Assembly: GCF_008326305.1 (NCBI RefSeq)
Contig: NZ_BIXY01000004.1
Span: 1-64,000, forward strand
Source of the DNA: Dictyobacter arantiisoli
GTDB taxonomy: Bacteria > Chloroflexota > Ktedonobacteria > Ktedonobacterales > Ktedonobacteraceae
Length of the DNA: 64,000 nt
Direction of reading: 5' to 3'
Shown: positions 1 to 64,000 of the stretch, in pieces
Position numbering within the stretch: position 1 is the stretch's first letter
Layout of the letters: each line of letters begins with the position of its first letter
Translations under genes and position numbers: made by a program
Notes under the pieces: generated by a model
What the model was told of the DNA's origin: nothing
Databases searched by the model: none
Seen by the model: only the letters and a program-made list of their open reading frames with translations

Positions 1-114
1 AGTGCAGCAAAGGTGCACAGCACCTTTGCTGCACTACACAATAAAAAGATGTTTGAGCACCGCAGGTGCGAAAACTCATGCACAGAGACTGTGGAGACCA
101 CGGGAGGCTGACAC
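1..114. repeat. Three-hairpin interspersed repeat (family A), truncated by window start
   Basis: Right-hand part of a repeat also found at 33277-33471 and 51400-51596. It opens with a perfect palindrome (AGTGCAGCAAAGGTGC and its complement), then TAAAAAGATGTTTGAG, the small hairpin GCACCGCAGGTGC, and ends with GGGAGGCTGACAC, the right terminal inverted repeat. The left half lies outside the window. A 60-codon open frame across it is not a gene. Confidence 0.75.
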
Positions 115-178
115 TCTCAAGAGAGATAGAGCAGGTACATCACAGCGTGTTGTGCCTGCCCTGTCTTATTCCCTCTTT

Positions 179-1546
179 CTATAATGAGAGCACATAAGAT
201 GGTTTGGTTGGGAAGAGGGTGTTGAACAGCACCTCGTTGTTGACCCAGACATCGGGATACATATGGCGTAACTCGGCCAGACTGCGATAGCCGAAGAGGG
301 CCTTCAGGAAAACCAGTGGGGGAAATCCTCCATCTGCTGCGTAGTCGAGGACGGTAGAGCGCCAGTTTTCAGCGGTGACAAGCTTGCCCTGTTCAAAGAC
401 CAGGTGTAGACCGCTGCGATAGAAATCGAGCTTCAATTCACCGCTATAGTTCGCAACTACTGAACCGACTAAACGCCGTTCCAGGGCTGGTGCGATATGC
501 TGTAGTAAGCGGGGCAGGTCAGGGACGCGGATATACCAACCATAGGATGGTTCTATCTGGCGTGCCAGGCTTCCCAGCGCGTCGTACACTGGATGATCCT
601 CTCCCAGGTTGAAGCGGATGGCACTAACAGGTTCCATATCTGGTTTTTCGGTCGGTAGTTGTTGTCCATATACTTGCAAGGAGCGTAGGATAGCAGTCAT
701 CATCGCCTGTGTGTTACTCTCTTGATCAGTTGCCATTGTCCAGACATTCATCTGTGGTGAACGGCGCAACGTGGGGAGTAACATAAAGCCGCGTATGATC
801 TGTGTAGCATCGACGATAACCTGAAATACAAAACGCCTTGGATATGCTGGATACTTTTGCCAATCTTCAATGAACCAGCGCAAATCTGCCTCTGGAATAT
901 GTGTCGCAACCAGATAGCGCTGGATCAGTTGATGATACAGTTCCTGAATACGTGGTAGATCCTCAATCATCGCTGTACGTATCGTGTAGTCTTCATGTTC
1001 ACTCTCTTTGAGCTTAGGGATAGACGTTAAGGCTACCTCCCGATTGCCTTCCAACTCTATGGCATATTCATAGCCAAACTGACGATAAAAATAAGGGATG
1101 CCGGTAATACCTTCCAGCAGACGCCCTTCAGCGGCACTACGTGCATGCACCATATCGAAGAGCTGGCGAATCAGGCCACGATTGCGATAGTCAGGATGTG
1201 TAAAGACGATTTCTGGTCGACCCACCTGAATGGGAATGTTGTCATAATGCCAATCCAGACGCTGTAAACTGATACCGGCCACAACAGGATTATCTGTTTG
1301 GCGTGGATCTTCTACAATCGCATAGTCATCTGGCCCCATTACTGGTGTTAGACCATGCATAAGCATGCGTACCCTCTTTTGAATATTTTTATTAGGCGGA
1401 TCTTCTGCTTTCTCGCGAAAGACTATCCCGGTTATGCGGGCAATATTTTCAGTATCAGCCGCTGTGGACCAGCGGATAATCAAACCATCTTCCAGTTCCT
1501 GTCGATACTCAGCGGCTGCTTTATTAGTTGTGGTTGTGATAGACAT
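179..1546 (-). CDS. Eis-like GNAT N-acetyltransferase with C-terminal sterol-carrier-like domain
   Basis: A 455-residue protein with the layout of the Eis family: an N-terminal GNAT domain (residues about 20-160, acetyl-CoA loop region around HPDYRNRGLIRQL), a second degenerate GNAT-like domain, and a C-terminal SCP2-like domain (about 345-450, including YSGELKLDFYRSGLHL). Family members acetylate amines such as aminoglycosides or polyamines in the cytoplasm; the substrate here cannot be read from sequence. The start is supported by GAGG eleven bases upstream. It stands alone, with no obvious operon partner. Confidence 0.85.
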   Translation of the reverse strand: MSITTTTNKAAAEYRQELEDGLIIRWSTAADTENIARITGIVFREKAEDPPNKNIQKRVRMLMHGLTPVMGPDDYAIVEDPRQTDNPVVAGISLQRLDWHYDNIPIQVGRPEIVFTHPDYRNRGLIRQLFDMVHARSAAEGRLLEGITGIPYFYRQFGYEYAIELEGNREVALTSIPKLKESEHEDYTIRTAMIEDLPRIQELYHQLIQRYLVATHIPEADLRWFIEDWQKYPAYPRRFVFQVIVDATQIIRGFMLLPTLRRSPQMNVWTMATDQESNTQAMMTAILRSLQVYGQQLPTEKPDMEPVSAIRFNLGEDHPVYDALGSLARQIEPSYGWYIRVPDLPRLLQHIAPALERRLVGSVVANYSGELKLDFYRSGLHLVFEQGKLVTAENWRSTVLDYAADGGFPPLVFLKALFGYRSLAELRHMYPDVWVNNEVLFNTLFPTKPSYVLSL

Positions 1547-1735
1547 AGTAGAACCTCGTTTCTATCAATTAGATGGGATTATCCATCCATCAAGGCGCAA
1601 GCAGGCACAGTAAACATAGTCATATGATGAGGGTGAATACAGCTTGTTGGTTGGTGCTTGAGCAGGCAACAAAAAGCCGCAGGCAGACATTCTCAGTAAG
1701 GCCCACGGTCGAGAATGTGCGCTAAAAGCGTGTGG

Positions 1736-1999
1736 TCAATGTTTGTGCTGCGTATTGTGATAAGCATTCCCGAAAATGGACATACTGCCCCTCTGGGCCG
1801 GGAAGTCGATCACTGGTGGCATCATGCTTTGTGGAGCGTTTGTTATCATCAAAGCGGACACGAACAGATGATCGGAATTCCCGGCCAAAACCGCAAGAAA
1901 ATGAGCCTCCATGTTCGGACAATTCTTCCAGACCGGGCTTGCGTTCGAATCTTCAATGCCAAATTTGCCGCTTCTGGAAATGCGTTCGAGGTGTGACAT
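1736..1999 (-). CDS. Small hypothetical protein coupled to ywbE
   Basis: An 87-codon frame starting at an ATG two bases after the ywbE stop, with GAGGAG about five bases before it, so translation could be coupled. The product (begins MSHLERISRSGKFG) has one cysteine and no motif I recognise, no signal peptide and no membrane segment. The opposite strand and another frame are also open here, which lowers confidence. The good ribosome binding site and tight spacing are the main support. Confidence 0.4.
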   Translation of the reverse strand: MSHLERISRSGKFGIEDSNASPVWKNCPNMEAHFLAVLAGNSDHLFVSALMITNAPQSMMPPVIDFPAQRGSMSIFGNAYHNTQHKH

Positions 2000-2000
2000 A

Positions 2001-2198
2001 CTACTCCTCGATTTTCTGTACGCGCCCAACCTGTCCATCGACCAGCCGTACCTTGATCCCATGTGGGTGAAAAGAAGAGTTCGTTAAAATGTCCTTGACG
2101 ATTCCTCGGGTTAGTTTTCCTGTTCGTTGGTCTTGCTTGAGGACGATTGACACGATAATTCCCGAACGTATATTTTGACGGATGTGTCCATCTGGCAT
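2001..2198 (-). CDS. ywbE: YwbE family protein (DUF2196)
   Basis: A 65-residue protein that matches the small YwbE family along its whole length: the family hallmarks VDIVLK-like, QDQRTGKLTRGIVKDILT and HPHGIKVRL are present, ending in a GQVGRVQ segment. The family is a compact beta-rich, probably nucleic-acid-binding domain whose role is unknown. Full length for the family. A small unknown ORF follows directly downstream. Confidence 0.85.
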   Translation of the reverse strand: MPDGHIRQNIRSGIIVSIVLKQDQRTGKLTRGIVKDILTNSSFHPHGIKVRLVDGQVGRVQKIEE

Positions 2199-2729
2199 TC
2201 AGTTGCGCTTTCTACTGTCATCCCTGGTGAATGGATGTCTCTTTTCCCAGAGCGGGTTTCACGTGTTTCCTGATGTTCGCCATCACACATTGGATGGGAC
2301 ATCGCCATCCAGAGTAACACACTTTCCCTTCATGTGTCCATATTTGTGGCGCATAATGAGCACTGAATTTACAAAAATGGTATGTGGCGATTCGTTTCTA
2401 GAGCTGTTTTCCAGTCGTTCATGATCCTATTGCTCAACATTCGGGCAGTTGCTCACATTTGAGGGCCAAACCTGCTCACTTTGCAGGGCATTTACCACCT
2501 ACGGGTGGGATGCCTGTACGATGCATGGAGCACGGGCCTGTACTACGCTTCATGCCGTGTCTACATCTTCCACATCTTTTATCATAGATGTATCGATCAA
2601 ATGGATATGGGGCTTCGAGGGTTAGAAATAGAAACTTATAAAGATCCTGTATCATTTAAGCTTGCAGGCTATGTTTCATATCAGCTATGTTATACTGAAC
2701 AGGTAGTAGCGTCTTGTCTGTAAAAGTGC
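2199..2729. other. Gene-free stretch with one promoter
   Basis: No credible coding region on either strand. The only clear signal is the extended -10 promoter annotated at 2688-2696, pointing towards the flippase gene. Short hairpins such as CCCACCTACGGGTGGG are present but have no obvious function. Confidence 0.5.
2688..2696 (+). promoter_or_regulatory. Extended -10 promoter (TGT TATACT) upstream of flippase
   Basis: TATGTTATACTGA contains TG-N-TATACT. The same block GCTATGTTATACTGA occurs at 52065-52079 before the CPBP protease gene, and TGTTATACTGA at 31266-31276. No good -35 is visible, which fits an extended -10 promoter. The small element at 2740-3047 has since inserted between this promoter and the gene. 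Confidence 0.5.
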
Positions 2730-2739
2730 ATCTCAGCGG

Positions 2740-3047
2740 CACCTACTCCAACAAATGGAGGTGAAGCAAGAACTCCCTGCCTGCTGACGGAGTCTGGGTA
2801 CGGATCCTGGCGTGTTTGCAAGCGTTTTTTTGGGGTGCACTACCATACCGCTTCATGAAGAGGAATGAAGGCGAGGGGAGCCATCCGTAGGAACCACCCT
2901 TTATGGGTGGAGGGCCACGACTTCCCGCCTGCACTGGTGGGGCTTTGGGGCGCAATGGCAATGCCCCTCCACCCGTGAAGGGTGGTTCCTACGGATGCAT
3001 CGGCGTTCCCCATGCTCCCTCTTTCCATTCATTTGTTGGAGTAGGTG
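2740..3047. mobile_element. MITE-like element, 308 bp, 18-bp TIR, 10-bp target duplication
   Basis: Ends are perfect 18-bp inverted repeats (CACCTACTCCAACAAATG at the left, its complement at the right). They are flanked by the direct repeat ATCTCAGCGG at 2730-2739 and 3048-3057, a clean target duplication. The interior has a second long inverted pair around CCGTAGGAACCACCC and its complement. No coding capacity. It sits in the leader of the flippase gene and supplies a spurious in-frame 5' extension of that gene. Confidence 0.85.
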
Positions 3048-3157
3048 ATCTCAGCGGCTCCTATATGTTGCTGCATACGCATCATTGGCTGGATATGTGC
3101 CAGGTGGGAGAGAATTCTTGTGGGTGGAATACGCAGCGGCTGGCGAGGATGGGGGAT

Positions 3158-4786
3158 ATGAAGAAGAGCTTTCCTTTGCCACAATCTTTGCTGACCAGCC
3201 AGCAGGATGCTGCTGATATTTCTACACTTGATACGTTGCCAATGATGGTGCTGAAAGGTATTGCCGGTCAGCAGGGTGATGCGGTGCCTGTCATGCGCTC
3301 TGAGCTTTCGGGAGCGGCTGGCGGCGCGGCCATTGTGGGTCTCGGCAATATTGTCGGCAGTATCCTTAAGTTTGGGAGTAACTATCTACTTCAGGTTGGC
3401 TTTGGAGCAGCTCTTTATGGCCTGTACTCGATCTGTTTTTCGATGGTACAATTGACGGCCTCGCTCTGTAATCTTGGCTTGAGCGATACCGTGATTCGCT
3501 ATACTGCGATCTACCAGCGGAAACGGCAGATCCACTCACTGGCTGGCTTACTGATGTTCTGTACCTGTATCGCTGGTCTCATGGGGCTGCTTGGTGGGCT
3601 CTGCATCTTTCGTTTTTCAACGCTCGTCGCCATCCTCAAACACGAGCCGCGACTGGCTCCTTTGCTGCAATTGATGGCTCCGCTGGTGCCTCTGCTCTGC
3701 TTGCAAAGCGTCTGGTTGGGATCATTACAGGGACTCAAGCTCTTTAAGTGGCGCGCGCTGGCGGAACGTATCATCGCTCCTGTCATCTTATTAGCTTTGA
3801 TTGTGCTCTTTTTCTGGTTGCGGCCTGGCCTATTCGCGGTTGCATGCGCCGTTATGCTAAGCACTCTGGCAGGCGCAGGTACCTGTGGTTATCTCCTGTA
3901 TCGGTCAGTCACAATCTCCCAACGTCGGAGGCGCAGCTACGAAATCCAGGAATGGATGAGTTTTGCTGTTTTCAACTTCCTGACCTCTGTTACCGAGGTG
4001 CTTCTTGAATCGATTGATACTCTGTTGTTGGTTGTGTTCGTTGTTACGGATATTCAGATCGGTCATTATAATGCTGCGGTGAAGATCAGTGATTTTATTG
4101 CGATGCCTTTATTCTCACTTAACACAATGTTTGCTCCAACTATCGCCGAACTTCATAGCCAGGGAGAGATGCGGCGTCTCGCTATGATGTATCAAATCGT
4201 TAACAAGTGGACGATTCTATTAAGCTTGCCCATTTTCTGCATCGCCTCCTTATTCGCGCAACCACTTCTGTTATTGTCAGGTCGCAGCTTCCTTGCTGCC
4301 TGGCCTCTCCTGGTCATTTCAGCTGTTGGCAGCATGATCAATGCAGGCACCGGCAGCGTTGGCTATGTACTATTAATGACCGGACATCAGAAAATCTCGT
4401 TTATTAACTCACTACTTTCCGTCTTGCTAAACATCGTGCTGGGCATATTACTTATCCCTCACTATGGGGCGATGGGTACCGCTATTGGAACAACTATGAC
4501 ACTATTGATCATCAACATTATACGCTATATCCAGGTGCGCAAGTTACTGCATTTCCAGCCCTATAACTGGCACATACTCAAGCCTCTGGGAGCAGGACTA
4601 TTCAGCGTTCTCTTTACTGGCAGCTTGCTTTTTGTGTGCGTCCACTGCAACCTGTTGATCCATCTTCTCTTGATCCCGGTATTTATGTTCAGCTATGTCG
4701 GTTGCCTGTTCCTATTCAAAAGTAGCCCCGACGATGCCATTGTGTTGGATGCTTTCCGGCAAAAGTTTCTGTACAGAAAAGCCTGA
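3158..4786 (+). CDS. Wzx-type oligosaccharide flippase
   Basis: About 542 residues with 12-14 hydrophobic segments, of the polysaccharide-synthesis branch of the MOP/MATE exporters (flippase plus C-terminal polysaccharide-biosynthesis domain). It would move lipid-linked glycan repeat units across the membrane for polymerisation. I chose the ATG at 3158 (MKKSFPLPQ), preceded by GGGGGAT; the frame stays open upstream to 2903 only because it runs into the inserted element at 2740-3047. It heads the polysaccharide locus and converges with the acetyltransferase at 4832. Confidence 0.85.
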   Translation: MKKSFPLPQSLLTSQQDAADISTLDTLPMMVLKGIAGQQGDAVPVMRSELSGAAGGAAIVGLGNIVGSILKFGSNYLLQVGFGAALYGLYSICFSMVQLTASLCNLGLSDTVIRYTAIYQRKRQIHSLAGLLMFCTCIAGLMGLLGGLCIFRFSTLVAILKHEPRLAPLLQLMAPLVPLLCLQSVWLGSLQGLKLFKWRALAERIIAPVILLALIVLFFWLRPGLFAVACAVMLSTLAGAGTCGYLLYRSVTISQRRRRSYEIQEWMSFAVFNFLTSVTEVLLESIDTLLLVVFVVTDIQIGHYNAAVKISDFIAMPLFSLNTMFAPTIAELHSQGEMRRLAMMYQIVNKWTILLSLPIFCIASLFAQPLLLLSGRSFLAAWPLLVISAVGSMINAGTGSVGYVLLMTGHQKISFINSLLSVLLNIVLGILLIPHYGAMGTAIGTTMTLLIINIIRYIQVRKLLHFQPYNWHILKPLGAGLFSVLFTGSLLFVCVHCNLLIHLLLIPVFMFSYVGCLFLFKSSPDDAIVLDAFRQKFLYRKA

Positions 4787-4831
4787 GTATGTGGTACATC
4801 CTGAGTCGTGTTCTGTTTATTCTGAAACGTA

Positions 4832-5428
4832 TCAGGATTGGCTTTGTCGATCTGCGGGTGTCAGGGAGAATACCAATGTGTCGCGTAACTGACCCGAGGT
4901 GTTTAGTTTGTTATTGCGCAGTCTTCCCTCCTGTACAAAACCCAGTCGACGTGCCACCGCTGCGCTGCGTTCGTTCAGCGGATCGCAGCGTATCTCGATA
5001 CGATTCGCTTGTAGTTGCTCAAAGGCATAATCGATGAGTAGTTTGACCGCTTCCGTGACATAGCCTTTTCCCGTCTCGGATGTACGTATCCAGTAACCAA
5101 TCTCAAAATAGCCGATTTCCCATTTGTGAGGACGCAGACCACTACTGCCAAGGAATCTCCCTGTAGCACGATCCCAGATACCCACGGTGAGATTCTCACG
5201 GAGCAACCATTGAGCCATCCATTGCAGGATCAGATCGCGTTTCTCATCCACCGTCTGATGCCAGTCTGCGAAAGGTTCCCAGGGACGTAGTGCATCGCGT
5301 GATTCCACATGAGCCTCAAATGTTGCCTGGGCATCGCTCTCGCGATAGGGACGTACCACAACACGCTCTCCAATTAACTCTTCAAACAGAGGAATCAATG
5401 TCAGCGGCTTTTTTGCATGGGTTGGCAT
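4832..5428 (-). CDS. RimJ/RimL-type GNAT acetyltransferase
   Basis: A 198-residue single-domain acetyltransferase of the GNAT_3 type: it starts with GERVVVRPYRESDAQATFEAH and carries IGYWIRTSETGKGYVTEAVKL around residue 110-130, the acetyl-CoA loop region, and ends with NERSAAVARRLGFVQEG, typical of the family. Relatives acetylate ribosomal protein N-termini or small molecules; the substrate is unknown. It converges with the flippase gene and is probably unrelated to the glycan locus. Confidence 0.85.
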   Translation of the reverse strand: MPTHAKKPLTLIPLFEELIGERVVVRPYRESDAQATFEAHVESRDALRPWEPFADWHQTVDEKRDLILQWMAQWLLRENLTVGIWDRATGRFLGSSGLRPHKWEIGYFEIGYWIRTSETGKGYVTEAVKLLIDYAFEQLQANRIEIRCDPLNERSAAVARRLGFVQEGRLRNNKLNTSGQLRDTLVFSLTPADRQSQS

Positions 5429-5649
5429 ATAGTATCCCCTTCTCTCTATTTTTATCCCTAACTTATTCTAGTCGTTGAGCAGTTTAAACTATGGCTATGA
5501 TTGAATTATATCATTCTTTGTATTTATTTCTCAAATACTCTATCTTATCCCACCAACTCACCGGGGAACGAAGGTCCGAACCCTTGCGATCTGGTTGGGA
5601 TACAAATATACCTCTGTGTTTATTCATCATTTCTCCTGGATGGTGTGTA

Positions 5650-6753
5650 TTATGGTTGCCAGCTTGGATGTTGTTTGATAAAGTTTTGTAGGGCGTAAAA
5701 TGCGGGAAGTTGACCCTGTGGCTGCGTCAGGCTCATTCCATCGTTGCCACGATCTACGGTATACCAGAAGATATGCTGGATGACATGCGAGCGCATTGCG
5801 TCAGTTGCTGTTTTTATGATGTACTGAGCCTGCGTTTGTGGCGTGATAGTACAATGTGGATCTTGCTGTATCGCGCTCGTATTCCAGCCCACTTCGGTCA
5901 CCCAGATAGGTTTGGCTTGATCTTCATACGCTTGCATGACAGCATGTATGGTTTGCCACTCTTGATGAAAAGATGGACTATCTGCCTGCCCGACTGCTGG
6001 ATCTCTGGTACAGCTATAATAGTGGAAATTGGCGAAGTCAAAGTATTTTCCCTCATGATGTTGATATAACCACTGCATATAGTCTTTTATATGAGGACCA
6101 TTGACCCACCAGATACTATTCATCCCAACCTGCGCCTGCGGGGAGGCAGCCTTAATTGTTGGATAGGTGGCCTGTAGGATTGGTCCATAGTAATCTGGTA
6201 TGCGGCAGGCGATAGATTCACTCCAGTTGCCGGTCCAGAGGCTATCGAATTCCTCATTGCCGACCTCATAGCTCTCAATGTAGCCATGCCCACTCTTTCC
6301 ATTATAGCGTTGTGCCACGCTCTGTCCAAAGTTTGCCATTTCAGCGGGCCCTGGAAAGAGCAAACGTCCGGCACACATCTGGCGCAATGCCCAGGATGGC
6401 GCCGCCTGCAAGGGGAAAGTCATATGAATATGATTGTCATTCGCCAGTTTGACGGCGGCATCCAGGATCTCCCAATGATAGATATGTGGTTGAGGCTCGA
6501 TAGTGCTCCAATTCAATTGATAACGTATCCAATGTATATTGAGTTGTTTCAGATTTGTTATTGTTTGAGGACGAAAAGTCTGATAAACCGTGATGCCATA
6601 TGGATGATCCCATTGCATTATTTGTTGTTCTGATGGTCCAGAGAAGAGCCATTTTTCCAGTGTGAGTATTGCGAGCAGTAGTAATAGGCCGATCAGGAAG
6701 CATAGAGCGATGATTTTCCATCTGCGCATGGCTTGCTTGGATTTTTCTTTCAT
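5650..6753 (-). CDS. Membrane-anchored or secreted glycoside hydrolase (GH39/GH5-like TIM barrel)
   Basis: 367 residues: a short basic N-terminus, one membrane segment (about 12-34), then a clan GH-A type barrel. The likely acid/base glutamate is in EVGNEEFDSLW and the nucleophile in IWVTEVGWN. Similar hydrolases in exopolysaccharide loci (for example PslG) trim the glycan made by the same operon. The ATG overlaps the stop of the upstream glycosyltransferase by four bases (ATGA), so the two are translationally coupled. Confidence 0.75.
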   Translation of the reverse strand: MKEKSKQAMRRWKIIALCFLIGLLLLLAILTLEKWLFSGPSEQQIMQWDHPYGITVYQTFRPQTITNLKQLNIHWIRYQLNWSTIEPQPHIYHWEILDAAVKLANDNHIHMTFPLQAAPSWALRQMCAGRLLFPGPAEMANFGQSVAQRYNGKSGHGYIESYEVGNEEFDSLWTGNWSESIACRIPDYYGPILQATYPTIKAASPQAQVGMNSIWWVNGPHIKDYMQWLYQHHEGKYFDFANFHYYSCTRDPAVGQADSPSFHQEWQTIHAVMQAYEDQAKPIWVTEVGWNTSAIQQDPHCTITPQTQAQYIIKTATDAMRSHVIQHIFWYTVDRGNDGMSLTQPQGQLPAFYALQNFIKQHPSWQP

Positions 6754-7901
6754 GCCGTGGCTCCTTGAGATAAAGAGCTGTGTGCTTCGGCCCAGGCTTC
6801 TTCATAGACCTGTACGGTCGCTCTGGCACAGGTTTCGTAGTGGAATAATTGTGCCCGTTGACATCCCAGATGGATCAAGCGCTGGCGTAATGTGTGATCA
6901 CTTAGTATCAACAGAATAGCATCGGCTAATGACTGCGTATTAGTACAGTCGGCGTGTAGAACGGCATCGCCAGCGATTTCACTGCTGGCTGCCTCATAGC
7001 TGGCGACGACTGGAGTGCCACAGGCCATGGCTTCTAACGATGGCATCCCCTGTCCTTCATGTTTGGAGGGGAAGATCAGGGCGCTGGCCCCGGCGTAGAG
7101 GGCTCCCATCTTTTCATCCGCGACCCAACCTGCCAGATGGATGCGCTTATAATACAGCGAGGTTTCGATGAGTTGGAGCGCTCTTTCACTCCCATAGCCC
7201 ACGCCACCAGTTAATACAAGATGAAGATCCGGCAAACGTCCTGCCAGTAGATGAAACGCTTCAAGCAAGCGTTCGACATTTTTGCGCGGCATAATTCTTC
7301 CCACATGTAAGAGATAGCGTTGTCCGTAGCGGGCTTGCATGGCCTGGATGTCTGTTTTCATAATCGGGTTTTCGGTTAAGGATGGACGCAGGGCATGATG
7401 GATCAGGCGAATGCGGGCAGTGGGAATCGACCAATAGGTTGTGAGTTCCTCACAGGTCTGTTCTGAGATGGCGATTACACGCTGCGCACGCCGCGCTGCT
7501 GCCCGTTGTACGTACATATGATAGTAACGTGGATACCAGGATGACTGCTCTGGTACTTTCAAAAATGCGAGGTCATGGATGGTATTAACCAATGGACCAC
7601 GCCAGCTGAGCGGGGTCGCAAAGGCCGGGGTGTGCAACATATCCGGTTTCACTTTTTTGAGAATAGCAGGCATAAAAAGTTGATGCTGGATAAGGATACC
7701 GCGTCGAGATGGCAATCTTACCGCCTGCACATGCATCTGTGGGAACGCGAGTAGATCCTGATAATCTTCAGGACGGACTGTTAACACAATATATTCATTA
7801 GACTGATCAATGCGGGCCAGTCCTTGCAAGAGGGTACGCGCCGCCAGTAGCATACCGCCAGGCTCATACTCTGCAGCTACAACATCAATTGCTATACGCA
7901 T
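6750..7901 (-). CDS. Glycosyltransferase family 4
   Basis: About 383 residues, GT-B fold. N-terminal domain starts MRIAIDVVAAEYEPGG; the C-terminal donor domain has HVGRIMPRKNVERLLEAF and the GT4 EGQGMPSLEAMACGTPVVAS block (E-x7-E). It would transfer a sugar from a nucleotide donor to a lipid-linked glycan. Start chosen at 7901 because AGGAGG stands six bases before it; the frame remains open further upstream inside the neighbouring gene. It overlaps the end of the polymerase fusion gene by ten bases. Confidence 0.9.
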   Translation of the reverse strand: MRIAIDVVAAEYEPGGMLLAARTLLQGLARIDQSNEYIVLTVRPEDYQDLLAFPQMHVQAVRLPSRRGILIQHQLFMPAILKKVKPDMLHTPAFATPLSWRGPLVNTIHDLAFLKVPEQSSWYPRYYHMYVQRAAARRAQRVIAISEQTCEELTTYWSIPTARIRLIHHALRPSLTENPIMKTDIQAMQARYGQRYLLHVGRIMPRKNVERLLEAFHLLAGRLPDLHLVLTGGVGYGSERALQLIETSLYYKRIHLAGWVADEKMGALYAGASALIFPSKHEGQGMPSLEAMACGTPVVASYEAASSEIAGDAVLHADCTNTQSLADAILLILSDHTLRQRLIHLGCQRAQLFHYETCARATVQVYEEAWAEAHSSLSQGATA

Positions 7902-10822
7902 AAATCCTCCTGTCGGGCATACATGTTCTGGGAGATCTGTATCTCTGGTTGCGCGGGTCGTTGAGTATTGCTTAACGCTATTCCAGCGAGCAAGCACAGA
8001 AAGGAGCCGATTTCCACTGTATCGAACGGCACATCGAGACAACTGATGCTCATTGTGGCGCACACAGCCAGCATGGTGGCTAATAGCGGAAGACACGCTT
8101 CGGCCTGCCGTAAAGATGCAGCATTATACATGTGGCGATAAGCGTGCATGCAGGTAAAAAATAAGCTCAAGAAGAAGCCTACGCCGAGGATCAGCCAGAG
8201 TATACCGCTCTCCATCGCCCATTCAAGATACTGATTGTGGATGCTGATGCCATGCTCGTTCAGCTGGGTAGCCTGACTGATAATCAGGCGTTGATAGTAA
8301 TAATGAAATTGCTCCATACCGATCCCCAGGATTGGATGTGCAATGATGAGTTTGATAGCCTCATGCCATAAAAAGAGGCGATTGGTGGTGGAGGTGGCGG
8401 CGTGTGTGAACAGTGAAAAGATACCATCTCGAAAGATGATGAAGCCTCCTATGCTAAGGATGGCGACGCCAGCGAAAAGCTTGTAACGTCTGGTAAAGAT
8501 GAAGGCCAGACAGAGCATTGCTCCTGTGGCTGCCAGTGCGCTTCGCGTTCCCGATCCTACGATGACCAGTAACGTTCCCAGCGTCATGATTGCTCCGATG
8601 CGGCGATCCCGTCGCCGCTTGCTCAGTAACCAGCAGGATAGCGCGACAGCGAAGAGTCCGGTCATATAAATTCCCAATGTGGCTGCTCCATCAAAGGGAC
8701 CAACCAGGCGACCTTTGTCACCAGTTAAAGCTGGATTTGTATTGGTCACAAGAAAGATTGGGAGGGAGTATCCCATGGCCTGCAGCAGACAAATTCCATA
8801 CACAGGCAGGTTACTTAGCAGTACCAGCACAAAAAAGGTTGAGATACTGCGTATATATGGGGCTAAAAATGTACCGCAGAAGAGCGCTAACAGTAACAGG
8901 GCGAGATCGTAGACACGTTTATTGGCTCCGAAAATAATATTTCGGGTACTAAATTCTGGCACATGCAGAAATGAAATGAGAGCGATAGCGAAGAATAACA
9001 AGGCGTATACATGGGATATTTTAAGCTTACACGTGGGCCGAAAGAGCAGAATATAGCTCAGGCTCAGGTAGAGCACCAATTCGACTGGCCGTACTGTATG
9101 GCCGGGTATGGGCAATTGGAGTGCGGGTAGCCCTGCACACAGAAAGGCACCGAGCAGGACCAGCCAGGGACCCTGTATCCTCAACTTTTCCTTGTTTGGA
9201 TAGCTAGCGCCTTTTTCCACGCCGGGATCATTGTGCTGGTTGATGTAGAGATAGGATTGATGATGTGGTTTCTGACGGTTAATCACAACGCCTTGCACTG
9301 GTGAATAGAGCCGTTGGAGTATTTTACTGGCTTTTTGTAATGGTTTAGCCTGTTCTTTGCCCGCTTCAATGACGATAATTGCGCTATCTGTGCAGGAGGC
9401 CAGTGCCCCACAGTCAGGGCCGTCTTCCAGGGGTGCGGCATCAATAATAATGATATCGATCAACTGGACGGGATCGCTATCGAACGTCATTGACGGAGGT
9501 TGTACCAGGCATTTCAGGAAGATGGGTAATCCTGGCGTGCGCAGGATGCTGGCTTTTTGTTTTGGCAATGGTCCCGTGGGCAAGAACCAGAGATTAGCAA
9601 TGGATGTTTTCTGTTGATTGAGCCAATGCGCAACGTTAGCATTTGGTCCTTCCTGAAAAAGTTCGCTCTCGGTCAATACGTTGGTCAGGCCATAGTTGTT
9701 AGGATGTTTGAAGATACTATGGAGCGTGCCGCGTTTCAAGTTCCCATCAATCAGGAGCACCCGCGAACCCGTTCGGGCCAGCGCAAGGGCTAGATTGATC
9801 GCGGTGGTAGAGGTACCTGCGCGTGGACTGAGGCTTGTGACCAGTAACGCGTGGGCCTCGCTATATCTCATCGCCAGGTTGGTGCTGATGGTGGAGAATG
9901 CCTGCTCGACAGGTTCAATATTCACTAATGGGAGCTGGTCATGTGTTTTTTTCTCGCCCTCTTTTACACATGGTATGCTACCCAGAGCGGAGAGCTGGGC
10001 CAGAGCTTCCACATCATCCACTGTTTTAATCGTTGTATTCATCCAATCCCACACAAGCACAAATACGACCATCATCAGCAGGCTCAAGGCTGCGGCAGCC
10101 AGCGTATTCAGCACTATCCTGGGACTGACAGGAGTGGTTGGTGGGGTTGCCATTTGCACAATCGTCAGGATATTCCCGCTCTGCAATAGTTGCTGTTGAA
10201 TTTGATTATAGCTTGTTTGGAGCGCATTATAATTGATTTGATGCGCTGTAATCGTATCATTCTGTTGGGCGATACGCGCTGCTGAGGCATGCAGCGTTTG
10301 TAAATTGATAAGCTGCTCTTGAGCGTTGTCCTCCTGCTGTTTGGCATCCTGTACGCTTCTGGCTATTTTACGCGCTTCTATTTTGAGCTGTTGGGTAATA
10401 TGCGTATTTTGCAATTGAATGAAGGTGGTCACAACAGTGTTAGCGAGGCGGGTCGCCTGCGTGGGACTCTCGGCAAGGGCACATACCTGAATGATAGGGG
10501 TATTATTTAATGGGGAGTCGCTGACTTGTTTCTGGAGTTGTTGTACCGTGATGGCTGGTATTTTTTGCGTTACCGCCTGCAACACATCGGGTCGATTGAT
10601 TAAGAGGGCTTCGCTCTGTGCCAGCGCCTGATCGCTGAAGATATTGCTACCATTTGTGCTGGCATCATGAACTTCTAATAAGGCAGTTGCTTCATAGACC
10701 GGCACCATAAAATAATTGATGACATAGGTTGTTCCCGTACAGAGTAAGACCACCAGGCCAATCAGCCAGAAGTACCTGTAGAGTAATGTTGCATAGTGTC
10801 CGATACTGGTTCCTCGATACAT
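7892..10822 (-). CDS. Fusion protein: Wzz chain-length domain, BY-kinase-like ATPase and O-antigen ligase/polymerase
   Basis: A single 976-residue frame. Residues 1-265: Wzz domain with membrane segments near 18-38 and 240-262 and a coiled coil between. About 270-520: CpsD/CapB-like ATPase, LLVTSLSPRAGTSTTAINLA for Walker A, LLIDGNLKRG for Walker A', IIIIDAAPLED for Walker B. The Walker A lysine position is threonine and the A' second aspartate is asparagine, so kinase activity is doubtful. About 545-965: a multi-spanning O-antigen ligase/Wzy-like domain. It would couple polymerisation and length control at the membrane. Joining all three in one chain is unusual. The downstream glycosyltransferase overlaps it. 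Confidence 0.85.
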   Translation of the reverse strand: MYRGTSIGHYATLLYRYFWLIGLVVLLCTGTTYVINYFMVPVYEATALLEVHDASTNGSNIFSDQALAQSEALLINRPDVLQAVTQKIPAITVQQLQKQVSDSPLNNTPIIQVCALAESPTQATRLANTVVTTFIQLQNTHITQQLKIEARKIARSVQDAKQQEDNAQEQLINLQTLHASAARIAQQNDTITAHQINYNALQTSYNQIQQQLLQSGNILTIVQMATPPTTPVSPRIVLNTLAAAALSLLMMVVFVLVWDWMNTTIKTVDDVEALAQLSALGSIPCVKEGEKKTHDQLPLVNIEPVEQAFSTISTNLAMRYSEAHALLVTSLSPRAGTSTTAINLALALARTGSRVLLIDGNLKRGTLHSIFKHPNNYGLTNVLTESELFQEGPNANVAHWLNQQKTSIANLWFLPTGPLPKQKASILRTPGLPIFLKCLVQPPSMTFDSDPVQLIDIIIIDAAPLEDGPDCGALASCTDSAIIVIEAGKEQAKPLQKASKILQRLYSPVQGVVINRQKPHHQSYLYINQHNDPGVEKGASYPNKEKLRIQGPWLVLLGAFLCAGLPALQLPIPGHTVRPVELVLYLSLSYILLFRPTCKLKISHVYALLFFAIALISFLHVPEFSTRNIIFGANKRVYDLALLLLALFCGTFLAPYIRSISTFFVLVLLSNLPVYGICLLQAMGYSLPIFLVTNTNPALTGDKGRLVGPFDGAATLGIYMTGLFAVALSCWLLSKRRRDRRIGAIMTLGTLLVIVGSGTRSALAATGAMLCLAFIFTRRYKLFAGVAILSIGGFIIFRDGIFSLFTHAATSTTNRLFLWHEAIKLIIAHPILGIGMEQFHYYYQRLIISQATQLNEHGISIHNQYLEWAMESGILWLILGVGFFLSLFFTCMHAYRHMYNAASLRQAEACLPLLATMLAVCATMSISCLDVPFDTVEIGSFLCLLAGIALSNTQRPAQPEIQISQNMYARQEDLCV

Positions 10823-11095
10823 TTCCCTGCCACCTTTCCACCCGGAATATTATCCATTTGCTGTGCTCTGATTCTATTTTATTCTTTCATATATTTTTCC
10901 AGTTGCGTATTTCCATGCATTTTTTAGTCCTTCCTCACTGCTCTTTTCTATTGTACGAAATGAAGGAAGCCGATAGAACATAAAATAAAACGTATGGATA
11001 GATGGAAAGTAACAGCAGCTATATCAGCCACTCCTGTGTTGTCATAGTTCTTAAGTAATAGCTGCTTAGCAATATCATGTCAATAAGGAGATAAT

Positions 11096-11137
11096 ATGAG
11101 CGTATCGAAAAGTTTAACCATAACTATCGATAATTAA
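11096..11137 (+). CDS. Possible 13-residue leader peptide
   Basis: ATG preceded by TAAGGAGATAAT, then codons for MSVSKSLTITIDN and TAA. The ribosome binding site is stronger than those of most genes here, but the peptide has no recognisable bias and lies upstream of the TATAAT at 11183, so it would need its own promoter. Could be chance. Confidence 0.2.
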   Translation: MSVSKSLTITIDN

Positions 11138-11182
11138 CTGTACCGCAACTGTGTGACAACATTTCTGATAAGAGTGTATCCT

Positions 11183-11202
11183 TATAATAGCATGCATGCT
11201 AT
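11183..11202 (+). promoter_or_regulatory. -10 box overlapped by a 16-bp perfect palindrome
   Basis: TATAAT at 11183-11188 is followed and overlapped by ATAGCATGCATGCTAT (11187-11202), a perfect palindrome sitting where transcription would begin. That is the expected place of a repressor site. The glycosyltransferase starts 41 bases further on. Confidence 0.4.
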
Positions 11203-11243
11203 AAGCGGTAGGACGATGTTGTTGGAAGGGATGCGTGACCCAT

Positions 11244-12506
11244 ATGAAAATCCTTTTTGTCTCTCCGTACCCTCCATCACGGATACGTGTACGTGGATAT
11301 GGTTTTGTACAGAATCTCCGCTGCGAACATGAGATTACCATTCTGACTCAGGTTTCATCACGGACAGAATGGCATGATATTCAACTGTTACGTCAGCAAG
11401 GCTTCGAGGTGGTAGCGGTGCCTGAGTCGCAGAATCTTGCGCTCTGGCGTAGTGGGCTGGCACTTTTAAGCGAATTGCCATTGCAGGTTGCCTATGCTCG
11501 CTCAAAGCGCTTCTTGCAGCAGGCTCGCCTTCTATGCCTGAAGCGGGAATTTGACGTGATCCATGTTGAACATCTGCGCGGTATTGCCTCGATGGATCTT
11601 TTATCCGAGGAATATCCACTGGTCTGGGATGCGGTAGATTGTATCAGCGATCTCTGGCGTCAAACCGTTCAATATGGGCCCGGTATGCTTGTGCGTATGA
11701 TTGCGTTGCTTGAGTATAAACGTACAGAGATGTATGAACGTAAATTGCAAGAAAAGCAGGCGCATATAATCACAACTTCGGACGCTGACCGTGCTGCCCT
11801 GTTAGCTCTCTCCCAACCAGCTGTGCCCTATTCTGAAGCCCCGCATATTGATGTGATCCCTGGTGGTGTGGATCTTGAGTATTTTGTGCCTACCAATCAG
11901 CAGTATCGTCCTTATAATATTGTCTTTTCGGGCAAGATGAGTTATCACGCCAATGTGGCGGCGGCGCTCTACCTCTATCGTAAAGTAATGCCATTAATCT
12001 GGATTGAGCAGCCTGATGCAACCCTGACTATTGTTGGGAGCAGCCCTCCCCATTCGATTCAATCTTTACAGATAGATCGGCGTGTTGAGGTTACTGGCTA
12101 TGTTGAGGATATTCGCCCTTATGTGTGTCGCGCCCATGTCATGCTAAGCCCGATGCTCTATAGTGTGGGCATTCAAAATAAAGTCCTGGAAACAATGGCC
12201 CTGGGGACACCGGCGGTGATTTCAACGCACTCGGCCCACTCGATGAATGTGCAGCCTGGACAGGATGTGTTTGTAGCCGATTCATCTCATGCCTTCGCTG
12301 ATGCCGCTCTGTTCTTGATGGGACAAAAGACGTTGCGCGATAGTGTCAGCCACCGCGCTCGCCAATACGTTGAACGCTATCACCATTGGCCCACCCTGAC
12401 CCGGCAACTGTTGCAGACCTATCAACGAGCTATCTCTTGTGATGATCGTAAGACTACCGCACCAGCGCCAGAGCATAGCAGCTATAAAAACATGCATTCA
12501 TCCTGA
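11244..12506 (+). CDS. Glycosyltransferase family 4
   Basis: About 420 residues, GT-B fold, starts MKILFVSPYPPSRIRVRGYG. The donor domain contains IVFSGKMSYHANVAAALYL, the TIVGSSPP turn and VLETMALGTPAVIS, the conserved E-x7-E region being reduced to IQNKVLETMALG, as in the exosortase-associated GT4 subgroup. A GTG at 11235 could also start it, closer to GGAAGGG. First gene of the rightward half of the polysaccharide locus. Confidence 0.85.
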   Translation: MKILFVSPYPPSRIRVRGYGFVQNLRCEHEITILTQVSSRTEWHDIQLLRQQGFEVVAVPESQNLALWRSGLALLSELPLQVAYARSKRFLQQARLLCLKREFDVIHVEHLRGIASMDLLSEEYPLVWDAVDCISDLWRQTVQYGPGMLVRMIALLEYKRTEMYERKLQEKQAHIITTSDADRAALLALSQPAVPYSEAPHIDVIPGGVDLEYFVPTNQQYRPYNIVFSGKMSYHANVAAALYLYRKVMPLIWIEQPDATLTIVGSSPPHSIQSLQIDRRVEVTGYVEDIRPYVCRAHVMLSPMLYSVGIQNKVLETMALGTPAVISTHSAHSMNVQPGQDVFVADSSHAFADAALFLMGQKTLRDSVSHRARQYVERYHHWPTLTRQLLQTYQRAISCDDRKTTAPAPEHSSYKNMHSS

Positions 12507-12582
12507 ATTTGTGTCTTGTTTATGCTAGCTTCATACTCTGCCTGACCAATGTTCACTTCGTCCACACTTAAGGAGTATTTTT

Positions 12583-13785
12583 GTGGATTATCAAATGAAG
12601 CGTCCCAATATTGCTTTATTGACTGCATTAGACGCACAAGATCGCCGTTCCTGGTCCGGTACTTTTTACTTTATCGCGCAAACGCTACAAAAATATTGTG
12701 GAGATGTCTCTTACCTTGGTCCCATGAGTGGGGGGAGCGAAATGTTGTTGGGACGGGCACTTCATACCAGTGCACAACTGGTAACGGGAAAGCGCTTTTT
12801 GTTTCGGCATTCGCGAGCGGTGGCGAAACGGTATGCCCGGATAGCGCAGAAACGTCTGACAGATAAGTCATTTGATGTAGTGATCGCTTTAAGTGGAGCA
12901 ACTGAAATTGCCTATTTACAGACTGCCTTGCCTGTGGTGCTGGTGGAGGATGCCAATTTTCCATTATTGCATGGCTACCATCAACATTTTTCCTCTTTAC
13001 TGACCTCTTCCGCGCAGCAGGTCAATGAAATTCAGGCTCGTGGGCTGGCGCGGGCTGATCTGGTGTTGTATTCAACTTCATGGGCGGCGCAGTCCGCGGT
13101 CAACTATTACCATGTTAATCCACAGAAAATTCAGGTCGTCCCATTTGGGGCCAATATTGAGCGCATTCCTGACAGAGAAAAGGTCTTAACCCGTAAAAGA
13201 TCTGCGTATTGTTCTCTGTTATTTGTGGGTGTGAATTGGGAGCGCAAAGGTGGACAGATCGCCTTTGATGCACTGTGTGAGCTTGGACGCATGGGGATCG
13301 ATGCAACCCTGACTGTCTGTGGGTGTATGCCACCGCGCAATGTACGCCATCCACGTATGCTGGTGATTCCTTTTCTGGATAAGAATGATCAGGAGCAATG
13401 CCAGCGCTTGGAGGCACTCTATCTGCGTTCGGATTTTTTGTTATTGCCGACGCGTAACGAATGTTTTGGGATTGCGGCCTGTGAGGCCAGTGCCTTTGGC
13501 TTGCCAGTAGTGACGACCCATACGGGTGGTGTTCCTGAAGTTGTGCGCAATGGCGAAAATGGCTTTACATTACCTTATGATGCCAGTGGACAGGATTATG
13601 CGCTTCTGATTGCACGTGTCTATCAGAATCCGGTCCGCTATCAGCAACTAATCCAGACGAGTCGCGATGCCTTTGAACAACGTCTCAACTGGGATCTCTG
13701 GGGCATGACTACGCGCTCTGCTTTGGAGCGTATGTTGTATCGTGTGCGCTCGCCGCGCGTGCTTGCACACCATTTCTCTGGTTGA
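12583..13785 (+). CDS. Glycosyltransferase family 4
   Basis: About 400 residues with a GTG start, chosen because AGGAG lies seven bases upstream. GT4 donor-domain motifs are clear: LLFVGVNWERKGG, then TRNECFGIAACEASAFGLPVV, including the E-x7-E pair, and THTGGVPEVV. Probably adds a sugar to the lipid-linked repeat unit. Follows the preceding glycosyltransferase by 76 bases, same direction, presumably same operon. Confidence 0.9.
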   Translation: MDYQMKRPNIALLTALDAQDRRSWSGTFYFIAQTLQKYCGDVSYLGPMSGGSEMLLGRALHTSAQLVTGKRFLFRHSRAVAKRYARIAQKRLTDKSFDVVIALSGATEIAYLQTALPVVLVEDANFPLLHGYHQHFSSLLTSSAQQVNEIQARGLARADLVLYSTSWAAQSAVNYYHVNPQKIQVVPFGANIERIPDREKVLTRKRSAYCSLLFVGVNWERKGGQIAFDALCELGRMGIDATLTVCGCMPPRNVRHPRMLVIPFLDKNDQEQCQRLEALYLRSDFLLLPTRNECFGIAACEASAFGLPVVTTHTGGVPEVVRNGENGFTLPYDASGQDYALLIARVYQNPVRYQQLIQTSRDAFEQRLNWDLWGMTTRSALERMLYRVRSPRVLAHHFSG

Positions 13786-13929
13786 TAGCTACGTTTGGAC
13801 GCTTTGGTTCGTGTGCACCCGTCCAGAAGTATGTATGCGCTTAGATATGTGCTTGTAGCGATATGCACGAATGCTGTTGTGAAGATGGTCGGATGGCTTC
13901 GACTCCAATACATTTTGTAGGAGAAAACG

Positions 13930-14628
13930 ATGAACCAGACGGAGAAATACAGAGCGTCTCAGATTGAGTTTGAGCATACTTCTCCCCTCCTGGATGATGT
14001 CTGTCCTGATATTATCCGGCATCCTTCGCGCTTTTTTTTCCTGACCAAGCGTTGTATCGATGTGCTCGGGGCCGCGCTTGCTTTGTGTCTCTTTTTTCCT
14101 CTACTGATACTGATCGCGCTTTCGATAAAACTTGATGATGGTGGCCCGGTTCTACACTTGCGTGAGATTGTTGGCCTCAATGGGAAACACTTTTTTGCGC
14201 TAAAGTTCCGCACCATGATCCTGGACGCCGACGAGTATTTACAGCGCCATCCTGATTTGCTGCAACTTTATCAAAAAAATATGAAGCTGATGCATGATCC
14301 CCGCGTCACACAGATCGGTCACTTTCTGCGTAAGACTAGCCTGGATGAACTGCCCCAGCTAGTCAATGTATTGCTGGGGCAAATGTCTCTGGTTGGACCT
14401 CGTATGATCCATCCTGACGAACTGGTTCGCTATGGTCACTATGCCAATAAGCGTTTATCTGTGAAGCCTGGCATGACTGGCTTATGGCAGATTTGCTGTC
14501 GTTGGTACACTTCATATGATGCCCGTATTGTATTTGATATGCATTATATTGATACAAGAACACTATTACTGGATCTATACATTTTATGCAAGACAGTAAA
14601 AGTGTTTATAGTACATACTGGAGCATGA
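13930..14628 (+). CDS. Initiating sugar-phosphate transferase (bacterial sugar transferase family)
   Basis: 232 residues. One membrane segment (about 42-62) followed by the catalytic domain: [40 protein letters not shown] and MSLVGPRMI. These match the PglC/WbaP core, which moves a sugar phosphate from a nucleotide sugar to undecaprenyl phosphate and starts the repeat unit. The extra N-terminal four-helix domain of WbaP-type enzymes is missing, so it resembles the small monotopic forms. Confidence 0.9.
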
Positions 14629-14672
14629 GATGTGGCATTGTCATGAAAGATGATTGAAAGAGAGGAAGGGGC

Positions 14673-15686
14673 ATGCCAAGTGCATTAATTACTGGTATCA
14701 CAGGCCAGGATGGGAGCTATCTGGCGGAGCTTTTGCTACAAAAAGGCTATCGTGTCTATGGGATGGTCCGACGTGCCAGCACATTTAATTGTGAGCGTAT
14801 TCGCCATATTCTGGATGACATTGAGTTTATCGACGCAGATTTGCTGGATCAAATGTCTTTATTGCAGGCCCTGCGCCATTCTCATGCCGATGAGGTCTAC
14901 AATCTGGCGGCGATGTCATTTGTGGCAACCTCGTTTGTACAGCCAGTCGCCACTGGCGAGTATACTGGTTTAAGTGTCGCACGTATGCTGGAAGCACTCC
15001 GGCAAGTAGAATGGTCGGTCCGTTTCTATCAGGCTTCCACCTCTGAAATGTTCGGGAATGTACAGGCTATCCCACAAAATGAGCTCACCTCTTTTTATCC
15101 ACGCAGCCCCTATGGTGTAGCGAAACTCTATGCTCATTGGATGACGGTCAATTTTCGCGAAAGTTATTCACTGTACGCCTGCTCCGGTATTCTCTTCAAC
15201 CATGAGTCGCCACGGCGTGGCTTAGAGTTCGTGACACGCAAGATTACGCATGCTGTGGCACAGATTCACCTGGGATTACTGCAGTCGTTTAGTCTGGGCA
15301 ATCTGGAGGCGCGGCGCGACTGGGGCTTTGCCGGGGATTACGTCGAGGCAATGTGGCGTATGCTGCAACAGGATGAGCCATCTGATTATGTGGTTGCAAC
15401 TGGCGTCTCTCATAGTGTGCGCGATTTTGTCGATGCCGCATTTGCCTGTGTTGGCATCGAGGATTGGTCGCCGTATGTGCGAGTTGAACCGCAGTTATTC
15501 CGGCCCGCCGAGGTGGAGCAGCTATTAGGTGATGCCTCGAAAGCTGCTGAACAGTTAGGATGGACCCCGACAAAAGGTTTTGAAGAGTTGGTTCGCGATA
15601 TGGTTGAAAATGATATCCAGCAATTAGCTCAGGCCAGAGAAGCGCTGAAAAAAGGGAGTTATGCAATTACGAATCCAGCACGTTAA
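14673..15686 (+). CDS. gmd: GDP-mannose 4,6-dehydratase
   Basis: 337 residues, extended SDR. NAD(P)-binding [14 protein letters not shown] at the start, RRAS for the phosphate of NADP, catalytic STSEMFG and the Y-x3-K pair in [10 protein letters not shown], then [15 protein letters not shown], characteristic of Gmd. It converts GDP-D-mannose to GDP-4-keto-6-deoxymannose. The next gene encodes a reductase for that product, so together they should make GDP-rhamnose or a related sugar. Confidence 0.92.
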
Positions 15687-15733
15687 AGTGGCTCTATTTA
15701 TGCTTATAGGGCATTATATAATAGGAAGAGGGG

Positions 15734-16702
15734 ATGGCGGTCATGAGTGTACCTGTGCGCATCCTGATTACTGGAATTTCTGGTTTTGTTGGGAAGTATC
15801 TGGCCCGTCAGTGTCAGCGTCAGTATCCAGCAGCCAGCCTCTATGGTTTATATCGGCAGAGAGATGATCATACTGCTGAACTAAGCTCTATCAGGCCTGT
15901 GGTTGGGGATGTGCTGTCCCAGGGGGATATACGGCGGATCATGGAGCTGGTACAACCAGATCTGCTTTTTCACCTGGCTGCCCAATCCTCGGTGGCGGCG
16001 TCCTGGTTTGATGCAGAGCAAACTTTACGCGTTAATGCATTGGGATTGTACCATTTCTGTGAGGCTGTACGACTAACACAACAGATGCCGCGCATCCTGG
16101 TGGTAGGCTCGAGTGAGCAATATGGTCTGGTGCCTGCGACAGAAAATCCAATTAATGAGGAGCAGCCGTTTCGTCCACTCAATCCCTATGCCGTGTCCAA
16201 AGCGACGCAGGACCTGTATGCATACCAGTATTTTGTCGCGTATCACCTGCCCACGCTACGTGTGCGGCCGTTTAATCATTTTGGTCCACGCCAGACTCCG
16301 ACCTTTGTGATTGCTAATCTGGCGCGTCAGATCGCATTGATTGAGGCGGGACGAGCCGAGCCAGTTTTGTTGGTCGGAAATTTGCAGGCACAACGCGATT
16401 TCTTGCCCGTTGAGGACGTTGTTGGTGCCTATCTGGCGGTTGCGGCTTATGGTCAACCTGGAGATGTGTATAACATCGGTTCGGGGGTAGCGCGCTCCAT
16501 TGGTGAGGTTGTGCAGCGGCTGTTGCGCTATGCGACCGTACCCATCGCTATTCAGGAAGATCCGACTCGTTTGCGACCAGCCGATCAGCCGATCAGTATA
16601 GCGGATACCTCGCGGCTGTTTGCGCATACCGGTTGGAAGCCGGTACTGGATTTTGATCTGGCCCTGCAACAAACCCTTGATTATTGGAGAGCAACGATCT
16701 GA
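15734..16702 (+). CDS. rmd: GDP-4-keto-6-deoxy-D-mannose reductase (RMD type)
   Basis: 322 residues, extended SDR. ITGISGFVGKYLARQ binds the cofactor; catalytic VVGSSEQYG and YAVSKATQDLYAYQY; substrate-side FNHFGPRQTPTFV. This pattern follows the Gmd/RMD pairs that make GDP-D-rhamnose. AGAGGGG precedes the start. The assignment as reductase rather than epimerase rests on similarity in motif pattern and on gene order. Confidence 0.8.
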   Translation: MAVMSVPVRILITGISGFVGKYLARQCQRQYPAASLYGLYRQRDDHTAELSSIRPVVGDVLSQGDIRRIMELVQPDLLFHLAAQSSVAASWFDAEQTLRVNALGLYHFCEAVRLTQQMPRILVVGSSEQYGLVPATENPINEEQPFRPLNPYAVSKATQDLYAYQYFVAYHLPTLRVRPFNHFGPRQTPTFVIANLARQIALIEAGRAEPVLLVGNLQAQRDFLPVEDVVGAYLAVAAYGQPGDVYNIGSGVARSIGEVVQRLLRYATVPIAIQEDPTRLRPADQPISIADTSRLFAHTGWKPVLDFDLALQQTLDYWRATI

Positions 16703-16710
16703 GGGAGAGC

Positions 16711-17370
16711 ATGACCTCTCTCACAATCTGTACAGAAAGACGTATTACATTGACAACCACGACAAGGTACTTTGCGGAAGTAACAGCTATGTTACAGGCG
16801 ATTTCGCAGCCACATCTGGAACGAGTTTTTGTGCTGCTCGAACAGGCATATTGCCATGATCAACGTATCTTTATCATGGGAAACGGTGGGAGCGCCGCTA
16901 CCGCTTCCCATTTTGCCCTTGATCTTGCCAAGAATACAATTGTCCAGGGTACACCACGTATTAAGGCATTCTCATTGACGGATCATATTCCCTTGATTAC
17001 GGCGTGGAGCAATGATACAGCCTATGAGCATATTTTTTCTGAACAACTGGTAAACTTGTTGGAAGCAGGCGATGTGGTGATTGGGATTAGCGCGAGTGGA
17101 AATTCGGCCAATATCATCAATGGAGTGCATTTTGCCAGGCAGGTAGGCGCAATGACAGTTGGTTTGTTAGGATCGCAGGGCGGCCAGCTAAAAAACCTGG
17201 TGGATGCCTATGTGCTTGCTCCAGGACAAAATATTGAGCAGGAGGAGGATGCGCATATGATTTTAACCCATGTGTTGACGCGACATATGCGAGCCTTTGT
17301 CCGCACAAGTGAGCGGGCTCGCCTGGCTCCTCTGTCTGCTGCAGCCAGGACGCATTTGTATTCACACTAG
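16711..17370 (+). CDS. gmhA: Phosphoheptose isomerase (SIS domain)
   Basis: About 219 residues with one SIS domain. GNGGSAATASHFALDL and GISASGNSANII are the sugar-phosphate loops; EEDAHMILTHVL near the end matches the catalytic Glu/His region of GmhA, which converts sedoheptulose 7-phosphate to D-glycero-D-manno-heptose 7-phosphate. ATG at 16711 preferred (GAGGGAG upstream); a TTG at 16684 is also in frame. The kinase expected next is reduced to a fragment (17706-18016). Confidence 0.85.
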   Translation: MTSLTICTERRITLTTTTRYFAEVTAMLQAISQPHLERVFVLLEQAYCHDQRIFIMGNGGSAATASHFALDLAKNTIVQGTPRIKAFSLTDHIPLITAWSNDTAYEHIFSEQLVNLLEAGDVVIGISASGNSANIINGVHFARQVGAMTVGLLGSQGGQLKNLVDAYVLAPGQNIEQEEDAHMILTHVLTRHMRAFVRTSERARLAPLSAAARTHLYSH

Positions 17371-17469
17371 AAGGGTTAGATTCCTCTATCTTTCGTGATC
17401 TTCACACATGTGTGTTCTCATCACATAATCACAAAAGGTGCAGTGTGTCAGTACCGTCTGCAGGCGAGC

Positions 17470-17701
17470 ATCATGATCCCTATGGGGAGGTAGCACTCTG
17501 TTACTCTTCATTTGAAAAGCGGGGATTGCAAAGGGTGGCCAGCCCTTTGCCGGGGTTTGGGGTGTCCCCAAAATATGGTTCATATACCTGCAATGATGAT
17601 GGAGAAGTGTAGGTGCGTGCCGAGGGGATGCAATCCCCATAGGTGCGAACGTAAGGCTTTTCAAGCGGGATTGCAAAGGGCGGCGAGCCCTTTGCCGGGG
17701 T
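17470..17701. repeat. Interspersed repeat (family B) replacing the front of hddA
   Basis: Two imperfect units, 17514-17565 and 17655-17701, each built on AAGCGGGATTGCAAAGGG followed by GGCNAGCCCTTTGCCGGGG, with the stretch CATAGGTGCGAACGTAAGGC between. A related inverted copy lies at 21818-21925. The last unit abuts the heptose kinase fragment directly. Confidence 0.7.
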
Positions 17702-17705
17702 GATC

Positions 17706-18016
17706 TGGATGAGTTTGCGCGTCTGCTCCATTATTCCTGGTTGCAAAAGCGCCACCTGGCTCCCGGGCTGGCAACCTCTTTTATTGATGAGTGTTACGCT
17801 CTGGCTCGTCAGCACGGCGCATCAGGCGGCAAGATTACAGGCGCGGGTGGCGGTGGTTTCTTGCTGCTCTATTGCCATGAGGAGTTGCAAGACGAAGTGA
17901 CCCGCGCGTTAGAAGACAAAGGCTTGAAGCGCATGAATTTCCAGTTTGACGCTCAAGGAGCCATCGTTCTGCTCAATATAGCTGACACTGGTAATCTTTG
18001 CTTGAAACTTAGATAG
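17706..18016 (+). pseudogene. hddA: C-terminal fragment of D-glycero-D-manno-heptose 7-phosphate kinase
   Basis: The translation (LDEFARLLHYSWLQKRHLAPG, then HGASGGKITGAGGGGFLLLY) is the last third of a GHMP-family heptose kinase. The final glycine-rich motif 3 is intact. The N-terminal two thirds, including the ATP loop, are absent and the repeat at 17470-17701 stands in their place. Position directly after gmhA is where a functional hddA would be expected. Hence a deletion relic, not a gene start problem. Confidence 0.85.
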
Positions 18017-18728
18017 TTTCAATAGGTTGGGCCGCTGAAAAGCGATCTCCAGCGCTATCGCTGGCAATTATCACAAATTTTTGATGTTTTGAGAGGCCGC
18101 AGAACTGAGCTGAATAGGCAATATTGCCACCGCCCAGTACGTTGATCTTATGCGGGCTCAACTGAAGTTGCTGGAGAGTTTTGGCATGAATACCATAAAT
18201 AATCGCATAATTGACAGTAATATTTGATGGAATGAAGTGGGTACCAGTAAGCGTGATTGTCGCACAGCCATTGAATAGTTGTACTTTGAGCGGTGTCGCT
18301 GCGATTGCTGGCTCAGGTACTGCGATCTCCAGCGTTGTAGATTTAATCTTGATGCCCGTTAGCGTATCTGTGGCTGTCAGTACGGTATGTTCGAACGGGA
18401 GGGGAAGCAAATCACAGATTTTCACTATCTGTGCAAATGTTCCGTGACTGCTGAGGGCAACACGATCTGGCGTGACCGGCAACTTCTTGTCGGCTGGATC
18501 ATGCGCGCTCAAACTGGCGAAACTGGTTTTGGTTGTAGTAGAAGAGAAATTTTGTCCCTTAACGAGCACGCTCACACAACGTTGTGCATCTAATTTGATC
18601 GCTGTACTGTTGACTATAATTGATGGATGTAGTGCTGCCAGTACAGCTTGTGGCATCCATAATAGGATTACAAGTGTTATAAGGGCATTTAAGTGCAGTA
18701 GCTTCCTCACAAAACAACATCGTGGCAT
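18009..18728 (-). CDS. Secreted protein of unknown function
   Basis: 239 residues with a clear signal peptide (hydrophobic stretch LNALITLVILLWMP, cleavage after VLA near residue 31). The rest is Ser/Thr-rich and beta-rich, in two similar halves each holding a C-x-n-[VT]-x-G segment (CVSVLVKGQNF; CATITLTGTHF), resembling IPT/TIG-like Ig folds. I do not recognise a family. Four cysteines in the mature part could pair. Located between the heptose kinase relic and rfbB, perhaps cell-surface associated with the glycan. Confidence 0.6.
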   Translation of the reverse strand: MPRCCFVRKLLHLNALITLVILLWMPQAVLAALHPSIIVNSTAIKLDAQRCVSVLVKGQNFSSTTTKTSFASLSAHDPADKKLPVTPDRVALSSHGTFAQIVKICDLLPLPFEHTVLTATDTLTGIKIKSTTLEIAVPEPAIAATPLKVQLFNGCATITLTGTHFIPSNITVNYAIIYGIHAKTLQQLQLSPHKINVLGGGNIAYSAQFCGLSKHQKFVIIASDSAGDRFSAAQPIETI

Positions 18729-18930
18729 ACAAAAATCCTCTGCTTTCTAAGACAAGTAAATGTGCACAATCTCTACTGGCAAACGAACCCCGGAAGGGAA
18801 GTAGGGCCAGCAAGACATGGGCAGTAAAACCAGGATTATGCCACTTATAGCAGAGAATGCTTAAAACTGTAAAGAAATAAACTTTCTACATATCAATCTA
18901 GAAGGATCACAAGAGGCTCGGCGTTCTCTA

Positions 18931-19959
18931 TCAGAGTCCCAGGTTCAGCGCCTTTTGTAGAAACTCGTTGTTTTTCTGTTTGAGATCTGCCAGCCAGGCT
19001 GTATTGTTGCGATACCAATCAATAGTCTGCTTGATGCCTTCGTCGAAAGGGATCTGTGTTTGCCAGCCCAATTGCTGATAGATTTTCTCTGTATCAACGG
19101 CATGTCGACGTACATGTCCCAGTCGATCTTTCACAAAGCTTATCTGCTCACCTGGCTTTTCAAGCACCTTCAGAATAGTGGTTGCGTTTTCCAGTGTCGA
19201 ACGCTCCTGGTGAGCCCCGATATTGAAAATTTCACCAGCTATTGGTTGTCCTTCTGTATGATGGAGCAGTAGATCAAGGGCAGCGCAATGGTCATAGACA
19301 TGTATCCAATCGCGTGAATGTTGACCATCACCATAAATGGGCAATGGCCTGTCTTCCAGAGCATTGAGAATAAAGAGTGGAATCTGTTTTTCAGGATATT
19401 GATAGGGACCATAGTTGTTGCTACAACGCGTGATGGTTACTGGTAATTCATAACTTGCCCAGTAGGAGAAGGCCAGCGTATCGGCGCCTGCTTTACTGGC
19501 GGCATAGGGTGAGAGTGGACGCAAACTATCACTCTCAAGCGAAGGACGGCTTACACCTGCTGGCGAACAAGCATTGCCATAAACCTCATCTGTCGAGATG
19601 TAGAGGAAGCGTTGGAGATGTCGTTTGCGAGCCGCTTCAAGTAAGACATATGTTCCCTGAACATTCGTAGCGATAAAATTCTGAGTTTCTACGAGTGAGC
19701 GATCAACATGCGTCTCGGCGGCGAAGTGCACTATTGCATCGCAGCCAGCCAGCGCTTGCAATACGCTCCGCTCATCACAGATATCACCCTGAATAAAAGA
19801 GAGGCGTGCCGTTGTCGATAGAGAAGGAAGATTCGCAAGATTTCCTGCATATGTCAACGTATCAAATACAATGATTTCATCAGAAGTATGCTTATTCAAT
19901 AGATGATGTACGAAATTGCTACCAATAAATCCTGCCCCACCGGTTACAAATATACGCAT
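18931..19959 (-). CDS. rfbB: dTDP-glucose 4,6-dehydratase
   Basis: 342 residues. Cofactor loop GGAGFIGSNFVHHLL, catalytic YISTDEVYG (Asp-Glu pair) and YAASKAGAD (Y-x3-K), substrate region RCSNNYGPYQYPEK and HSRDWIHVYDH. Makes dTDP-4-keto-6-deoxyglucose, the entry to dTDP-rhamnose and related sugars. The other rml genes are not in the window, so it either works with genes elsewhere or feeds another deoxyhexose. Confidence 0.93.
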   Translation of the reverse strand: MRIFVTGGAGFIGSNFVHHLLNKHTSDEIIVFDTLTYAGNLANLPSLSTTARLSFIQGDICDERSVLQALAGCDAIVHFAAETHVDRSLVETQNFIATNVQGTYVLLEAARKRHLQRFLYISTDEVYGNACSPAGVSRPSLESDSLRPLSPYAASKAGADTLAFSYWASYELPVTITRCSNNYGPYQYPEKQIPLFILNALEDRPLPIYGDGQHSRDWIHVYDHCAALDLLLHHTEGQPIAGEIFNIGAHQERSTLENATTILKVLEKPGEQISFVKDRLGHVRRHAVDTEKIYQQLGWQTQIPFDEGIKQTIDWYRNNTAWLADLKQKNNEFLQKALNLGL

Positions 19960-20118
19960 AGTTACCTTCCTGAAGAGATAGCAGAATATTTTATTACTAT
20001 CATCATATCATGAACTCAACTGTAGCCCCTATCCTTCATAAAGAAGAGCACTATGCAACCGTCTCAGGCTGGCTGCCTAGTGCTTTTCTCATGACAATTT
20101 TTGATCGGGATCGCAGGA

Positions 20119-20925
20119 TTAATTTTTCTCGTTTTCTGATTGGTTCGCAGGTTTATCTGACAACTCCGTAGCTGGAATTGATGTGTCAGCATTTTCTCCT
20201 GAATAGAAGGGTAGCCCTGAATATTGTTGTTCAGGTTGCGGTTGCGGTTCTGGATAACCGGGATAAGGTTGTTGTCCCATGTAGGGCTGTTGGCCCGGGT
20301 AGCCTGGATAGGGCTGATTGGGGGAAGGCTGTTGCCCTGGCCCTGGATAGCCAGGATAAGGTTGCCCCTGGAAAGGCGCTCCAGGATAGAATGCGGGACC
20401 ATATCCTGGTCGGACAACCTTTGAGAGCTTACGTCCCAGCAAGCCACCCAGTGCTGCCATGCCTGTTGCAATACCAATTGTGAAGAGAATAGCGAATACC
20501 TGGCCGCCAATCCCACCAACCACTAGAAAGCTATGCATTGTTGCAGGAGTCATTGTTGAACTGGAGGTGGAGCTTGCTTTTGACATTGCGTCTTCTGTTA
20601 TTTTCAACGAATAGCTGAAAAATATAATCAGTCCATAAATAGCGCTAAGCACTCCATCAAAAATGCCCATCCACAAACCAGCCATTGTAGCGGTCTTGAC
20701 CAGTGCGGTCTTTCTGGCTGCGAAGACCCCAACGGCAAAGAAAGCGCCCAGATCAAGTAACCAGATGAAACCGACAATAATTAAATTTAAAGCAGTATTG
20801 CCTTTTAATGCAAAGGTATTCAAAGCTGAAAGTAATGTCGCAATTACAAACAGGCTAATACCAAAGATGAGTCCATATTGAAAAGATGTTTTTCCTGAAT
20901 CCGGCGGATTATTAACTGGCTGCAT
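20119..20925 (-). CDS. Four-helix membrane protein with Pro/Gly/Tyr-rich tail (paralogue 1)
   Basis: About 268 residues starting MQPVNNPPDSGKTSFQYGL; AAGGAG lies six bases before this ATG. Four predicted membrane segments fill residues 15-165, followed by GGLLGRKLS and a long tail of PYPGYPG-type repeats. The first half is similar to the neighbour at 21095-21736 (shared PDSGK-x-x-F-x-GLI start and GxxAGLWxG segment), so they are tandem paralogues. Function unknown; the layout resembles small membrane proteins with proline-rich cytosolic tails. Confidence 0.7.
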   Translation of the reverse strand: MQPVNNPPDSGKTSFQYGLIFGISLFVIATLLSALNTFALKGNTALNLIIVGFIWLLDLGAFFAVGVFAARKTALVKTATMAGLWMGIFDGVLSAIYGLIIFFSYSLKITEDAMSKASSTSSSTMTPATMHSFLVVGGIGGQVFAILFTIGIATGMAALGGLLGRKLSKVVRPGYGPAFYPGAPFQGQPYPGYPGPGQQPSPNQPYPGYPGQQPYMGQQPYPGYPEPQPQPEQQYSGLPFYSGENADTSIPATELSDKPANQSENEKN

Positions 20926-21029
20926 AAGGTGCTCCTTACTAAAAGCAGCGTTTTCTTCCAGAAGCATCGAATTTTTTCAACGTAAACGATACCTATAGAA
21001 TTACAATTTCATCTGCTTCTATTATAGAA

Positions 21030-21079
21030 GAAAACGAAGCATGGCGTCCACTAATTGGCGGAAGCCATGCTTCGTTTTC
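21030..21079 (-). terminator. Intrinsic terminator after the second paralogue
   Basis: Perfect 16-bp stem (GAAAACGAAGCATGGC and its complement) with an 18-base loop; read leftward it ends in CGTTTTCTTCT. It starts 16 bases beyond the stop at 21095 and separates the two paralogues. Confidence 0.7.
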
Positions 21080-21094
21080 TCGTTACTGCTTCTT

Positions 21095-21736
21095 TTAACT
21101 CTGATCAGGAGTACTAGCAGGATAGGGGCCGCCGTTGGGATCAGGAGTACTAGCAGGATAGGGGCCGCCGTTGGGATCAGCATTGCTATCAGGATAGGGC
21201 GTACTGTTGGGATAAGCGCCGCTATCAGGATAATTTGCTGGCGCAGCTACGACGCGAGAATGGTTTTTGCCTGCCAGGCCACCAAGCGCACCAAGGCCAG
21301 CACCGATGCCCAGGCCTATTGCTAAGCCAATAACTAACACGACAATTCCAACAATAATGAGTGCTGATTGTATGGTAGAGGATGAGACATGTGACTGAGA
21401 TGCCGATTGATTGATGATATTTTGATAGCTTGTTGTGCCACCTGTAAAGAGGCTGATTATTCCAATGATGAGTGAAATGAGACCACTAATTAAACCTGCC
21501 CATAAGCCAGCCAGGGTGCCGGTGCTTACCTTTCCAGTAGCTTTGGCAGACTGGAAACCTACGACGAAAAAACCAACCAGCGAGATGAGATAGGTAAAGA
21601 AACTTAGCACGGATACATGTGCAAAACTGGCCACCAGGCCCAGCAGAAAATTGATGACGGCAATTGCTATGCCATAGATAAGTCCTTGTCGGAAGGCAAT
21701 TTTACCTGAGTCTGGTTGTTGTACCGCTGTAGCCAT
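21095..21736 (-). CDS. Four-helix membrane protein with Asn/Pro-rich repeat tail (paralogue 2)
   Basis: About 213 residues, start at MATAVQQPDSGK (AAGGAG upstream). Four membrane segments, one including the glycine-rich run LGIGAGLGALGGLAGK. The tail consists of PYPDSN/PYPASTPDPNGG-type repeats. Paralogue of the gene at 20119. Two exact copies of a 36-base unit lie at 21103-21138 and 21139-21174, so the tail length probably varies by slippage. Function unknown. Confidence 0.7.
   Translation of the reverse strand: MATAVQQPDSGKIAFRQGLIYGIAIAVINFLLGLVASFAHVSVLSFFTYLISLVGFFVVGFQSAKATGKVSTGTLAGLWAGLISGLISLIIGIISLFTGGTTSYQNIINQSASQSHVSSSTIQSALIIVGIVVLVIGLAIGLGIGAGLGALGGLAGKNHSRVVAAPANYPDSGAYPNSTPYPDSNADPNGGPYPASTPDPNGGPYPASTPDQS
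21103..21174. repeat. Tandem duplication of a 36-bp unit in coding sequence
   Basis: Two identical adjacent 36-base copies, each starting GATCAGGAGTACTAGCAGG. In frame, each encodes 12 residues of the Pro/Gly tail. Confidence 0.9.
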
Positions 21737-21817
21737 AGATACTACTCCTTGCAATTAATGCCCTTCATTACAATGTTAAGTGGCTCTCTGTCCTTCCGGG
21801 TGGCGGAAGAGGGAAGG

Positions 21818-21925
21818 TGCGAACAGAAGCGGGATTATTAAGGGCTGGCCGCCCTTTGCAATCCCGCTTGAAAAGCCTTACGTTCGCCCCTATGGGACGT
21901 CAGCCCCTGCACCCTGTTTTCACCT
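21818..21925. repeat. Interspersed repeat (family B), single inverted copy
   Basis: Reverse complement shares CGAACGTAAGGCTTTTCAAG and GCGGGATTGCAAAGGGCGGC with the pair at 17470-17701. It includes a stem made by GGGATT...AATCCC. It lies between the membrane protein genes and ptsH. Nothing else is seen in 21755-22182. Confidence 0.7.
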
Positions 21926-22182
21926 TAAAGGATGTAGACCCTGTTAAGTAGTGATGAAAGTGAGTCTATGATTTTGACGTATCGAAATGTTTCATTACTC
22001 CTATTAAATAGACGTATCAGCGTTAAAAATAGTTTCTTATTCTTGCACCTATTTTTTTACAAAAATATATTCAGACACCTTTCACTTTTTATCCGGAAAT
22101 ATCGACTCATACCATCTCTTGCGCTCCTTGTCGTGTGGCCAGATAAACGTCGCGAACGAACCATCCAAGAATTGATATATTC

Positions 22183-22443
22183 TTAACCTAGATCTTGTTC
22201 AAGCAGCGTTGTCAGATCAGACAGAGCATTTTCCTCATCGGCACCGCTGGCTTTAATCGTTACTTCATCGCCCTGTAAAGCTCCTAGCGAGATAATGGAG
22301 AGAATAGATTTCCCATTGACCGTTTTATCGTTTTTTGAGAGTGAGATCTGGCTCTGAAAGCCTTTAGCCTTCTGCACAAATACGGCGGCTGGCCGGGCAT
22401 GTAAACCTGATGTACTGGCAAGTATGACCGTTCGTTCCGACAT
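22183..22443 (-). CDS. ptsH: Phosphocarrier protein HPr
   Basis: 86 residues, standard length. The phosphorylated histidine is in GLHARPAAVFV and the helix-2 region KNDKTVNGKSILSIISLG carries the Ser46-type site (KSIL). It passes phosphate from enzyme I to EIIA. No ptsI is in the window. It follows the EIIA gene but a strong terminator lies between them. Confidence 0.95.
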   Translation of the reverse strand: MSERTVILASTSGLHARPAAVFVQKAKGFQSQISLSKNDKTVNGKSILSIISLGALQGDEVTIKASGADEENALSDLTTLLEQDLG

Positions 22444-22497
22444 GATTCCTTATCCTTTATTCATGCTATGCTGCTGTTCCAGAATGGGTAAATTCCC

Positions 22498-22558
22498 CAA
22501 AAAAAAGCCAGCCCAACTCTATCATCTGCTTAAGAATGAGTAAGAAATTGGGCTGGCT
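22498..22558 (-). terminator. Intrinsic terminator between EIIA and ptsH
   Basis: Perfect 11-bp stem (AGCCAGCCCAA and complement) followed, leftward, by eight T. It should end most transcripts after EIIA, so ptsH needs read-through or its own promoter in the 55 bases before it. Confidence 0.85.
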
Positions 22559-22563
22559 GAAAG

Positions 22564-23016
22564 TTATACCTCTATGACAAAGAGTACATCTTTTCCTGCC
22601 TTGACGGGTCCAGTGGCATGTTCGATCACAGTTCCACCACCGCTGGAAACAACTGGACTGATCACAATCTTGCCCTGACCCTCAATAGTTGAGCGTTGGA
22701 AGCGTACGATTGGTGTTCCAACGTCAACGTGTTGCCCTTCAGTCGCAATATTCTCAAATCCAGTACCATGGAGTTCAATGGTATCGAGTCCAATATGGAC
22801 AATCAACTCCACATCTCCGGCTGTGGTAATTCCGAAGGCATGTCCGCCAGGAAACAGCTTGACCAGTTCACCACTGATCGGCGCCACGGCAACTGATCCA
22901 GTTGGCTCAATTGCTACGCCATCGCCAGCCATTTTTTGTGCGAATACCTCATCCGGAACGGTTGTCAGATCCACCGCAATCCCATCAATTGGGGCGATAA
23001 CATTAATCCTTGTCAT
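22564..23016 (-). CDS. crr: PTS glucose-family EIIA
   Basis: 150 residues. GGHAFGI holds the auxiliary histidine and VELIVHIGLDTIEL the phosphorylated one, in the standard spacing. It relays phosphate from HPr to the EIIB domain of the neighbouring permease and may act in regulation. Starts 33 bases after the permease stop. Confidence 0.93.
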   Translation of the reverse strand: MTRINVIAPIDGIAVDLTTVPDEVFAQKMAGDGVAIEPTGSVAVAPISGELVKLFPGGHAFGITTAGDVELIVHIGLDTIELHGTGFENIATEGQHVDVGTPIVRFQRSTIEGQGKIVISPVVSSGGGTVIEHATGPVKAGKDVLFVIEV

Positions 23017-23048
23017 AATAGTCTATCTACTTTCTAGTTTTCCTGCAC

Positions 23049-24635
23049 CTATACGTTGACATCGTCAGGTGTCGCTTCTTTGCGGATGCGATTGATGCGT
23101 AGTGCAATGCGGTCGGATTGCGTTCCCATCACAACCTGAACCACTTTGCCCTTTTTCAGCACGCCCGAAGCGCCAAGGCTCTTCAGACGAGGCTCATCGA
23201 TCTGATCGGGGTCATTCACAAAGAGGCGCAGGCGAGTAATACATCCCTCAACGCTTTGTAAATTTTCTTTGCCGCCCAGGGCCTTAATGACTTCACGAGC
23301 CAGGCGGGTATCATTATCTTCAAACGCTCCAGCTTCAGCCGTAGCCGTTGCAACTGGTGCCTCATTTGCTACGGGTGCCGTCTCTCCTTTGACCTTTTTC
23401 GGTCCACGCTGGCTCTCGGGGAGAATCCAGTCCGCGCTCAGGCCGGTTGAAGCCTCACCACGTCCAGGTGTGCCCAGATTGAAGCGTACAATGAAGAAGC
23501 TAAAGACAAAGTAGTAAATAACGGCGTAGACAAGTCCTACCAGGATTAAGAGCCAGACATTGGTCGTATTCGACTTATTAAAGTTGAGCGCCAGGTCAAT
23601 AAAACCAGCCGAGAAACCGAAACCGATCTTGATGTTCAGGAGATAACAGACAGCCAGTGACGTTCCTGTTAAGACAGCATGTACGAGGAAAAGTACCGGT
23701 GCTACGAACATGAAGGCGAATTCGATTGGTTCTGTGATACCTGTTAAGAAAGAAGCAAAGGCCGCTGAGAGCAAGATACCAGCCGCTACTTTGGAGAATT
23801 TCGCATGCCGGATCATTGCCAGACAGGCGGCAGGCAGGCCAAACATCATCATTGGGAAGAAGCCAGCCATATAATGTCCGGCAGTAGGATCACCCGCAAA
23901 GTAGCGGTTAAGATCGCCGGTGGCCCCTTTATAGGTGCCAAGCTGGAACCAGAAGTAGGAGTTCAGAATATGATGCAGACCAAGGGGGATTAACAGGCGG
24001 TTTAAGAAGCCGTAGATGCCAGCTCCCAGCGGTCCTAGAAAAACGATGCCCTTACCTAACGCGTCCAGGCCGGTGTTGATTGGCGGCCAGATAATACCGA
24101 AGATGATGCCTAAAATAACTGCTGTTAGCGCAGTGACAATTGGTACAAAGCGCCGACCGCCAAAGAAGCCCAGATAATCTGGCAAGCGGATGTCGTGGAA
24201 GCGCTTGTATAAACCAGCCGCTGTCAGACCGATTATAATGCCGCCAAGCACACCCATTGTAATATTAGGATCTGGCGAAAATGTACCGTCCGCTGCCTTG
24301 ACCTGTGGAATAATATTTTGAAATACTGCATTAAAGACGAGATAGCCAACCACTGCTGCTAAGGCGGCTGTTCCCTCTGTACCGGTCAAACCAAGCGCGA
24401 CACCAATCGCAAAAATAAGTGGAAGGTTGCTGAAAACAGCATTGCCGGCAGATGCCAGCCAATCCCAGTGGATGACACTCCAATGGAATTGACCTAACAT
24501 ATCACTCTGACCCAGGCGCAGTAACAGCGCGGCTGCTGGTAAGACTGCGATGGGAAGCATAAGTGAGCGGCCAACTGTTTGTAATGATCCAAGAACACGC
24601 TCGCCTGTGCTGGATGTGGTGCTTACTGAACTCAT
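23049..24635 (-). CDS. PTS permease EIICB, glucose/N-acetylglucosamine family
   Basis: 528 residues. EIIC part (about 15-385) with roughly ten membrane segments, including the GITEPIEFAFMFVAP substrate loop; a flexible Ala-rich linker (about 415-440); EIIB part with the phosphorylated cysteine in VEGCITRLRLFV. Family members take up and phosphorylate glucose or N-acetylglucosamine. The GlcNAc option is favoured weakly by a DasR-like site upstream (25005-25020). Confidence 0.88.
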   Translation of the reverse strand: MSSVSTTSSTGERVLGSLQTVGRSLMLPIAVLPAAALLLRLGQSDMLGQFHWSVIHWDWLASAGNAVFSNLPLIFAIGVALGLTGTEGTAALAAVVGYLVFNAVFQNIIPQVKAADGTFSPDPNITMGVLGGIIIGLTAAGLYKRFHDIRLPDYLGFFGGRRFVPIVTALTAVILGIIFGIIWPPINTGLDALGKGIVFLGPLGAGIYGFLNRLLIPLGLHHILNSYFWFQLGTYKGATGDLNRYFAGDPTAGHYMAGFFPMMMFGLPAACLAMIRHAKFSKVAAGILLSAAFASFLTGITEPIEFAFMFVAPVLFLVHAVLTGTSLAVCYLLNIKIGFGFSAGFIDLALNFNKSNTTNVWLLILVGLVYAVIYYFVFSFFIVRFNLGTPGRGEASTGLSADWILPESQRGPKKVKGETAPVANEAPVATATAEAGAFEDNDTRLAREVIKALGGKENLQSVEGCITRLRLFVNDPDQIDEPRLKSLGASGVLKKGKVVQVVMGTQSDRIALRINRIRKEATPDDVNV

Positions 24636-24742
24636 TGTAAGTTCTCCTCTACTAAAGGGTTACTTCTGGCAAAAGGTCCCTGCTACGATGCAGGCTTCCC
24701 AAAAATAAATGTAACTATTTCAACCTTTAAACCCTATTTCAT

Positions 24743-24825
24743 AAAAAAAAGGCATGGAGAACAGCTCTACCCATACGCATTTGCCGCTGTTACTCCTGGT
24801 TGCTCCGAATAATTACAGCCATGCC
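24743..24825 (-). promoter_or_regulatory. Transcription attenuator in the PTS leader
   Basis: Leftward RNA folds as GGCAU...AUGCC plus an inner stem GGAG(U)AACAGC / GCUGUUCUCC, followed by eight U: a terminator upstream of the coding region. An alternative pairing GCUGU with the same ACAGC would break the inner stem, so an on/off switch is possible. It may be read by an antiterminator protein or a ligand; it does not match a riboswitch class I know. Confidence 0.6.
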
Positions 24826-24858
24826 CTTGTATGGACATGTGGTAGACGAGTTAAAAGT

Positions 24859-24897
24859 ATGTCCGTGTATTATAACTTTCTCTACTAAAGCGGACAT
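24859..24897 (-). promoter_or_regulatory. PTS operon promoter within inverted ATGTCCG / CGGACAT repeats
   Basis: A leftward TATAAT (24869-24874) lies between ATGTCCG (24859-24865) and CGGACAT (24891-24897); a third GGACAT is at 24833-24838. Such spaced half-sites around a -10 box suggest a repressor operator. Confidence 0.5.
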
Positions 24898-25004
24898 GCT
24901 ATCCTTTTCAAGCGTTTAAGAAAAACCTTCATTGGTAATCTATGAAACGCATGAATGTGAAATAGCTCATGCAAATACTATATGCTGTTCTGTAGTAATT
25001 GTCA

Positions 25005-25020
25005 AGATGTCTAGACCACT
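25005..25020. promoter_or_regulatory. DasR/NagR-like operator (dre-like site)
   Basis: AGATGTCTAGACCACT agrees at 13 of 16 positions with the actinobacterial DasR consensus ACTGGTCTAGACCACT, including the complete GTCTAGACCACT half. DasR-type GntR regulators respond to glucosamine phosphates and control GlcNAc PTS genes. It lies about 130 bases upstream of the PTS -10 box. No gntR gene is in the window. Confidence 0.45.
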
Positions 25021-25120
25021 AGCTCACATAGATTACAGATTTTTGGTGAAATTTGTAGTTATTATCACCATAGGACCCCCGGACGTTGCTTTATCATTCC
25101 AGTATTGCAAATTTTTAGGT

Positions 25121-25173
25121 AAAAAATGCACTGCAAAGAGGAAGAGAATACATGCTTCTTCCTCTTTGCAGTG
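25121..25173 (-). terminator. Intrinsic terminator of the DUF2795 gene
   Basis: Perfect 16-bp stem CACTGCAAAGAGGAAG with its complement, followed leftward by GCATTTTTT. Clear rho-independent form. Confidence 0.75.
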
Positions 25174-25244
25174 TGTAGAACAACACGCGAGAGAAACGCA
25201 ACGCTGCCTTTCATCTCTGCGCTCTTTGACCGCAATGGTTCGGG

Positions 25245-25547
25245 TTAATTATGGCTGTGGCTGCGCTCATGATCAGCTCTGCTGTCATTATTGCTGCGCT
25301 CATGATCGGCTCTGCCATCGTTGCTGCCACGCTCGTAGTCAGCTCGGTTGCCACCTGAGATATTGCCTAAAGCCTTGCTCACTTCATTTACCGAGCGGTA
25401 GTGCTGGTTAGGAAGCTGGCGCAACATGCTACACATCTGATCGTCTCCACCCTGTTGCTGAGCATGTTTGACAATCTCTTCACGATTGGCTGGATACTTC
25501 ATATCCTTCAGATAGCTCTCGATGTTCATTGAATCAGCTTTAGCCAT
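25245..25547 (-). CDS. DUF2795 protein with 11-residue tail repeats
   Basis: 100 residues. Residues about 5-65 match DUF2795 (SYLKDMKYPANREEIVKHA, MLRQLPNQHYRSVNEVSKAL). The tail has three imperfect repeats RADYERGSNDG, RADHERSNNDS, RADHERSHSHN, very polar and charged. The junction LGNISGG resembles a double-glycine export signal (Leu -7, Ile -4, Gly -2, Gly -1), though it also lies at the end of the DUF2795 helix. It is divergent from an exporter operon with a C39 peptidase. RBS GAGG precedes the start. Confidence 0.75.
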   Translation of the reverse strand: MAKADSMNIESYLKDMKYPANREEIVKHAQQQGGDDQMCSMLRQLPNQHYRSVNEVSKALGNISGGNRADYERGSNDGRADHERSNNDSRADHERSHSHN

Positions 25548-25564
25548 GATAAATCTCCTCTGTG

Positions 25565-25593
25565 GTTCAATCTGCCTGTTAACAGGATTGAAC
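25565..25593. promoter_or_regulatory. 29-bp palindrome before the DUF2795 gene
   Basis: GTTCAAT and ATTGAAC enclose the 12-bp perfect palindrome CCTGTTAACAGG. It lies 18 bases upstream of the start codon, so it may be an operator or a leader hairpin. The rest of 25548-25895 shows no gene; a ribosome binding site GAGGGAGG ends it. Confidence 0.35.
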
Positions 25594-25895
25594 GATTATA
25601 AATGACTGTAACGTATCTTAAAGGACTGGTCCCGCACAGGATAATCCTTCTGTTTGACAGGTAAAAGGAACATGTATAGAACTGTTCTGGTCTGCACAAA
25701 AGCTCTTTTTAGCACTGTCATTGCTTCACCACTATATATATTCGGCCCCTGCCACATTTACTGAAGGATAATCGAATGAAATAGAGATTAAAGCTATAAA
25801 GCTATATATCTAAGGTCTAGAATAGTCTTCAGCAAATTTTTGGTAATTCAGGCGTTTAATAATTGGATGTCAGTGCTATGAGAGGGAGGTATGGT

Positions 25896-26462
25896 ATGGC
25901 TGGCTTTTCACCTTATCGGGAACGAGCATTACAGCATTATTCTCAAAACAATGTTGTGGCGACTTTACCACGCTTTGTTTCGCTGCGGAATACGGTTTAT
26001 CTCTGGGGTATGCTGCTTGCTCTCTTGATTGTTGTTGGGATTGCCTGGTTGGGACAGGTGCCCTCTTTTACCACCAGTTCTGGCATTGTGTTAAGTCAGA
26101 AGCATGCGAGCTATGCAGCGGGCATCTATCTCTTTCTCCCGATTGACCAGCTCGCTGCGGTGCATAAAGGAGATCCAATTCAGATACAGGTTGGGAGTAT
26201 GGGACCTTCCTTTTCGACAAGTGTCGCATCGGTGCAAGGGAAAGCGATCAGTCCTACGGTTGCGCGGCAACAATTTGGTCTGGGGAGTAGTGCCTGGGGC
26301 GTGATTACAGAGCCATCGCTGGTGCTTGAAGCTCGGGCTGTAGCAGGTTTCTCATTACAAAAATTCTCAGGTAGTGTATTAAATGCACGTATTCAAATCG
26401 GCTCTCATCCTGTCCTGGCGCTTTTGCCTGGTATTGGTTCACTGCTGGGAGGAAATAAGTGA
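25896..26462 (+). CDS. Short membrane-fusion-like protein of exporter module 1
   Basis: About 188 residues, start MAGFSPYRERAL chosen by GAGGGAGG six bases upstream. One membrane segment (about 37-57), then a beta-rich extracytoplasmic part and the ending LALLPGIGSLLGG. The paralogue at 61422 has the same layout and the same ending (IALLPGLGSLVG). The part resembles the end of HlyD-type adaptors without the coiled-coil hairpin and lipoyl domain. Its stop overlaps the exporter start by four bases, so the two should act together. Confidence 0.75.
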   Translation: MAGFSPYRERALQHYSQNNVVATLPRFVSLRNTVYLWGMLLALLIVVGIAWLGQVPSFTTSSGIVLSQKHASYAAGIYLFLPIDQLAAVHKGDPIQIQVGSMGPSFSTSVASVQGKAISPTVARQQFGLGSSAWGVITEPSLVLEARAVAGFSLQKFSGSVLNARIQIGSHPVLALLPGIGSLLGGNK

Positions 26463-28888
26463 ATAAGAAACCTGATGAATTAGAGGCTTCGATCCTACGT
26501 TTTGGCCGACGCCGTAGTGCCTATCTGTCTGATCTGGAATTTGTTGATCAACCAACTGCGCCTGAGGTTCAGGCTTTGATCGATCATCGTGAGCAGACAA
26601 TGCTTACCCAGGCTTTTTCCTTGCAGATGGCGCAGGCTCAAGAAAAGATACGCGAGACTCCTCCTCCGCACATGTCGTCACAGTCGCCGTCACCTCCAAC
26701 CCGGGCGCGGACACAGAAGCATAAGCATCGGCGACAGGCGCCGTCCTTATTGCAAATGGAGGCTGTGGAGTGCGGTGCCGCCTGTCTGGCGATGATCTTG
26801 AGCTATTACCGCCGTAAAACGAGTGTGGCGGAGATGCGCGAGTTCTGCGGTGTGGGACGTGACGGTTTGAATGCTCTGGAACTGGTGAAGGCTGCTCGCG
26901 CTTTTCATTTGGTGGCGCGCTCTATTTCGTTGGCGGAGAATGATCTTAGTCGGGTGACGTTACCGGCGATTGTCCATTGGGAGTTCAATCACTTCTTGAT
27001 TGTCGAAAAGTGGACGCCACAAATAGTACAGTTGCTCGATCCCGCTATAGGTCGACGGCGGGTGACTGCCGAAGAGTTTGACCGCAGCTTTACTGGTATC
27101 GTGATCATGCTAGAACCAGATGTGGATTTCTCCACCGCGAATCCTGCTGCGGAACGTCTCAATCTACGTGCGTATGTACGCCAATATCTGCATCTGGCTC
27201 CAGGAGCACTGGGACAGATCCTCCTTGCCTCATTGCTTCTTCAATTGTTTGGATTGGTCACTCCGATCTTTACTGAGGTCGTGGTCGATCAAATAATTCC
27301 TTTTAAACTGCATGATGCGCTGACATTGCTTAGTATTGGTCTGCTCCTGCTCATTATCTCCGAAACGGTTACTACGCTCCTGCGTGCTACCGTGCTCACC
27401 TATCTTCAGTCACGTTTAGATATGGAGATGATGTTGAGCTTTTTCGACCATCTTTTGAAATTGCCCCTGCGATTTTTTCAGCAACGTTCAAGTGGAGATA
27501 TTATTTCGCGCCTCAGTAGTAATCTGGTGATCCGGGATGCGATTGGGAATCAACTCATTTCGACGATTTTGGATGGCGCTTTTGTTCTGGTGTACTTTAT
27601 CATTCTGCTTTGTGTCTCGCCAATTATGACGTTGCTTGTTGTGATACTGGGCGTTTTACAGGCTATTCTGCTATTCAGTACCGCCCGTTCAATGCGCGAT
27701 CTCTCACGCCGCGAATTGATAGCTAGCGGGAAGGCGCAGGGATATTTCTCTGAAGTGCTTAAAGGTATTGTCTCGTTAAAGGCTGCCGGTGCGGAACAGC
27801 GGGCGCGCGCCACCTGGTCCAACTTCTTCTATGAACAGATGAATGTCTCTAATCGGCGCTTTTACCTCTCTTCACTTATCTCAACCGGCATGGGATCGTT
27901 GTCGGCACTGGCTCCTTTCCTGTTACTCTGGCTGGGTACGATCCAGGTTTTGAATGGCAGCCTACCTGTTGGTTCTATGCTGGCTCTCAATGCGCTGGCA
28001 ATCTCACTACTCTTGCCCCTCTCATCCTTGATCAGTAGCGGCCAGACGCTTCAATATGTACAGGCGCATCTGGAGCGCATCGCGGATGTAATGGATGCTG
28101 TTCCTGAGCAGGATGTAACAACGGTGAAGCAACCTCCGCGCTTGCGTGGCAGCATACGCTTAGAAAATGTGTCCTTTCGCTATGATGTGCATTCACCTCC
28201 TATTTTAAGCTCTATTTACGTCAATATCGCGGCGGCCCAAAAGGTGGCCCTGGTGGGAAAATCTGGATCGGGAAAGACGACGCTGGGTAAATTGTTACTG
28301 GGTTTATATCTTCCTACGCAGGGCGAGATTTATTATGACAATATTCCACTGAGCGCGCTAAATTATCAGGCTGTCCGTGCGCAATTTGGTGTTGTCATGC
28401 AAGAAGCGACCGTATTTAGCGGCTCGGTGCGTCAGAATATTGCGTTTAATGATCCAACGATAGGGATGGAGCGGGTCATAAAAGTAGCTCAGATCGCTGC
28501 GTTACACGATGATATTATGCAGATGCCGATGGAATATGAGACATTTGTTTCTGAAGGTGGGAGTGCCTTATCAGGAGGACAGCGACAACGCATCGCATTG
28601 GCCCGCGCCATCGCTACTGCTCCCACCGCTTTGTTGCTCGATGAAGCAACCAGTAGTCTGGATGTCGTTACGGAAGCTGCGGTAGAACGCAATTTGCGTA
28701 AGTTTGCCTGCACCCAGATCATTATTGCTCATCGTTTGAGTACGATTCGCAATGCAAATCAGATTTTTGTGTTGGACCAGGGCAAAATTGTAGAGCGTGG
28801 CACCCATCGTGAACTGGTCAATATGGGTGGCTTTTATGCTAAACTGATTCAGAGCCAGTTAGAAAATGGCGAAATTAAAGCTGACTAA
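26459..28888 (+). CDS. C39 peptidase-containing ABC exporter (PCAT), module 1
   Basis: 809 residues, GTG start overlapping the previous stop. After a polar 95-residue extension comes the C39 peptidase: catalytic Cys in QMEAVECGAAC, His in VHWEFNHFLIVE, Asp in LLDPA. Then six membrane helices (about 235-525) and the ATPase: GKSGSGKTT, LSGGQRQRIALARA, LLLDEATSSLD and IIAHRLST, all intact. Such exporters cut leaders after double-Gly motifs and secrete the peptide. No lanthipeptide precursor is adjacent; 66% or so of its features recur in module 2 at 62001. Confidence 0.93.
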   Translation: MNKKPDELEASILRFGRRRSAYLSDLEFVDQPTAPEVQALIDHREQTMLTQAFSLQMAQAQEKIRETPPPHMSSQSPSPPTRARTQKHKHRRQAPSLLQMEAVECGAACLAMILSYYRRKTSVAEMREFCGVGRDGLNALELVKAARAFHLVARSISLAENDLSRVTLPAIVHWEFNHFLIVEKWTPQIVQLLDPAIGRRRVTAEEFDRSFTGIVIMLEPDVDFSTANPAAERLNLRAYVRQYLHLAPGALGQILLASLLLQLFGLVTPIFTEVVVDQIIPFKLHDALTLLSIGLLLLIISETVTTLLRATVLTYLQSRLDMEMMLSFFDHLLKLPLRFFQQRSSGDIISRLSSNLVIRDAIGNQLISTILDGAFVLVYFIILLCVSPIMTLLVVILGVLQAILLFSTARSMRDLSRRELIASGKAQGYFSEVLKGIVSLKAAGAEQRARATWSNFFYEQMNVSNRRFYLSSLISTGMGSLSALAPFLLLWLGTIQVLNGSLPVGSMLALNALAISLLLPLSSLISSGQTLQYVQAHLERIADVMDAVPEQDVTTVKQPPRLRGSIRLENVSFRYDVHSPPILSSIYVNIAAAQKVALVGKSGSGKTTLGKLLLGLYLPTQGEIYYDNIPLSALNYQAVRAQFGVVMQEATVFSGSVRQNIAFNDPTIGMERVIKVAQIAALHDDIMQMPMEYETFVSEGGSALSGGQRQRIALARAIATAPTALLLDEATSSLDVVTEAAVERNLRKFACTQIIIAHRLSTIRNANQIFVLDQGKIVERGTHRELVNMGGFYAKLIQSQLENGEIKAD

Positions 28889-28911
28889 GTAATTACTATC
28901 AGTTCCGTCAA

Positions 28912-29874
28912 TTATAGCTGCTCGACGGAACTGGTTAGCAGGCGCTCGGTGTTCCCACTCAGCAAGCATGCCTTTTGTTCTTCAGTGAGCTTCAAGGCAG
29001 CCAGTAGATCATCAATACGGCGGCGGGTTGTAATTGGCATGACCGGCCAGTCGCTTCCAATCACGACATGTTCTGACCCCACAACCTCAAGTGCAAAGCG
29101 GATCGCCGCGGGATCAAATCCCATTGTGTCAATGTAGAGGCGCTGGCGTAATTCGCTTGGCGGCGTACCTTTCCAGCTATCGTCGCGTTCATAGTCCATA
29201 TCAGCCAGCCCGGCGAAAAGCAGTGCGCCCGCGCCAATCATGGGGAGAACGAGGCGCAATGTCGGTAATTTTTCCAGGATGCCGCTACGTAGCAGGGTCA
29301 GGATACTGGCAGCATTCTCGGTGCCACGTGCCAATAAGCCACCAAGACCGCCCAGGGGAGCCAATCGTTCTGTCAGTCCCGATGGATTGACAGGATGTAC
29401 AAAGATGCTCACACCCAGTGCTGCTGCCGCCTCCAACGTAGGACGCGCTTCTGCCGCATCCAGATAGTGTCCTCCCTGTGACGAATCCACGCAAATTCCA
29501 CGCAAGCCGAGCTGTTGAACCGCACGCTCGACTTCACGAGCCGCCGCCTTTCCCTGAAAAGCATCGATAGTGGCAATTCCCAGCAAGCGCTCAGGATATC
29601 TGGCAATTAAGGTAGCGATTTGATCATTGATGCGCTCCATCAAGATCGGAGGTAGCTGTTCTACTGGCGACACAATCGTACTGACAGGCGCGCTGACAAC
29701 CTTTGCATCAATACCAGCCACCTCCATAGCGGCGAGTTGCGCTTCAATATCCGTCAGAAGGGGCCAGGCACGGGCCAGATTACTTGTTCCCAGCGGTGGA
29801 GGAATGGGCAGCCAGCCTTCATCATAGTAATGGCTGTGAAAGTCAATCAGGCGCGGAGGCATGTGTGAGGTCAT
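28912..29874 (-). CDS. Amidohydrolase family 2 (ACMSD-like) metalloenzyme
   Basis: 320 residues, TIM-barrel amidohydrolase. Metal ligands: H-x-H in LIDFHSHYYDEG, His in IFVHPVNPSG, and the Asp in VVIGSDWPVMP. This fits the ACMSD/gamma-resorcylate decarboxylase group, which decarboxylates or hydrolyses aromatic or cyclic acids; the substrate is not predictable. It converges with the exporter gene and has no visible partners. Confidence 0.88.
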   Translation of the reverse strand: MTSHMPPRLIDFHSHYYDEGWLPIPPPLGTSNLARAWPLLTDIEAQLAAMEVAGIDAKVVSAPVSTIVSPVEQLPPILMERINDQIATLIARYPERLLGIATIDAFQGKAAAREVERAVQQLGLRGICVDSSQGGHYLDAAEARPTLEAAAALGVSIFVHPVNPSGLTERLAPLGGLGGLLARGTENAASILTLLRSGILEKLPTLRLVLPMIGAGALLFAGLADMDYERDDSWKGTPPSELRQRLYIDTMGFDPAAIRFALEVVGSEHVVIGSDWPVMPITTRRRIDDLLAALKLTEEQKACLLSGNTERLLTSSVEQL

Positions 29875-30223
29875 AAACTGTTCCTTTCTCCTGCGGATAA
29901 TGACGTATTTCTTTAAAGAAAGTTTTCGTCCTATAGTGCTATTCTGTTATAGCATGCTTTTTCTGCTTTTTCAATGGACTTTTTTAAGGATGTATGAGAT
30001 AAGGGATAGTAAAGAAGCTTATCGTATAGTAGCTATCGGTGGCCGTTGTGCGCTTCGTGAGTGGATTTTGATGGTTTGGATGCGAGTATTGAGCAAATTT
30101 TGAGTTTTTTTGACGTACGCTATGGATAGATTTAGAGCACAGGTATACACATTCTGTGAATTTGCTCTGGTTGCATTCACTGGTGCGTTGCTGACATCTG
30201 CGCTGTCGCGAAGAAGATGAGAT
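29875..30223. other. Intergenic region without a recognised feature
   Basis: Divergent spacer between the amidohydrolase and the DUF4118 gene. Both strands hold open frames of 80-100 codons that mirror each other and lack good ribosome binding sites; I see nothing credible. Promoters for both genes must lie here. Confidence 0.4.
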
Positions 30224-31168
30224 ATGCAAAATATTGACATTATTCCTGTATTGCAGGATACGAAATCCTTGAGCTGGTGGCACATTGTATGGGAAAGTGT
30301 GCTTGCGATTGGCGGAGCGTCAGGTGTGACTGGTTTTATCGCGCTCTTTCAGCTCTATCCCCGCATTCCCAATATCTCGATTATTTATTTGCTGCTCATT
30401 CTTGTGCTTGCCAGCCTCTATGGACGCTATGCATCCTTACTGGCGTCAGTGGTTGCGTTTCTCGCCTTTGACTTTTTCCTGGTTCCACCATTGTATCTCT
30501 TTACCATTAATCGCTGGGAAGAATGGGTGGCCCTGTTTGTCTTTCTGATTACGGCTCTTCTGACCAGCCAATTGACACTGACGCTACGCCAGAGCACGGC
30601 GCTTGCCCGGGTACGTGAACGCGAGGCACGTATTCTCTATGAACTGATCCGCCTGACTAATTCACATGAGGCCCGTAATGATCAACTAGAAATTATTGCC
30701 CTGGCGTTTACCCGTGTGTTTGCGGCCTGGGGCGTGCGACATTGCGCGATCCTGTTGCCTGATGAGCAAGGGGCGCTGAAGCAGTTAGTCACAACCGCTC
30801 TTGCTAATGAGTTTACGCTGGATTATGAGGAGCGACTGTTGGCGGTGACGGCAATGGTGCAGGGGAAAATGTTAGAGAAACGCTTTGCAGCCACTCCCGA
30901 TGAGTTGGATAGCGGTTCACACATGCGCTTGTATAAGAAAGTCAGGCCCATTACTATTCTGCGCTTCCTTCCTTTAAAAGCGGATGAGCAAACATTTGGC
31001 GTCCTCTGTTTGCATATTACCGATCCTGCGCCCTGGTTCGACAGTACGGAACGTATGGAAGCAGATCTAACCCATTCAATCTCGCGCCTTTCCTTTTTCT
31101 GGACGTTTGTAGAGCAGGTCTCTTCACTGCTTGAGCGCGCCCATTTGCGTTCAGTCATTTATCATTAA
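30224..31168 (+). CDS. DUF4118/GAF sensor-like membrane protein without kinase domain
   Basis: 314 residues. Four membrane segments in 25-125 with the KdpD-like DUF4118 pattern (IPNISIIYLLLILVLASLYG and FDFFLVPP). A GAF-like domain follows (about 150-305). The histidine kinase part of KdpD is absent and no kinase gene follows. It might sense and pass signals by contact with another protein, or be a decayed sensor. Confidence 0.75.
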   Translation: MQNIDIIPVLQDTKSLSWWHIVWESVLAIGGASGVTGFIALFQLYPRIPNISIIYLLLILVLASLYGRYASLLASVVAFLAFDFFLVPPLYLFTINRWEEWVALFVFLITALLTSQLTLTLRQSTALARVREREARILYELIRLTNSHEARNDQLEIIALAFTRVFAAWGVRHCAILLPDEQGALKQLVTTALANEFTLDYEERLLAVTAMVQGKMLEKRFAATPDELDSGSHMRLYKKVRPITILRFLPLKADEQTFGVLCLHITDPAPWFDSTERMEADLTHSISRLSFFWTFVEQVSSLLERAHLRSVIYH

Positions 31169-31265
31169 ACTCTATAGTTGCCGAAGTTGCCGATTCGAAT
31201 GCGAAGATCGTGAAGGCCATGGGGGTGTGGCACGTTTTGTACGACTACAGGTGAGCAGAGGAGCG

Positions 31266-31402
31266 TGTTATACTGACGAGATAAAGAATGCAACGGCGTG
31301 AAAAGTTTGCTAATGGCATTTAGTAGATCAACCACATCATAACAATTGGTGAAGAGGGAAAGGGCCCGATCACAATGTATTGGGCCCGTTGGAGGCTATT
31401 TT
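31266..31402 (+). ncRNA. Candidate small RNA between extended -10 promoter and hairpin
   Basis: TGTTATACTGA (31266-31276, TATACT at 31269-31274) matches the promoters at 2688 and 52069, but no gene follows on this strand. About 85 bases on comes GGGCCC...GGGCCC (31362-31387) and then CTATTTTT. A transcript of about 120 bases is possible. The hairpin could equally be the terminator of nth on the other strand. Confidence 0.25.
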
Positions 31403-32055
31403 TGTAGTTGCGCGGATGGGCAGTGTTGAGCGAGCGTGCAGTCAGCACAGTGCGGAACGCGGGCCTGACAGGTAGCACGTCCATGATAAATAATGCGATG
31501 GGCTAGATTGAGCCATTCTGAAGCTGGAATGAGTTGCATGAGTTCTTTTTCAGCTTTGACCGGATCGGTCTGCTGTGTCCAGCCGAAGCGTTGTACCAGA
31601 CGACCGACATGCGTGTCCACAATGAATCCTTCAGATATCCCAAAAGCATTGCCGAGGATGACATTGGCCGTCTTTCTGGCGACTCCGGGTATCTTGATCA
31701 TCTCTGCCATGGTGCGCGGAACTTCGCCTGCATGATGTTCGCTGAGATAGCGGCAGGCCGCCTGGAGCTGTTTGGCTTTCTTGCGATAGAAGCCGGTCGG
31801 GCGAATATCTTGCTCTAGCTCTTCCTGGCTGACTGCTATATAGTCGGCAGCACTTCGATATTTTTGAAACAGATTGATCGTTACCTCGTTGACGCGTTCG
31901 TCGGTACATTGTGCCGCGAGCTGTGTTGCTACCAATAACTCCAGTGGTGTGCTGAAGTTAAGATCATATCTGGCCTGTGGATAAAGGGCCGCAAGTTCAG
32001 CCATCATTGGCTCTACTGTATGCAGGTTGTTCGTATTGGATAACGTTTCTTCCAT
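31396..32055 (-). CDS. nth: Endonuclease III
   Basis: 219 residues. Helix-hairpin-helix IPGVARKTANVIL with the catalytic lysine, catalytic Asp in FIVDTHVGRL, and the C-terminal 4Fe-4S ligands C-x6-C-x2-C-x5-C in CQARVPHCADCTLAQHC. Base excision repair of oxidised pyrimidines. Its end runs into a GGGCCC hairpin that may act as terminator. Confidence 0.96.
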   Translation of the reverse strand: MEETLSNTNNLHTVEPMMAELAALYPQARYDLNFSTPLELLVATQLAAQCTDERVNEVTINLFQKYRSAADYIAVSQEELEQDIRPTGFYRKKAKQLQAACRYLSEHHAGEVPRTMAEMIKIPGVARKTANVILGNAFGISEGFIVDTHVGRLVQRFGWTQQTDPVKAEKELMQLIPASEWLNLAHRIIYHGRATCQARVPHCADCTLAQHCPSAQLQK

Positions 32056-32150
32056 TCACCATTCCATCCCGATCCACCAACTTATACAAGAGGGCAGATC
32101 TTTTTGTATACACTTCTTTTTATCTGCCTGATTACTGGTAATTTTATCCC

Positions 32151-33140
32151 TCAGTCCTCAAAAGCAAAGACGCGTTGAAAATCCTTTTTCATACTAATGA
32201 TATGCCAGCCTCGCTCACGAGCCATCTCTTGCGCTTTTTTGGCTCCCGTGTCATAGGCAAACTCACGCTCATCATCATCGTGTTGAATTAAGAGGGGAAG
32301 CGTTGGGTGGTCTGGATGGGTGGTAAAGTGTAACATGTCGATGTCTCCATCTGAGTTCCCTACCGAAAGAATTGGACGCTGGCCGATGTGTAAGTGCATA
32401 TTGATGGCTTTACCTGTGCCTTCGTTAAAAGGTTCGATTATTTTGTTTTGCCGCGCCAGTATCGGCTGTCCATCGCGTACGTCTAGCTTGATTTCTACGG
32501 ATGTTCCGATGACATGGCTGCGTGGGATGCCATACATGATCTCGCTGACGGAGCGTACGAAATCTGTATCGCCGCCGGTCACGATATACACCTGGAACGC
32601 ATTGTCTTGCAGATAACATACCAGTTCGAGCATGGGAACGTAGGCGGTTTCGGTAAAGGGTCTATGATAGGTTGGATGTTGATTGTGCACGAAAAAATCA
32701 TGGATCTCTGCTTCATAGTCAGCCTGCAGACTGGAGGAGACCGCCTGGATAATGATGACTCCAAGTTCCTGAATGGTCAGATTTTTAAAGTAGGCGCGGT
32801 CATTTTCCCAGAAGGCTTTGTAGGGTTGCACTTCACGTAGTTGGGGATCGGCCTCAACACAGTGGCGAAAGTGTTGGATAATGAAGAGTTCCTGGGTATA
32901 GGATGGTTTTTCACACCAGAGCGTGCCGTCATTGTCGAAGGCTGCGATCCGTTTAGCCGGTGCGACATAGGTTGGACTATTGCGATCCGTAACTTGCTCT
33001 ACAAACTGGAGGATGGCGCGTTTCGTTGGACCGTCCCGCCAGGAAGCCAGCGCTGGCTCGGACCCATCAGATGCATGGTTGCCATCATGGATAAATGGTT
33101 GATCATCTCTATTGTGTGTATTATATATCTGTTTATTCAT
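32151..33140 (-). CDS. HAD-superfamily phosphatase (phosphoserine phosphatase-like)
   Basis: 329 residues. HAD motif I is RIAAFDNDGTLWCEK (Asp-x-Asp), motif II YIVTGGDTDFVR, and motif IV ILSVGNSDGDIDML. This matches the large periplasmic- or cytosolic-type HAD group close to SerB; there is no signal peptide here. Substrate unknown. The first 45 residues are polar and probably flexible. Confidence 0.85.
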   Translation of the reverse strand: MNKQIYNTHNRDDQPFIHDGNHASDGSEPALASWRDGPTKRAILQFVEQVTDRNSPTYVAPAKRIAAFDNDGTLWCEKPSYTQELFIIQHFRHCVEADPQLREVQPYKAFWENDRAYFKNLTIQELGVIIIQAVSSSLQADYEAEIHDFFVHNQHPTYHRPFTETAYVPMLELVCYLQDNAFQVYIVTGGDTDFVRSVSEIMYGIPRSHVIGTSVEIKLDVRDGQPILARQNKIIEPFNEGTGKAINMHLHIGQRPILSVGNSDGDIDMLHFTTHPDHPTLPLLIQHDDDEREFAYDTGAKKAQEMARERGWHIISMKKDFQRVFAFED

Positions 33141-33174
33141 GCTATTCCTTCTGTTACGTATAACTGCCAGTCAG

Positions 33175-33268
33175 CTCGACTTTGTACATTTTTAGGCTTT
33201 TGAGCTTGCGAAAAAGGGCGAGTGCAACGCATTTTTGAGCTCACATTTTCAAATTGTACAAAGTCGAG
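33175..33268. mobile_element. 94-bp palindromic element with 14-bp TIR and 5-bp target duplication
   Basis: CTCGACTTTGTACA at the left and its exact complement at the right, flanked by GTCAG at 33170-33174 and 33269-33273. Non-coding. It sits 35 bases upstream of the HAD gene and directly beside a family A repeat. Confidence 0.8.
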
Positions 33269-33276
33269 GTCAGAAT

Positions 33277-33471
33277 GTGTCAGACTCCCAGTACCAGCGG
33301 AATCTTGCTGTTCACTTGCTGGCAGGCGCGTCCGCGCCTGCACTCTTTTTATGATGTGTTGCAGAAAAGGTGCAAAGCACCTTTTCTGCAACACATCATA
33401 AAAAGAGGTTTGAGCACCGCAGGTGCGAAAACTCATGTGCGAAGAATGCGGAGATCATGGGAATCTGACTC
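33277..33471. repeat. Three-hairpin interspersed repeat (family A), complete
   Basis: Begins GTGTCAGACTCCCAGTACC and ends TGGGAATCTGAC (imperfect inverted ends). Three stems: GGCAGGCGCG...CGCGCCTGC-type, a long central palindrome ATGATGTGTTGCAGAAAAGG with its complement, and GCACCGCAGGTGC. The central stem sequence differs from those of the copies at 1 and 51400 although the surrounding sequence is nearly the same. Confidence 0.85.
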
Positions 33472-33695
33472 TCTGACAGATGCCGCAAAAAATGGCACGC
33501 AAGCTACAGGTTATCCCCAGATAGTGTACCTCTTGAATAAGGAAGATGGGAAGAGTGTATGCTGCTTCCATTTCCTGGCCTTCTCCTGCCGCGCCGCCGG
33601 AGGCGGCTTAAACTTGCCATTCTCTTTAATTATTGACTATACTGTGCTGATAGCGTTATGTGTTTTTATGATACAAAATAAGAAAATGTAAGCAT

Positions 33696-34640
33696 ATGTC
33701 AGAAATCATACCTCATCCATGGTCTGAGTATAGGGCACATCTGCCTCTATTGACTCAAGCCGTGCATTGGGAACTTTTACGAAAATGGGGGCTCTCTGAA
33801 GTCTGGCGCATTACGTCGGCAGAGGGAAAGAGCTGGATCGCCAAGCGCTGCACGGGATCAATGATGGGCGAGTTAGGAATCTATCGCGAGCTTTTGCAAC
33901 CTCTGGACATACCACGGCCAGCCTTACATTCATACTGGCAAACGCCTGCTGAAAATCTCTTTATTCTAGAAGATGTTGGACCTTACACATTGGATCAGCA
34001 GCCCTCCCTGTCGCATTTTGTGACGGCAGCTCGCCTGCTGGCATATGTACGCTGTAGCGCGCTTATTCGTCTACAGGCTGGTGTGCTTCAGCCGCCCGCA
34101 CAGCTGGTGATCCAGCCTTCCTATTATGTAGAGGCGTTGGAGTATCTCTTGCATTGCGCAGAGTTAGATGCTGAGAAGAAGGCTTTGCTGGCACCTATCG
34201 CTGGCTGGTTGCCTGCCCAATTGCAGGATTTATATGCAGAGATACCGATGACCTTATGCCATAATGATTACCATGTGAAGAATCTCGTTTTGCGTGAGGA
34301 CATCATGACGCCAATTGACTGGGCTATGGCCTACTTTAGTCCTTATCTGGGAGATCTGTTTAGTCTGCTCCATGCCGCGGCCGCTCGCAAGGTGGACACG
34401 CAACTGCTCACTGCCGCCTATGAGGATGAATTGCGTGTCTGGGGACATGACTATGCGTGTGTACATGTATTGGGTGAACGCCCTATCACGTGGCAAGTTG
34501 CCCTTGGTGCCGTGTGTATCTTGCTTACCAGTATTCGCTGGACCCTGACGGAAGCCCGCTATATGCTCCCTGAAACCCAACAATGGATACCGGCGATGAT
34601 TCGTAACATTATATACTATGCCAATACTCTGGCGGCTTGA
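33696..34640 (+). CDS. Aminoglycoside phosphotransferase-like kinase
   Basis: 314 residues with the fold signature of the APH/choline kinase family: SWIAKRC for the ATP lysine, MGELGIYREL for the helix glutamate, LCHNDYHVKNLV (H-x-D-x4-N catalytic loop) and TPIDWAMAYF for the metal-binding aspartate. Substrate unknown; antibiotic, sugar or choline-like alcohols are all possible. Ribosome binding site is weak. No partner in the next gene. Confidence 0.8.
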   Translation: MSEIIPHPWSEYRAHLPLLTQAVHWELLRKWGLSEVWRITSAEGKSWIAKRCTGSMMGELGIYRELLQPLDIPRPALHSYWQTPAENLFILEDVGPYTLDQQPSLSHFVTAARLLAYVRCSALIRLQAGVLQPPAQLVIQPSYYVEALEYLLHCAELDAEKKALLAPIAGWLPAQLQDLYAEIPMTLCHNDYHVKNLVLREDIMTPIDWAMAYFSPYLGDLFSLLHAAAARKVDTQLLTAAYEDELRVWGHDYACVHVLGERPITWQVALGAVCILLTSIRWTLTEARYMLPETQQWIPAMIRNIIYYANTLAA

Positions 34641-34745
34641 TGGATGGCTCTCTAGCGGGATTGCTGTTTGAACCCACGAGAGAATGGGGTATAGTATAGA
34701 ATGGATATGACACCACTATTATTTTTGTGAGGAATAATTGATTTT

Positions 34746-35195
34746 ATGATTGATGAATTACATGAGTTGCAGCACCTGCTTACGCGAGAGATCCCCATCA
34801 CAGAGCATTTTCGCTTGCAGGTAGCAGAGTACAATCAGCATTACTTACGCCTGGATGCACCGCTGGCTGAGAATGTGAACCATAGTGGTACCGCCTTCGG
34901 AGGTAGCCTGAGCGCGCTACTGACCCTGGCGGGCTGGAGTATGGTCTGGTTTCTGTTGAAAGAGCAGTCGCTGCAAGGCGAGATTGTAATTCAGGATAGT
35001 ACCTGTAAATATCTTCATCCGGTACGGCGAGATTTTTCCGCGCTTTGCTATCGACCGGCGGAGGATCAGTTATCCCATTTTAATAAGATGTTGTACTCCT
35101 ATGGCAAAGGAAGGCTTGAGTTGCATGCTGAGGTGCTTGAGGGTGATGTCCATGCCGTGTCTTTTGTGGGAAGATATGTAGCCGTTTTAGCATAA
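34746..35195 (+). CDS. YiiD-type thioesterase domain protein
   Basis: 149 residues, hot-dog fold thioesterase of the YiiD C-terminal group: LDAPLAENVNHSGTAFGGSLSALLTLAGW holds the conserved N-x2-G-T-x-FGGS region, followed by IVIQDSTCKYLHPVRRDFSA. Family members cleave acyl-CoA or related thioesters. The start follows GAGG at a suitable distance. Confidence 0.82.
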   Translation: MIDELHELQHLLTREIPITEHFRLQVAEYNQHYLRLDAPLAENVNHSGTAFGGSLSALLTLAGWSMVWFLLKEQSLQGEIVIQDSTCKYLHPVRRDFSALCYRPAEDQLSHFNKMLYSYGKGRLELHAEVLEGDVHAVSFVGRYVAVLA

Positions 35196-35771
35196 TATGT
35201 CTGCTCTGTGCCTGTCTCTTCTGCGTACGTTCCCTTCTGTTTTGCAATGACCCTTGTCTGCTTTGCTGCAATCTGTTGAAGAATGGCGTTAAATCAGGTA
35301 CTATTTGGTTATGCGATTTCAAGTGCTACTATTAAAAATTTCGACACTTGATGCACTAAAAAGCAGTGGCCCACGGGTTGATTTTGTGAGAGCCTCTTTA
35401 GCGGCGTTGTGACCTACAACTATCTGTCTATCTATCTATCTCGTGCTGCTCGACAGGCTCTCCTCCACTTTGTCTACAAACAGCTTACAATGTCTCGGCA
35501 GACTGATCTTAAATGCAGGACATTGTCGCCATTTCTTGATGCGAATTTTAGGTAAAGATGAAGTTTTCTTGAATGTGCTATATACTACTTCATAGATGGT
35601 AATTTGATGTAGCAGTATAATTGTTCGTCCTTTTAATGACTGTGACCGTCCTTGTAGCAATACGCCTTCTGCGTTGCGATTTTCTGTCTCTCTTCTTTAT
35701 AGCAACGCTGTAGAAGAATGACGCTAGTGCTGATCTCGGGACTTTTGGGCTGTGATATCAGGAGTATGTGC
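35196..35771. other. Intergenic region upstream of the BTAD regulator
   Basis: No gene seen. It includes a short CTAT microsatellite (35423-35440) and a TATAAT-like box near 35612 without a good -35. The regulator's ribosome binding site AGGAG is at 35759-35764. Confidence 0.4.
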
Positions 35772-38700
35772 ATGAATGATAAGATTACCTATCATCAACA
35801 GGTAAGTTATTGTGGGAAGCCTCGTTGTAAGCGCTGTCGAGAAGGCATCGGGCATGGACCTTACTGGTATGCATATCAAACAATCGATGGGCGTACGAGC
35901 CGCACATATATTGGGAAGCATTTACCTCCTGAGGCTGAAAAGAATGTGCTGGGCAATCAAACTGCTACGACGAATCAGGCGACCGAGCTTGATCAAGCAG
36001 TATTGCGCGTCTATACGCTGGGGCAGTTCCGCCTGGAGCGCCGCGATACGCAGCGAGATGCACTGGATTGGCATCCTGTCAATGAGGCATCCTGGCAGCA
36101 TCAGCGCGTGCGAGCACTCTTAGGCTGTCTGGTAAGCGTAGGAGGCCGCAAACTGGGCCGAGAACAGATTATGGATGCTCTCTGGCCCGATCTGGACACT
36201 GAGACTGCTGGTAGCCGTCTGGATCGCGCTGTCTATAGCTTGCGTCAGGTCTTTGAACCCTCCCGCGCCCGACCCGCAACTTCTGATTTGCTCAAGACCG
36301 AGCGTGAGGTGATCACCCTTGCCGATACCTCCCATATCTGGGTGGATGCCGATGCTTTTGAGGTATTGATTGCGAAGGCCCATGAGCTGAAGGATGGTGG
36401 AGAGGATCTCGGGAAGAAGGAGCAGTTGCTAAAGGAGGCGGCGGATCTCTATGGTGGCGATTTTTTGCTTGAGGATCAGCGCAATAGTTGGACCCGGGCG
36501 CGCCGTGAGTCACTGAAACGCAGTTGGATTGGCCTGCAGCTAGAACTGGCCGATCTGATGATTGATCGCGATGCTCTGACCAGCGCAATTGATCCCCTGG
36601 ATAAATTGATATATGCAGATCCCAGCAATGAAGCTGGCGTACAGCGTTTGATGATTGTGCTGGAGAAGCTGGGACGACGTGGTGAGGCGTTGCGCTCTTA
36701 CAAAAAGCTGGCCCATGTGTTGCAACAGGAATATAATATTGCTCCTTTGCCAGATACCCGCAAGCTCTATGAGGATTTGTTGCGCGGTACGGATAAGACG
36801 GAGCGCTCCACTGAGGTGACAAGCGAGCCGGTGACGCGTGGAACTACCACAAGTGCCAGCAGTGGTAGCGGTAGTGAGGCACCTGCGATCCAGATTGGGC
36901 GTACACACCAAAGCCCGCTGGTTGGACGCGAACAGGAACTGGTCCAGTTACGCGAGCTAATTATATCAACCGAGCAAGCGGCGCGTTTCCGCCTGGGATC
37001 ACAGCGCCGTTCGGCGGTAGCTACGCTTGATCCGCATCGCCGCCCGCAATGCATCCTGCTGATGGGAGACGTTGGGATTGGTAAGACGCGTCTGGCGGAA
37101 GAGCTGGGCCGTGAGGCAAAGAAGCGCAACTGGGCGGTCGCCTGGAGCCGTGTCTATGCTCAGGAAGGAACAATCCCTTATCGTTTATGGACCGAGGTGC
37201 TGCGCAAGGCGATGGAGCAAGGCATCTGGCAACGGCAAGAGGTGAAACGCCGACCACTTGTCTTCCAATCCTTAGGAACGCTCCTGCCGGAGATCCACGA
37301 TCTCTTGCCAGCGGTCAACTTCCCCACCTCGCTCTCTCCCGAGCAGGAGCAACTGCGCCTCTGGGAAGCGGCCCGTGAGCTACTGACTCTGATCAGTGAA
37401 AGCACCCCCTTACTCATCGCGCTGGACGACCTGCAATGGGCTGACAGTAGTAGCTGCGACCTGCTGGCCTATCTGGCGCGGCGCACTTATGGTTATCCCA
37501 TTGTCATCATTGGCACCTGCCGTGAGAACGAACTGGCCCCCGATCACGCCCTGCGTCCCCTCCTGACCGATCTACGCCGCGAGAATGCCGTCGAAGTGAT
37601 AGGGCTTGAGCCCTTGAGCCAGGACCAGATCACCTCGCTCGTAGAGCAAGTCTCGCACGCCTCCGAGCCCATCATCGAAAAGATCACCGAGCGTGCGGGT
37701 GGCAATCCCTTCTTTGCCGAAGAACTGGCCCGCACCATTGTTGAGAGCCAGCCCCTGCCGCTCATGGACCCGGAAAGCCAGTTATTGCCGGACACCATCA
37801 ACGCCGTACTTGAGCTGCGTATGGCGCGCCTCAGCCGCGAATGCCAGCTCCTCCTCCAGAAAGCCGCCGTCCTGGGAGGATCTTTTGAATTCCAGGTCAT
37901 CAGCGAAATGGAGGCTGCCAAATCCGACTACGACGAAGACAAAGTTCTACTCCTCCTCGAAGAAGCCCTGCGCTCCGGCATGCTCACCGAAGAAGGCAGC
38001 GGCACCAGGATCACCTATCACTTCTGGCACCCCCTGCTTGCAAGTTTTTTATATGAAGAGAAGCTCTCGGCGGCGCGGCGAGCCAGTCAGCACCGCCGCG
38101 CCGCCGCCGTCTTCCAAAAAATGTACAAAAAAAACCTCGAAGCCAAAGCCGCCCTCATCACTTTCCATCTCGTTAACGGAGGCGCAGATGATGAGACTAT
38201 AGCACACTTTGCAGAATTAGCTGGTAACAATGCTTTGGCCCTTTCCTCATACCGTGAAGCTGAAGAAAATTATCGTATTGCGTTTGAACATTTAGGGACA
38301 GATTACACTGATTGGCAACGCATATCATTTTTACTTGAGCGTCTTGGTGAGTGTGCACGTATTAGAGGTGAATTTGAGACAGCGCGTAAATTTTATGAAC
38401 AAGCACTTGCCATACACCTCAGGCATAGTAATTCCTTATCTGTAGACTACAAGCAAGAAGTTCAGGTTCAAGCTATGCTCTTATGGGGCATAGGCGCAAC
38501 TTGGTACAATCAGGGAGATTTAACAAACTCTAAATCTTACATTGAACAGGGAGAGCAGGTTTTAAGAAAAGTTGGCATTACTAATGGCCTGGCATGGGCA
38601 AGTCTTAAGTTACAACAAAGTTACGTTTCATGGCGTGAAGGAAACTATGATGAAACACGCCGTACGGCTAATGAAGCGTTAGAACTATTTATGGATGTAT

Positions 38701-39839
38701 TAGAACAACATATCCCTAATTATGATAATAACAGTTTATCGTATCTTTCATTGACAAAACGTGCTTTAAATAGAAATTTAGTTGATGTTGGCAAAATTCA
38801 TACTTTATTAAGCAATGTTGAAGCTGCTAGCGGTCGCTGTGAGGAAGCATTACCTTATTTGAATAAGGCTCTTGCTATAGCTGAACAGCATAGCAGCAAA
38901 AAAGAAATTGCTATTATTAATTGCAATATAGGTGATATCTATATTAGAACCGCAGAATATTCTCGCGCCCAGGCTGCTTTGCGACGTTCTTATAGTTTAG
39001 CTGAAAGTATTAATGATAAACTTGTAGAAGTGATTAATCTATTTAATATGGGTTTAATCTATATTCGTACAGGTAATTTGAAGGAAGCAGTTGATGAAGT
39101 AACAAAAGCAATTACAATTTCTGAGATTATAAAGGACAAATCTTCAATAAGCCTATTTTATGCTTATTTGGCATACGCTCTACTTGAACAAGGTCAAGAC
39201 TCAGATGCTAAGACTGCTTTGTACAACTCATTAAATATTGGAAGGAAAACTCATGTATCTATCTATATTGGAAATGCATTGGTTACATTAGGTTATATGC
39301 GGTTTATACAGTGTAAGCAAATGATATTAACAGGCTCTAAAGAATTAAGCTTAAAGTTATTAAAAAAAGCTAAAACTACCCTTATGCATGCTATCGCATT
39401 TAAAGGTATTGAAGCCGAAACAAGGATAGAGGGAAAAGTTATATTAGCAGAAGTTTTGATCCAATTGGGCGATATTGAAGGTGCTTATAACTATTCTATG
39501 CAAGCTTTAGAAGAAGCAGAAAGACTAAACTTAGAATGGCTAATTACCCGATCTCATCACGCTTTAGGTAATGTTGCTGTGGCACAGGGCTTATATGACC
39601 AATCTGTAATTCATTATAAGCTAGCTGAAAAGCTAGCACAACGAAAAGGTATGAGATTGGAATATGGCAGAATTTTGCATCACTATGGATTGTCTTTGTT
39701 GAATTTAGAGAAATATGAAGAAGGAGTATTAGATTTAAAAGAAGCAAATAAAATCTTTGAGGATTGTTCTGCCATGGTGGATTTGAATGAAGTCAGCCTA
39801 GTTATTCTCAGTCATAAATCCTCTATGACAAAAGCCTGA
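35772..39839 (+). CDS. SARP/BTAD-type regulator with AAA ATPase and TPR domains (LuxR/MalT-like size)
   Basis: About 1355 residues; start MNDKITYHQQ chosen by AGGAG seven bases upstream. N-terminus has a small Cys cluster CGKPRCKRC followed by GPYWYAY and YIGKHLP (DUF6788-like). Then a winged helix (VYTLGQFRLERR, LGREQIMDALWP), a BTAD domain, an AAA domain with Walker A GDVGIGKTRLAEELG and Walker B LLIALDDLQWAD, and a long TPR array to the end. Likely a signal-integrating transcription activator. Base composition changes sharply near 38170: GC-rich with C-ending codons before, AT-rich after. Confidence 0.88.
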   Translation: MNDKITYHQQVSYCGKPRCKRCREGIGHGPYWYAYQTIDGRTSRTYIGKHLPPEAEKNVLGNQTATTNQATELDQAVLRVYTLGQFRLERRDTQRDALDWHPVNEASWQHQRVRALLGCLVSVGGRKLGREQIMDALWPDLDTETAGSRLDRAVYSLRQVFEPSRARPATSDLLKTEREVITLADTSHIWVDADAFEVLIAKAHELKDGGEDLGKKEQLLKEAADLYGGDFLLEDQRNSWTRARRESLKRSWIGLQLELADLMIDRDALTSAIDPLDKLIYADPSNEAGVQRLMIVLEKLGRRGEALRSYKKLAHVLQQEYNIAPLPDTRKLYEDLLRGTDKTERSTEVTSEPVTRGTTTSASSGSGSEAPAIQIGRTHQSPLVGREQELVQLRELIISTEQAARFRLGSQRRSAVATLDPHRRPQCILLMGDVGIGKTRLAEELGREAKKRNWAVAWSRVYAQEGTIPYRLWTEVLRKAMEQGIWQRQEVKRRPLVFQSLGTLLPEIHDLLPAVNFPTSLSPEQEQLRLWEAARELLTLISESTPLLIALDDLQWADSSSCDLLAYLARRTYGYPIVIIGTCRENELAPDHALRPLLTDLRRENAVEVIGLEPLSQDQITSLVEQVSHASEPIIEKITERAGGNPFFAEELARTIVESQPLPLMDPESQLLPDTINAVLELRMARLSRECQLLLQKAAVLGGSFEFQVISEMEAAKSDYDEDKVLLLLEEALRSGMLTEEGSGTRITYHFWHPLLASFLYEEKLSAARRASQHRRAAAVFQKMYKKNLEAKAALITFHLVNGGADDETIAHFAELAGNNALALSSYREAEENYRIAFEHLGTDYTDWQRISFLLERLGECARIRGEFETARKFYEQALAIHLRHSNSLSVDYKQEVQVQAMLLWGIGATWYNQGDLTNSKSYIEQGEQVLRKVGITNGLAWASLKLQQSYVSWREGNYDETRRTANEALELFMDVLEQHIPNYDNNSLSYLSLTKRALNRNLVDVGKIHTLLSNVEAASGRCEEALPYLNKALAIAEQHSSKKEIAIINCNIGDIYIRTAEYSRAQAALRRSYSLAESINDKLVEVINLFNMGLIYIRTGNLKEAVDEVTKAITISEIIKDKSSISLFYAYLAYALLEQGQDSDAKTALYNSLNIGRKTHVSIYIGNALVTLGYMRFIQCKQMILTGSKELSLKLLKKAKTTLMHAIAFKGIEAETRIEGKVILAEVLIQLGDIEGAYNYSMQALEEAERLNLEWLITRSHHALGNVAVAQGLYDQSVIHYKLAEKLAQRKGMRLEYGRILHHYGLSLLNLEKYEEGVLDLKEANKIFEDCSAMVDLNEVSLVILSHKSSMTKA

Positions 39840-40266
39840 TATGCTTGTAGATCTTTGTTTTGTAGTATCGAATTAATCTGTTATGCTTGCAATGATTAGT
39901 AACTCTTGTTGTGAAAATAATATCGCTCTTGCTTACATTCCTCTACGCCGTGTCACGTCCAAATTTTCTGCAATGCCCGCCTCAAATTGATACATGTACC
40001 CCAGACTGGTATGCCTACTAACATCCTCGTTGACGCCCCAATCAATATGCGATGGCTTTCTCCTCTTCCGTATTGATGCAGTACCTCAGAACATGGATAA
40101 AAACAGCCATGTTTTTCCCTCTAGTAGTGTATATTTTTATCACAAGCTAATGCTTGATAGTTATTTAAAGCAATTAGCGTACAGATGAAGCTGTATACAT
40201 CAGGAGGTAGAGGCATAACGAAAATAAGTTAGTCTTGCAACTGAGATGCAAGAGACCAGGTAACTT
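39840..40266. other. Intergenic region with a structured hairpin
   Basis: No convincing gene. At 40211-40272 the outer arms AGGCATAA...TAACTTATGCCT, with TAAGTTA inside, and the inner stem CTTGCA/TGCAAG form a two-part hairpin just before two small hydrophobic ORFs. Confidence 0.4.
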
Positions 40267-40335
40267 ATGCCTATGTTTCTCACTCCTGTAGATATGTTAC
40301 TTATCTGCGTCTCCTTGACGCTAGCCCAATTTTAA
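40267..40335 (+). CDS. Possible 22-residue hydrophobic peptide
   Basis: ATG at the end of the hairpin arm, encoding MPMFLTPVDMLLICVSLTLAQF up to a TAA. Hydrophobic enough to insert in a membrane. No good ribosome binding site is visible because the start is inside the hairpin stem. It could be a translation-controlled small toxin-like peptide, or chance. Confidence 0.2.
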   Translation: MPMFLTPVDMLLICVSLTLAQF

Positions 40336-40392
40336 TTTTTGTTCCTGATATTCAGGAACATTGCCAGCTTACTGGCAGGAAGGATCACTCAC

Positions 40393-40545
40393 ATGACTCT
40401 CTCACTTCGCAACAAACAGGTATTCATTCTCTTCGTCCTGATCGTGCTTTCACTCTTAGCTATCAGCTTTGTTGCCTTAAACATGGCTCATATCAATTTG
40501 TGGCAGACTCTTATTAAACCAAGCATGTCCTATCCCTGGCTTTAG
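40393..40545 (+). CDS. Small single-span membrane protein
   Basis: 50 residues starting MTLSLRNKQVF, with AGGAAGGA eight bases upstream. A basic N-terminus is followed by one strong membrane segment (about 9-30) and a short polar tail. No family recognised. The good start site argues for a real gene. Confidence 0.45.
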   Translation: MTLSLRNKQVFILFVLIVLSLLAISFVALNMAHINLWQTLIKPSMSYPWL

Positions 40546-40698
40546 CATAGAGTGACGTGCATACGTCCGTAACACCGGTCAACTTGTCCTCTTGTGGAGG
40601 GGATTTGCGTATATCATGTGTGTGGATTATAGAAAGGAGCAGAAATATGTCACATTTTGATTAATAGTACAATAGATTGTGCTAGCCTATAATGAAGC

Positions 40699-40745
40699 GG
40701 CCCGCCGTAATCTAGTCTGCTCTAGATGGTGGGCCTCTTATTTTG
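40699..40745 (+). terminator. Strong hairpin with T-rich tail
   Basis: GGCCCGCC/GGTGGGCC stem with inner ATCTAG/CTAGAT and then TCTTATTTTG. Reads as a terminator rightward. A TATAAT (40688-40693) and an inverted repeat TAGTACAAT/ATTGTGCTA (40665-40684) lie immediately before it, so a very short transcript is also possible. Confidence 0.45.
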
Positions 40746-40779
40746 TCTTTTTCTCTTCTTTTATTGAATTCGTTCTCTG

Positions 40780-41430
40780 CTACCGTTTGCGTTCAGGCGT
40801 TTCAATAGGGATCTGGTAGTGCGAGATGTCTCCATAGAGTTCGATGGTTGGGATGCGATCTCTGTAGATGATTTTGCTGAGGGAGGTGGGATGGATGAAG
40901 GGTGGTTCCCAGAAACGTGCCAGTGGTCGCTCTTCAAGGTCGTTCATGAGGGCTTTGATGGCTACTGCGTGGGTGACGACGAGGATGTTCTGTCCTTCGT
41001 GGTGGGTGACGATCTCGTGGATTTTTGTGACGACGCGTTGCCGTATCTGGTCGAATGTTTCTCCTCCATGCCTGGCCTGATACAGATGCGGAGTGTCCCG
41101 GTAGGCTTGATATTCCTCTGGATCTTCAAGTTGAATCTCTTCCGTGAGTCTTCCTTCCCAGGAGCCGAGGCCGATTTCGCGTAGGTCGTCTGAGGCGATG
41201 ATTGGTAACTGACGTGTGCCGCGAATAATTTCGGCTGTTTGTTGCGTACGTCCGCTGGAACTGGCATAGATAGTGGTAAATTCAGTATCCTCCAGAGCAG
41301 CGCCGAGCCAACTGGCCTGTAGCTTACCGGTTGCCGTCAGAGGAGAATCGGTGTAGCCCTGTATTCTTCGTTCTACATTCCATTCAGTCTGTCCATGCCG
41401 TGTGATATAAAGTGTGGTCTTTTTTGTCAT
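40780..41430 (-). CDS. Histidine phosphatase family protein
   Basis: 216 residues, phosphoglycerate mutase-like. The phosphorylated histidine is in YITRHGQTEWN, with R in GYTDSPLT, Glu in REIGLGSWEGRL and the second histidine in NILVVTHAVAIKALM. Substrate unknown (could be alpha-ribazole phosphate, sugar phosphates or others). The frame upstream of this ATG is open up to the inserted element at 41481 and would continue in frame beyond it once the element is removed. Confidence 0.9.
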   Translation of the reverse strand: MTKKTTLYITRHGQTEWNVERRIQGYTDSPLTATGKLQASWLGAALEDTEFTTIYASSSGRTQQTAEIIRGTRQLPIIASDDLREIGLGSWEGRLTEEIQLEDPEEYQAYRDTPHLYQARHGGETFDQIRQRVVTKIHEIVTHHEGQNILVVTHAVAIKALMNDLEERPLARFWEPPFIHPTSLSKIIYRDRIPTIELYGDISHYQIPIETPERKR

Positions 41431-41480
41431 TGCTGGCTTTATTCCTTTATATAAAGATATTTCTGAATGCCTACCTTTTA

Positions 41481-41606
41481 GTAACTATTCAGGTACCCAG
41501 TACCTCTCAAGCCGCCTTGCGGCGGCGAAGGAGAGGGGGACGGGGACACCCCGCACCCCGCGAAGGGGCCTTGCAGGCCCCCTCGACCCCCTTGCTGAAT
41601 AGTTAC
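41481..41606. mobile_element. MITE-like element, 126 bp, 12-bp TIR, 8-bp target duplication
   Basis: Perfect ends GTAACTATTCAG / CTGAATAGTTAC, flanked by ACCTTTTA at 41473-41480 and 41607-41614. The interior is C/G-rich with small hairpins (AGCCGCCTTGCGGCGG). No coding capacity. It lies at the 3' end of the small gene at 41478-41870. Confidence 0.85.
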
Positions 41607-41870
41607 ACCTTTTATCATCACTTGCTTGCTGCTGTGTTGTGTCGGCAGGCTGATATCTGTATAGAGCGTTCCCAATTCATGCTGGATAAAATTTGTTATT
41701 GTTGTCAGAATAGACCTCTGTAACTCATCCAGTGTATCATATTTGTCCATGAGTATATCCTGTAGGAGTTCCAGATAAAGATGATCCATGGCTTGTTGAT
41801 TGGCTGGATAGAGATATTTCTGGCTATGCTCTGCCTCTGCTTGCCTATCCAGAGCTTGATATGTCAGCAT
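41607..41870 (-). pseudogene. Hypothetical protein gene interrupted by a MITE
   Basis: The leftward frame encodes about 90 residues (begins MLTYQALDRQAEAE, then MDHLYLELLQDILMDKYD), helical and acidic, no family recognised, and then runs into the element where it continues as a meaningless Gly/Pro-rich tail to 41478. If the element and one copy of the 8-bp duplication are removed, the frame continues without a stop into the phosphatase at 41430. So it may be the lost N-terminal part of that protein, or a separate gene that lost its own end. Confidence 0.45.
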
Positions 41871-42170
41871 AGGAAGGGGAACCGCTTAATAGCCAGAGAG
41901 GTGTTTAAAATGTGATGCGGAATAGAGGAGAGAGTATTGATGTCCGATCCTCAGTTTAAATTCAGACACGTTTCTCTATCTTCTGTTGTCTACTTATTTG
42001 TTTACCAGGCTGCTTTCTGCTGCTGAGTCTGCTCCACTTTGATGTGCAAAACGTGACAGGATTAGGGCTGTTGCCAGATGAGCCGGCGTGGGAATAGATG
42101 GTTGTCAGCAAATTACTTCCCGTGTTTCTGTTGTGCGGTAGTGTGCTGTTGGTAGATATCAAGCCGCTAC

Positions 42171-43058
42171 TCAAGCGTCTGCGGCGGCCTGTTTGAACAG
42201 GGAGCTAAACGCTTGTACCGCCTTGCTTTGTGTGAGCGGAACTTCTCTGGTGATGAGACCAAGAGGCATATGCAGATTCAAGTCTTTGACGTGTCGGACA
42301 ACTGTATCGTCTGGAATATGGTATGTGGCGATTTTAGGCATGATTGCGACTCCCACTCCTTGCTGGACGGCTTGCTTGATGATTTCGAGACTACCGATCT
42401 CAATGCCAATTGCCAGTGGAAGCCCGCGTGCCATAAAGGCTTGCTCGATAGCCGTGCGATAGGCACAGGGCGACTCCGTGAGCAGCAAGCATTCAGCGCA
42501 TAGATCGCTCAGCAAGATCTCGTCTTGTTGCTGTAGAGAATGGTTTTTGGGGAGTAGTAGGACAGGCGTTTCGGTCAGGATGGGTTCGAAGATGAGTCCT
42601 ACGTTGGCGGGTGGTGGTGTTGAGATGCCGAGATCAATCTGATTGGCTGTGAGTTGTTCGTGCGTGCGGATGGTGCTCAGGATCTCGATTGTGAGACGGA
42701 TACGCGGATAGCGCTCACGGAAGGCGTGCATGACATCGATGAGATAGAGGCGGGCTATGGGCTCGATCATGCCTACGCGTAACGATCCGCTCTCGCCGGC
42801 CGCCAGGTCTGAGAGATCCTGCTGCATTTGCTCGACTTGATTGAGTATATGCTGCGTGTGGATGAGGAGTGTGTGTCCTGCGGCGGTAAGCTGGATTTTT
42901 CTCCGTCGGCGATCAAAGAGTTCGATTCCGAGCTCCGCTTCAAGTTGCTGAATTTGTAATGTGAGCGTTGATTGCGCATATTGCAGTCGCTCGGCAGCCT
43001 GGACAAAACTACCTGCCTCCGCAATCACCTTGAACGTTTGTAAATGTCGTAGATCCAT
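42171..43058 (-). CDS. LysR family transcriptional regulator
   Basis: 295 residues from the ATG at 43058 (MDLRHLQTFKVIAE); the longer open frame upstream overlaps the divergent SDR gene and lacks a start signal. Helix-turn-helix FVQAAERLQYAQSTLTLQIQQLEAELG, then a typical periplasmic-binding-like effector domain. It is divergent from the SDR gene at 43252, the classical arrangement for a LysR regulator and its target. Confidence 0.92.
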   Translation of the reverse strand: MDLRHLQTFKVIAEAGSFVQAAERLQYAQSTLTLQIQQLEAELGIELFDRRRRKIQLTAAGHTLLIHTQHILNQVEQMQQDLSDLAAGESGSLRVGMIEPIARLYLIDVMHAFRERYPRIRLTIEILSTIRTHEQLTANQIDLGISTPPPANVGLIFEPILTETPVLLLPKNHSLQQQDEILLSDLCAECLLLTESPCAYRTAIEQAFMARGLPLAIGIEIGSLEIIKQAVQQGVGVAIMPKIATYHIPDDTVVRHVKDLNLHMPLGLITREVPLTQSKAVQAFSSLFKQAAADA

Positions 43059-43251
43059 AATCCTCAACCTATCAGTAAAGATGAATGTTTGCTTCGAATA
43101 CTTTGTGTTGTTCGATATATCATACTCTGTTATGCTGATGGAGCGCAAGCAAATTATCCGTGTGACGACTTTTGGATAGCTATCAATGATTCCAGATGTG
43201 TGGCAAAGCTTTATGGTTCGTCGGAAATTCAAAGTCAGCGGGAGAGAAAAT

Positions 43252-44007
43252 ATGGATATACAAGGAAAAGTAGTCTTGATCACAGGTGGAGGCACTGGCC
43301 TTGGGCGCGTCATTGCCCGGCACCTGGCAGAGGCAGGGATGCATGTCGCTGTCGGATATTCACGTTCCGAGCGTGACGCCTTTGAGACTGTCACGATGTT
43401 GCAGGACCTGGGTGTCAAAGCGCAGGCTGTTCAGGCAGACTTAAACGCACCAAGTGTCGTGACCGAAAGTAAGCGTATGGTCGAAGATGTCGCAGAGCAC
43501 TTCGGACGCCTTGATCTGTTGATTAATAATGCTGGTACCACGAGAGCTGTTCCTTTTTCTCAGATAGAGGCGCTGACAGAAATGGATTGGGATACCGTCT
43601 TGAACGTACACACCAAAGCTCCTTTTTTTACGACGCAAGCGGCGGTTCCGCTCATGCGACAAAATGGTGGAGGACACGTGATCAATACAGCCTCCATATC
43701 TGGTATCCGCGCCAGTGGAGGGAGCAATATAGCCTACTCGGTCTCCAAAGCCGGAACCATTCATCTCACCAAATGTCTGGCAACCGCCCTTGGGCCCGAC
43801 ATTCGCGTCAACGCCGTCGCACCCGGTTTTCTGGAGACACGTTGGAACGACACATTCAGCGCGGCATACATCCAGGCGGCCACACAGCAAGCCCCACTCA
43901 AGCAAGCCACAAGGCTGGAGGACGTCGCCGCCGCCTACGTCATGCTAGCCCGCAACGAGAGCATCACCGGCCAGATAATCACCGTCGATTCAGGCCTCAC
44001 CCTGTAA
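43252..44007 (+). CDS. SDR family oxidoreductase (FabG-like)
   Basis: 251 residues. Cofactor loop ITGGGTGLGRVIARHLAE, NNAG in LLINNAGTTRAV, catalytic Ser in NTASISGIRA and YSVSKAG (Y-x3-K), ending SITGQIITVDSGLTL. NADPH-dependent ketone/alcohol reductase of unknown substrate. Start at 43252 after GGGAGAG. Probably controlled by the divergent LysR protein. Confidence 0.9.
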   Translation: MDIQGKVVLITGGGTGLGRVIARHLAEAGMHVAVGYSRSERDAFETVTMLQDLGVKAQAVQADLNAPSVVTESKRMVEDVAEHFGRLDLLINNAGTTRAVPFSQIEALTEMDWDTVLNVHTKAPFFTTQAAVPLMRQNGGGHVINTASISGIRASGGSNIAYSVSKAGTIHLTKCLATALGPDIRVNAVAPGFLETRWNDTFSAAYIQAATQQAPLKQATRLEDVAAAYVMLARNESITGQIITVDSGLTL

Positions 44008-44259
44008 CGACGCGCCTCCAGCCACCAACTCCAACGTATTCGGGGGAAGAAAGGAAGTTCCGTCAAGCTTGATGGAAATTCCTCGTTTTCTGGATGCCTA
44101 AGAAATCTCCTGCCCAAACCAGTGAAGGAGCCAATTGTCCTATCGTGATGTCCTATCGTTGTCTTTGCTCCCTGACTCCTTTAGGATGAGGACATTGACC
44201 CGCCTCTATGGGAGATGATGCTCTTCATAGAAATCTAGGTGGGTAGGAGGCATGCATTC

Positions 44260-44343
44260 ATGACTGCCATTGAGCGAACAGCCTATCCTCGTTTTACCCG
44301 TGCTCCCTCAGTCAAGGAGTTACGTGATATCTATAGTTCCAAC
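44260..44343 (+). pseudogene. tnpA: N-terminal fragment of a Tn3-type transposase
   Basis: GGTAGGAGG, then an ATG and codons for MTAIERTAYPRFTRAPSVKEL and RDIY, which is the standard beginning of the DUF4158 domain of Tn3-family transposases. The similarity stops near 44343, shortly before the shared palindrome sequence at 44365. The continuation of the same protein lies at 51674-52000. Confidence 0.7.
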
Positions 44344-44364
44344 GCCTGGGGATGTCGCGTTTGT

Positions 44365-44403
44365 TGTAAATTTGCGAATGAGATTGGCGGATTCTTGCTG
44401 AAT
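44365..44403. repeat. Half copy of the 65-bp palindrome at 51609
   Basis: 39 bases (TGTAAATTTGCGAATGAGAT then TGGCGGATTCTTGCTGAAT) identical to one arm and loop of 51609-51673. It marks the left breakpoint of the split transposase. Confidence 0.85.
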
Positions 44404-44535
44404 TTTGACAATGAAACTGGTGAGCAAGCGATCAACATGAATGAGCCTACAGAGAGGACTCTTCTGGCAAGGACAATTGGTCGTAAAAATTTTGGCTCTC
44501 CATCCTTCCGGATACTGTTGGCGAATTGCAGACCT

Positions 44536-44656
44536 TACATCGATACCGTTGTCTGCTGCGATCATGGATCGTGATCTTGCCCATTCCCATTTGGCCTCAG
44601 ACGACAGCAGTTTTGTCACCGGGATCGAGTTGTTCGTCGATGGGGGAGTGGCGTAA
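44536..44656 (+). pseudogene. C-terminal relic of an SDR gene
   Basis: The frame ends LASDDSSFVTGIELFVDGGVA, the ending of a FabG-like SDR, with a plausible IPL segment before it and no N-terminal part. Unlike the intact SDR at 43252 in sequence. Ends 30 bases before the AraC gene. Confidence 0.65.
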
Positions 44657-44685
44657 ATTTAAGTGATGTTGAAAGACTTTTAAAA

Positions 44686-45528
44686 ATGAAACGAAAGTGT
44701 GAGAAGATGAATGACGCTCAAGAGAGGCTGAAGTTCTGGCGTCCGTGGAAGCTTTCGCAGTTTGAATTGCTTCAGGGGACCAGTGTCACCAATCCCTGTT
44801 GTCAACAGTTTGCTCAGTCCTATGTGATTGGGACGATCCAGTCGGGCAGGGGGATCTTACAGTATCGGGATACCAAACAGGAGCTTACCAGAGGAGCCTT
44901 TTATGTCATTGAGCCTGGAGAAGCCTGGAGCTGCCAGGCTGAGGCATTGACTTTTTCTCATGTCTTAGTGGAGCCCACATTCCTGCAACACCTTGCGGCA
45001 GAGATGGTTGGAGATGAGAAACCCTGGTCACGCGAAAGCGGCCCAGGGCTACACGATACCACTCTCAGCCTCTTCTTCGAACATCTTTTTGCTCGCTTCG
45101 CTGTGTCCACATCTCGGCTCGAACAGCAGGATCTGCTGCTGCAAGGAGTGTCTCAGCTGCTTCTCTCGCGATCCTTCGATCGAGGAGCAGCTGACTTGAG
45201 AGGGGGAGGCTCTGTTATCCAGCGTGTGAAGGATTACTTAGCAGAACATTATGCCGAGGATGTCTCCTTGGAAACGCTCGCCAGCATGGCTCATCTAAGC
45301 GAGTTCCACCTGGCTCGTCTCTTTCGGTACGTTGTTGGCTTACCGCCTCATGCCTATCAAATTCAGGTACGCCTGTGGCATGCCAGAAAATTGCTGGCTC
45401 AAGATTTCTCTGTGAGCTACGTCGCTCATGAAACCGGCTTTTTTGATCAAACGCATTTTGCCAAGCAGTTCAAGCGACACGTTGGCATCACACCAGGGGC
45501 CTATCGCAAGACCGCAAGATTTTACTAG
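44686..45528 (+). CDS. AraC family transcriptional regulator
   Basis: 280 residues. N-terminal cupin-like sensing domain (SYVIGTIQSGRGILQYRDT, AFYVIEPGEAWSC), C-terminal pair of helix-turn-helix motifs (VSLETLASMAHLSEFHLARLFR and VSYVAHETGFFDQTHFAKQFKR), the second being the AraC signature. Same direction as the hydrolase, P450 and SDR genes that follow, so it may control them. An ATG at 44707 could be the start instead. Confidence 0.9.
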   Translation: MKRKCEKMNDAQERLKFWRPWKLSQFELLQGTSVTNPCCQQFAQSYVIGTIQSGRGILQYRDTKQELTRGAFYVIEPGEAWSCQAEALTFSHVLVEPTFLQHLAAEMVGDEKPWSRESGPGLHDTTLSLFFEHLFARFAVSTSRLEQQDLLLQGVSQLLLSRSFDRGAADLRGGGSVIQRVKDYLAEHYAEDVSLETLASMAHLSEFHLARLFRYVVGLPPHAYQIQVRLWHARKLLAQDFSVSYVAHETGFFDQTHFAKQFKRHVGITPGAYRKTARFY

Positions 45529-45726
45529 TTTGCACCTCGAGAAGATTCTATACTAAGAGCACGTTGTGATTTGACACGTACCGAAAAAGTATCAAAACGG
45601 AGAGGTACTAAGGCAAAAGCTTTGTGAGGATGAGAGGCAAAATGGCGACGGGTGGCAGCCACCTGTGAAGGTGATACGGTTTTCTTTGCATTTCATTCAT
45701 GTTTATCAATCTATAAGAGGTCTACT

Positions 45727-46578
45727 ATGAAACTTGCTCCTAAGTATAAAGGACGTTCTATTGAAGGTGTGGGCGGGACCAGGCTCTTCGTGGAAGAGCA
45801 TGGAGATCCAAGCAAACCGGCGATCCTTTGGATTCATGGGATTTGTCAAAGTCGTCTCGCCTGGGATAGGCAATTTGAGGACGAGAATTTGAGTGCACAG
45901 TACCATCTGATTCGTCTGGATCTACGGGGGCATGGACTCTCTGACAAGCCGACCGATCTGAGAGAGTACCAAAATAGCAAAATCTGGGCTGATGACATTC
46001 AAGCCGTCATCGACACATTGCATCTGCACAAGCCCTTCCTGGTAGGCTGGTCCTACGCAGGTCACATCCTCTGTGACTACGTCCAATGCTGGGGACAGGA
46101 CAACCTGAGCGGGCTGATTTTTGTGGATGCTGCTTCGGATGCAGGCCGAGAGGAGGTGCTGCCTCTCTTTGGCGGAGATTTTCTCCAATTGATTCCGGGT
46201 TTCTTATTTCCCGATTACGCCCAATGGATGACGGCCTTGCAACAATTCGTGGATCTGATGACCTACGAAGGGGTCGATCCACAGACTTTTTACCAGATGG
46301 TTGGCTTTGGCGCAGTGACCTTGCCTGCCACACGTCAGGGCATGCTCATGCGTGAAATGGATAATCGAGCCGTCTTAGAGAGTATTACTATTCCTACATT
46401 GCTGTTGCACGGGCGAAACGATCGTGTGATTTTGTCTGCTGCTTCAGACTATATCGCTCGCTATATTCCACATACTTCGCGTATTGTATATGATCAGTGT
46501 GGTCACGCTCCTTTTTTAGAGCAGGCTTCCCAATTCAACCGTGACGTTGCCGCTTTCCTGCAGCAAGTTTATCCTTGA
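45727..46578 (+). CDS. Alpha/beta hydrolase
   Basis: About 283 residues, start at MKLAPKYKGRSIEG with AAGAGG upstream. Oxyanion HG in ILWIHGICQSR, nucleophile in LVGWSYAGHIL, Asp in LLHGRNDRVIL, His in QCGHAPFLEQ. Close to the epoxide hydrolase/haloperoxidase branch in general form; substrate unknown. It precedes an SDR relic and a P450. Confidence 0.88.
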   Translation: MKLAPKYKGRSIEGVGGTRLFVEEHGDPSKPAILWIHGICQSRLAWDRQFEDENLSAQYHLIRLDLRGHGLSDKPTDLREYQNSKIWADDIQAVIDTLHLHKPFLVGWSYAGHILCDYVQCWGQDNLSGLIFVDAASDAGREEVLPLFGGDFLQLIPGFLFPDYAQWMTALQQFVDLMTYEGVDPQTFYQMVGFGAVTLPATRQGMLMREMDNRAVLESITIPTLLLHGRNDRVILSAASDYIARYIPHTSRIVYDQCGHAPFLEQASQFNRDVAAFLQQVYP

Positions 46579-46699
46579 GTTCTTCCCCTCATACGAGGTC
46601 TTTGAACGGGCCTTGTTCACAAGCCGTATGGTTCTAAGAAGCGTAAGGGGAAGCCAGACACTTTGAGATCCATGACTCTTTCCTCTCTGCAATAATTCG

Positions 46700-46890
46700 C
46701 AAGCCCTGGCAAAAAGGGCTTCCACTCTTGCAAGATGGAGGATCGATTATTCTCACCGCCTCAATCGGGGTCTCCAAAGGGCAGGGAGGAGGTACCATCA
46801 ATGGTGCGAGCAAAGCTGCTGTACGATCATTCGCTCGTACCTGGACGGTCGAATTGAGCGGTCGCAAAATTCGCGTCAACGTGTCTTGAC
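46700..46890 (+). pseudogene. Internal relic of an SDR gene
   Basis: Reads LPLLQDGGSIILTASIGVSK, then INGASKAAVRSFARTW (Ser replaced active region, N-x-A-S-K for Y-x3-K) and ends GRKIRVNVS before a stop. These are the middle SDR motifs; both ends are missing. It directly precedes the P450 ribosome binding site. Confidence 0.65.
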
Positions 46891-46903
46891 AAGGAGCAAT
46901 TTG

Positions 46904-48091
46904 ATGAGCAAGAGCGTTTCTTTTTCTTATGAAGACCTGACCCGCCGCAGGGCACAGCAGGTCTCCGTCCCTCTGACATTGGATATCTATGAGTGGTATC
47001 AGCAGATGTTGCAATCCCATACCGTGATGTTCGATCCGGCGCGTGCATCCTGGCTCGTCTTTGGCTACGAGGAGGTCCAACACGTCCTGTTCGATCAAGG
47101 GACCTTCTCCTCTCAGCGCTCTGTCAACGCTGATGGGAATGTCGATCCATTTCTGGGCATGGGGATTCTTGGCATAGACCCCCCACGCCACCGACACCTG
47201 CGCACATTGATTTCCCAGGGCTTTACTCCACGGATGGTGGCTCAGCTGGAACCACGCATTACGGCCATTGTGCAGGCTCTTCTTGATCAGGTTGCATCCA
47301 GAGGAGAGATGGATCTGGTGGATGAACTGGCCTTCCCACTGCCCATTCAGGTCATCGCTGAACTATTAGGGGTGCCCAGTAGTGATCGTGAACTTTTTCG
47401 TACGTGGTCAGCGGAGGCTGTGAGTCCAGATCTGGCTCATCGTGTGGCTGCGCTGCAAAAAATAGCGCACTACTTTCGTGAGCTGATCACACAGCGCAGG
47501 CAAGCATCCCGTGAAGATCTGGTCTCAGCATTGCTCCAAGCAGAAGTCGATGGCGGGCACCTCTCAGAAGAGGAACTGCTGGGAACCTGTATGCTGCTCT
47601 TGATTGCAGGCCATGAAACCACGGTGGGCTTGATCTGCAACGCGCTGGTCTGTCTGGATGAGCATCCTGAGAGCCTGCAAGAGCTTCTTGCGCACCCAGA
47701 ACTCTTGCCATCGGCCATTGAAGAAGTGCTTCGCTATCGAGGCGTTGTCCATTCACTCGCTCGCGTCGCTCTGGTGGATACGGTCCTGGCTGGTCAGCAG
47801 ATCAAGGCTGGAGACCTGGTCTTACCGCTCTTCGCAGCTGCTAACCTGGATGAGCGGCAGTTCCCGCATGCTGAGATCTTTGATATCCGACGCAGCCCCA
47901 ATCGTCATCTGGGCTTCGGTCATGGCATTCATTTCTGCCTGGGTGCTCCTCTGGCACGTCTGGAGGCACGCATCGCGCTGGGAATGCTGCTCGAACGCTT
48001 CCCGACCATTCGACGCAGACGCAGCATGCCACTCGAACTCAAACCAAGCTACTTCATTTATGGGCTCAAGCATGTTCCCCTGGAATGGTAA
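46904..48091 (+). CDS. Cytochrome P450
   Basis: About 395 residues, start MSKSVSFSYEDL with AGGAG seven bases upstream. I-helix LLIAGHETTVGL, K-helix EEVLRYRG (E-x2-R), haem loop FGHGIHFCLGAPLARLEA with the cysteine ligand. Bacterial class, soluble; needs ferredoxin partners not found here. Lies between a hydrolase and an SDR, so probably oxidises a small molecule in a three-enzyme set. Confidence 0.95.
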   Translation: MSKSVSFSYEDLTRRRAQQVSVPLTLDIYEWYQQMLQSHTVMFDPARASWLVFGYEEVQHVLFDQGTFSSQRSVNADGNVDPFLGMGILGIDPPRHRHLRTLISQGFTPRMVAQLEPRITAIVQALLDQVASRGEMDLVDELAFPLPIQVIAELLGVPSSDRELFRTWSAEAVSPDLAHRVAALQKIAHYFRELITQRRQASREDLVSALLQAEVDGGHLSEEELLGTCMLLLIAGHETTVGLICNALVCLDEHPESLQELLAHPELLPSAIEEVLRYRGVVHSLARVALVDTVLAGQQIKAGDLVLPLFAAANLDERQFPHAEIFDIRRSPNRHLGFGHGIHFCLGAPLARLEARIALGMLLERFPTIRRRRSMPLELKPSYFIYGLKHVPLEW

Positions 48092-48142
48092 AGGTATCAA
48101 CGAAAAGGTGTCATAAATAGTAGGCAATGAGGAGTAGAATGC

Positions 48143-48994
48143 ATGAAAAGCGTTGTAGTTACAGGAGTGTCTAGCGGTATCGGTCGAGGTACGGCAAAAG
48201 TTTTAGTCGAAAAGGGATTTCACGTTTTTGGAAGTGTGCGAAAAGCAGAGGATGCCAAACGATTGTCAGATGAGTTGGGAAATGCGTTTACACCGCTTCT
48301 CTTTGATATCACCGATGAACGTGCAGTTCACGAAGCAGCTCAGCAGGTTCGTGATTCACTGCATGGCGAAACCCTCTTCGGACTAGTAAACAATGCTGGC
48401 GTTTCTGCTCAGGGTCCACTTGCGTATCTGCCTGTAGACCAATATCGACATCAACTTGAGGTCAACCTGGTCGGGCCTTTCATCGCAACACAAGCCTTTG
48501 TCCCATTACTTGGCATGGACCGTTCTCTCAAGGGCAACCCCGGACGTATCATCAATATTAGCTCTGTTGGTGGAAAGCTTGGTGGACCATTTATTGGTGC
48601 TTATCATGCGTCTAAATTTGGGTTGGAAGGATTTTCGGACAGTCTTCGTCGTGAATTACTGTTGTACGGCATCGATGTCATTGTCATTGGGCCTGGATCA
48701 GTTGCGACAGCAACGTGGGACAAAGCAGAGGAGATTGACGTCTCTCGTTATGAGGAAACAGAATATGCGCCAGCACTGGAAAAGTATACTCGCTTTATGA
48801 TCGATGGAGGACGCAAAGGGTATTCACCAGAGCGACTGGGCAAGAAAATTTGGAAAGCCTTAACGGTTCCTCATCCACGTGTTCGCTATGCTGTTGTACC
48901 CCATAGTTTCATCACCTGGACGATTCCTTTGTTACTTCCTAAACGACTTGTGGATACACTGATAGCAAACAGTCTTGGATTACAGCGTAAATAG
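48143..48994 (+). CDS. SDR family oxidoreductase (17beta-HSD-like)
   Basis: 283 residues. VTGVSSGIGRGTAKVLVEKG, LVNNAGVSAQGPL, ISSVGGKLGGPFIGAYHASKFGLEGF (Ser, Y-x3-K). The length and the C-terminal extension fit the classical SDRs annotated as retinol or hydroxysteroid dehydrogenases. Substrate unknown. 51 bases after the P450, same operon likely. Confidence 0.9.
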   Translation: MKSVVVTGVSSGIGRGTAKVLVEKGFHVFGSVRKAEDAKRLSDELGNAFTPLLFDITDERAVHEAAQQVRDSLHGETLFGLVNNAGVSAQGPLAYLPVDQYRHQLEVNLVGPFIATQAFVPLLGMDRSLKGNPGRIINISSVGGKLGGPFIGAYHASKFGLEGFSDSLRRELLLYGIDVIVIGPGSVATATWDKAEEIDVSRYEETEYAPALEKYTRFMIDGGRKGYSPERLGKKIWKALTVPHPRVRYAVVPHSFITWTIPLLLPKRLVDTLIANSLGLQRK

Positions 48995-49062
48995 TCGGTC
49001 AGGAGAAACAAACAGGCGGTGTCCAATCATGGAACATCCAGGTTAAAAGGAATATAACACAG

Positions 49063-49923
49063 ATGCAACAACAGACAACCCGTCAGGTAGATGCAGATAT
49101 GCTTGCTCATAAATATAAACTTGGCTCCTTGCGTACTGCCTATGATCTCGTTCATGCCTCTTTTTGCAGACATATCTTTGCAATTGTATTTGCCTCACTT
49201 TTTTTCTTGCCCTTTTTTTGGTTATTACCAACCATTCAATCTGTTCAATTAAAAATGGATATTTCATCATTCCTGCTCTTACTGCTTGCTCTGCTTTTTC
49301 CAGGTGCTGGCCTCTTTATGATAATCAGAATCGTTGTTGGGTGGATACATGTCTATCATAGGCGCGGCTCAGCACTTCTACTCTATACCTATGGCCTTAT
49401 ATTACTGCAATATCAGAAGCAACGAGTTGTTTTTTCTGATGTGCTTCACTGGCAAAACGTTGCTCTGATCTGGCATGAGGTCCACCAGAAAAGCGGTCCT
49501 GAAGAGACCGGCGCGATCATAGATATCTACAAAATACAAAACAAGCAAGGCGTTCTGTTCGGAGGGAACTCATTTGAGTTCAATATGAATAAGTTGGGTA
49601 AAATCGTCGAGCAAGAAACGCTTCCCTACCTCTGGCCCTCGACTGTTGATGCCTATCAGCGTGGGCATCTCGTAACCTTCGGTACGATCAGCCTAAGCCT
49701 GGATGGCATCCGCTACGCTGGACAACTTCTCCCCTGGCAGGCAGTGAAAGAAGTTCACTGTAATTGGGTGATTAAGATCAATCAACAGAGTGATGGTATG
49801 TTTTCGTCATGGGCCAAGATCTCAGATAAAGATGTTCCCAATATCCATCTGCTCTATGCTCTGCTCGATTTTATTCGCAATCAGCAGGGGCCTGCTGCTT
49901 TTTTCCTTGAAAAAAAGAGATAG
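49063..49923 (+). CDS. Membrane protein, DUF6585-like
   Basis: 286 residues. Two or three membrane segments (about 38-58 and 70-95), then a cytosolic beta-rich part with LLLYTYGLILLQYQKQRVVF and ALIWHEVHQ-like strands, resembling the DUF6585 proteins frequent in Ktedonobacteria. Function unknown. 68 bases after the SDR gene. Confidence 0.65.
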   Translation: MQQQTTRQVDADMLAHKYKLGSLRTAYDLVHASFCRHIFAIVFASLFFLPFFWLLPTIQSVQLKMDISSFLLLLLALLFPGAGLFMIIRIVVGWIHVYHRRGSALLLYTYGLILLQYQKQRVVFSDVLHWQNVALIWHEVHQKSGPEETGAIIDIYKIQNKQGVLFGGNSFEFNMNKLGKIVEQETLPYLWPSTVDAYQRGHLVTFGTISLSLDGIRYAGQLLPWQAVKEVHCNWVIKINQQSDGMFSSWAKISDKDVPNIHLLYALLDFIRNQQGPAAFFLEKKR

Positions 49924-50063
49924 GTTTAGCAAGATGTTGGAATACACGAATTTCATAATCAAGGTAGAGTCCCATTAAGACTTTCCTTTCATTTCATTGC
50001 TGCATTTTCATTGAAAGTGTCCTTAAAATCAAGGAAATAGTTGCTCCTAAAAGAAAGGTTTTT

Positions 50064-51395
50064 ATGACGTATAAATCGTCTCGTTTGCTCTCTGCATATG
50101 CAGTGATCATGCTCGTTATCTTGTCAGCGTGCGCTCAGACCACGAGCACGAATATCGATCCTGGCACCAATCCTGGTGTTCTGGACCCCCACAAACAGTA
50201 CACAGTCAACTTCTGGGAAACCTTTGACACAGGTGCCAATAAAACAGCCCTGACTAATCTAGTGAAGCAGTATACAGATACTCATAAAAATGTCAAAATC
50301 AACTTGCAGTCGTACGACTCCTATAGCACGCTGGAGACAAATTTAGCCGCAGCCTTCAGAGCCAACAAGCCTCCTGCCATCGCACAAACCGATGACAGCG
50401 ATGCTACGTGGTATCAGGGGGAGGGCAATCTCGCTTCCCTAAAACCATATATTACCGGGAAAAATGGGCTGAGTCAGTCGGACCTGTCAGACTTCTATAC
50501 ATCACTTCTGAAAGAGGGTCAGATCAATGGTGAGCAATTTACGTTGCCTTTTAACAAAAGTGATGAAGTTCTTTACTATAACGCCACTCTGCTGAAGAAA
50601 AACAACTTGCAGCCGCCGACGACGCTCACTGATTTGGTCGCCGATATTAAGATACTCACGAAAGCCGATGGCTCACAGTGGGGATTGTCTCTGACTCCGA
50701 GTGTGGATGAATGGGCCACGATCTTCAAGGATCTGGGTGGTAAAAACTTCATCTCGCCAGATTCTCAGCATGTGCTCTTCGATCAGGGTAGTGACGCACC
50801 ATATGCTCAGCAGGCACTTGAGCTGTTCGCACCACTGGCTAAAACAGGTGCCGTACATGTCACCACCGGATATAACTGGCAGAACGACTTTACCAGCCAG
50901 AAAGCAGCCTTCGCATTAGGTACAAGCGCCAGTTATCCATTTCTCAAAGCACATGGCGGCAGCAAATTTGACTTTAATGACGCCGCCTTTCCCGGAGGTC
51001 CAGCTGGTCAGTTCACCGTACTCTATGGAGGAAGCAACTTAGCCTTGCTCAGTGGAGTTAGCATCGATACACGCAACGCCGCCTGGGACTTCATGAAGTT
51101 CCTTGTGAGTACCACGTCGAACATCTCTTTTGTGCAGCAGACAGGCTCTATACCCATACGGCAGAGTGCCTTCAATAGTCAGAGTTTGCAGAGCTACTAT
51201 GCTCAGAATCCTGCCAGTAAGGTTGGCCTGACGCAAATGTCGCATACCTACGTAGCCTCGACTATTACTATCTGGGATGAGTGCATCGGCTATATCACGA
51301 CTAATTATGTCAGCGTCCTGAACGGACATAGCACAGCAGCCGCAGCCCTGAAAAATATGGCCCAATCATGTAATGATAACATAGACATGGCTTAA
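50064..51395 (+). CDS. Sugar ABC transporter substrate-binding lipoprotein
   Basis: 443 residues. Lipoprotein signal with lipobox LSAC near residue 23. Family 1 extracellular binding fold (VNFWETFDTGANKTALTNLV at the start, then NKSDEVLYYNATLLKK). Binds a sugar or sugar ester outside the membrane. No permease or ATPase gene is adjacent, so the partner genes lie elsewhere or are lost. Confidence 0.88.
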   Translation: MTYKSSRLLSAYAVIMLVILSACAQTTSTNIDPGTNPGVLDPHKQYTVNFWETFDTGANKTALTNLVKQYTDTHKNVKINLQSYDSYSTLETNLAAAFRANKPPAIAQTDDSDATWYQGEGNLASLKPYITGKNGLSQSDLSDFYTSLLKEGQINGEQFTLPFNKSDEVLYYNATLLKKNNLQPPTTLTDLVADIKILTKADGSQWGLSLTPSVDEWATIFKDLGGKNFISPDSQHVLFDQGSDAPYAQQALELFAPLAKTGAVHVTTGYNWQNDFTSQKAAFALGTSASYPFLKAHGGSKFDFNDAAFPGGPAGQFTVLYGGSNLALLSGVSIDTRNAAWDFMKFLVSTTSNISFVQQTGSIPIRQSAFNSQSLQSYYAQNPASKVGLTQMSHTYVASTITIWDECIGYITTNYVSVLNGHSTAAAALKNMAQSCNDNIDMA

Positions 51396-51399
51396 GAAG

Positions 51400-51596
51400 G
51401 TGTCGGACTTCCAGTCCCATCGGGATCTTACTGTTTGACCGGCTGGCAGGCGCATGCGCGCCTGCGCCCTTTTTAGTGTGTGGTGTCGGAAAAGTTCTTC
51501 GAACTTTTTCCGACACCACACACTAAAAAGATGTTTGAGCACCGCAGGTGCGAAAAATCATGCACAGAGATTATGGAGAGCATGGGAGTCCGACAC
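51400..51596. repeat. Three-hairpin interspersed repeat (family A), complete
   Basis: Ends GTGTCGGACTTCC and GGGAGTCCGACAC form a 13-bp inverted pair with one mismatch. Three stems as in the other copies, with a central palindrome TAGTGTGTGGTGTCGGAAAA and complement that differs in sequence from the others. It starts five bases after the binding-protein stop, so it may also terminate that transcript. Confidence 0.85.
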
Positions 51597-51608
51597 ACTC
51601 TAATGTAT

Positions 51609-51673
51609 TGTAAATTTGCGAATGAGATTGGCGGATTCAGCAAGAATCCGCCAATCTCATTCGCAAATTTACA
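51609..51673. repeat. 65-bp perfect palindrome at the transposase breakpoint
   Basis: Arms of 30 bases (TGTAAATTTGCGAATGAGAT, TGGCGGATTC) with the loop AGCAA. A 39-base half copy is at 44365-44403. It directly precedes the second part of the split Tn3 transposase. Confidence 0.9.
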
Positions 51674-52000
51674 TTTGTAGCCACCAAAGCACGTGGACCA
51701 TCCCAAAAGTTTGCGCTGATGATCTTGCTCAAAGTGTATCAGCGTCTCTATTACTTTCCAGAGCCGCAAACCATTCCTGGAGCGGTGATCAGCCATATCC
51801 GTGCGGTCATGAAGCTGGAAGCGGACCTGGTGCCCGATATTTCCCCGGCGACCCTCCAGCGCTACCATGTTGCCCTGCGGGAGCACTTGGAGATTACAAC
51901 CCTGGGCAAGCAGGCTCGCCATGTTGCTACCCGTGCGATGCACACGTCAGCCCAGGTGATGAACAACCTGGCGGATCTCATCAATCCTTTAGCACGCTAG
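51674..52000 (+). pseudogene. tnpA: Second fragment of a Tn3-type transposase (DUF4158)
   Basis: Without a start of its own, the frame reads ATKARGPSQKFALMILLKVY then QRLYYFP and HVALREHLEITTLGKQARHV, the next part of the DUF4158 domain after the fragment at 44260. It stops at 52000; the catalytic DDE domain is missing. About ten residues of the usual sequence are absent between the two fragments. Confidence 0.75.
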
Positions 52001-52068
52001 ATCGCCTGGCCCGACGTATTCGGACCCTGCAAAACTATGATGTATATCGCATAAAATAGACTCAGCTA

Positions 52069-52077
52069 TGTTATACT
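52069..52077 (+). promoter_or_regulatory. Extended -10 promoter (TGT TATACT) of the CPBP gene
   Basis: TG at 52069-52070, TATACT at 52072-52077; 15 bases around it are identical to the box at 2688. Start of transcription would be about 40 bases before the CPBP start codon. Confidence 0.5.
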
Positions 52078-52121
52078 GACGGCAAATAGGATTTCAAATT
52101 GCATCAAAGGATATATGATTC

Positions 52122-53042
52122 ATGTTTTTTCGTCATGCCAGCGTGCTCTTTTCTGATGCGGAGGAAGGGGGTCAACCTGCTTCTGGCGATGCTTCTCTAT
52201 CTGTGAAAGTGAGCGCACGTCGTGGATTGATGCTCTATTTTGTTTTATTGCTTGTCTGCTCTGTCCTCTCCAATAGCTTTGCATTGATCTCTCGGAGCTC
52301 ATTTTCTGGCTTTTTCATCATGTGGTCGCCAGGGATCGCTGCCCTATTGACTCGTTTGCTTCGGCGCGAAGGTTGGGATGATATTTCGTTGCGCTTCGGT
52401 CGAGGCCGCAGCTGCTTTGCCATCGTTTTTGCTGCGATTATACCAGCTATCGTAGCGTTGATCGCTTATGGCACAGCCTGGCTGACGCATCTGGCACAGC
52501 TGGTCCCCTTTCATGCATCCCCTAATATGACCGTAGCTCTGACCTTCCTGGGAAAAAATCCCGCCTGGCCGGTGAGCCTTTTCTTGTTGCTGGCGATGCT
52601 GGTATCTGAACTGTTTAATGCCGCTGGCGAAGAGCTTGGCTGGCGCGGTTATATGTTAACACGGCTGATCGATGCCGGAGTTCCACGGCCCGTCCTGGTC
52701 AGTGGCTTGATCTGGTCTTTCTGGCACTGGCCGTTGATATTCCTGACGGCCCCGCACTTTGGCCTTCCGCTCATCTTTTCAGCCTGTATCTTTCTGACCA
52801 CCATCACCTCTCTGGGCTATCTTGAAGCGCGGCTCCGCCTCCAGACAGGGAGTATCTGGCCCTCGATTGTACTGCATGCCGCCTGGAACAGTTGGATTGT
52901 CGAGCTTTTCAGTTCCCTTTCCGGCGGTGGTGATACCTCCCATTGGATAGGAGAATCGGGCATCCTGGTGGCCCTTGTCATGATCATTGTTGCCACCTTC
53001 TTCTGGCGTGGCAACTGGAAAATACGGCGCAGCGTCGTTTAA
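52122..53042 (+). CDS. CPBP family intramembrane metalloprotease
   Basis: 306 residues, about eight membrane segments. The conserved motifs are EELGWRGYM (Glu-Glu-x3-Arg), SFWHWPLIF (His) and LHAAWNSW (His), as in Rce1/CAAX-like proteases (CPBP). Such proteins are often linked to peptide maturation or bacteriocin immunity, but this one is 3 kb from the lanthipeptide genes and on the opposite strand. Confidence 0.9.
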   Translation: MFFRHASVLFSDAEEGGQPASGDASLSVKVSARRGLMLYFVLLLVCSVLSNSFALISRSSFSGFFIMWSPGIAALLTRLLRREGWDDISLRFGRGRSCFAIVFAAIIPAIVALIAYGTAWLTHLAQLVPFHASPNMTVALTFLGKNPAWPVSLFLLLAMLVSELFNAAGEELGWRGYMLTRLIDAGVPRPVLVSGLIWSFWHWPLIFLTAPHFGLPLIFSACIFLTTITSLGYLEARLRLQTGSIWPSIVLHAAWNSWIVELFSSLSGGGDTSHWIGESGILVALVMIIVATFFWRGNWKIRRSVV

Positions 53043-53057
53043 ATCAATCCCTGGATG

Positions 53058-53414
53058 TCATTTGCTGAGTTTGGTGCCCCACATTAAGCTTACCTGTAAC
53101 TGGGCTTCTGTACTGGATTTAGCCAGGACCGCACCTACTTCCGCATCGATTTTAACGGCAAATTGGACCTCAAATGCAGCGGGTCGAATACTCTCCGGGA
53201 TGCTACTGACGTTGTTTGAAACCTGTTCAGCGCAGGTACGGATCAGATCCATCGCTTTGGTAAAAGCATCCTGTGCCTGTATTGGTATGGCAAGATCTCG
53301 GGGGATTTCGCCAGCGTGCATCGAGCCATTGGCGCTGGGTGCGTCATCAACTTCGATATAGACTACCACATCTTGTCCCCCGGTATTTGTAAGAATATTC
53401 TCGATAATTGCCAT
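53058..53414 (-). CDS. Trypco1 (CU044_2847) domain protein
   Basis: 118 residues. Pattern of the trypsin-co-occurring domain 1: VVVYIEVDD near the start, a helical middle, and FEVQFAVKIDAEVGAVLAKS followed by AQLQVSLMW. In other bacteria this domain accompanies trypsin-like proteases and effector modules in predicted conflict or signalling systems. Its start overlaps the upstream glycosyltransferase stop by one base (TAATG), so it is coupled to that gene. Confidence 0.8.
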   Translation of the reverse strand: MAIIENILTNTGGQDVVVYIEVDDAPSANGSMHAGEIPRDLAIPIQAQDAFTKAMDLIRTCAEQVSNNVSSIPESIRPAAFEVQFAVKIDAEVGAVLAKSSTEAQLQVSLMWGTKLSK

Positions 53415-54727
53415 TAAAATCTCCTTACTCCCATTTGTAGATATAGTTGCTTGCTTTGTTCGGCGATGTACTGATAGAGCTGTAAGAGTTGTTGGCTTTC
53501 TTTTTGCCAGCAGAGCTCGGTACGGGCGATCTGACGGGCATGCTGACTGATACGCTCCAGTTCTGGTGGGTCGTTGAGCATAGCGTTGATGGCGGTACCT
53601 ATATCTGCCGGGTCCATTGAGCGTACGACCTGTCCAAGGTCATAGGTAGTGAGAATCTCGCCTACAGCCTCCAGAGGGGAGGATAGGACGGGCAGGCCAG
53701 CATGGATATATTCAAAGAGCTTGTTGGGTAAGGCCATTTTCATATTGCGTGTGTAATCAAGTGGGATAATGGTCAGACCGATATTGGCTGAAGCCGTCCA
53801 ATCTTGCAGTGTTTCATAAGGGACCGCTGAGATGATTTTTACGCGGTCCTGCACGCCCTGAAGCTGGATGAGTTGTTCGAGTTCGGCTCGTGTGGTCCCA
53901 ATATTTTGTCCTAATAAGACGATGACCTGTCCAGGATCGAGATAGGCTGCCGCACGTACCAGACGTTCGAGTCCACGATCAGGTTGCAGATTGCCTTGAT
54001 AGAGTGCGATGCGTGTTTGCGCTGGCAGGTCAAGATGGATGCGCAAACGTTCGCTTGTGCTCATCTTGCTCCCTTTATCCTTATCCTTATCCTTATAAAG
54101 AGGGATGTTGCGTATGAGTACCACGTTGCTCATATGGTATTTACGTTGCAATTCCCGGGCAATGGGTGGCGAGACGGTAATCACTGCTGCGCAACGTGGC
54201 AAGACATAGCGCAAAAACGCCCGCATCCAGATATAGAAGAAGCGACGGCCACGTGTGAGCGCGTGGGAAGGTCGATCCTCAAGGGGAAGTTCATAGGCTT
54301 CAAAGATCAGTGGTTTTCGGCGTATTAGCGCCGCTACAAAGCAAGCCGGGAGTGCAGTCCACTCGCAGGCATGATATATATCTGCTGCTTGCTTGAGTAG
54401 TATAGAGGTCGCAATGAGAAAGCAGTTCAGCGCGTTGATGCCATAACCATCCGCAAAACGCCGTTGTTGAAAATTGGGCCGCAGCGCGATATGCTGGAGC
54501 ATATATGGCTGTATCTCGGTACTATTCTCCTCCAGGCTGGATGGTTTGTCAGCCTGGACATCGACGACCAGAACCTGGCAACCAGCTTGTGCCAGTGTTG
54601 CCGCATTGCGTCGTAAGCGCACGTCGTCCTGTAGCGCACGCGCGACATGCATACAGATACATAGTGGCTGACTTATCTGAACAATCGCTTCAGTTTCAGA
54701 ATCATGAATAGGGAAAAGCATTTTCAT
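53414..54727 (-). CDS. Glycosyltransferase family 4
   Basis: 437 residues. N-terminal FLIATSILLKQAADIYHACE region of the acceptor domain, donor domain with IALYQGNLQPDRGLERLVRAA, VLLGQNIG and NKLFEYIHAGLPVLSSPLEAVGE. GT-B fold, retaining. Follows another GT4 gene on the same strand and is coupled to the Trypco1 gene. Acceptor unknown. Confidence 0.87.
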   Translation of the reverse strand: MKMLFPIHDSETEAIVQISQPLCICMHVARALQDDVRLRRNAATLAQAGCQVLVVDVQADKPSSLEENSTEIQPYMLQHIALRPNFQQRRFADGYGINALNCFLIATSILLKQAADIYHACEWTALPACFVAALIRRKPLIFEAYELPLEDRPSHALTRGRRFFYIWMRAFLRYVLPRCAAVITVSPPIARELQRKYHMSNVVLIRNIPLYKDKDKDKGSKMSTSERLRIHLDLPAQTRIALYQGNLQPDRGLERLVRAAAYLDPGQVIVLLGQNIGTTRAELEQLIQLQGVQDRVKIISAVPYETLQDWTASANIGLTIIPLDYTRNMKMALPNKLFEYIHAGLPVLSSPLEAVGEILTTYDLGQVVRSMDPADIGTAINAMLNDPPELERISQHARQIARTELCWQKESQQLLQLYQYIAEQSKQLYLQMGVRRF

Positions 54728-54845
54728 CGCTGATTCTTTCTCATTTAATAAGCTGTACAGATTATTTCATCAGGATAGTTCACAATTTTGCATACATATG
54801 CAGACATTATTTGATGGTCCGGGCATACCGTTGAAATATTCTCTA

Positions 54846-56117
54846 TTATTCCTGGTACTGGCTTCCGATCGCGCGCGTCCATTTGCCCGCTGGATGAGGG
54901 ATAATGCGTTGGAGGCGAGCATGCAATGTAGCAGTTAATAGGTCATAGTTGAAATGCTGTTGAATATAACTATGCCCATGCTGTCCCAACTGCTTGACTA
55001 TATCTGGATGCGTTTGCAGATAGAGGACAGTTTGAGCCAGGGCACTGGCATTTTCAGGTTCGCTGTAGATGGCAGCTTGCGCCTCTTGTTCCGCGATGCG
55101 TCGAGCTTCGCCATTGACTGCCAGTAAAAGCGGGCGTCCACAGGCCATGGCCTCATACATTTTTATGGGCAGCATGGCCGAGAGCAGCGGCAGATTGCGT
55201 GTATGTGCCAGACAAACATCGGCGGCAGCCAGTATGGTTGGCATTTGCTCATGCGGCAAAGGATCGAGAAAGTGAATGTTGTGTAGTTGTCGCCGTTGCG
55301 CCTCGGCGACGAGCTGTGCTTTTTCCGCGCCATCTCCAATCAGCACATAACGAATATCTGCTTGCTTACTCGTCTCTGCGGCAGCATCCAGGATGGTATG
55401 TAAACCATGTGTTAAACCATGAGTGCCAGCATAGAGAATAATAAAGGCATTGTCCCAGCCGAGCAACTGGCGGGCTTCAGACTGAGATTGCGGGCGAAAG
55501 CGTTCGGTATCAACGCCGTTATGGAGCAAGAATACTTTGGAGGCTGGCACACCGCGCTGGATCAGCGTATCACGCATACCTTCTGTAACGGCCCAGACCA
55601 GACGAGCTCGCTGATACGTTTGCCATTCCAACCATGTAGCGAACTTGATCAGCAGGGGATTGTGGAGTGCGCCCAGTTGTACGGCTGATTCAGGCCAGAG
55701 ATCCGCTACCCAGAAAATATAAGGACAGCGCTTACGCCAGCTTAGCAGATGGGCAGCCAGTACGGTAAAGAGTGGTGGAGACTCGACAATAATGATATCC
55801 GGGCTCCCCAGTGCCGCGCTACCGATCATGGCAGTCAGGCAGCCAAAGGACAGATAAGAGAGGATGCGCTTGAAAAATCCTGTGTTAGGACTGGCATAGC
55901 TCCATGTACGTATCACCCGCACACCCTCAATTATCTCAGTCTGTAAAATGTGGCCTCGATAGCGGCGGGGAACATGTCCGGTTGGATAGCTGGGGACGGT
56001 GGTCAGAACGGTAACTTGATGACCATAATGCAGGAGACGTTGCGCGGTTTCACCAACACAAACCGCAGCAGCCGCCTTTTCGGGATAATAATAGCGCGCT
56101 ATAAAAAGGACATGCAT
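54846..56117 (-). CDS. Glycosyltransferase family 4 (WcaI/WbuB-like)
   Basis: 423 residues. MHVLFIARYYYPEKAAAAV, then ILYAGTHGLTHGLHTILDAA and KMYEAMACGRPLLLAVNGEAR, as in WbuB-type GT4 enzymes. ATG at 56117 preferred, with AAGGGG upstream; a GTG lies one codon earlier. It faces away from LanM by a family A repeat, so it is not clearly part of the lanthipeptide operon. Confidence 0.87.
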   Translation of the reverse strand: MHVLFIARYYYPEKAAAAVCVGETAQRLLHYGHQVTVLTTVPSYPTGHVPRRYRGHILQTEIIEGVRVIRTWSYASPNTGFFKRILSYLSFGCLTAMIGSAALGSPDIIIVESPPLFTVLAAHLLSWRKRCPYIFWVADLWPESAVQLGALHNPLLIKFATWLEWQTYQRARLVWAVTEGMRDTLIQRGVPASKVFLLHNGVDTERFRPQSQSEARQLLGWDNAFIILYAGTHGLTHGLHTILDAAAETSKQADIRYVLIGDGAEKAQLVAEAQRRQLHNIHFLDPLPHEQMPTILAAADVCLAHTRNLPLLSAMLPIKMYEAMACGRPLLLAVNGEARRIAEQEAQAAIYSEPENASALAQTVLYLQTHPDIVKQLGQHGHSYIQQHFNYDLLTATLHARLQRIIPHPAGKWTRAIGSQYQE

Positions 56118-56241
56118 CACATCACCCCTTCTACCTATCAGTTAGCAGCGCATCGCAACAATCAATATGCCCGCTACCTTCAGGAAAATCACTACATATC
56201 CATGTACCCTCTCCTTATTTAACGTAACAGATGTGCTTTTG

Positions 56242-56367
56242 TTAACAAAGTGCCAAACTCCCAGTACCATCGAGATCTTGCTGCTGACTCGCTGGCAGGC
56301 GCGTCGGCGCCTGCCAGCAGGTGAGCCACAAAAACCAGATGGGAGCGGGAATCAAACACTTTGTTAA
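56242..56367. repeat. Family A variant repeat
   Basis: Inverted ends TTAACAAAGTG and CACTTTGTTAA. The left part is family A (AACTCCCAGTACCATCGAG, GCTGGCAGGCGCGTCGGCGC) but the central variable stem and third hairpin are lacking. It lies between LanM and the glycosyltransferase. Confidence 0.65.
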
Positions 56368-56388
56368 GGACTATCTCGTCCCTCGCAC

Positions 56389-56444
56389 CATACAGAACCA
56401 TGGGAGAGGAAGCGTACGCTTCCTTGCTCCCATGGTTCTGCATG
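56389..56444. repeat. Long palindrome after LanM
   Basis: CAGAACCATGGGAG and its complement enclose GAAGCGTACGCTTC, giving a stem of more than 20 base pairs next to the LanM stop. No T-run follows, so a terminator role is uncertain. Confidence 0.6.
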
Positions 56445-56448
56445 CTCC

Positions 56449-59400
56449 TCATCCTTGCGTTGTGTTGATGGGGGGTTCGAGGAGTAGGATGGATGGAACC
56501 TGATCGGGTGCAGCCAGTCTCAGTAACGCATAGCCAATACCTGCCAGGCCAGTCATCAGGCCGGGTGTTTCGATGCCCTGGGGGACTCCCGTAATCCAGC
56601 CCTGAACTTCTATGCTATAGAGTAGCATAGAGGAAAGATGTTGAATATGTGTTTGATAGTGTTCATCCCCAAGCAAGTGTTGTGCAGTGAGCAGGATATC
56701 CAGGTTGCCCAGATCACCGTGGCAGAGGGAATGGTTGGCGCTAAAACCATCGGTAAGAGTCGTTTGCAGGGCGTTCTCGATTTCTTCTCGAATCTTCTCA
56801 TCATCGCAGGTAGCCAGGGAACCCAGACGAGCCAGCGCAATCCCAGCTGCGCCATGGCACCAGGTGGTCATATATTCCTCATCCTCAAAGCCTGTCAACT
56901 CAGTTTCATGGTTGGACAAAGCAACCTTGCGTCTATCGGGCCAATTTTGTTTCTCCTGTGAATACAATTTGCGCTCATATTCCCAGGCAACAAACGCGCT
57001 CCTGCGGAAACGTGCCTTCCCACTGATCTCAAAGAGTTGACACAAGCTCCACGCGATCCCTGCATTCCCCTGAGAAAATCCAGTCAAAGGGAGCTTATAA
57101 GGACGGGAAAGCCATCCGCTTCCCTCGCTGGTATGCTGCATCTGCGCGAGCAAATGATCCCCACATTGGATAGCCGCCGTTAAGATAGTTGACGACGGCA
57201 ACACTGTATAAAAGCTGGTCAGGATAGCTAGAAAACCTGCCGTCCCGCCAACGATATCCAACAATTGATCTTGCTCGACAAGGGCTGCAAGTTGTGGGAT
57301 CAGCGCCTCGGCCTCCTGATGGAGTGTCTGGTCCTGCCAGAGCGAGCCAAGTTGTAGCAAGAGATAGACATAAGAACTCAAGCCAGTAAAGGCTCCGATA
57401 CGATACCGCTCTGCATGTTGTAGGACATTCTGGAACTGCTCGCGGGTCGCAGCCAGGATATCCTGTGCGAAGGCTGTATAGTGTTGCTCGTGTGTGATGT
57501 GACCCAGATAAGCCAGGAAGAGCGCAATCCCAGTGTTTCCATTATAGAGATCAATATCTGTCGGCATAATGCGCCAATCGTATTCGCTGAACTGTTGCAT
57601 GGTCAGCCACTCGATTGTTGTGCCTGCCCGCAGGGCCTGTTCGTTAAGTCGCTGTCCAATCTTCCGAGCAGCCGTCAGCAAATGTTCCTGAGTAGCTAAA
57701 GGACTGGTCGGATCTAGCTGGACGGCGCGGTGAACACGTTTATCTGTCAGCGGGGCCACACTGGCAAAGGTTGCCTGGATAAACCAGATCTGGCGCTCAA
57801 GGTCCTGCTCACTAAAGTTTTTGATATGATTGGTTGCCATCTCAAGTCCGGTAGTGGTAAAGAAATCTGGAATTACATCGCCGTGGGTTGTGAACAAATC
57901 GTGTGAGGTTGGTGTGGTCGTAAAGAGGGGAACATCGCCTTTCCAGAGATCGGCTCGTTCACTGGCGATAACACGCGTCAAAAGCGGCTCCTGGGCGGCA
58001 TCCAGCCATAGACGATCAAAAAAGCGATCACGCTCAAGCGCATCGCGTAAAATCTCGGGATGGTAACTATTATTAAGGAGAATTGTGTAGAAGCGTGTGG
58101 GACGCACCAGGCAACGTATCTCATCATTAACAAAGAGTGGCAGTACATCGTTTAGCAGGATCTGGCGATTTTTGAGGATAAGATGGTATGCTGCGCTGAA
58201 GCCTTTAATGATTGAAGGGCAGTACTGTAATGTATCAACCTCTTTCCCGTATAGTTGTGGTCGATGATTACCGAGCTGGATCTCAACCTGTTCCAGTTTT
58301 ATTTGCATATTGTCGGTACCCAGCTCTGCCCAGCGTGGTACCGGCATGGGCGTCTTCTGCCCGGCTGCGCCGCCCAGCCCACTGATATCGATGCTCTGGC
58401 CCTGCTCATTCGTCCAGATGCGTTGTGGCAAGAGATTGGTGCGCATCACCGATCTATCCATTGCCTGCATGGCTGGATGATTTTTCGCGGCCTGATCCTG
58501 CTCACCAATAGGCGGATGAAAGAGGGCTTCGAGGTCGATCAAGATTGGATGCTCGCCTGCCGCGATCAGATTTTCTCCATGGAAATCAGTCGCTTCCAGG
58601 GCATAGAGGAGAGCCAGATAACCTCCTTGCCGTTCATAGAAACGAGCAACCTCTTCTTCGGATGAGCAAGAGCGTCCGCGTATAAACTCTACCCAACCAT
58701 ACTGCTCTTGATTGAGGATCTTGATGGTCTGGAATGCTGGTTGGAAGCCTTGCTGATTGATCCAGGTAAGCACTTTTTGAAAATGTACATCGATGGCAAG
58801 CGAGCGAGGTTTATAGACTAATTGAAAGCCAGAACTCCATGTCAGAATAGCGACACTGCGTCCATGGCGATGAGTATCTCCCTGCTCGGATCGAATCTCA
58901 ATCAAAACACCTGGATCTTGCCCGGCATTTAACTGCGCACAAATTTCCTGCCAATCATTGCAGAGTCGCGTCAACAATTCAAGTTCATAATTGACCCACA
59001 TATCAATCGTTTCTACCAGTTGTCTTCCCAGCACGACATATTCTTCCAGGAGTGGTAGCATGCCCTGTGGTAGCATGAGTTGTTGGATAAAATCGTGAAA
59101 GCGCGCCTCAGATGTCTTCCCTTGCAGACGGCCCTGGACGCGAGCAATATTCAATTCGAGCACCAACGTTTTGAGCAGTTTAGGTAAGACACGTTCAGGA
59201 ATATGCCTTGAGAGGAGTGAAACTATCTTCTGAGGCTCAAACGGTAAGTGAGTATAGATTTGTGCCAGTTCCTGTACCCCTGCTTCCAGACGTATCAGAC
59301 CGGCAGTCATCAGTGGCTCGATGGTATCCAAAAAAGACAGATTTCCGGCTGGTGGCTGTTGTTTTACTCTGGCAAACAACGGTGTTGGATCACTGTCCGC

Positions 59401-59754
59401 CCGCCTGGTAGCAAATGTATCAATAAGCGTAGCGAGCCAGGGCAAAGACGTTGTCTCTGCCAACCGGCCTTGTAACTGTTCGACTGGCTCACTCAGGAGC
59501 GTAAAAAGATCCTTTTCGCTCAAAGCATCGGCTGCCAGACGTTGGGTAAAAAGTGTTCCCTGCTTAAATGGTGGTTGTTCTTTCCAGCTTTGGAAGCGCT
59601 GCCTGACGCTGTCTGAGACAGACTCTGGCTCAACAGACGGCTGCTGTGTCGTATCCGGTAGGAGAATAGCTCGCTCAGTCAGGGTAAGAGCGCGATACCA
59701 GAGAGCTTTATAGTGAGCCTGCTGTTCGTTTGAGGGCAAAAGTTGTTTCATCAT
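56449..59754 (-). CDS. lanM: Type 2 lanthipeptide synthetase LanM
   Basis: About 1101 residues. N-terminal dehydratase (DUF4135): LVYKPRSLAID, DFHGENLIAAG and PILIDLEALFHP are the kinase-like catalytic motifs that phosphorylate and eliminate Ser/Thr. C-terminal LanC-like cyclase: GNTGIALFL, GGTAGFLAIL and GNAGIAWSL repeats and the zinc ligands in TTWCHGAAG and SLCHGDLG. It makes lanthionine rings in the two precursors encoded upstream. GGAAAG precedes ATG codons at 59760-59751; the exact start is uncertain. Confidence 0.96.
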   Translation of the reverse strand: MMKQLLPSNEQQAHYKALWYRALTLTERAILLPDTTQQPSVEPESVSDSVRQRFQSWKEQPPFKQGTLFTQRLAADALSEKDLFTLLSEPVEQLQGRLAETTSLPWLATLIDTFATRRADSDPTPLFARVKQQPPAGNLSFLDTIEPLMTAGLIRLEAGVQELAQIYTHLPFEPQKIVSLLSRHIPERVLPKLLKTLVLELNIARVQGRLQGKTSEARFHDFIQQLMLPQGMLPLLEEYVVLGRQLVETIDMWVNYELELLTRLCNDWQEICAQLNAGQDPGVLIEIRSEQGDTHRHGRSVAILTWSSGFQLVYKPRSLAIDVHFQKVLTWINQQGFQPAFQTIKILNQEQYGWVEFIRGRSCSSEEEVARFYERQGGYLALLYALEATDFHGENLIAAGEHPILIDLEALFHPPIGEQDQAAKNHPAMQAMDRSVMRTNLLPQRIWTNEQGQSIDISGLGGAAGQKTPMPVPRWAELGTDNMQIKLEQVEIQLGNHRPQLYGKEVDTLQYCPSIIKGFSAAYHLILKNRQILLNDVLPLFVNDEIRCLVRPTRFYTILLNNSYHPEILRDALERDRFFDRLWLDAAQEPLLTRVIASERADLWKGDVPLFTTTPTSHDLFTTHGDVIPDFFTTTGLEMATNHIKNFSEQDLERQIWFIQATFASVAPLTDKRVHRAVQLDPTSPLATQEHLLTAARKIGQRLNEQALRAGTTIEWLTMQQFSEYDWRIMPTDIDLYNGNTGIALFLAYLGHITHEQHYTAFAQDILAATREQFQNVLQHAERYRIGAFTGLSSYVYLLLQLGSLWQDQTLHQEAEALIPQLAALVEQDQLLDIVGGTAGFLAILTSFYTVLPSSTILTAAIQCGDHLLAQMQHTSEGSGWLSRPYKLPLTGFSQGNAGIAWSLCQLFEISGKARFRRSAFVAWEYERKLYSQEKQNWPDRRKVALSNHETELTGFEDEEYMTTWCHGAAGIALARLGSLATCDDEKIREEIENALQTTLTDGFSANHSLCHGDLGNLDILLTAQHLLGDEHYQTHIQHLSSMLLYSIEVQGWITGVPQGIETPGLMTGLAGIGYALLRLAAPDQVPSILLLEPPINTTQG

Positions 59755-59942
59755 TTTCATCTTTCCACTGGGCCACCCCAATACAAATTGCCCGATGAGC
59801 TATGTTATTGTTTCGTATGCAAACGAGCGTTTTTTCGCTATGGCAACCTTGAACATAGCACTGTCCTACAAATCTGATCATACACGGTTGTGATACGGAT
59901 GCATGTGAATATGCATGTGAATATGAATATAGACGAATGCGT

Positions 59943-59988
59943 AACGTACCACATCACGATTAGCGTCGTGATGTGGTCGTGGTACGTT
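59943..59988 (-). terminator. Strong hairpin between precursor genes and LanM
   Basis: Stem AACGTACCACATCACGA pairs with its complement apart from three extra bases. No long T-run follows. Placed after the abundant precursor transcript and before LanM, it may protect or partly end that RNA. Nothing else is seen in 59755-60069. Confidence 0.5.
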
Positions 59989-60069
59989 GGTCACTTATGA
60001 CCAGGATGGTAACGTGAACCAATCACTCTCTCTGATCAGTCCAAGCATGTTACCGGTGCTGATTGTGTC

Positions 60070-60411
60070 TTAGTGGCAGGGATTGCAGGGATCACAGCTG
60101 CCGCCGCCAAAATCGCCACCGAAACCGCCGCCCCATGAGCCGCTGTGGTGATGATAGAAGCCGCCGCCATAGCCATAGCCACCGCCCGACTCGCCACAGG
60201 GATCGATGCCCAGGTTGATACCCAGGCCGAGGCCGAGGCCACCAAGCAAACCACCGCATTCAGGACCACAGGCACCACTGATGGTCGCCAGATCAATATC
60301 AGTTAGCTCAAGTGTACCAATGGGATTCTGAGGAAGCTGTGCGCGCTCCTCATTATTCAGAGAATTGCGATATTGGGCATCTTTCCAGGCGCGTGCGATA
60401 TCAATAATCAT
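60070..60411 (-). CDS. lanA: Lanthipeptide precursor, mersacidin/lichenicidin-type leader, Gly-rich core
   Basis: 113 residues. Leader of 47 residues: ARAWKDAQYRNSLNNEERAQ, LPQNPIG, LELTDIDLATISGA, matching the mersacidin/lichenicidin leader family, with cleavage after GA. The core of 66 residues is about half glycine, with six Cys (CGPEC near the start, SCDPCNPCH at the end), four Ser and no Thr, and GYGYGGGFYHHH in the middle. More Cys than Ser means that not all Cys can form lanthionine; disulfides or metal binding are possible. Confidence 0.9.
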   Translation of the reverse strand: MIIDIARAWKDAQYRNSLNNEERAQLPQNPIGTLELTDIDLATISGACGPECGGLLGGLGLGLGINLGIDPCGESGGGYGYGGGFYHHHSGSWGGGFGGDFGGGSCDPCNPCH

Positions 60412-60461
60412 GGTATGGAAACCTTTCTTGTATGAAAAAACTATTCAGGTTGTTGATTGGC

Positions 60462-60504
60462 GATCGGTAAGGGCAGCAGTAATTGTCTACTACCCTCACC
60501 GATC
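60462..60504 (-). promoter_or_regulatory. Hairpin between the two precursor genes
   Basis: GATCGGT-AGGG-AGT arms form a 15-bp stem with a few mismatches. A run of six T lies 20 bases further on, too far for a standard terminator. Likely modulates the ratio of the two precursors. Confidence 0.4.
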
Positions 60505-60551
60505 TGTGTTAGCACCTTGCGGGCTTTATAGTGAGCAACCAGGCTTAAAAC

Positions 60552-60872
60552 CTAGTAGCAACCGCCACCGAAGAAGCCGCCATAGCCGCCACCGAAGAAG
60601 CCACCATAGCTACCACCACCGAAGCTACCACCATAGCTACCACCACCGAAGCTGCCACTATGTCGGAAGAAGCCACCTTCACCGAAACCACCCTCACCAA
60701 AGCCACCGAAGCTGCCACCGAAGCTACCAAAGGCACCATCGATATTAGCCAGTTCGGTGTCGGTCAGCTCAACAGCTCCAACCGGGCACTGCGGAAGCTG
60801 CGCGAGTTCCTCGCTGGTTAATGAATTGCGATATTGGGCATCTTTCCAGGCACGTGCGATATTGATGTTCAT
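60552..60872 (-). CDS. lanA: Lanthipeptide precursor with Gly/Phe/Ser-repeat core
   Basis: 106 residues, start MNINIARAWKDAQYRNSL with AAAGGA upstream. The 47-residue leader matches that of the next gene at most positions (LAQLPQCPVGAVELTDTEL, ending DGA). The 59-residue core is built of GSFGG, GSYGG and GGFFGGG units with seven Ser, no Thr and one Cys, the second-last residue (GGGCY). At most one lanthionine can form, so most dehydroalanines would stay unpaired. The repeats are visible in the DNA as well. Confidence 0.9.
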   Translation of the reverse strand: MNINIARAWKDAQYRNSLTSEELAQLPQCPVGAVELTDTELANIDGAFGSFGGSFGGFGEGGFGEGGFFRHSGSFGGGSYGGSFGGGSYGGFFGGGYGGFFGGGCY

Positions 60873-61421
60873 TGTATGTATCCTTTCTCTTTGCATTGCA
60901 AAGACTTGTTTTTATTGGTACCGTCAAAACATTTTCAGGGAGACATGCGCTTTCATAAGAGAAAAAAGTTACTAACACTTTACGTACCGTCCATCCCATA
61001 TGAACTTACTGTATTGATCAATAAGCTTACGCATGTCTTGTTTTTTCTTCGTATACTTCTCGAACTCGGCACCTAAATGCATTATAAAAATTCATAAAAC
61101 AAGCGAGTAGCGTTAATTCAATGGAATTTTGAAGAATAATTCATAATAGCAATAGAATTAATGATTATGTTAAGTATTGATGAATATTGCTTTCATTTTT
61201 TAAGGTGGTGAGTATTGCTCCTATCGAGTTTTTTATAGCTCACATAAACTCAAAAAGGATAATTTCTTGTGTATTTCTATGAATTTTTCTCTATCTCGAA
61301 AAATGAATAAAACTTTAGAAAGTATATAAATGCTAGTTATACAAGCTTATTTGCATTGATTCTTATAATGTATAAAGAAGTAGCTAATTTGTAGAGTAGT
61401 GGAAATAGGTGGATAACAGGT
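60873..61421. other. Divergent intergenic region of the lanthipeptide locus
   Basis: AT-rich spacer between lanA (leftward) and exporter module 2 (rightward). A 15-base palindrome CTTTGCATTGCAAAG stands at 60890-60904 in the leftward leader. TTGACG (leftward, near 60930) and TATAAT (rightward, near 61366) are possible promoter parts, but neither has a fully convincing partner. Confidence 0.4.
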
Positions 61422-61994
61422 ATGGCAACCAGAGGTTCCATTTTTCGGGATCAGGCACTTGAGCACCATAAACGCAGGCGGGATAAAACATCTCTGCCGC
61501 ACTTTATGCCTTTTCCTGTGACATTTTTGTTATGGTTCTTACTTGCATTCTTGCTAGTGATGGGGGCTCTGGCCTGGAATGAGCAGATTCCCCTCTATAT
61601 TCATGTTCCAGGTGTTGTGCTGGATGCCCATAGCACTATGGGCACGAAGAATCAGGCTGGAGGCGCTCCAATTGCGGCAATTTTTTTGCCCGCAGACCAG
61701 TTGGCGAAGATTCACCCCGGTCAGTCAGCAGATATCCAATTTGGAACAGGGCAATCTCAATTTCAAAGCAACGTAATTAAGATTGAATCTGGCATGCTTA
61801 GTCCAAATACCCTGCATCAACGCTACGGTGTGAGACAAGATGTTGTGACGCAGCCAGCGGCTGTGGTGCTGGTCCAAATCAAGGGAACGGTGGCTGCATC
61901 CGCTATGGGAAGCCTGGTGATGGCTACTGTGCAGACTGGATCACAACGTATTATCGCGCTTTTGCCGGGTTTAGGAAGTTTAGTGGGGGCGTAA
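61422..61994 (+). CDS. Short membrane-fusion-like protein of exporter module 2
   Basis: 190 residues, one membrane segment (about 33-55), beta-rich outer part, and the ending IALLPGLGSLVG shared with the gene at 25896. FLPADQLAKIHPGQSADIQF corresponds to FLPIDQLAAVHKGDPIQIQV in that paralogue. Resembles a HlyD-type adaptor stripped of coiled coil and lipoyl parts. Next to the C39 exporter in both places, so a dedicated partner of it. Confidence 0.75.
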   Translation: MATRGSIFRDQALEHHKRRRDKTSLPHFMPFPVTFLLWFLLAFLLVMGALAWNEQIPLYIHVPGVVLDAHSTMGTKNQAGGAPIAAIFLPADQLAKIHPGQSADIQFGTGQSQFQSNVIKIESGMLSPNTLHQRYGVRQDVVTQPAAVVLVQIKGTVAASAMGSLVMATVQTGSQRIIALLPGLGSLVGA

Positions 61995-62000
61995 GACAGT

Positions 62001-64000
62001 ATGATACATATGACAAATCAAAAGCCGCAGGTAGATCAGCAGCAAGAAATGAAATCAAAAGCCGCATATTCAAGACATTCTATTATCAATAAGCTGTGGA
62101 GTAAACGCGTCCCTGTATTATTACAGATGAGTGAAGTTGAGTGTGGTCTCGCCAGTCTGGCGATGGTTTTAAGCTATCATGGTCGCGAGACGTCCATCTC
62201 TGAATTGCGCACATTGTATGGGGCCAGCCGTGATGGTGTCTCGGCTTTAAATCTGGTCAAGGCGGCACGCAATCTGGGGATGATCGCGCGTGCGGTGGCG
62301 TTGCAGCGCAATGATTTTCACGATGTAAGCTTACCGGCGATTGTGCATTGGCAATTCAATCACTTCCTGGTTGTCGAGCGCTGGACGCCTGAACTGGTGA
62401 CCGTGGTTGATCCTGCTTCCGGACGACGTCAAATAAGTGAAGATGAATTTAGTAATGGGTTTACCGGCGTTGTGTTGATGCTCGAGCCAGGCATGGATTT
62501 CCATCGTCGCCACATCTCATCTCCCCTTTCACTGCGGATGTATGCGATCCAGGCCATTCGCCAGGCACCGGGTGCACTATTCCAGGTCATTCTGGCATCC
62601 ATTCTATTGCAAGTCCTGGGGCTTATTCCCCCCATTTTGACGGAAACGGTGATTGATAAAATCATCCCGGCGCACCTCAATAATGCTATGTTGCTTCTGG
62701 GTGTGGGGATGTTGATGCTCGTCTTTTCCCAGGGCTTTCTGACGCTGCTCCGTGAATGGCTCCTCATTTATGTACGGGCACGTATTGATACACATATGAT
62801 GCTGAGTTTTTTTGAACATCTCTTATTATTGCCCTATAGTTTCTTTCAACAACGTTCCAGTGGTGACCTCCTGACGCGCATGGCAAGTAATACGATTATT
62901 CGCGATACTCTCAGCGGTCAATTAATCTCAACCATGCTGGACGGCAGCATGGTAATCCTGTATCTCTGTATTCTGATGGTGGAAGCACCAACCTTTGGCG
63001 TGCTGGCATTGGCGATTGGTTTGTTACAGGTATTGCTGATTTTGAGTGTCTATCGTCCTATTGCGAGTCTGGCGGCGCAAGAACTGGCGGCGCAAGGCAA
63101 ATCTCAGGGTTATATGGCTGAAGCATTGGCCGGTATAGCGACCCTCAAAGCTGCTGGCGCTGAGTATAGTGCACACGAACGCTGGACCAATCTTTTCTTT
63201 GACCAGCTTAACATCTCGATCAAGCGTAGTTATCTTTCGACAGTTGCCAGTACGATGTTGTTGATTCTACGTGTTTTCGCACCCATGGCCTTGCTCTGGG
63301 TCGGGGCGATTCAGGTACTCAACGGTGCCATGACCGTCGGCACTATGTTAGCGTTAACCTCGCTCTCGACCTCTTTCCTTTCGCCACTCTCTTCGCTGGC
63401 AAGTAGTGGACAACAATTACAAATCGTAAAGGCACATCTCGACCGTCTGGCAGATATTATGACCGCTGAGCCAGAGCAGCGTATTCAGGGGATTCAGGGT
63501 ATTCAATCGCCGCCCCGGTTGTCTGGTTATATTCGCCTCGAAAATGTGGGTTTCCGCTATGCGCCTGAGACACCGCGTGTCTTGCATTCCATTAATCTGA
63601 ATATTGTTGCCGGTCAAAAAGTTGCGCTGGTGGGGCGTACCGGATCGGGTAAGAGCACGCTGGGAAAGTTGCTATTGGGATTATATATTCCAACCGAGGG
63701 CCACATCTATTATGATGGAATTCCGCTGGAGCAACTGCAATATCAGGAGGTGCGGCGGCAATTTGGAGTAGTGTTACAGGATTCGGCCATTTTTAGTGGT
63801 TCAATCATGGAAAATATCCTCTTTAATGATTCTACCCTGGAGAAAGATTATGCCGTTCAGGCGGCCCAGATGGCGGCCATTCATGAAGATGTTATTAAGA
63901 TGCCGCTGGGGTATGAGACTTTGGTAGCTGAAGGTGGGAGTGCCTTATCCGGCGGCCAGCGTCAGCGCCTCTCCCTGGCACGTGCGATTGCCCATCATCC
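62001..64000 (+). CDS. lanT: C39 peptidase-containing ABC exporter, module 2 (cut by window end)
   Basis: About 666 residues are visible from the ATG at 62001. C39 peptidase: Cys in MSEVECGLAS, His in VHWQFNHFLVVE, Asp in VVDPAS. Six membrane helices follow; the ATPase shows GRTGSGKSTLGK and LSGGQRQRLSLARA before the window ends. It lacks the long N-terminal extension of module 1. Divergent from lanA/lanM, so the likely leader peptidase and exporter of the two lanthipeptides. Confidence 0.93.
   Translation, partial: MIHMTNQKPQVDQQQEMKSKAAYSRHSIINKLWSKRVPVLLQMSEVECGLASLAMVLSYHGRETSISELRTLYGASRDGVSALNLVKAARNLGMIARAVALQRNDFHDVSLPAIVHWQFNHFLVVERWTPELVTVVDPASGRRQISEDEFSNGFTGVVLMLEPGMDFHRRHISSPLSLRMYAIQAIRQAPGALFQVILASILLQVLGLIPPILTETVIDKIIPAHLNNAMLLLGVGMLMLVFSQGFLTLLREWLLIYVRARIDTHMMLSFFEHLLLLPYSFFQQRSSGDLLTRMASNTIIRDTLSGQLISTMLDGSMVILYLCILMVEAPTFGVLALAIGLLQVLLILSVYRPIASLAAQELAAQGKSQGYMAEALAGIATLKAAGAEYSAHERWTNLFFDQLNISIKRSYLSTVASTMLLILRVFAPMALLWVGAIQVLNGAMTVGTMLALTSLSTSFLSPLSSLASSGQQLQIVKAHLDRLADIMTAEPEQRIQGIQGIQSPPRLSGYIRLENVGFRYAPETPRVLHSINLNIVAGQKVALVGRTGSGKSTLGKLLLGLYIPTEGHIYYDGIPLEQLQYQEVRRQFGVVLQDSAIFSGSIMENILFNDSTLEKDYAVQAAQMAAIHEDVIKMPLGYETLVAEGGSALSGGQRQRLSLARAIAHH

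Follow-up and report, generated by a model that had tools for sequence, protein, structure and literature searches.

Among described co-polymerases, E. coli Wzc (PCP-2a) carries a Wzz-type N-terminus, two membrane helices, and a kinase fold on one chain, as does the fused protein considered here. Wzc, however, is active in autophosphorylation and has a Tyr-rich tail and a longer periplasmic part, whereas the fused protein has lost the Walker A Lys and the tail and carries a polymerase in addition. Wzc with a mutated Walker A Lys is found as an octamer, and phosphorylation dissociates the octamers (PMC8285477, PMC11986026). The M. xanthus EcpK/EpsV and Caulobacter HfsB/HfsA systems resemble the fused protein in that the kinase fold lacks the catalytic motifs and the Tyr tail, and the BY pseudokinases EcpK and HfsB (the latter from C. 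crescentus) are proposed to act as co-polymerase scaffolds (PMC12004946). In those systems a pseudokinase on a chain of its own binds its partner PCP, whereas here the Wzz part lies on the same chain. Single-chain variants, e.g., S. meliloti SMc01795, are also cited in that source, whose consulted passages mention no polymerase fusion (PMC12004946).

Wzz and Wzy associate in a complex in which Wzy occupies the membrane lumen of the ring, and in the one complex measured, that of Pectobacterium atrosepticum, about 8 WzzE surround one WzyE (PMC10030265). Regulator and polymerase are physically associated there, as in the fusion, but they are two proteins, at about 8:1, and have no kinase domain. 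The O-antigen ligase WaaL (7TPG) and the PF04932 polymerases share a conserved Arg and His with the Wzy half, which matches WaaL over its full length; unlike them, the fused polymerase stands behind a co-polymerase, and it lacks two extra N-terminal helices that its own relatives possess. A precedent for a ligase-family enzyme fused to a pathway enzyme is WadA, an O-antigen ligase and a GT25 on one chain (PMC10920833), in which the partner domain is a different one. The Wzy-Wzx proteins identified here in Ktedonobacter and relatives have a homologous Wzy (38-50% identity) and adjoin a Lys-less Wzz-kinase, but they bear a flippase at the C-terminus of Wzy rather than Wzz at its N-terminus.

The window, i.e., the whole stretch of DNA that was analysed, belongs to a soil bacterium of the Dictyobacter group, is 64,000 nucleotides long, and has a GC content of 48.7%. 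Its minus strand contains an open frame of 976 codons from 10822 to 7892 with zero internal stops, and the plus strand across 7892-10822 is full of stops. The initial annotation had described one 976-residue frame joining Wzz, a kinase-like domain, and Wzy at these coordinates without naming a strand; its existence is confirmed, on the minus strand, and open frame, Pfam, and NCBIfam agree on its three parts. The features of the locus are as follows.

2903 to 4786, plus strand: Wzx flippase, a separate gene (PF01943)
5650 to 6753, minus strand: membrane-anchored glycoside-hydrolase-like protein, overlapping the GT4 gene by 4 nt (PF11790)
6750 to 7901, minus strand: GT4 glycosyltransferase, overlapping the fused gene by 10 nt (open reading frames; domain search)
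7892 to 10822, minus strand: fused gene of 976 aa, Wzz, probable BY-pseudokinase, and Wzy (open frame; Pfam; NCBIfam)
10562 to 10786, minus strand: Wzz domain, residues 13-87, including TM1 at about 18-37 (PF02706, E 8e-7; AF2 helix 18-37)
10034 to 10117, minus strand: second Wzz membrane helix, residues 236-263 (AF2 helix; aligned TM2 of relatives)
9245 to 9901, minus strand: BY-kinase-like domain, residues 308-526 (TIGR01007, E 9e-29; Foldseek matches to CapAB and Wzc)
9803 to 9829, minus strand: degenerate Walker A, SPRAGTSTT, residues 332-340, with Thr337 at the Lys position (alignment)
9728 to 9760, minus strand: Walker A', VLLIDGNLKRG, residues 355-365, second Asp replaced by Asn (alignment)
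9422 to 9454, minus strand: Walker B, IIIIDAAPLED, residues 457-467, Asp kept (alignment)
9173 to 9277, minus strand: linker, residues 516-550, predicted to be disordered, occupying the position of the kinase tail and polymerase N-terminus (AF2 pLDDT 30-40; alignment)
9155 to 9205, minus strand: fusion junction, breakpoint within about residues 540-556 (alignments)
7964 to 9172, minus strand: Wzy/WaaL-like membrane polymerase, residues 551-953 (Pfam; alignment; WaaL 7tpg match, E 1.8e-6)
8189 to 8584, minus strand: Wzy_C and predicted external loop (PF04932; Arg815 and His862 invariant)
13930 to 14628, plus strand: initiating sugar-phosphate transferase, Bac_transf (PF02397, E 2e-57)

The fused gene is the first of a minus-strand set and is followed by the GT4 gene, which starts at the ATG at 7901 with AGGAGG just upstream, and then by the glycoside-hydrolase-like gene. 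The flanking genes had been described as coupled by overlaps, and this holds at the 3' side only, where the GT4 gene overlaps by 10 nt; on the upstream side, the next gene (11235, plus strand) is divergent. Further GT4 enzymes of the Wzx/Wzy pathway are found nearby.

The domain search proposed in the initial annotation matches all three parts. The Wzz domain is above the PF02706 cut-off, and the two membrane helices, 18-37 and 236-263, flank an external domain, which is the arrangement of a PCP-2 co-polymerase of the Wzc/CapAB type. The NCBIfam BY-kinase model eps_fam (TIGR01007) matches residues 308-526 with 100.4 bits, slightly below its cut-off of 108, and the cytoplasmic BY-kinase fold expected of a PCP-2 protein is recovered by Foldseek, with TM-scores to CapAB of 0.76-0.77 (of target) and E values down to 8e-21 for Wzc. 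Wzy_C is found at residues 747-878 (E 3e-19; 69.8 bits against a cut-off of 31.7). A chance frame is discounted because both halves have homologues at 50-65% identity. The AF2 model of the full fusion has a pTM of 0.48, i.e., low overall confidence that extends to the arrangement of the domains. Taken together, the evidence leans towards a natural fusion of co-polymerase and polymerase with a predicted function in a Wzx/Wzy-type exopolysaccharide pathway.

In all nine relatives carrying this polymerase, Wzz-kinase and Wzy are two adjoining genes. They lie 4 nt apart in the closest relative, Dictyobacter kobayashii Uno11, where they are 53% and 65% identical to the respective halves and where the order is unchanged (flippase, GH, GT4, Wzy, Wzz-kinase, divergent GT4). 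The pair also adjoins in Ktedonobacter racemifer, K. robiniae, K. sp. SOSP1-85, Ktedonospora formicarum, Tengunoibacter tsumagoiensis, and three MAGs; in seven of these eight genomes the spacing is -32 to +5 nt, and in the eighth it is +57 nt. The alignments further show that about 0.36-0.40 kb is missing at the junction. About 55 residues at the C-terminus of the kinase protein and about 70-75 at the N-terminus of Wzy are missing from the fused protein; the Wzy stretch includes the first two membrane helices, which are present in all seven aligned relatives.

A missed stop at 9100-9250, suggested earlier as a possible cause of the fusion, does not explain it, nor does a frameshift, because the junction lacks about 130 residues that the relatives have. 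Sequence comparison indicates, instead, that an ancestral pair of closely adjoining genes (Lys-less Wzz-kinase, then Wzy) became one frame in this lineage through the loss of about 0.36-0.40 kb, and it shows the fusion as apparently lineage-specific. Separate genes in all close relatives, which the initial annotation had set against its own reading, are literally what is found (9 of 9), and the evidence nevertheless points to a lineage-specific deletion fusion. A breakpoint microhomology (CCTGG) was also considered and was dropped, as the frames disagree.

Since about 0.36-0.40 kb is absent, a single-base sequencing error is no explanation, but a mis-assembly could yield such a loss, the two genes then being joined in frame by chance. 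The source assembly is indeed a draft (7,209,578 bases, 256 contigs), every relative has two genes, and the architecture was found in no other genome among those searched. However, the join requires the correct frame (about 1 in 3 for the frame alone) and no stops, the junction lies within a contig of 140 kb, the codon-position composition is even along the fused gene, and what is left of the polymerase is predicted to be a complete WaaL-like core. We therefore consider an assembly artefact unlikely.

The condition of the polymerase half bears on whether a real deletion has left a working protein. Residues 544-976 folded alone give a pTM of 0.79, and the sole significant PDB match of the model is the O-antigen ligase WaaL (7tpg, E 1.8e-6), with TM-scores of 0.56/0.59 over 442 columns against 403 residues. 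According to this model, the remaining half is still a complete WaaL-like core. The AF2 helices number 9 before the large loop and 3 after it, i.e., the about 12 helices of the PF04932 family, with Arg and His around the loop; if the kinase domain is inside, this count would place the large loop outside. Columns that do not vary across the seven relatives, Arg815 and His862 among them, are retained. With six outgroups, changes found only in the window number 25-38 in the Wzy half, against 27-34 found only in D. kobayashii; the half is not clearly faster-changing than its counterpart, and there is therefore no sign of decay.

These results weigh against the possibility that the deletion is real but the system broken or decaying, the protein being made without polymerisation while other Wzy systems of the same genome work. 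Such a scenario would fit the loss of the two conserved N-terminal helices and the presence of four further Wzy_C proteins in the genome, three of which have a Wzz-kinase nearby on the same contig. Still, the frame contains no stop and no frameshift, its change is not clearly accelerated, the invariant polymerase residues are kept, and both coupled genes, GT4 and GH, are intact, so that decay appears improbable.

It could also be asked whether the C-terminal half, rather than polymerising, works as a ligase and joins the chain to an acceptor on the cell surface, given that the best structural match of the model is WaaL and that the Pfam family is named for O-antigen ligase. PF04932 also includes polymerases, however, and the gene is the only one of its kind found in the locus and is paired with Wzz. 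No LPS is expected, Dictyobacter species being Gram-stain-positive (PMC12453558). We judge the ligase assignment to be highly improbable.

As the initial annotation had noted, the Walker A Lys is replaced (RAGTSTT) and Asn takes the place of Asp in the A' motif, and the alignment agrees with both. The hallmarks of an active BY-kinase are missing: RAGTST stands in place of GxGKS/T, DGN in place of DAD, and residues 505-553 contain four Tyr and no Tyr cluster, compared with YSYYYYYH in a Lys-bearing relative. In the clade around the fused protein, all 14 proteins lack the Walker A Lys and have Thr, Asn, or Val instead; the clade has a support of 100/100 in a tree made without the motif columns, and the second A' Asp is missing in most of its members. 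Kinases from other clades of the same genomes keep GKS/T, including the sister BY-kinases of this genome, which have GKST. With the fold retained in the fused protein and the Walker A Lys lost in all 14 members, the alignments and the tree support the assignment of the domain as a probable pseudokinase, clade-wide.

The clade also includes stand-alone paralogues (C3 in this genome, C1 in D. kobayashii, and one in genome G007) and a protein of the same genus (G005) with no Wzy beside it. Because these members do not adjoin any polymerase, the pseudokinase state predates the fusion and is independent of it. The initial annotation had suggested a pseudo-kinase that links length control to polymerisation; its first part stands, but the Lys loss, being shared with stand-alone and polymerase-less proteins, is not an adaptation by which the fusion links the two. 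By analogy with the octamers of the Wzc Lys mutant and with the pseudokinase scaffolds, the Lys-less domain is expected to favour a stable ring.

For the fused co-polymerase-polymerase that we favour, the following mechanism can be proposed. The Wzz part would still build an oligomeric membrane ring, and the kinase-like domain may act in the cytoplasm as a scaffold that supports oligomerisation without catalysis, a role proposed because the Walker A Lys, the second A' Asp, and the Tyr-rich tail are all missing. The flexible cytoplasmic linker of about 35 residues would keep Wzy beside the ring and, as an even number of helices has been removed, the catalytic loop of Wzy would stay on the outer face. 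Regulator and polymerase would be produced 1:1, and chain length would be set without phosphorylation-driven disassembly of the ring.

Four observations count against the co-polymerase-polymerase reading: a fixed 1:1 ratio conflicts with the about 8:1 measured (PMC10030265), the fusion is seen in one draft genome only, the two lost Wzy helices are universal among the seven aligned relatives, and the AF2 model of the full fusion is of low confidence. The conflict in stoichiometry could be relieved if surplus polymerases sit outside the ring, if the ring is smaller or of mixed subunits, or if the chain is cut or internally initiated. It is possible, though doubtful, that the protein is a working kinase-independent, all-in-one, length-controlled polymerase at 1:1, for which the arrangement of about eight subunits around one Wzy would not be obligatory.

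If, instead, the protein functions as more than one chain, cleavage of the linker or an internal start would give free Wzy together with Wzz-kinase and restore an unequal stoichiometry, in line with the about 8:1 ratio of the other system (PMC10030265). AF2 predicts residues 516-550 to be disordered, and the junction sequence contains AAGGAAAAGTTG, with a possible internal start, e.g., TTG after AAGGA. An SD-like site this short is often expected by chance, however, and we regard the proposal as quite unlikely.

In the survey of Ktedonobacteria suggested by the initial annotation, the Wzz-kinase-Wzy architecture occurs in one of 47 class-level genomes, with no second fusion. Phylum-level searches gave no second fusion among the best matches listed, a pattern scan of genome contigs with the fused protein as query gave no relative, and a plasmid search gave no record covering 80% of the query. 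Several candidates were rejected. An open frame of 1729 aa in G001 has three stops between two genes on direct translation, a frame of G017 (12-609) with one internal TAA corresponds to separate genes, and a 977-aa Wzz frame in G217 is an ordinary GKT kinase with a long GC-rich N-terminal extension (probably spurious) and no Wzy. None of nine long Wzy frames (900-1250 aa) scanned elsewhere in Chloroflexota carries Wzz or a kinase; seven of them have weak glycoside-hydrolase- or esterase-like N-terminal matches. A literature search of incomplete coverage gave no match for this fusion. The parts thus belong to known families, in a combination that was not found described and is seen in one genome.

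For studies of how regulators of the Wzz/Wzc type control polymer length, and of the place of Wzy in the ring, a covalent tether that occurs in nature would fix the stoichiometry and could offer structural biology a ready-made construct. The Lys-less clade, in a Gram-stain-positive lineage, adds to the evidence that co-polymerases can work without tyrosine phosphorylation. A different, recurrent fusion, of Wzy with the flippase Wzx, is observed in Ktedonobacter and relatives, and the recurrence of Wzy-partner fusions in Ktedonobacteria (Wzx, MurJ, Wzz-kinase) points to direct contacts between these proteins.

The Wzy polymerase and the Wzx flippase lie on one chain of 1015–1065 aa in eight Ktedonobacteria genomes, the gene being immediately preceded at each locus by that of a Wzz-kinase lacking the Walker A lysine. 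In the L042 protein, Pfam gives the domain order PF04932, PF01943. This is a conserved fusion, arguably of greater note than the Wzz-kinase–Wzy fusion of the window.

Wzy–Wzx fusions (coordinates within each locus)
L036:7231-10278, +
L039:5226-8279, -
L040:4280-7345, +
L041:4966-8163, -
L042:4020-7190, -, PF04932 + PF01943
L043:4370-7540, -
L044:5093-8269, -
L045:8280-11450, +

Stand-alone lysine-less Wzz-kinases ending in REQLT occur in three genomes of the window's genus, with no Wzy adjoining them; this is a second conserved setting of the pseudokinase co-polymerase.

Stand-alone lysine-less Wzz-kinases, REQLT end
L046:6473-8518, -
L047:7478-9517, +
L017:1177-3108, -

A domain scan places an alpha/beta-hydrolase domain at the C-terminus of an 890-aa Wzz-kinase in a same-genus genome (G008), and two more such genomes encode proteins with comparable ends. 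On contig C20 of the window's own genome, a 980-aa protein joins a MurJ-type flippase to Wzy (Pfam), and a 981-aa frame in a different genus appears to resemble it at both ends and in setting.

Other fusions and candidate fusions
L048:7046-9718, +, Wzz-kinase–hydrolase (G008)
L053:5760-8180, -, candidate Wzz-kinase–hydrolase, similar ends
L054:5255-7405, -, candidate Wzz-kinase–hydrolase, similar ends
L056:6764-9706, +, MurJ–Wzy (C20), PF03023 + PF04932
L055:4058-7003, +, candidate MurJ–Wzy

In the Wzy_C proteins of Chloroflexota at L098-L117 (~900-1250 aa), the polymerase is preceded by a single N-terminal helix and an external domain that spans several hundred residues and bears a weak likeness to glycoside hydrolases or CE2_N. 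The external domain may be compared with the membrane-anchored glycoside-hydrolase-like gene close to Wzy in the window (5650-6753).

Follow-up and report, generated by a model that had tools for sequence, protein, structure and literature searches.

A MITE-like repeat family of Ktedonobacteria with a drifting central palindrome, probably maintained by copying between its arms

Related palindromes and mobile repeats

The switching of template strands during replication homogenises the arms of imperfect palindromes and inverts their spacers, with precedents in the available parts of PMC8604942, PMC8794818 and PMC7202029. As presented in those parts, the cases are scattered events, found in yeast coding genes, in rRNA trees or in reporter constructs. 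Yeast inverted repeats with homogenised arms and inverted spacers of 2-5 bp are explained by strand switching in the accessible text of PMC8604942, and the discussion of PMC8794818, in the portion available, considers that the part played by template switching in the maintenance of stems is 'less clear', the strongest evidence being circumstantial. Mobile repeats make a second set of relatives. REPINs, mobilised by RAYT, are high-copy intergenic sequences with conserved ends and a variable hairpin interior, where compensatory changes are common and where the capacity to form a hairpin is taken as the critical feature (PMC3116915, available text); REP elements are tagged palindromes with variable stems (PMC3733652, available text). 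Bacterial MITEs are short, non-coding, mostly intergenic and present in high copy number, with inverted ends and a duplicated target. Inverted ends together with short target duplications are the marks of a MITE moved by a DDE transposase.

The family that we describe here resembles all of these. With quasipalindrome correction in E. coli, yeast and rRNA genes it shares homogenised arms and inverted spacers, both features of template-switch hot spots, as well as multi-base compensated changes and dependence on a short spacer; it differs in that a single ancestral hairpin is available in hundreds of natural replicates, together with fixed orthologs, and shows a steady state rather than isolated events. 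It departs from REP and REPIN sequences in its terminal inverted repeats, bordered by 3-bp TNA duplications, in the length of its stems (about 28 bp) and in the lack of a GTAG/CGTC tag at the foot of the hairpin. The REP-type transposase proposed as a partner in a first, sequence-only reading of the locus did not materialise: a genome with 33 exact copies of the tag of the family (G020) has no match to the Y1_Tnp profile (PF01797), and the tag lies in none of the 30 Y1_Tnp (RAYT) loci that were fetched. Unlike MITEs, the family keeps its central hairpin paired despite the drift of its sequence. No description of it was found in the literature on Ktedonobacteria repeats and transposases, on MITEs and on template switching, a search made mostly outside subscription papers, or in the available parts of PMC3733652, PMC3236041 and PMC13289182.

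The element, its copies and its mobility

The window, that is, the whole stretch of 64 kb that was analysed, starts at base 1 of contig C4 in a 7.2 Mb draft genome of 256 contigs. A repeat of about 203 bp occurs in it three times, together with one reduced relative, and all four lie on the forward strand where the sequence-only reading had placed them, with limits now refined to 1-118, 33273-33475, 51396-51600 and 56246-56363. From 5' to 3', the anatomy is an inverted end, a small GC hairpin, TTTTTA, the central hairpin, TAAAAA, a tag that is itself a hairpin, and the other inverted end. Copy 2 (33273-33475) is full length, with 203 bp and imperfect inverted ends; its flanking trinucleotides are TCA and ACA, so that it has no exact target duplication. 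Its first small hairpin (GCAGGCGC-GTCC-GCGCCTGC) occupies 33322-33341, its central hairpin 33343-33407, with arms of 31 bp (33343-33373 and 33377-33407) that are 100% complementary around the loop AAA, and its conserved tag, TTTGAGCACCGCAGGTGCGAAAA, 33409-33431. This tag forms the second hairpin, where a tandem GA/GA mismatch separates TTT/AAA from a GCACC/GGTGC stem. As a single strand, the segment 33271-33480 has a fold 10 SD better than those of its dinucleotide-shuffled versions. With relaxed settings, 601 bases searched against Rfam produced 24 matches below threshold; nearly all were to precursors of microRNAs, frequently on both strands, and we took them as the response to generic long hairpins.

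Copy 1 (1-118) is incomplete on its 5' side because the window begins with the contig; the surviving part of its central arms lies at 1-16 and 20-35, with loop ACA, and its right end, GACACTCTC, was read from the sequence. Copy 3 spans 51393-51603 with its 3-bp TAA target duplication on both sides, the element proper being 51396-51600; the genome-wide search put its tag at 51534-51556. Its arms (51469-51493 and 51506-51530) carry a one-base bulge close to the tip, AAAA on the left facing TTTTT on the right, so that the full self-complementarity ascribed to every copy holds for copy 2 and fails for copy 3. The reduced relative, announced at 56242-56367, is indeed present, but as a fold-back of one left end on another (56246-56363), with neither central hairpin nor tag and with arms (56242-56302 and 56307-56367) that are 72% complementary. 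Other repeats populate the window. A different palindromic repeat (CTCGACTTTGTACA...TGTACAAAGTCGAG) at 33175-33268 adjoins copy 2, and fragments of it also adjoin copies L002, L011, L013 and L014; an inverted repeat at 51609-51673, with perfect 30-bp arms around a 5-nt spacer, comes immediately 3' of copy 3, and unrelated hairpins of this type, perhaps the terminators of neighbouring genes, trail several other copies. Two direct repeats of 153 nt, 75% identical and with starts 461 bp apart, lie at 60265-60878.

The family extends across the genome. The tag of 23 bases (TTTGAGCACCNNNGGTGCGAAAA; consensus TGAGC[AG]CCnnnGG[TC]GCGAAA) has 239 matches there with at most two mismatches, against none for its reversed control. 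Among 47 genomes of the class, 10 contain the exact tag: all five of the genus of the window, four of the Ktedonobacter group and an isolated one (G042) that we count as chance, since the 110 bases preceding its single tag contain no hairpin of this type. The combination of tag and hairpin is thus confined to two genera among these 47 genomes; viral contigs gave no match to the tag. In the genome of the window, 21 of 134 tags fall inside crude ORFs, and 33 of the 99 with ORFs on both sides lie between convergent ones, the background being 99 of 602 spacers longer than 150 bp. A role as intrinsic terminator was considered and set aside: with TTTTT at its start and AAAAA at its end, the stem is not followed by a T run on either strand. 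Copies adjoin, within a few hundred bases, many contig ends (C1, C4, C7, C12, C36, C53 and C108), and the family therefore probably breaks the draft assembly. Beside two elements (L190 and L196), 3' of the tag and near a likely promoter, we noticed a dyad (GAACACATGTTC / GAACGCATGTTC) which may resemble a Gram-positive LexA box.

In the genome of the window the family is a MITE-like element. Sixty-three copies could be delimited by ends of 16 bp, separated by about 170 bp, with 20.5% mismatch overall and 15.9% when both ends are of the same type. The flanking trinucleotides are identical in 38 of these 63 copies, against 7.9 (17 at most) after shuffling ends among copies; the duplications are mostly TNA, TAA, TGA, TTA, TCA and ATA being the commonest, and two tandem copies on contig C91 have one target triplet in common. 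The elements were probably dispersed by a DDE-type transposase. No autonomous partner was identified: pairs of terminal repeats 0.7-3.5 kb apart enclosed no transposase in the 1.57 of 7.2 Mb read, none of 21 PF13340 and PF01609 loci had matching ends, and PF13359 was absent. As this search covered part of the genome, we keep the label 'MITE-like'.

Compensated change and inverted loops

A strong hairpin stands beside 128 of the 145 tags examined in the genome of the window, and of these hairpins 109 are perfect, the 128 together having 29 mismatches among 3,531 pairs. When this genome is pooled with G003, with G004, which belongs to the genus of the window, and with the Ktedonobacter group, under a stricter rule for the distance between tag and hairpin than in the single-genome count, and after dropping the 36 of 278 tags that had no strong adjoining hairpin, there remain 242 hairpins in two genera, 192 of them perfect, with 74 mismatches in 6,562 pairs. 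The copies were collected through the tag and the hairpin score favours few mismatches, so that for tag-linked hairpins this 1.1% should be read as a minimum. Median arm lengths across the four data sets are 28, 25, 28 and 28 bp.

This pairing goes together with considerable change. In 77 aligned copies, selected for a hairpin centre in common register, 22 of the 28 stem pairs have changed on both sides, and the covariance analysis suggested by the sequence-only reading counts 304 two-sided cells against 7 one-sided ones, a contrast matched in none of 500 shuffles and far above the slid control. Rather than a few identical classes with decayed pairing, the stems display 61 distinct 22-base arm ends (counted among copies with a 3-base loop) at 0.8% mismatch. 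Between copies in the genome of the window the flanks diverge by 23.7% and the arms by 21.4%, when the two arms of one copy differ by 0.82%; in G003 the arms diverge by 21.5%, the flanks by 25.2%, and arms within a copy again by 0.82%. We may therefore conclude that the stems were not slowed by a requirement for two matching mutations. The different central stems, for which replacement had been one of the two readings offered, are for the most part related to one another and have drifted by paired substitutions at about the rate of the flanks. Even where the flanks have decayed, as in L183, the stem is still perfect.

The loops come as reverse-complement pairs. In the genome of the window TTC is found 26 times and GAA 22, TGT 12 and ACA 7, TAT 11 and ATA 7; in G003, which has 2 contigs, ATCC and GGAT are found 6 times each and TTTC and GAAA 4 times each, together with less even pairs, ATTC 6 to GAAT 1 and ATCA 4 to TGAT 1. 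When pairs of copies with the same tip are compared in the genome of the window, 8 have the same orientation and 7 are flipped at 6-9% flank divergence; above this range the counts are mostly near even, but 27 are the same and 14 flipped at 9-12%.

Tag and hairpin are also found at orthologous places in three genomes of the Ktedonobacter group, within surroundings that are 94-98% identical. The genomes G020, G023 and G025 of this group contain 110 exact tags, and 10 ortholog groups entered the analysis. Fourteen comparisons at 10 loci, a set that contains the poorly aligned L141/L189 with its 14 pair indels, leave 323 pairs unchanged and show 21 that are compensated and 12 that are not, plus 48 pair-indel positions; with a single comparison per locus, there are 16 compensated and 11 uncompensated pairs. 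A simple arithmetic estimate predicts less than one independent double hit at about 4% divergence. L213 differs from L193 by a 2-bp insertion present in both arms. For at least one pair in seven of the 10 ortholog groups, in two of them by a single base only, the tips align better when inverted, and three groups show no flip. Compensation and flips at fixed loci imply that the effect does not need transposition.

Nearby arms stay alike and distant arms do not. Over 1.57 Mb of the genome of the window, inverted repeats unconnected to the tag, a group that includes some odd-tag or tagless family members, have 3.3, 1.8, 3.0, 7.8 and 11.1% mismatch for spacers of 0-4, 5-12, 13-30, 31-80 and 81-150 nt, respectively. 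Hairpins of the family, with spacers of 0-4 nt, have 0.5%, compared with the 1.8-3.3% of unrelated short-spacer hairpins, so that an extra factor may act beyond general template switching. The chief pointer to such a factor is this greater tidiness of the family relative to other closely spaced hairpins. The terminal repeats of these elements, which stand outside the hairpin on either side, have 15.9% mismatch when both ends are of one type.

Arm-to-arm copying and its competitors

We consider it probable that the central palindrome of this MITE-like family is maintained by DNA copying from one arm to the other, most likely through template switching during replication. The element carries a core made of this hairpin, its arms about 28 bp long, and of the conserved 3' tag. 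A nascent strand meeting this hairpin would fold back, or cross the fork, and then resynthesise the partner arm. A mutation in one arm would be either erased or copied to both, and a switch across the fork would also invert the short loop. The letters of the stem would then drift at an approximately neutral rate, its pairing being repeatedly reset, and the hairpin would stay perfect because replication keeps copying one arm from the other. The sequence-only reading had left a choice between selection for the fold and a copying mechanism: the latter is supported by the large excess of two-sided over one-sided changes, by loops inverted about half of the time, by the lack of preference for G-U over A-C, and by compensation and flips at orthologous sites where the element has stayed in place, and selection for an RNA fold is disfavoured. 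We infer the agent to be template switching rather than some other form of arm-to-arm gene conversion. A reason for the tolerance of such long palindromes was sought in an absence of SbcCD; with the SbcD profile (TIGR00619), six genomes out of six have only homologs below the cut-off.

Copying alone does not explain the narrow arm length of about 28 bp or the persistence of the core in two genera. One competitor is the selection of the DNA structure or dyad itself, as a cruciform, a single-strand hairpin or a site where a dimeric protein of the host or of the element would bind, the compensated variants themselves coming from template switching. The architecture of stem and tag conserved in two genera, together with the narrow arm length, would fit, as would the greater perfection of the family hairpins compared with others and a tag that is nearly invariant, although copies were collected through this very tag. 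Yet the arms diverge no less than the flanks, stems remain perfect in copies whose flanks have decayed, L183 among them, and no partner protein was found, which makes this proposal unlikely on the whole. In a tentative version, to which we grant some possibility, hairpin and tag would form a selected DNA-structure module of about 28 bp common to the two genera, its letters set free by template switching that rewrites both arms. If this were true, shape would be inherited and sequence would not, replication acting as the proof-reader of shape.

Could each copy instead hold an intact stem received from elsewhere, by recombination or conversion between copies? Exchange between copies does occur. 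At L063 (9705-9790) one arm is chimeric and neighbour-like, and at C46:30064 (L108) a right-right fold-back with arms of 77 bp and, in all, four mismatches, of which two fall within the stem, is the mirror product of the left-left derivative at 56246-56363 in the window, as if two parent stems had been joined. Copies in the 239-copy genome also have stem types in common. As a general account, whole-stem replacement remains quite improbable when set against arm-to-arm copying: near-identical ortholog stems differ by single compensated substitutions (L129/L130, L198/L206 and L122/L135), the 2-bp insertion of L213 relative to L193 sits in both arms, and the inversion of loops would be left unexplained.

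Selection for the structure of an RNA, encoded by the element or acting in cis, would keep pairing by compensatory mutation in two steps, and the strong covariation, the very stable fold, the second hairpin conserved with its tandem GA mismatch, the recurrence in two genera and the frequent position of elements directly after genes would all be accounted for. Such selection makes a prediction about intermediates. A transition in one arm yields G-T or A-C with equal chance, and a constraint on RNA would retain G-U and purge A-C; in rRNA, according to the available part of PMC8794818, G-U or U-G pairs are affected in 78.5% of the two-step compensatory changes. The mismatches in our 242 hairpins comprise 28 G-T/T-G, 26 A-C/C-A and 20 others (binomial p=0.89), so that the 54 of transition type show no excess of G-U; in the Ktedonobacter group alone, G-T is seen 10 times and A-C 5, which is too few to tell. 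One-sided cells with standard pairs are only 7 against 304 two-sided ones, the stems evolve as fast as the flanks, the nearly even inversion of loops is not explained by any constraint on RNA, and no Rfam family reaches its gathering score in the window. Taken together, these observations make RNA selection very improbable.

Finally, an artefact, short-read graphs collapsing the arms and picking the orientation of loops at random (in principle, de Bruijn assembly of the 256-contig draft, in which several copies sit at contig ends, might misorient them), is hardly credible when G003 (2 contigs) is equally perfect and flipped, pairing is nearly perfect in G004 (2 contigs) and in the Ktedonobacter group (3-10 contigs), and compensated ortholog changes require true sequences that differ.

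Arm-to-arm copying by template switching is a process already known, of which the Ktedonobacteria family provides a natural experiment of unusual clarity. Covariation is usually taken as proof of selection for RNA structure, and here copying alone is able to produce strong covariation; scores of covariation should not, by themselves, lead us to name such hairpins RNAs. The parity of G-U and A-C, the inversion of loops, the parity of arms and flanks, and compensation at fixed loci are tests that separate RNA selection from copying, and REPINs deserve to be submitted to them as well. With hundreds of natural replicates, in genera of which several species have been sequenced, the family makes the rates of these events measurable.
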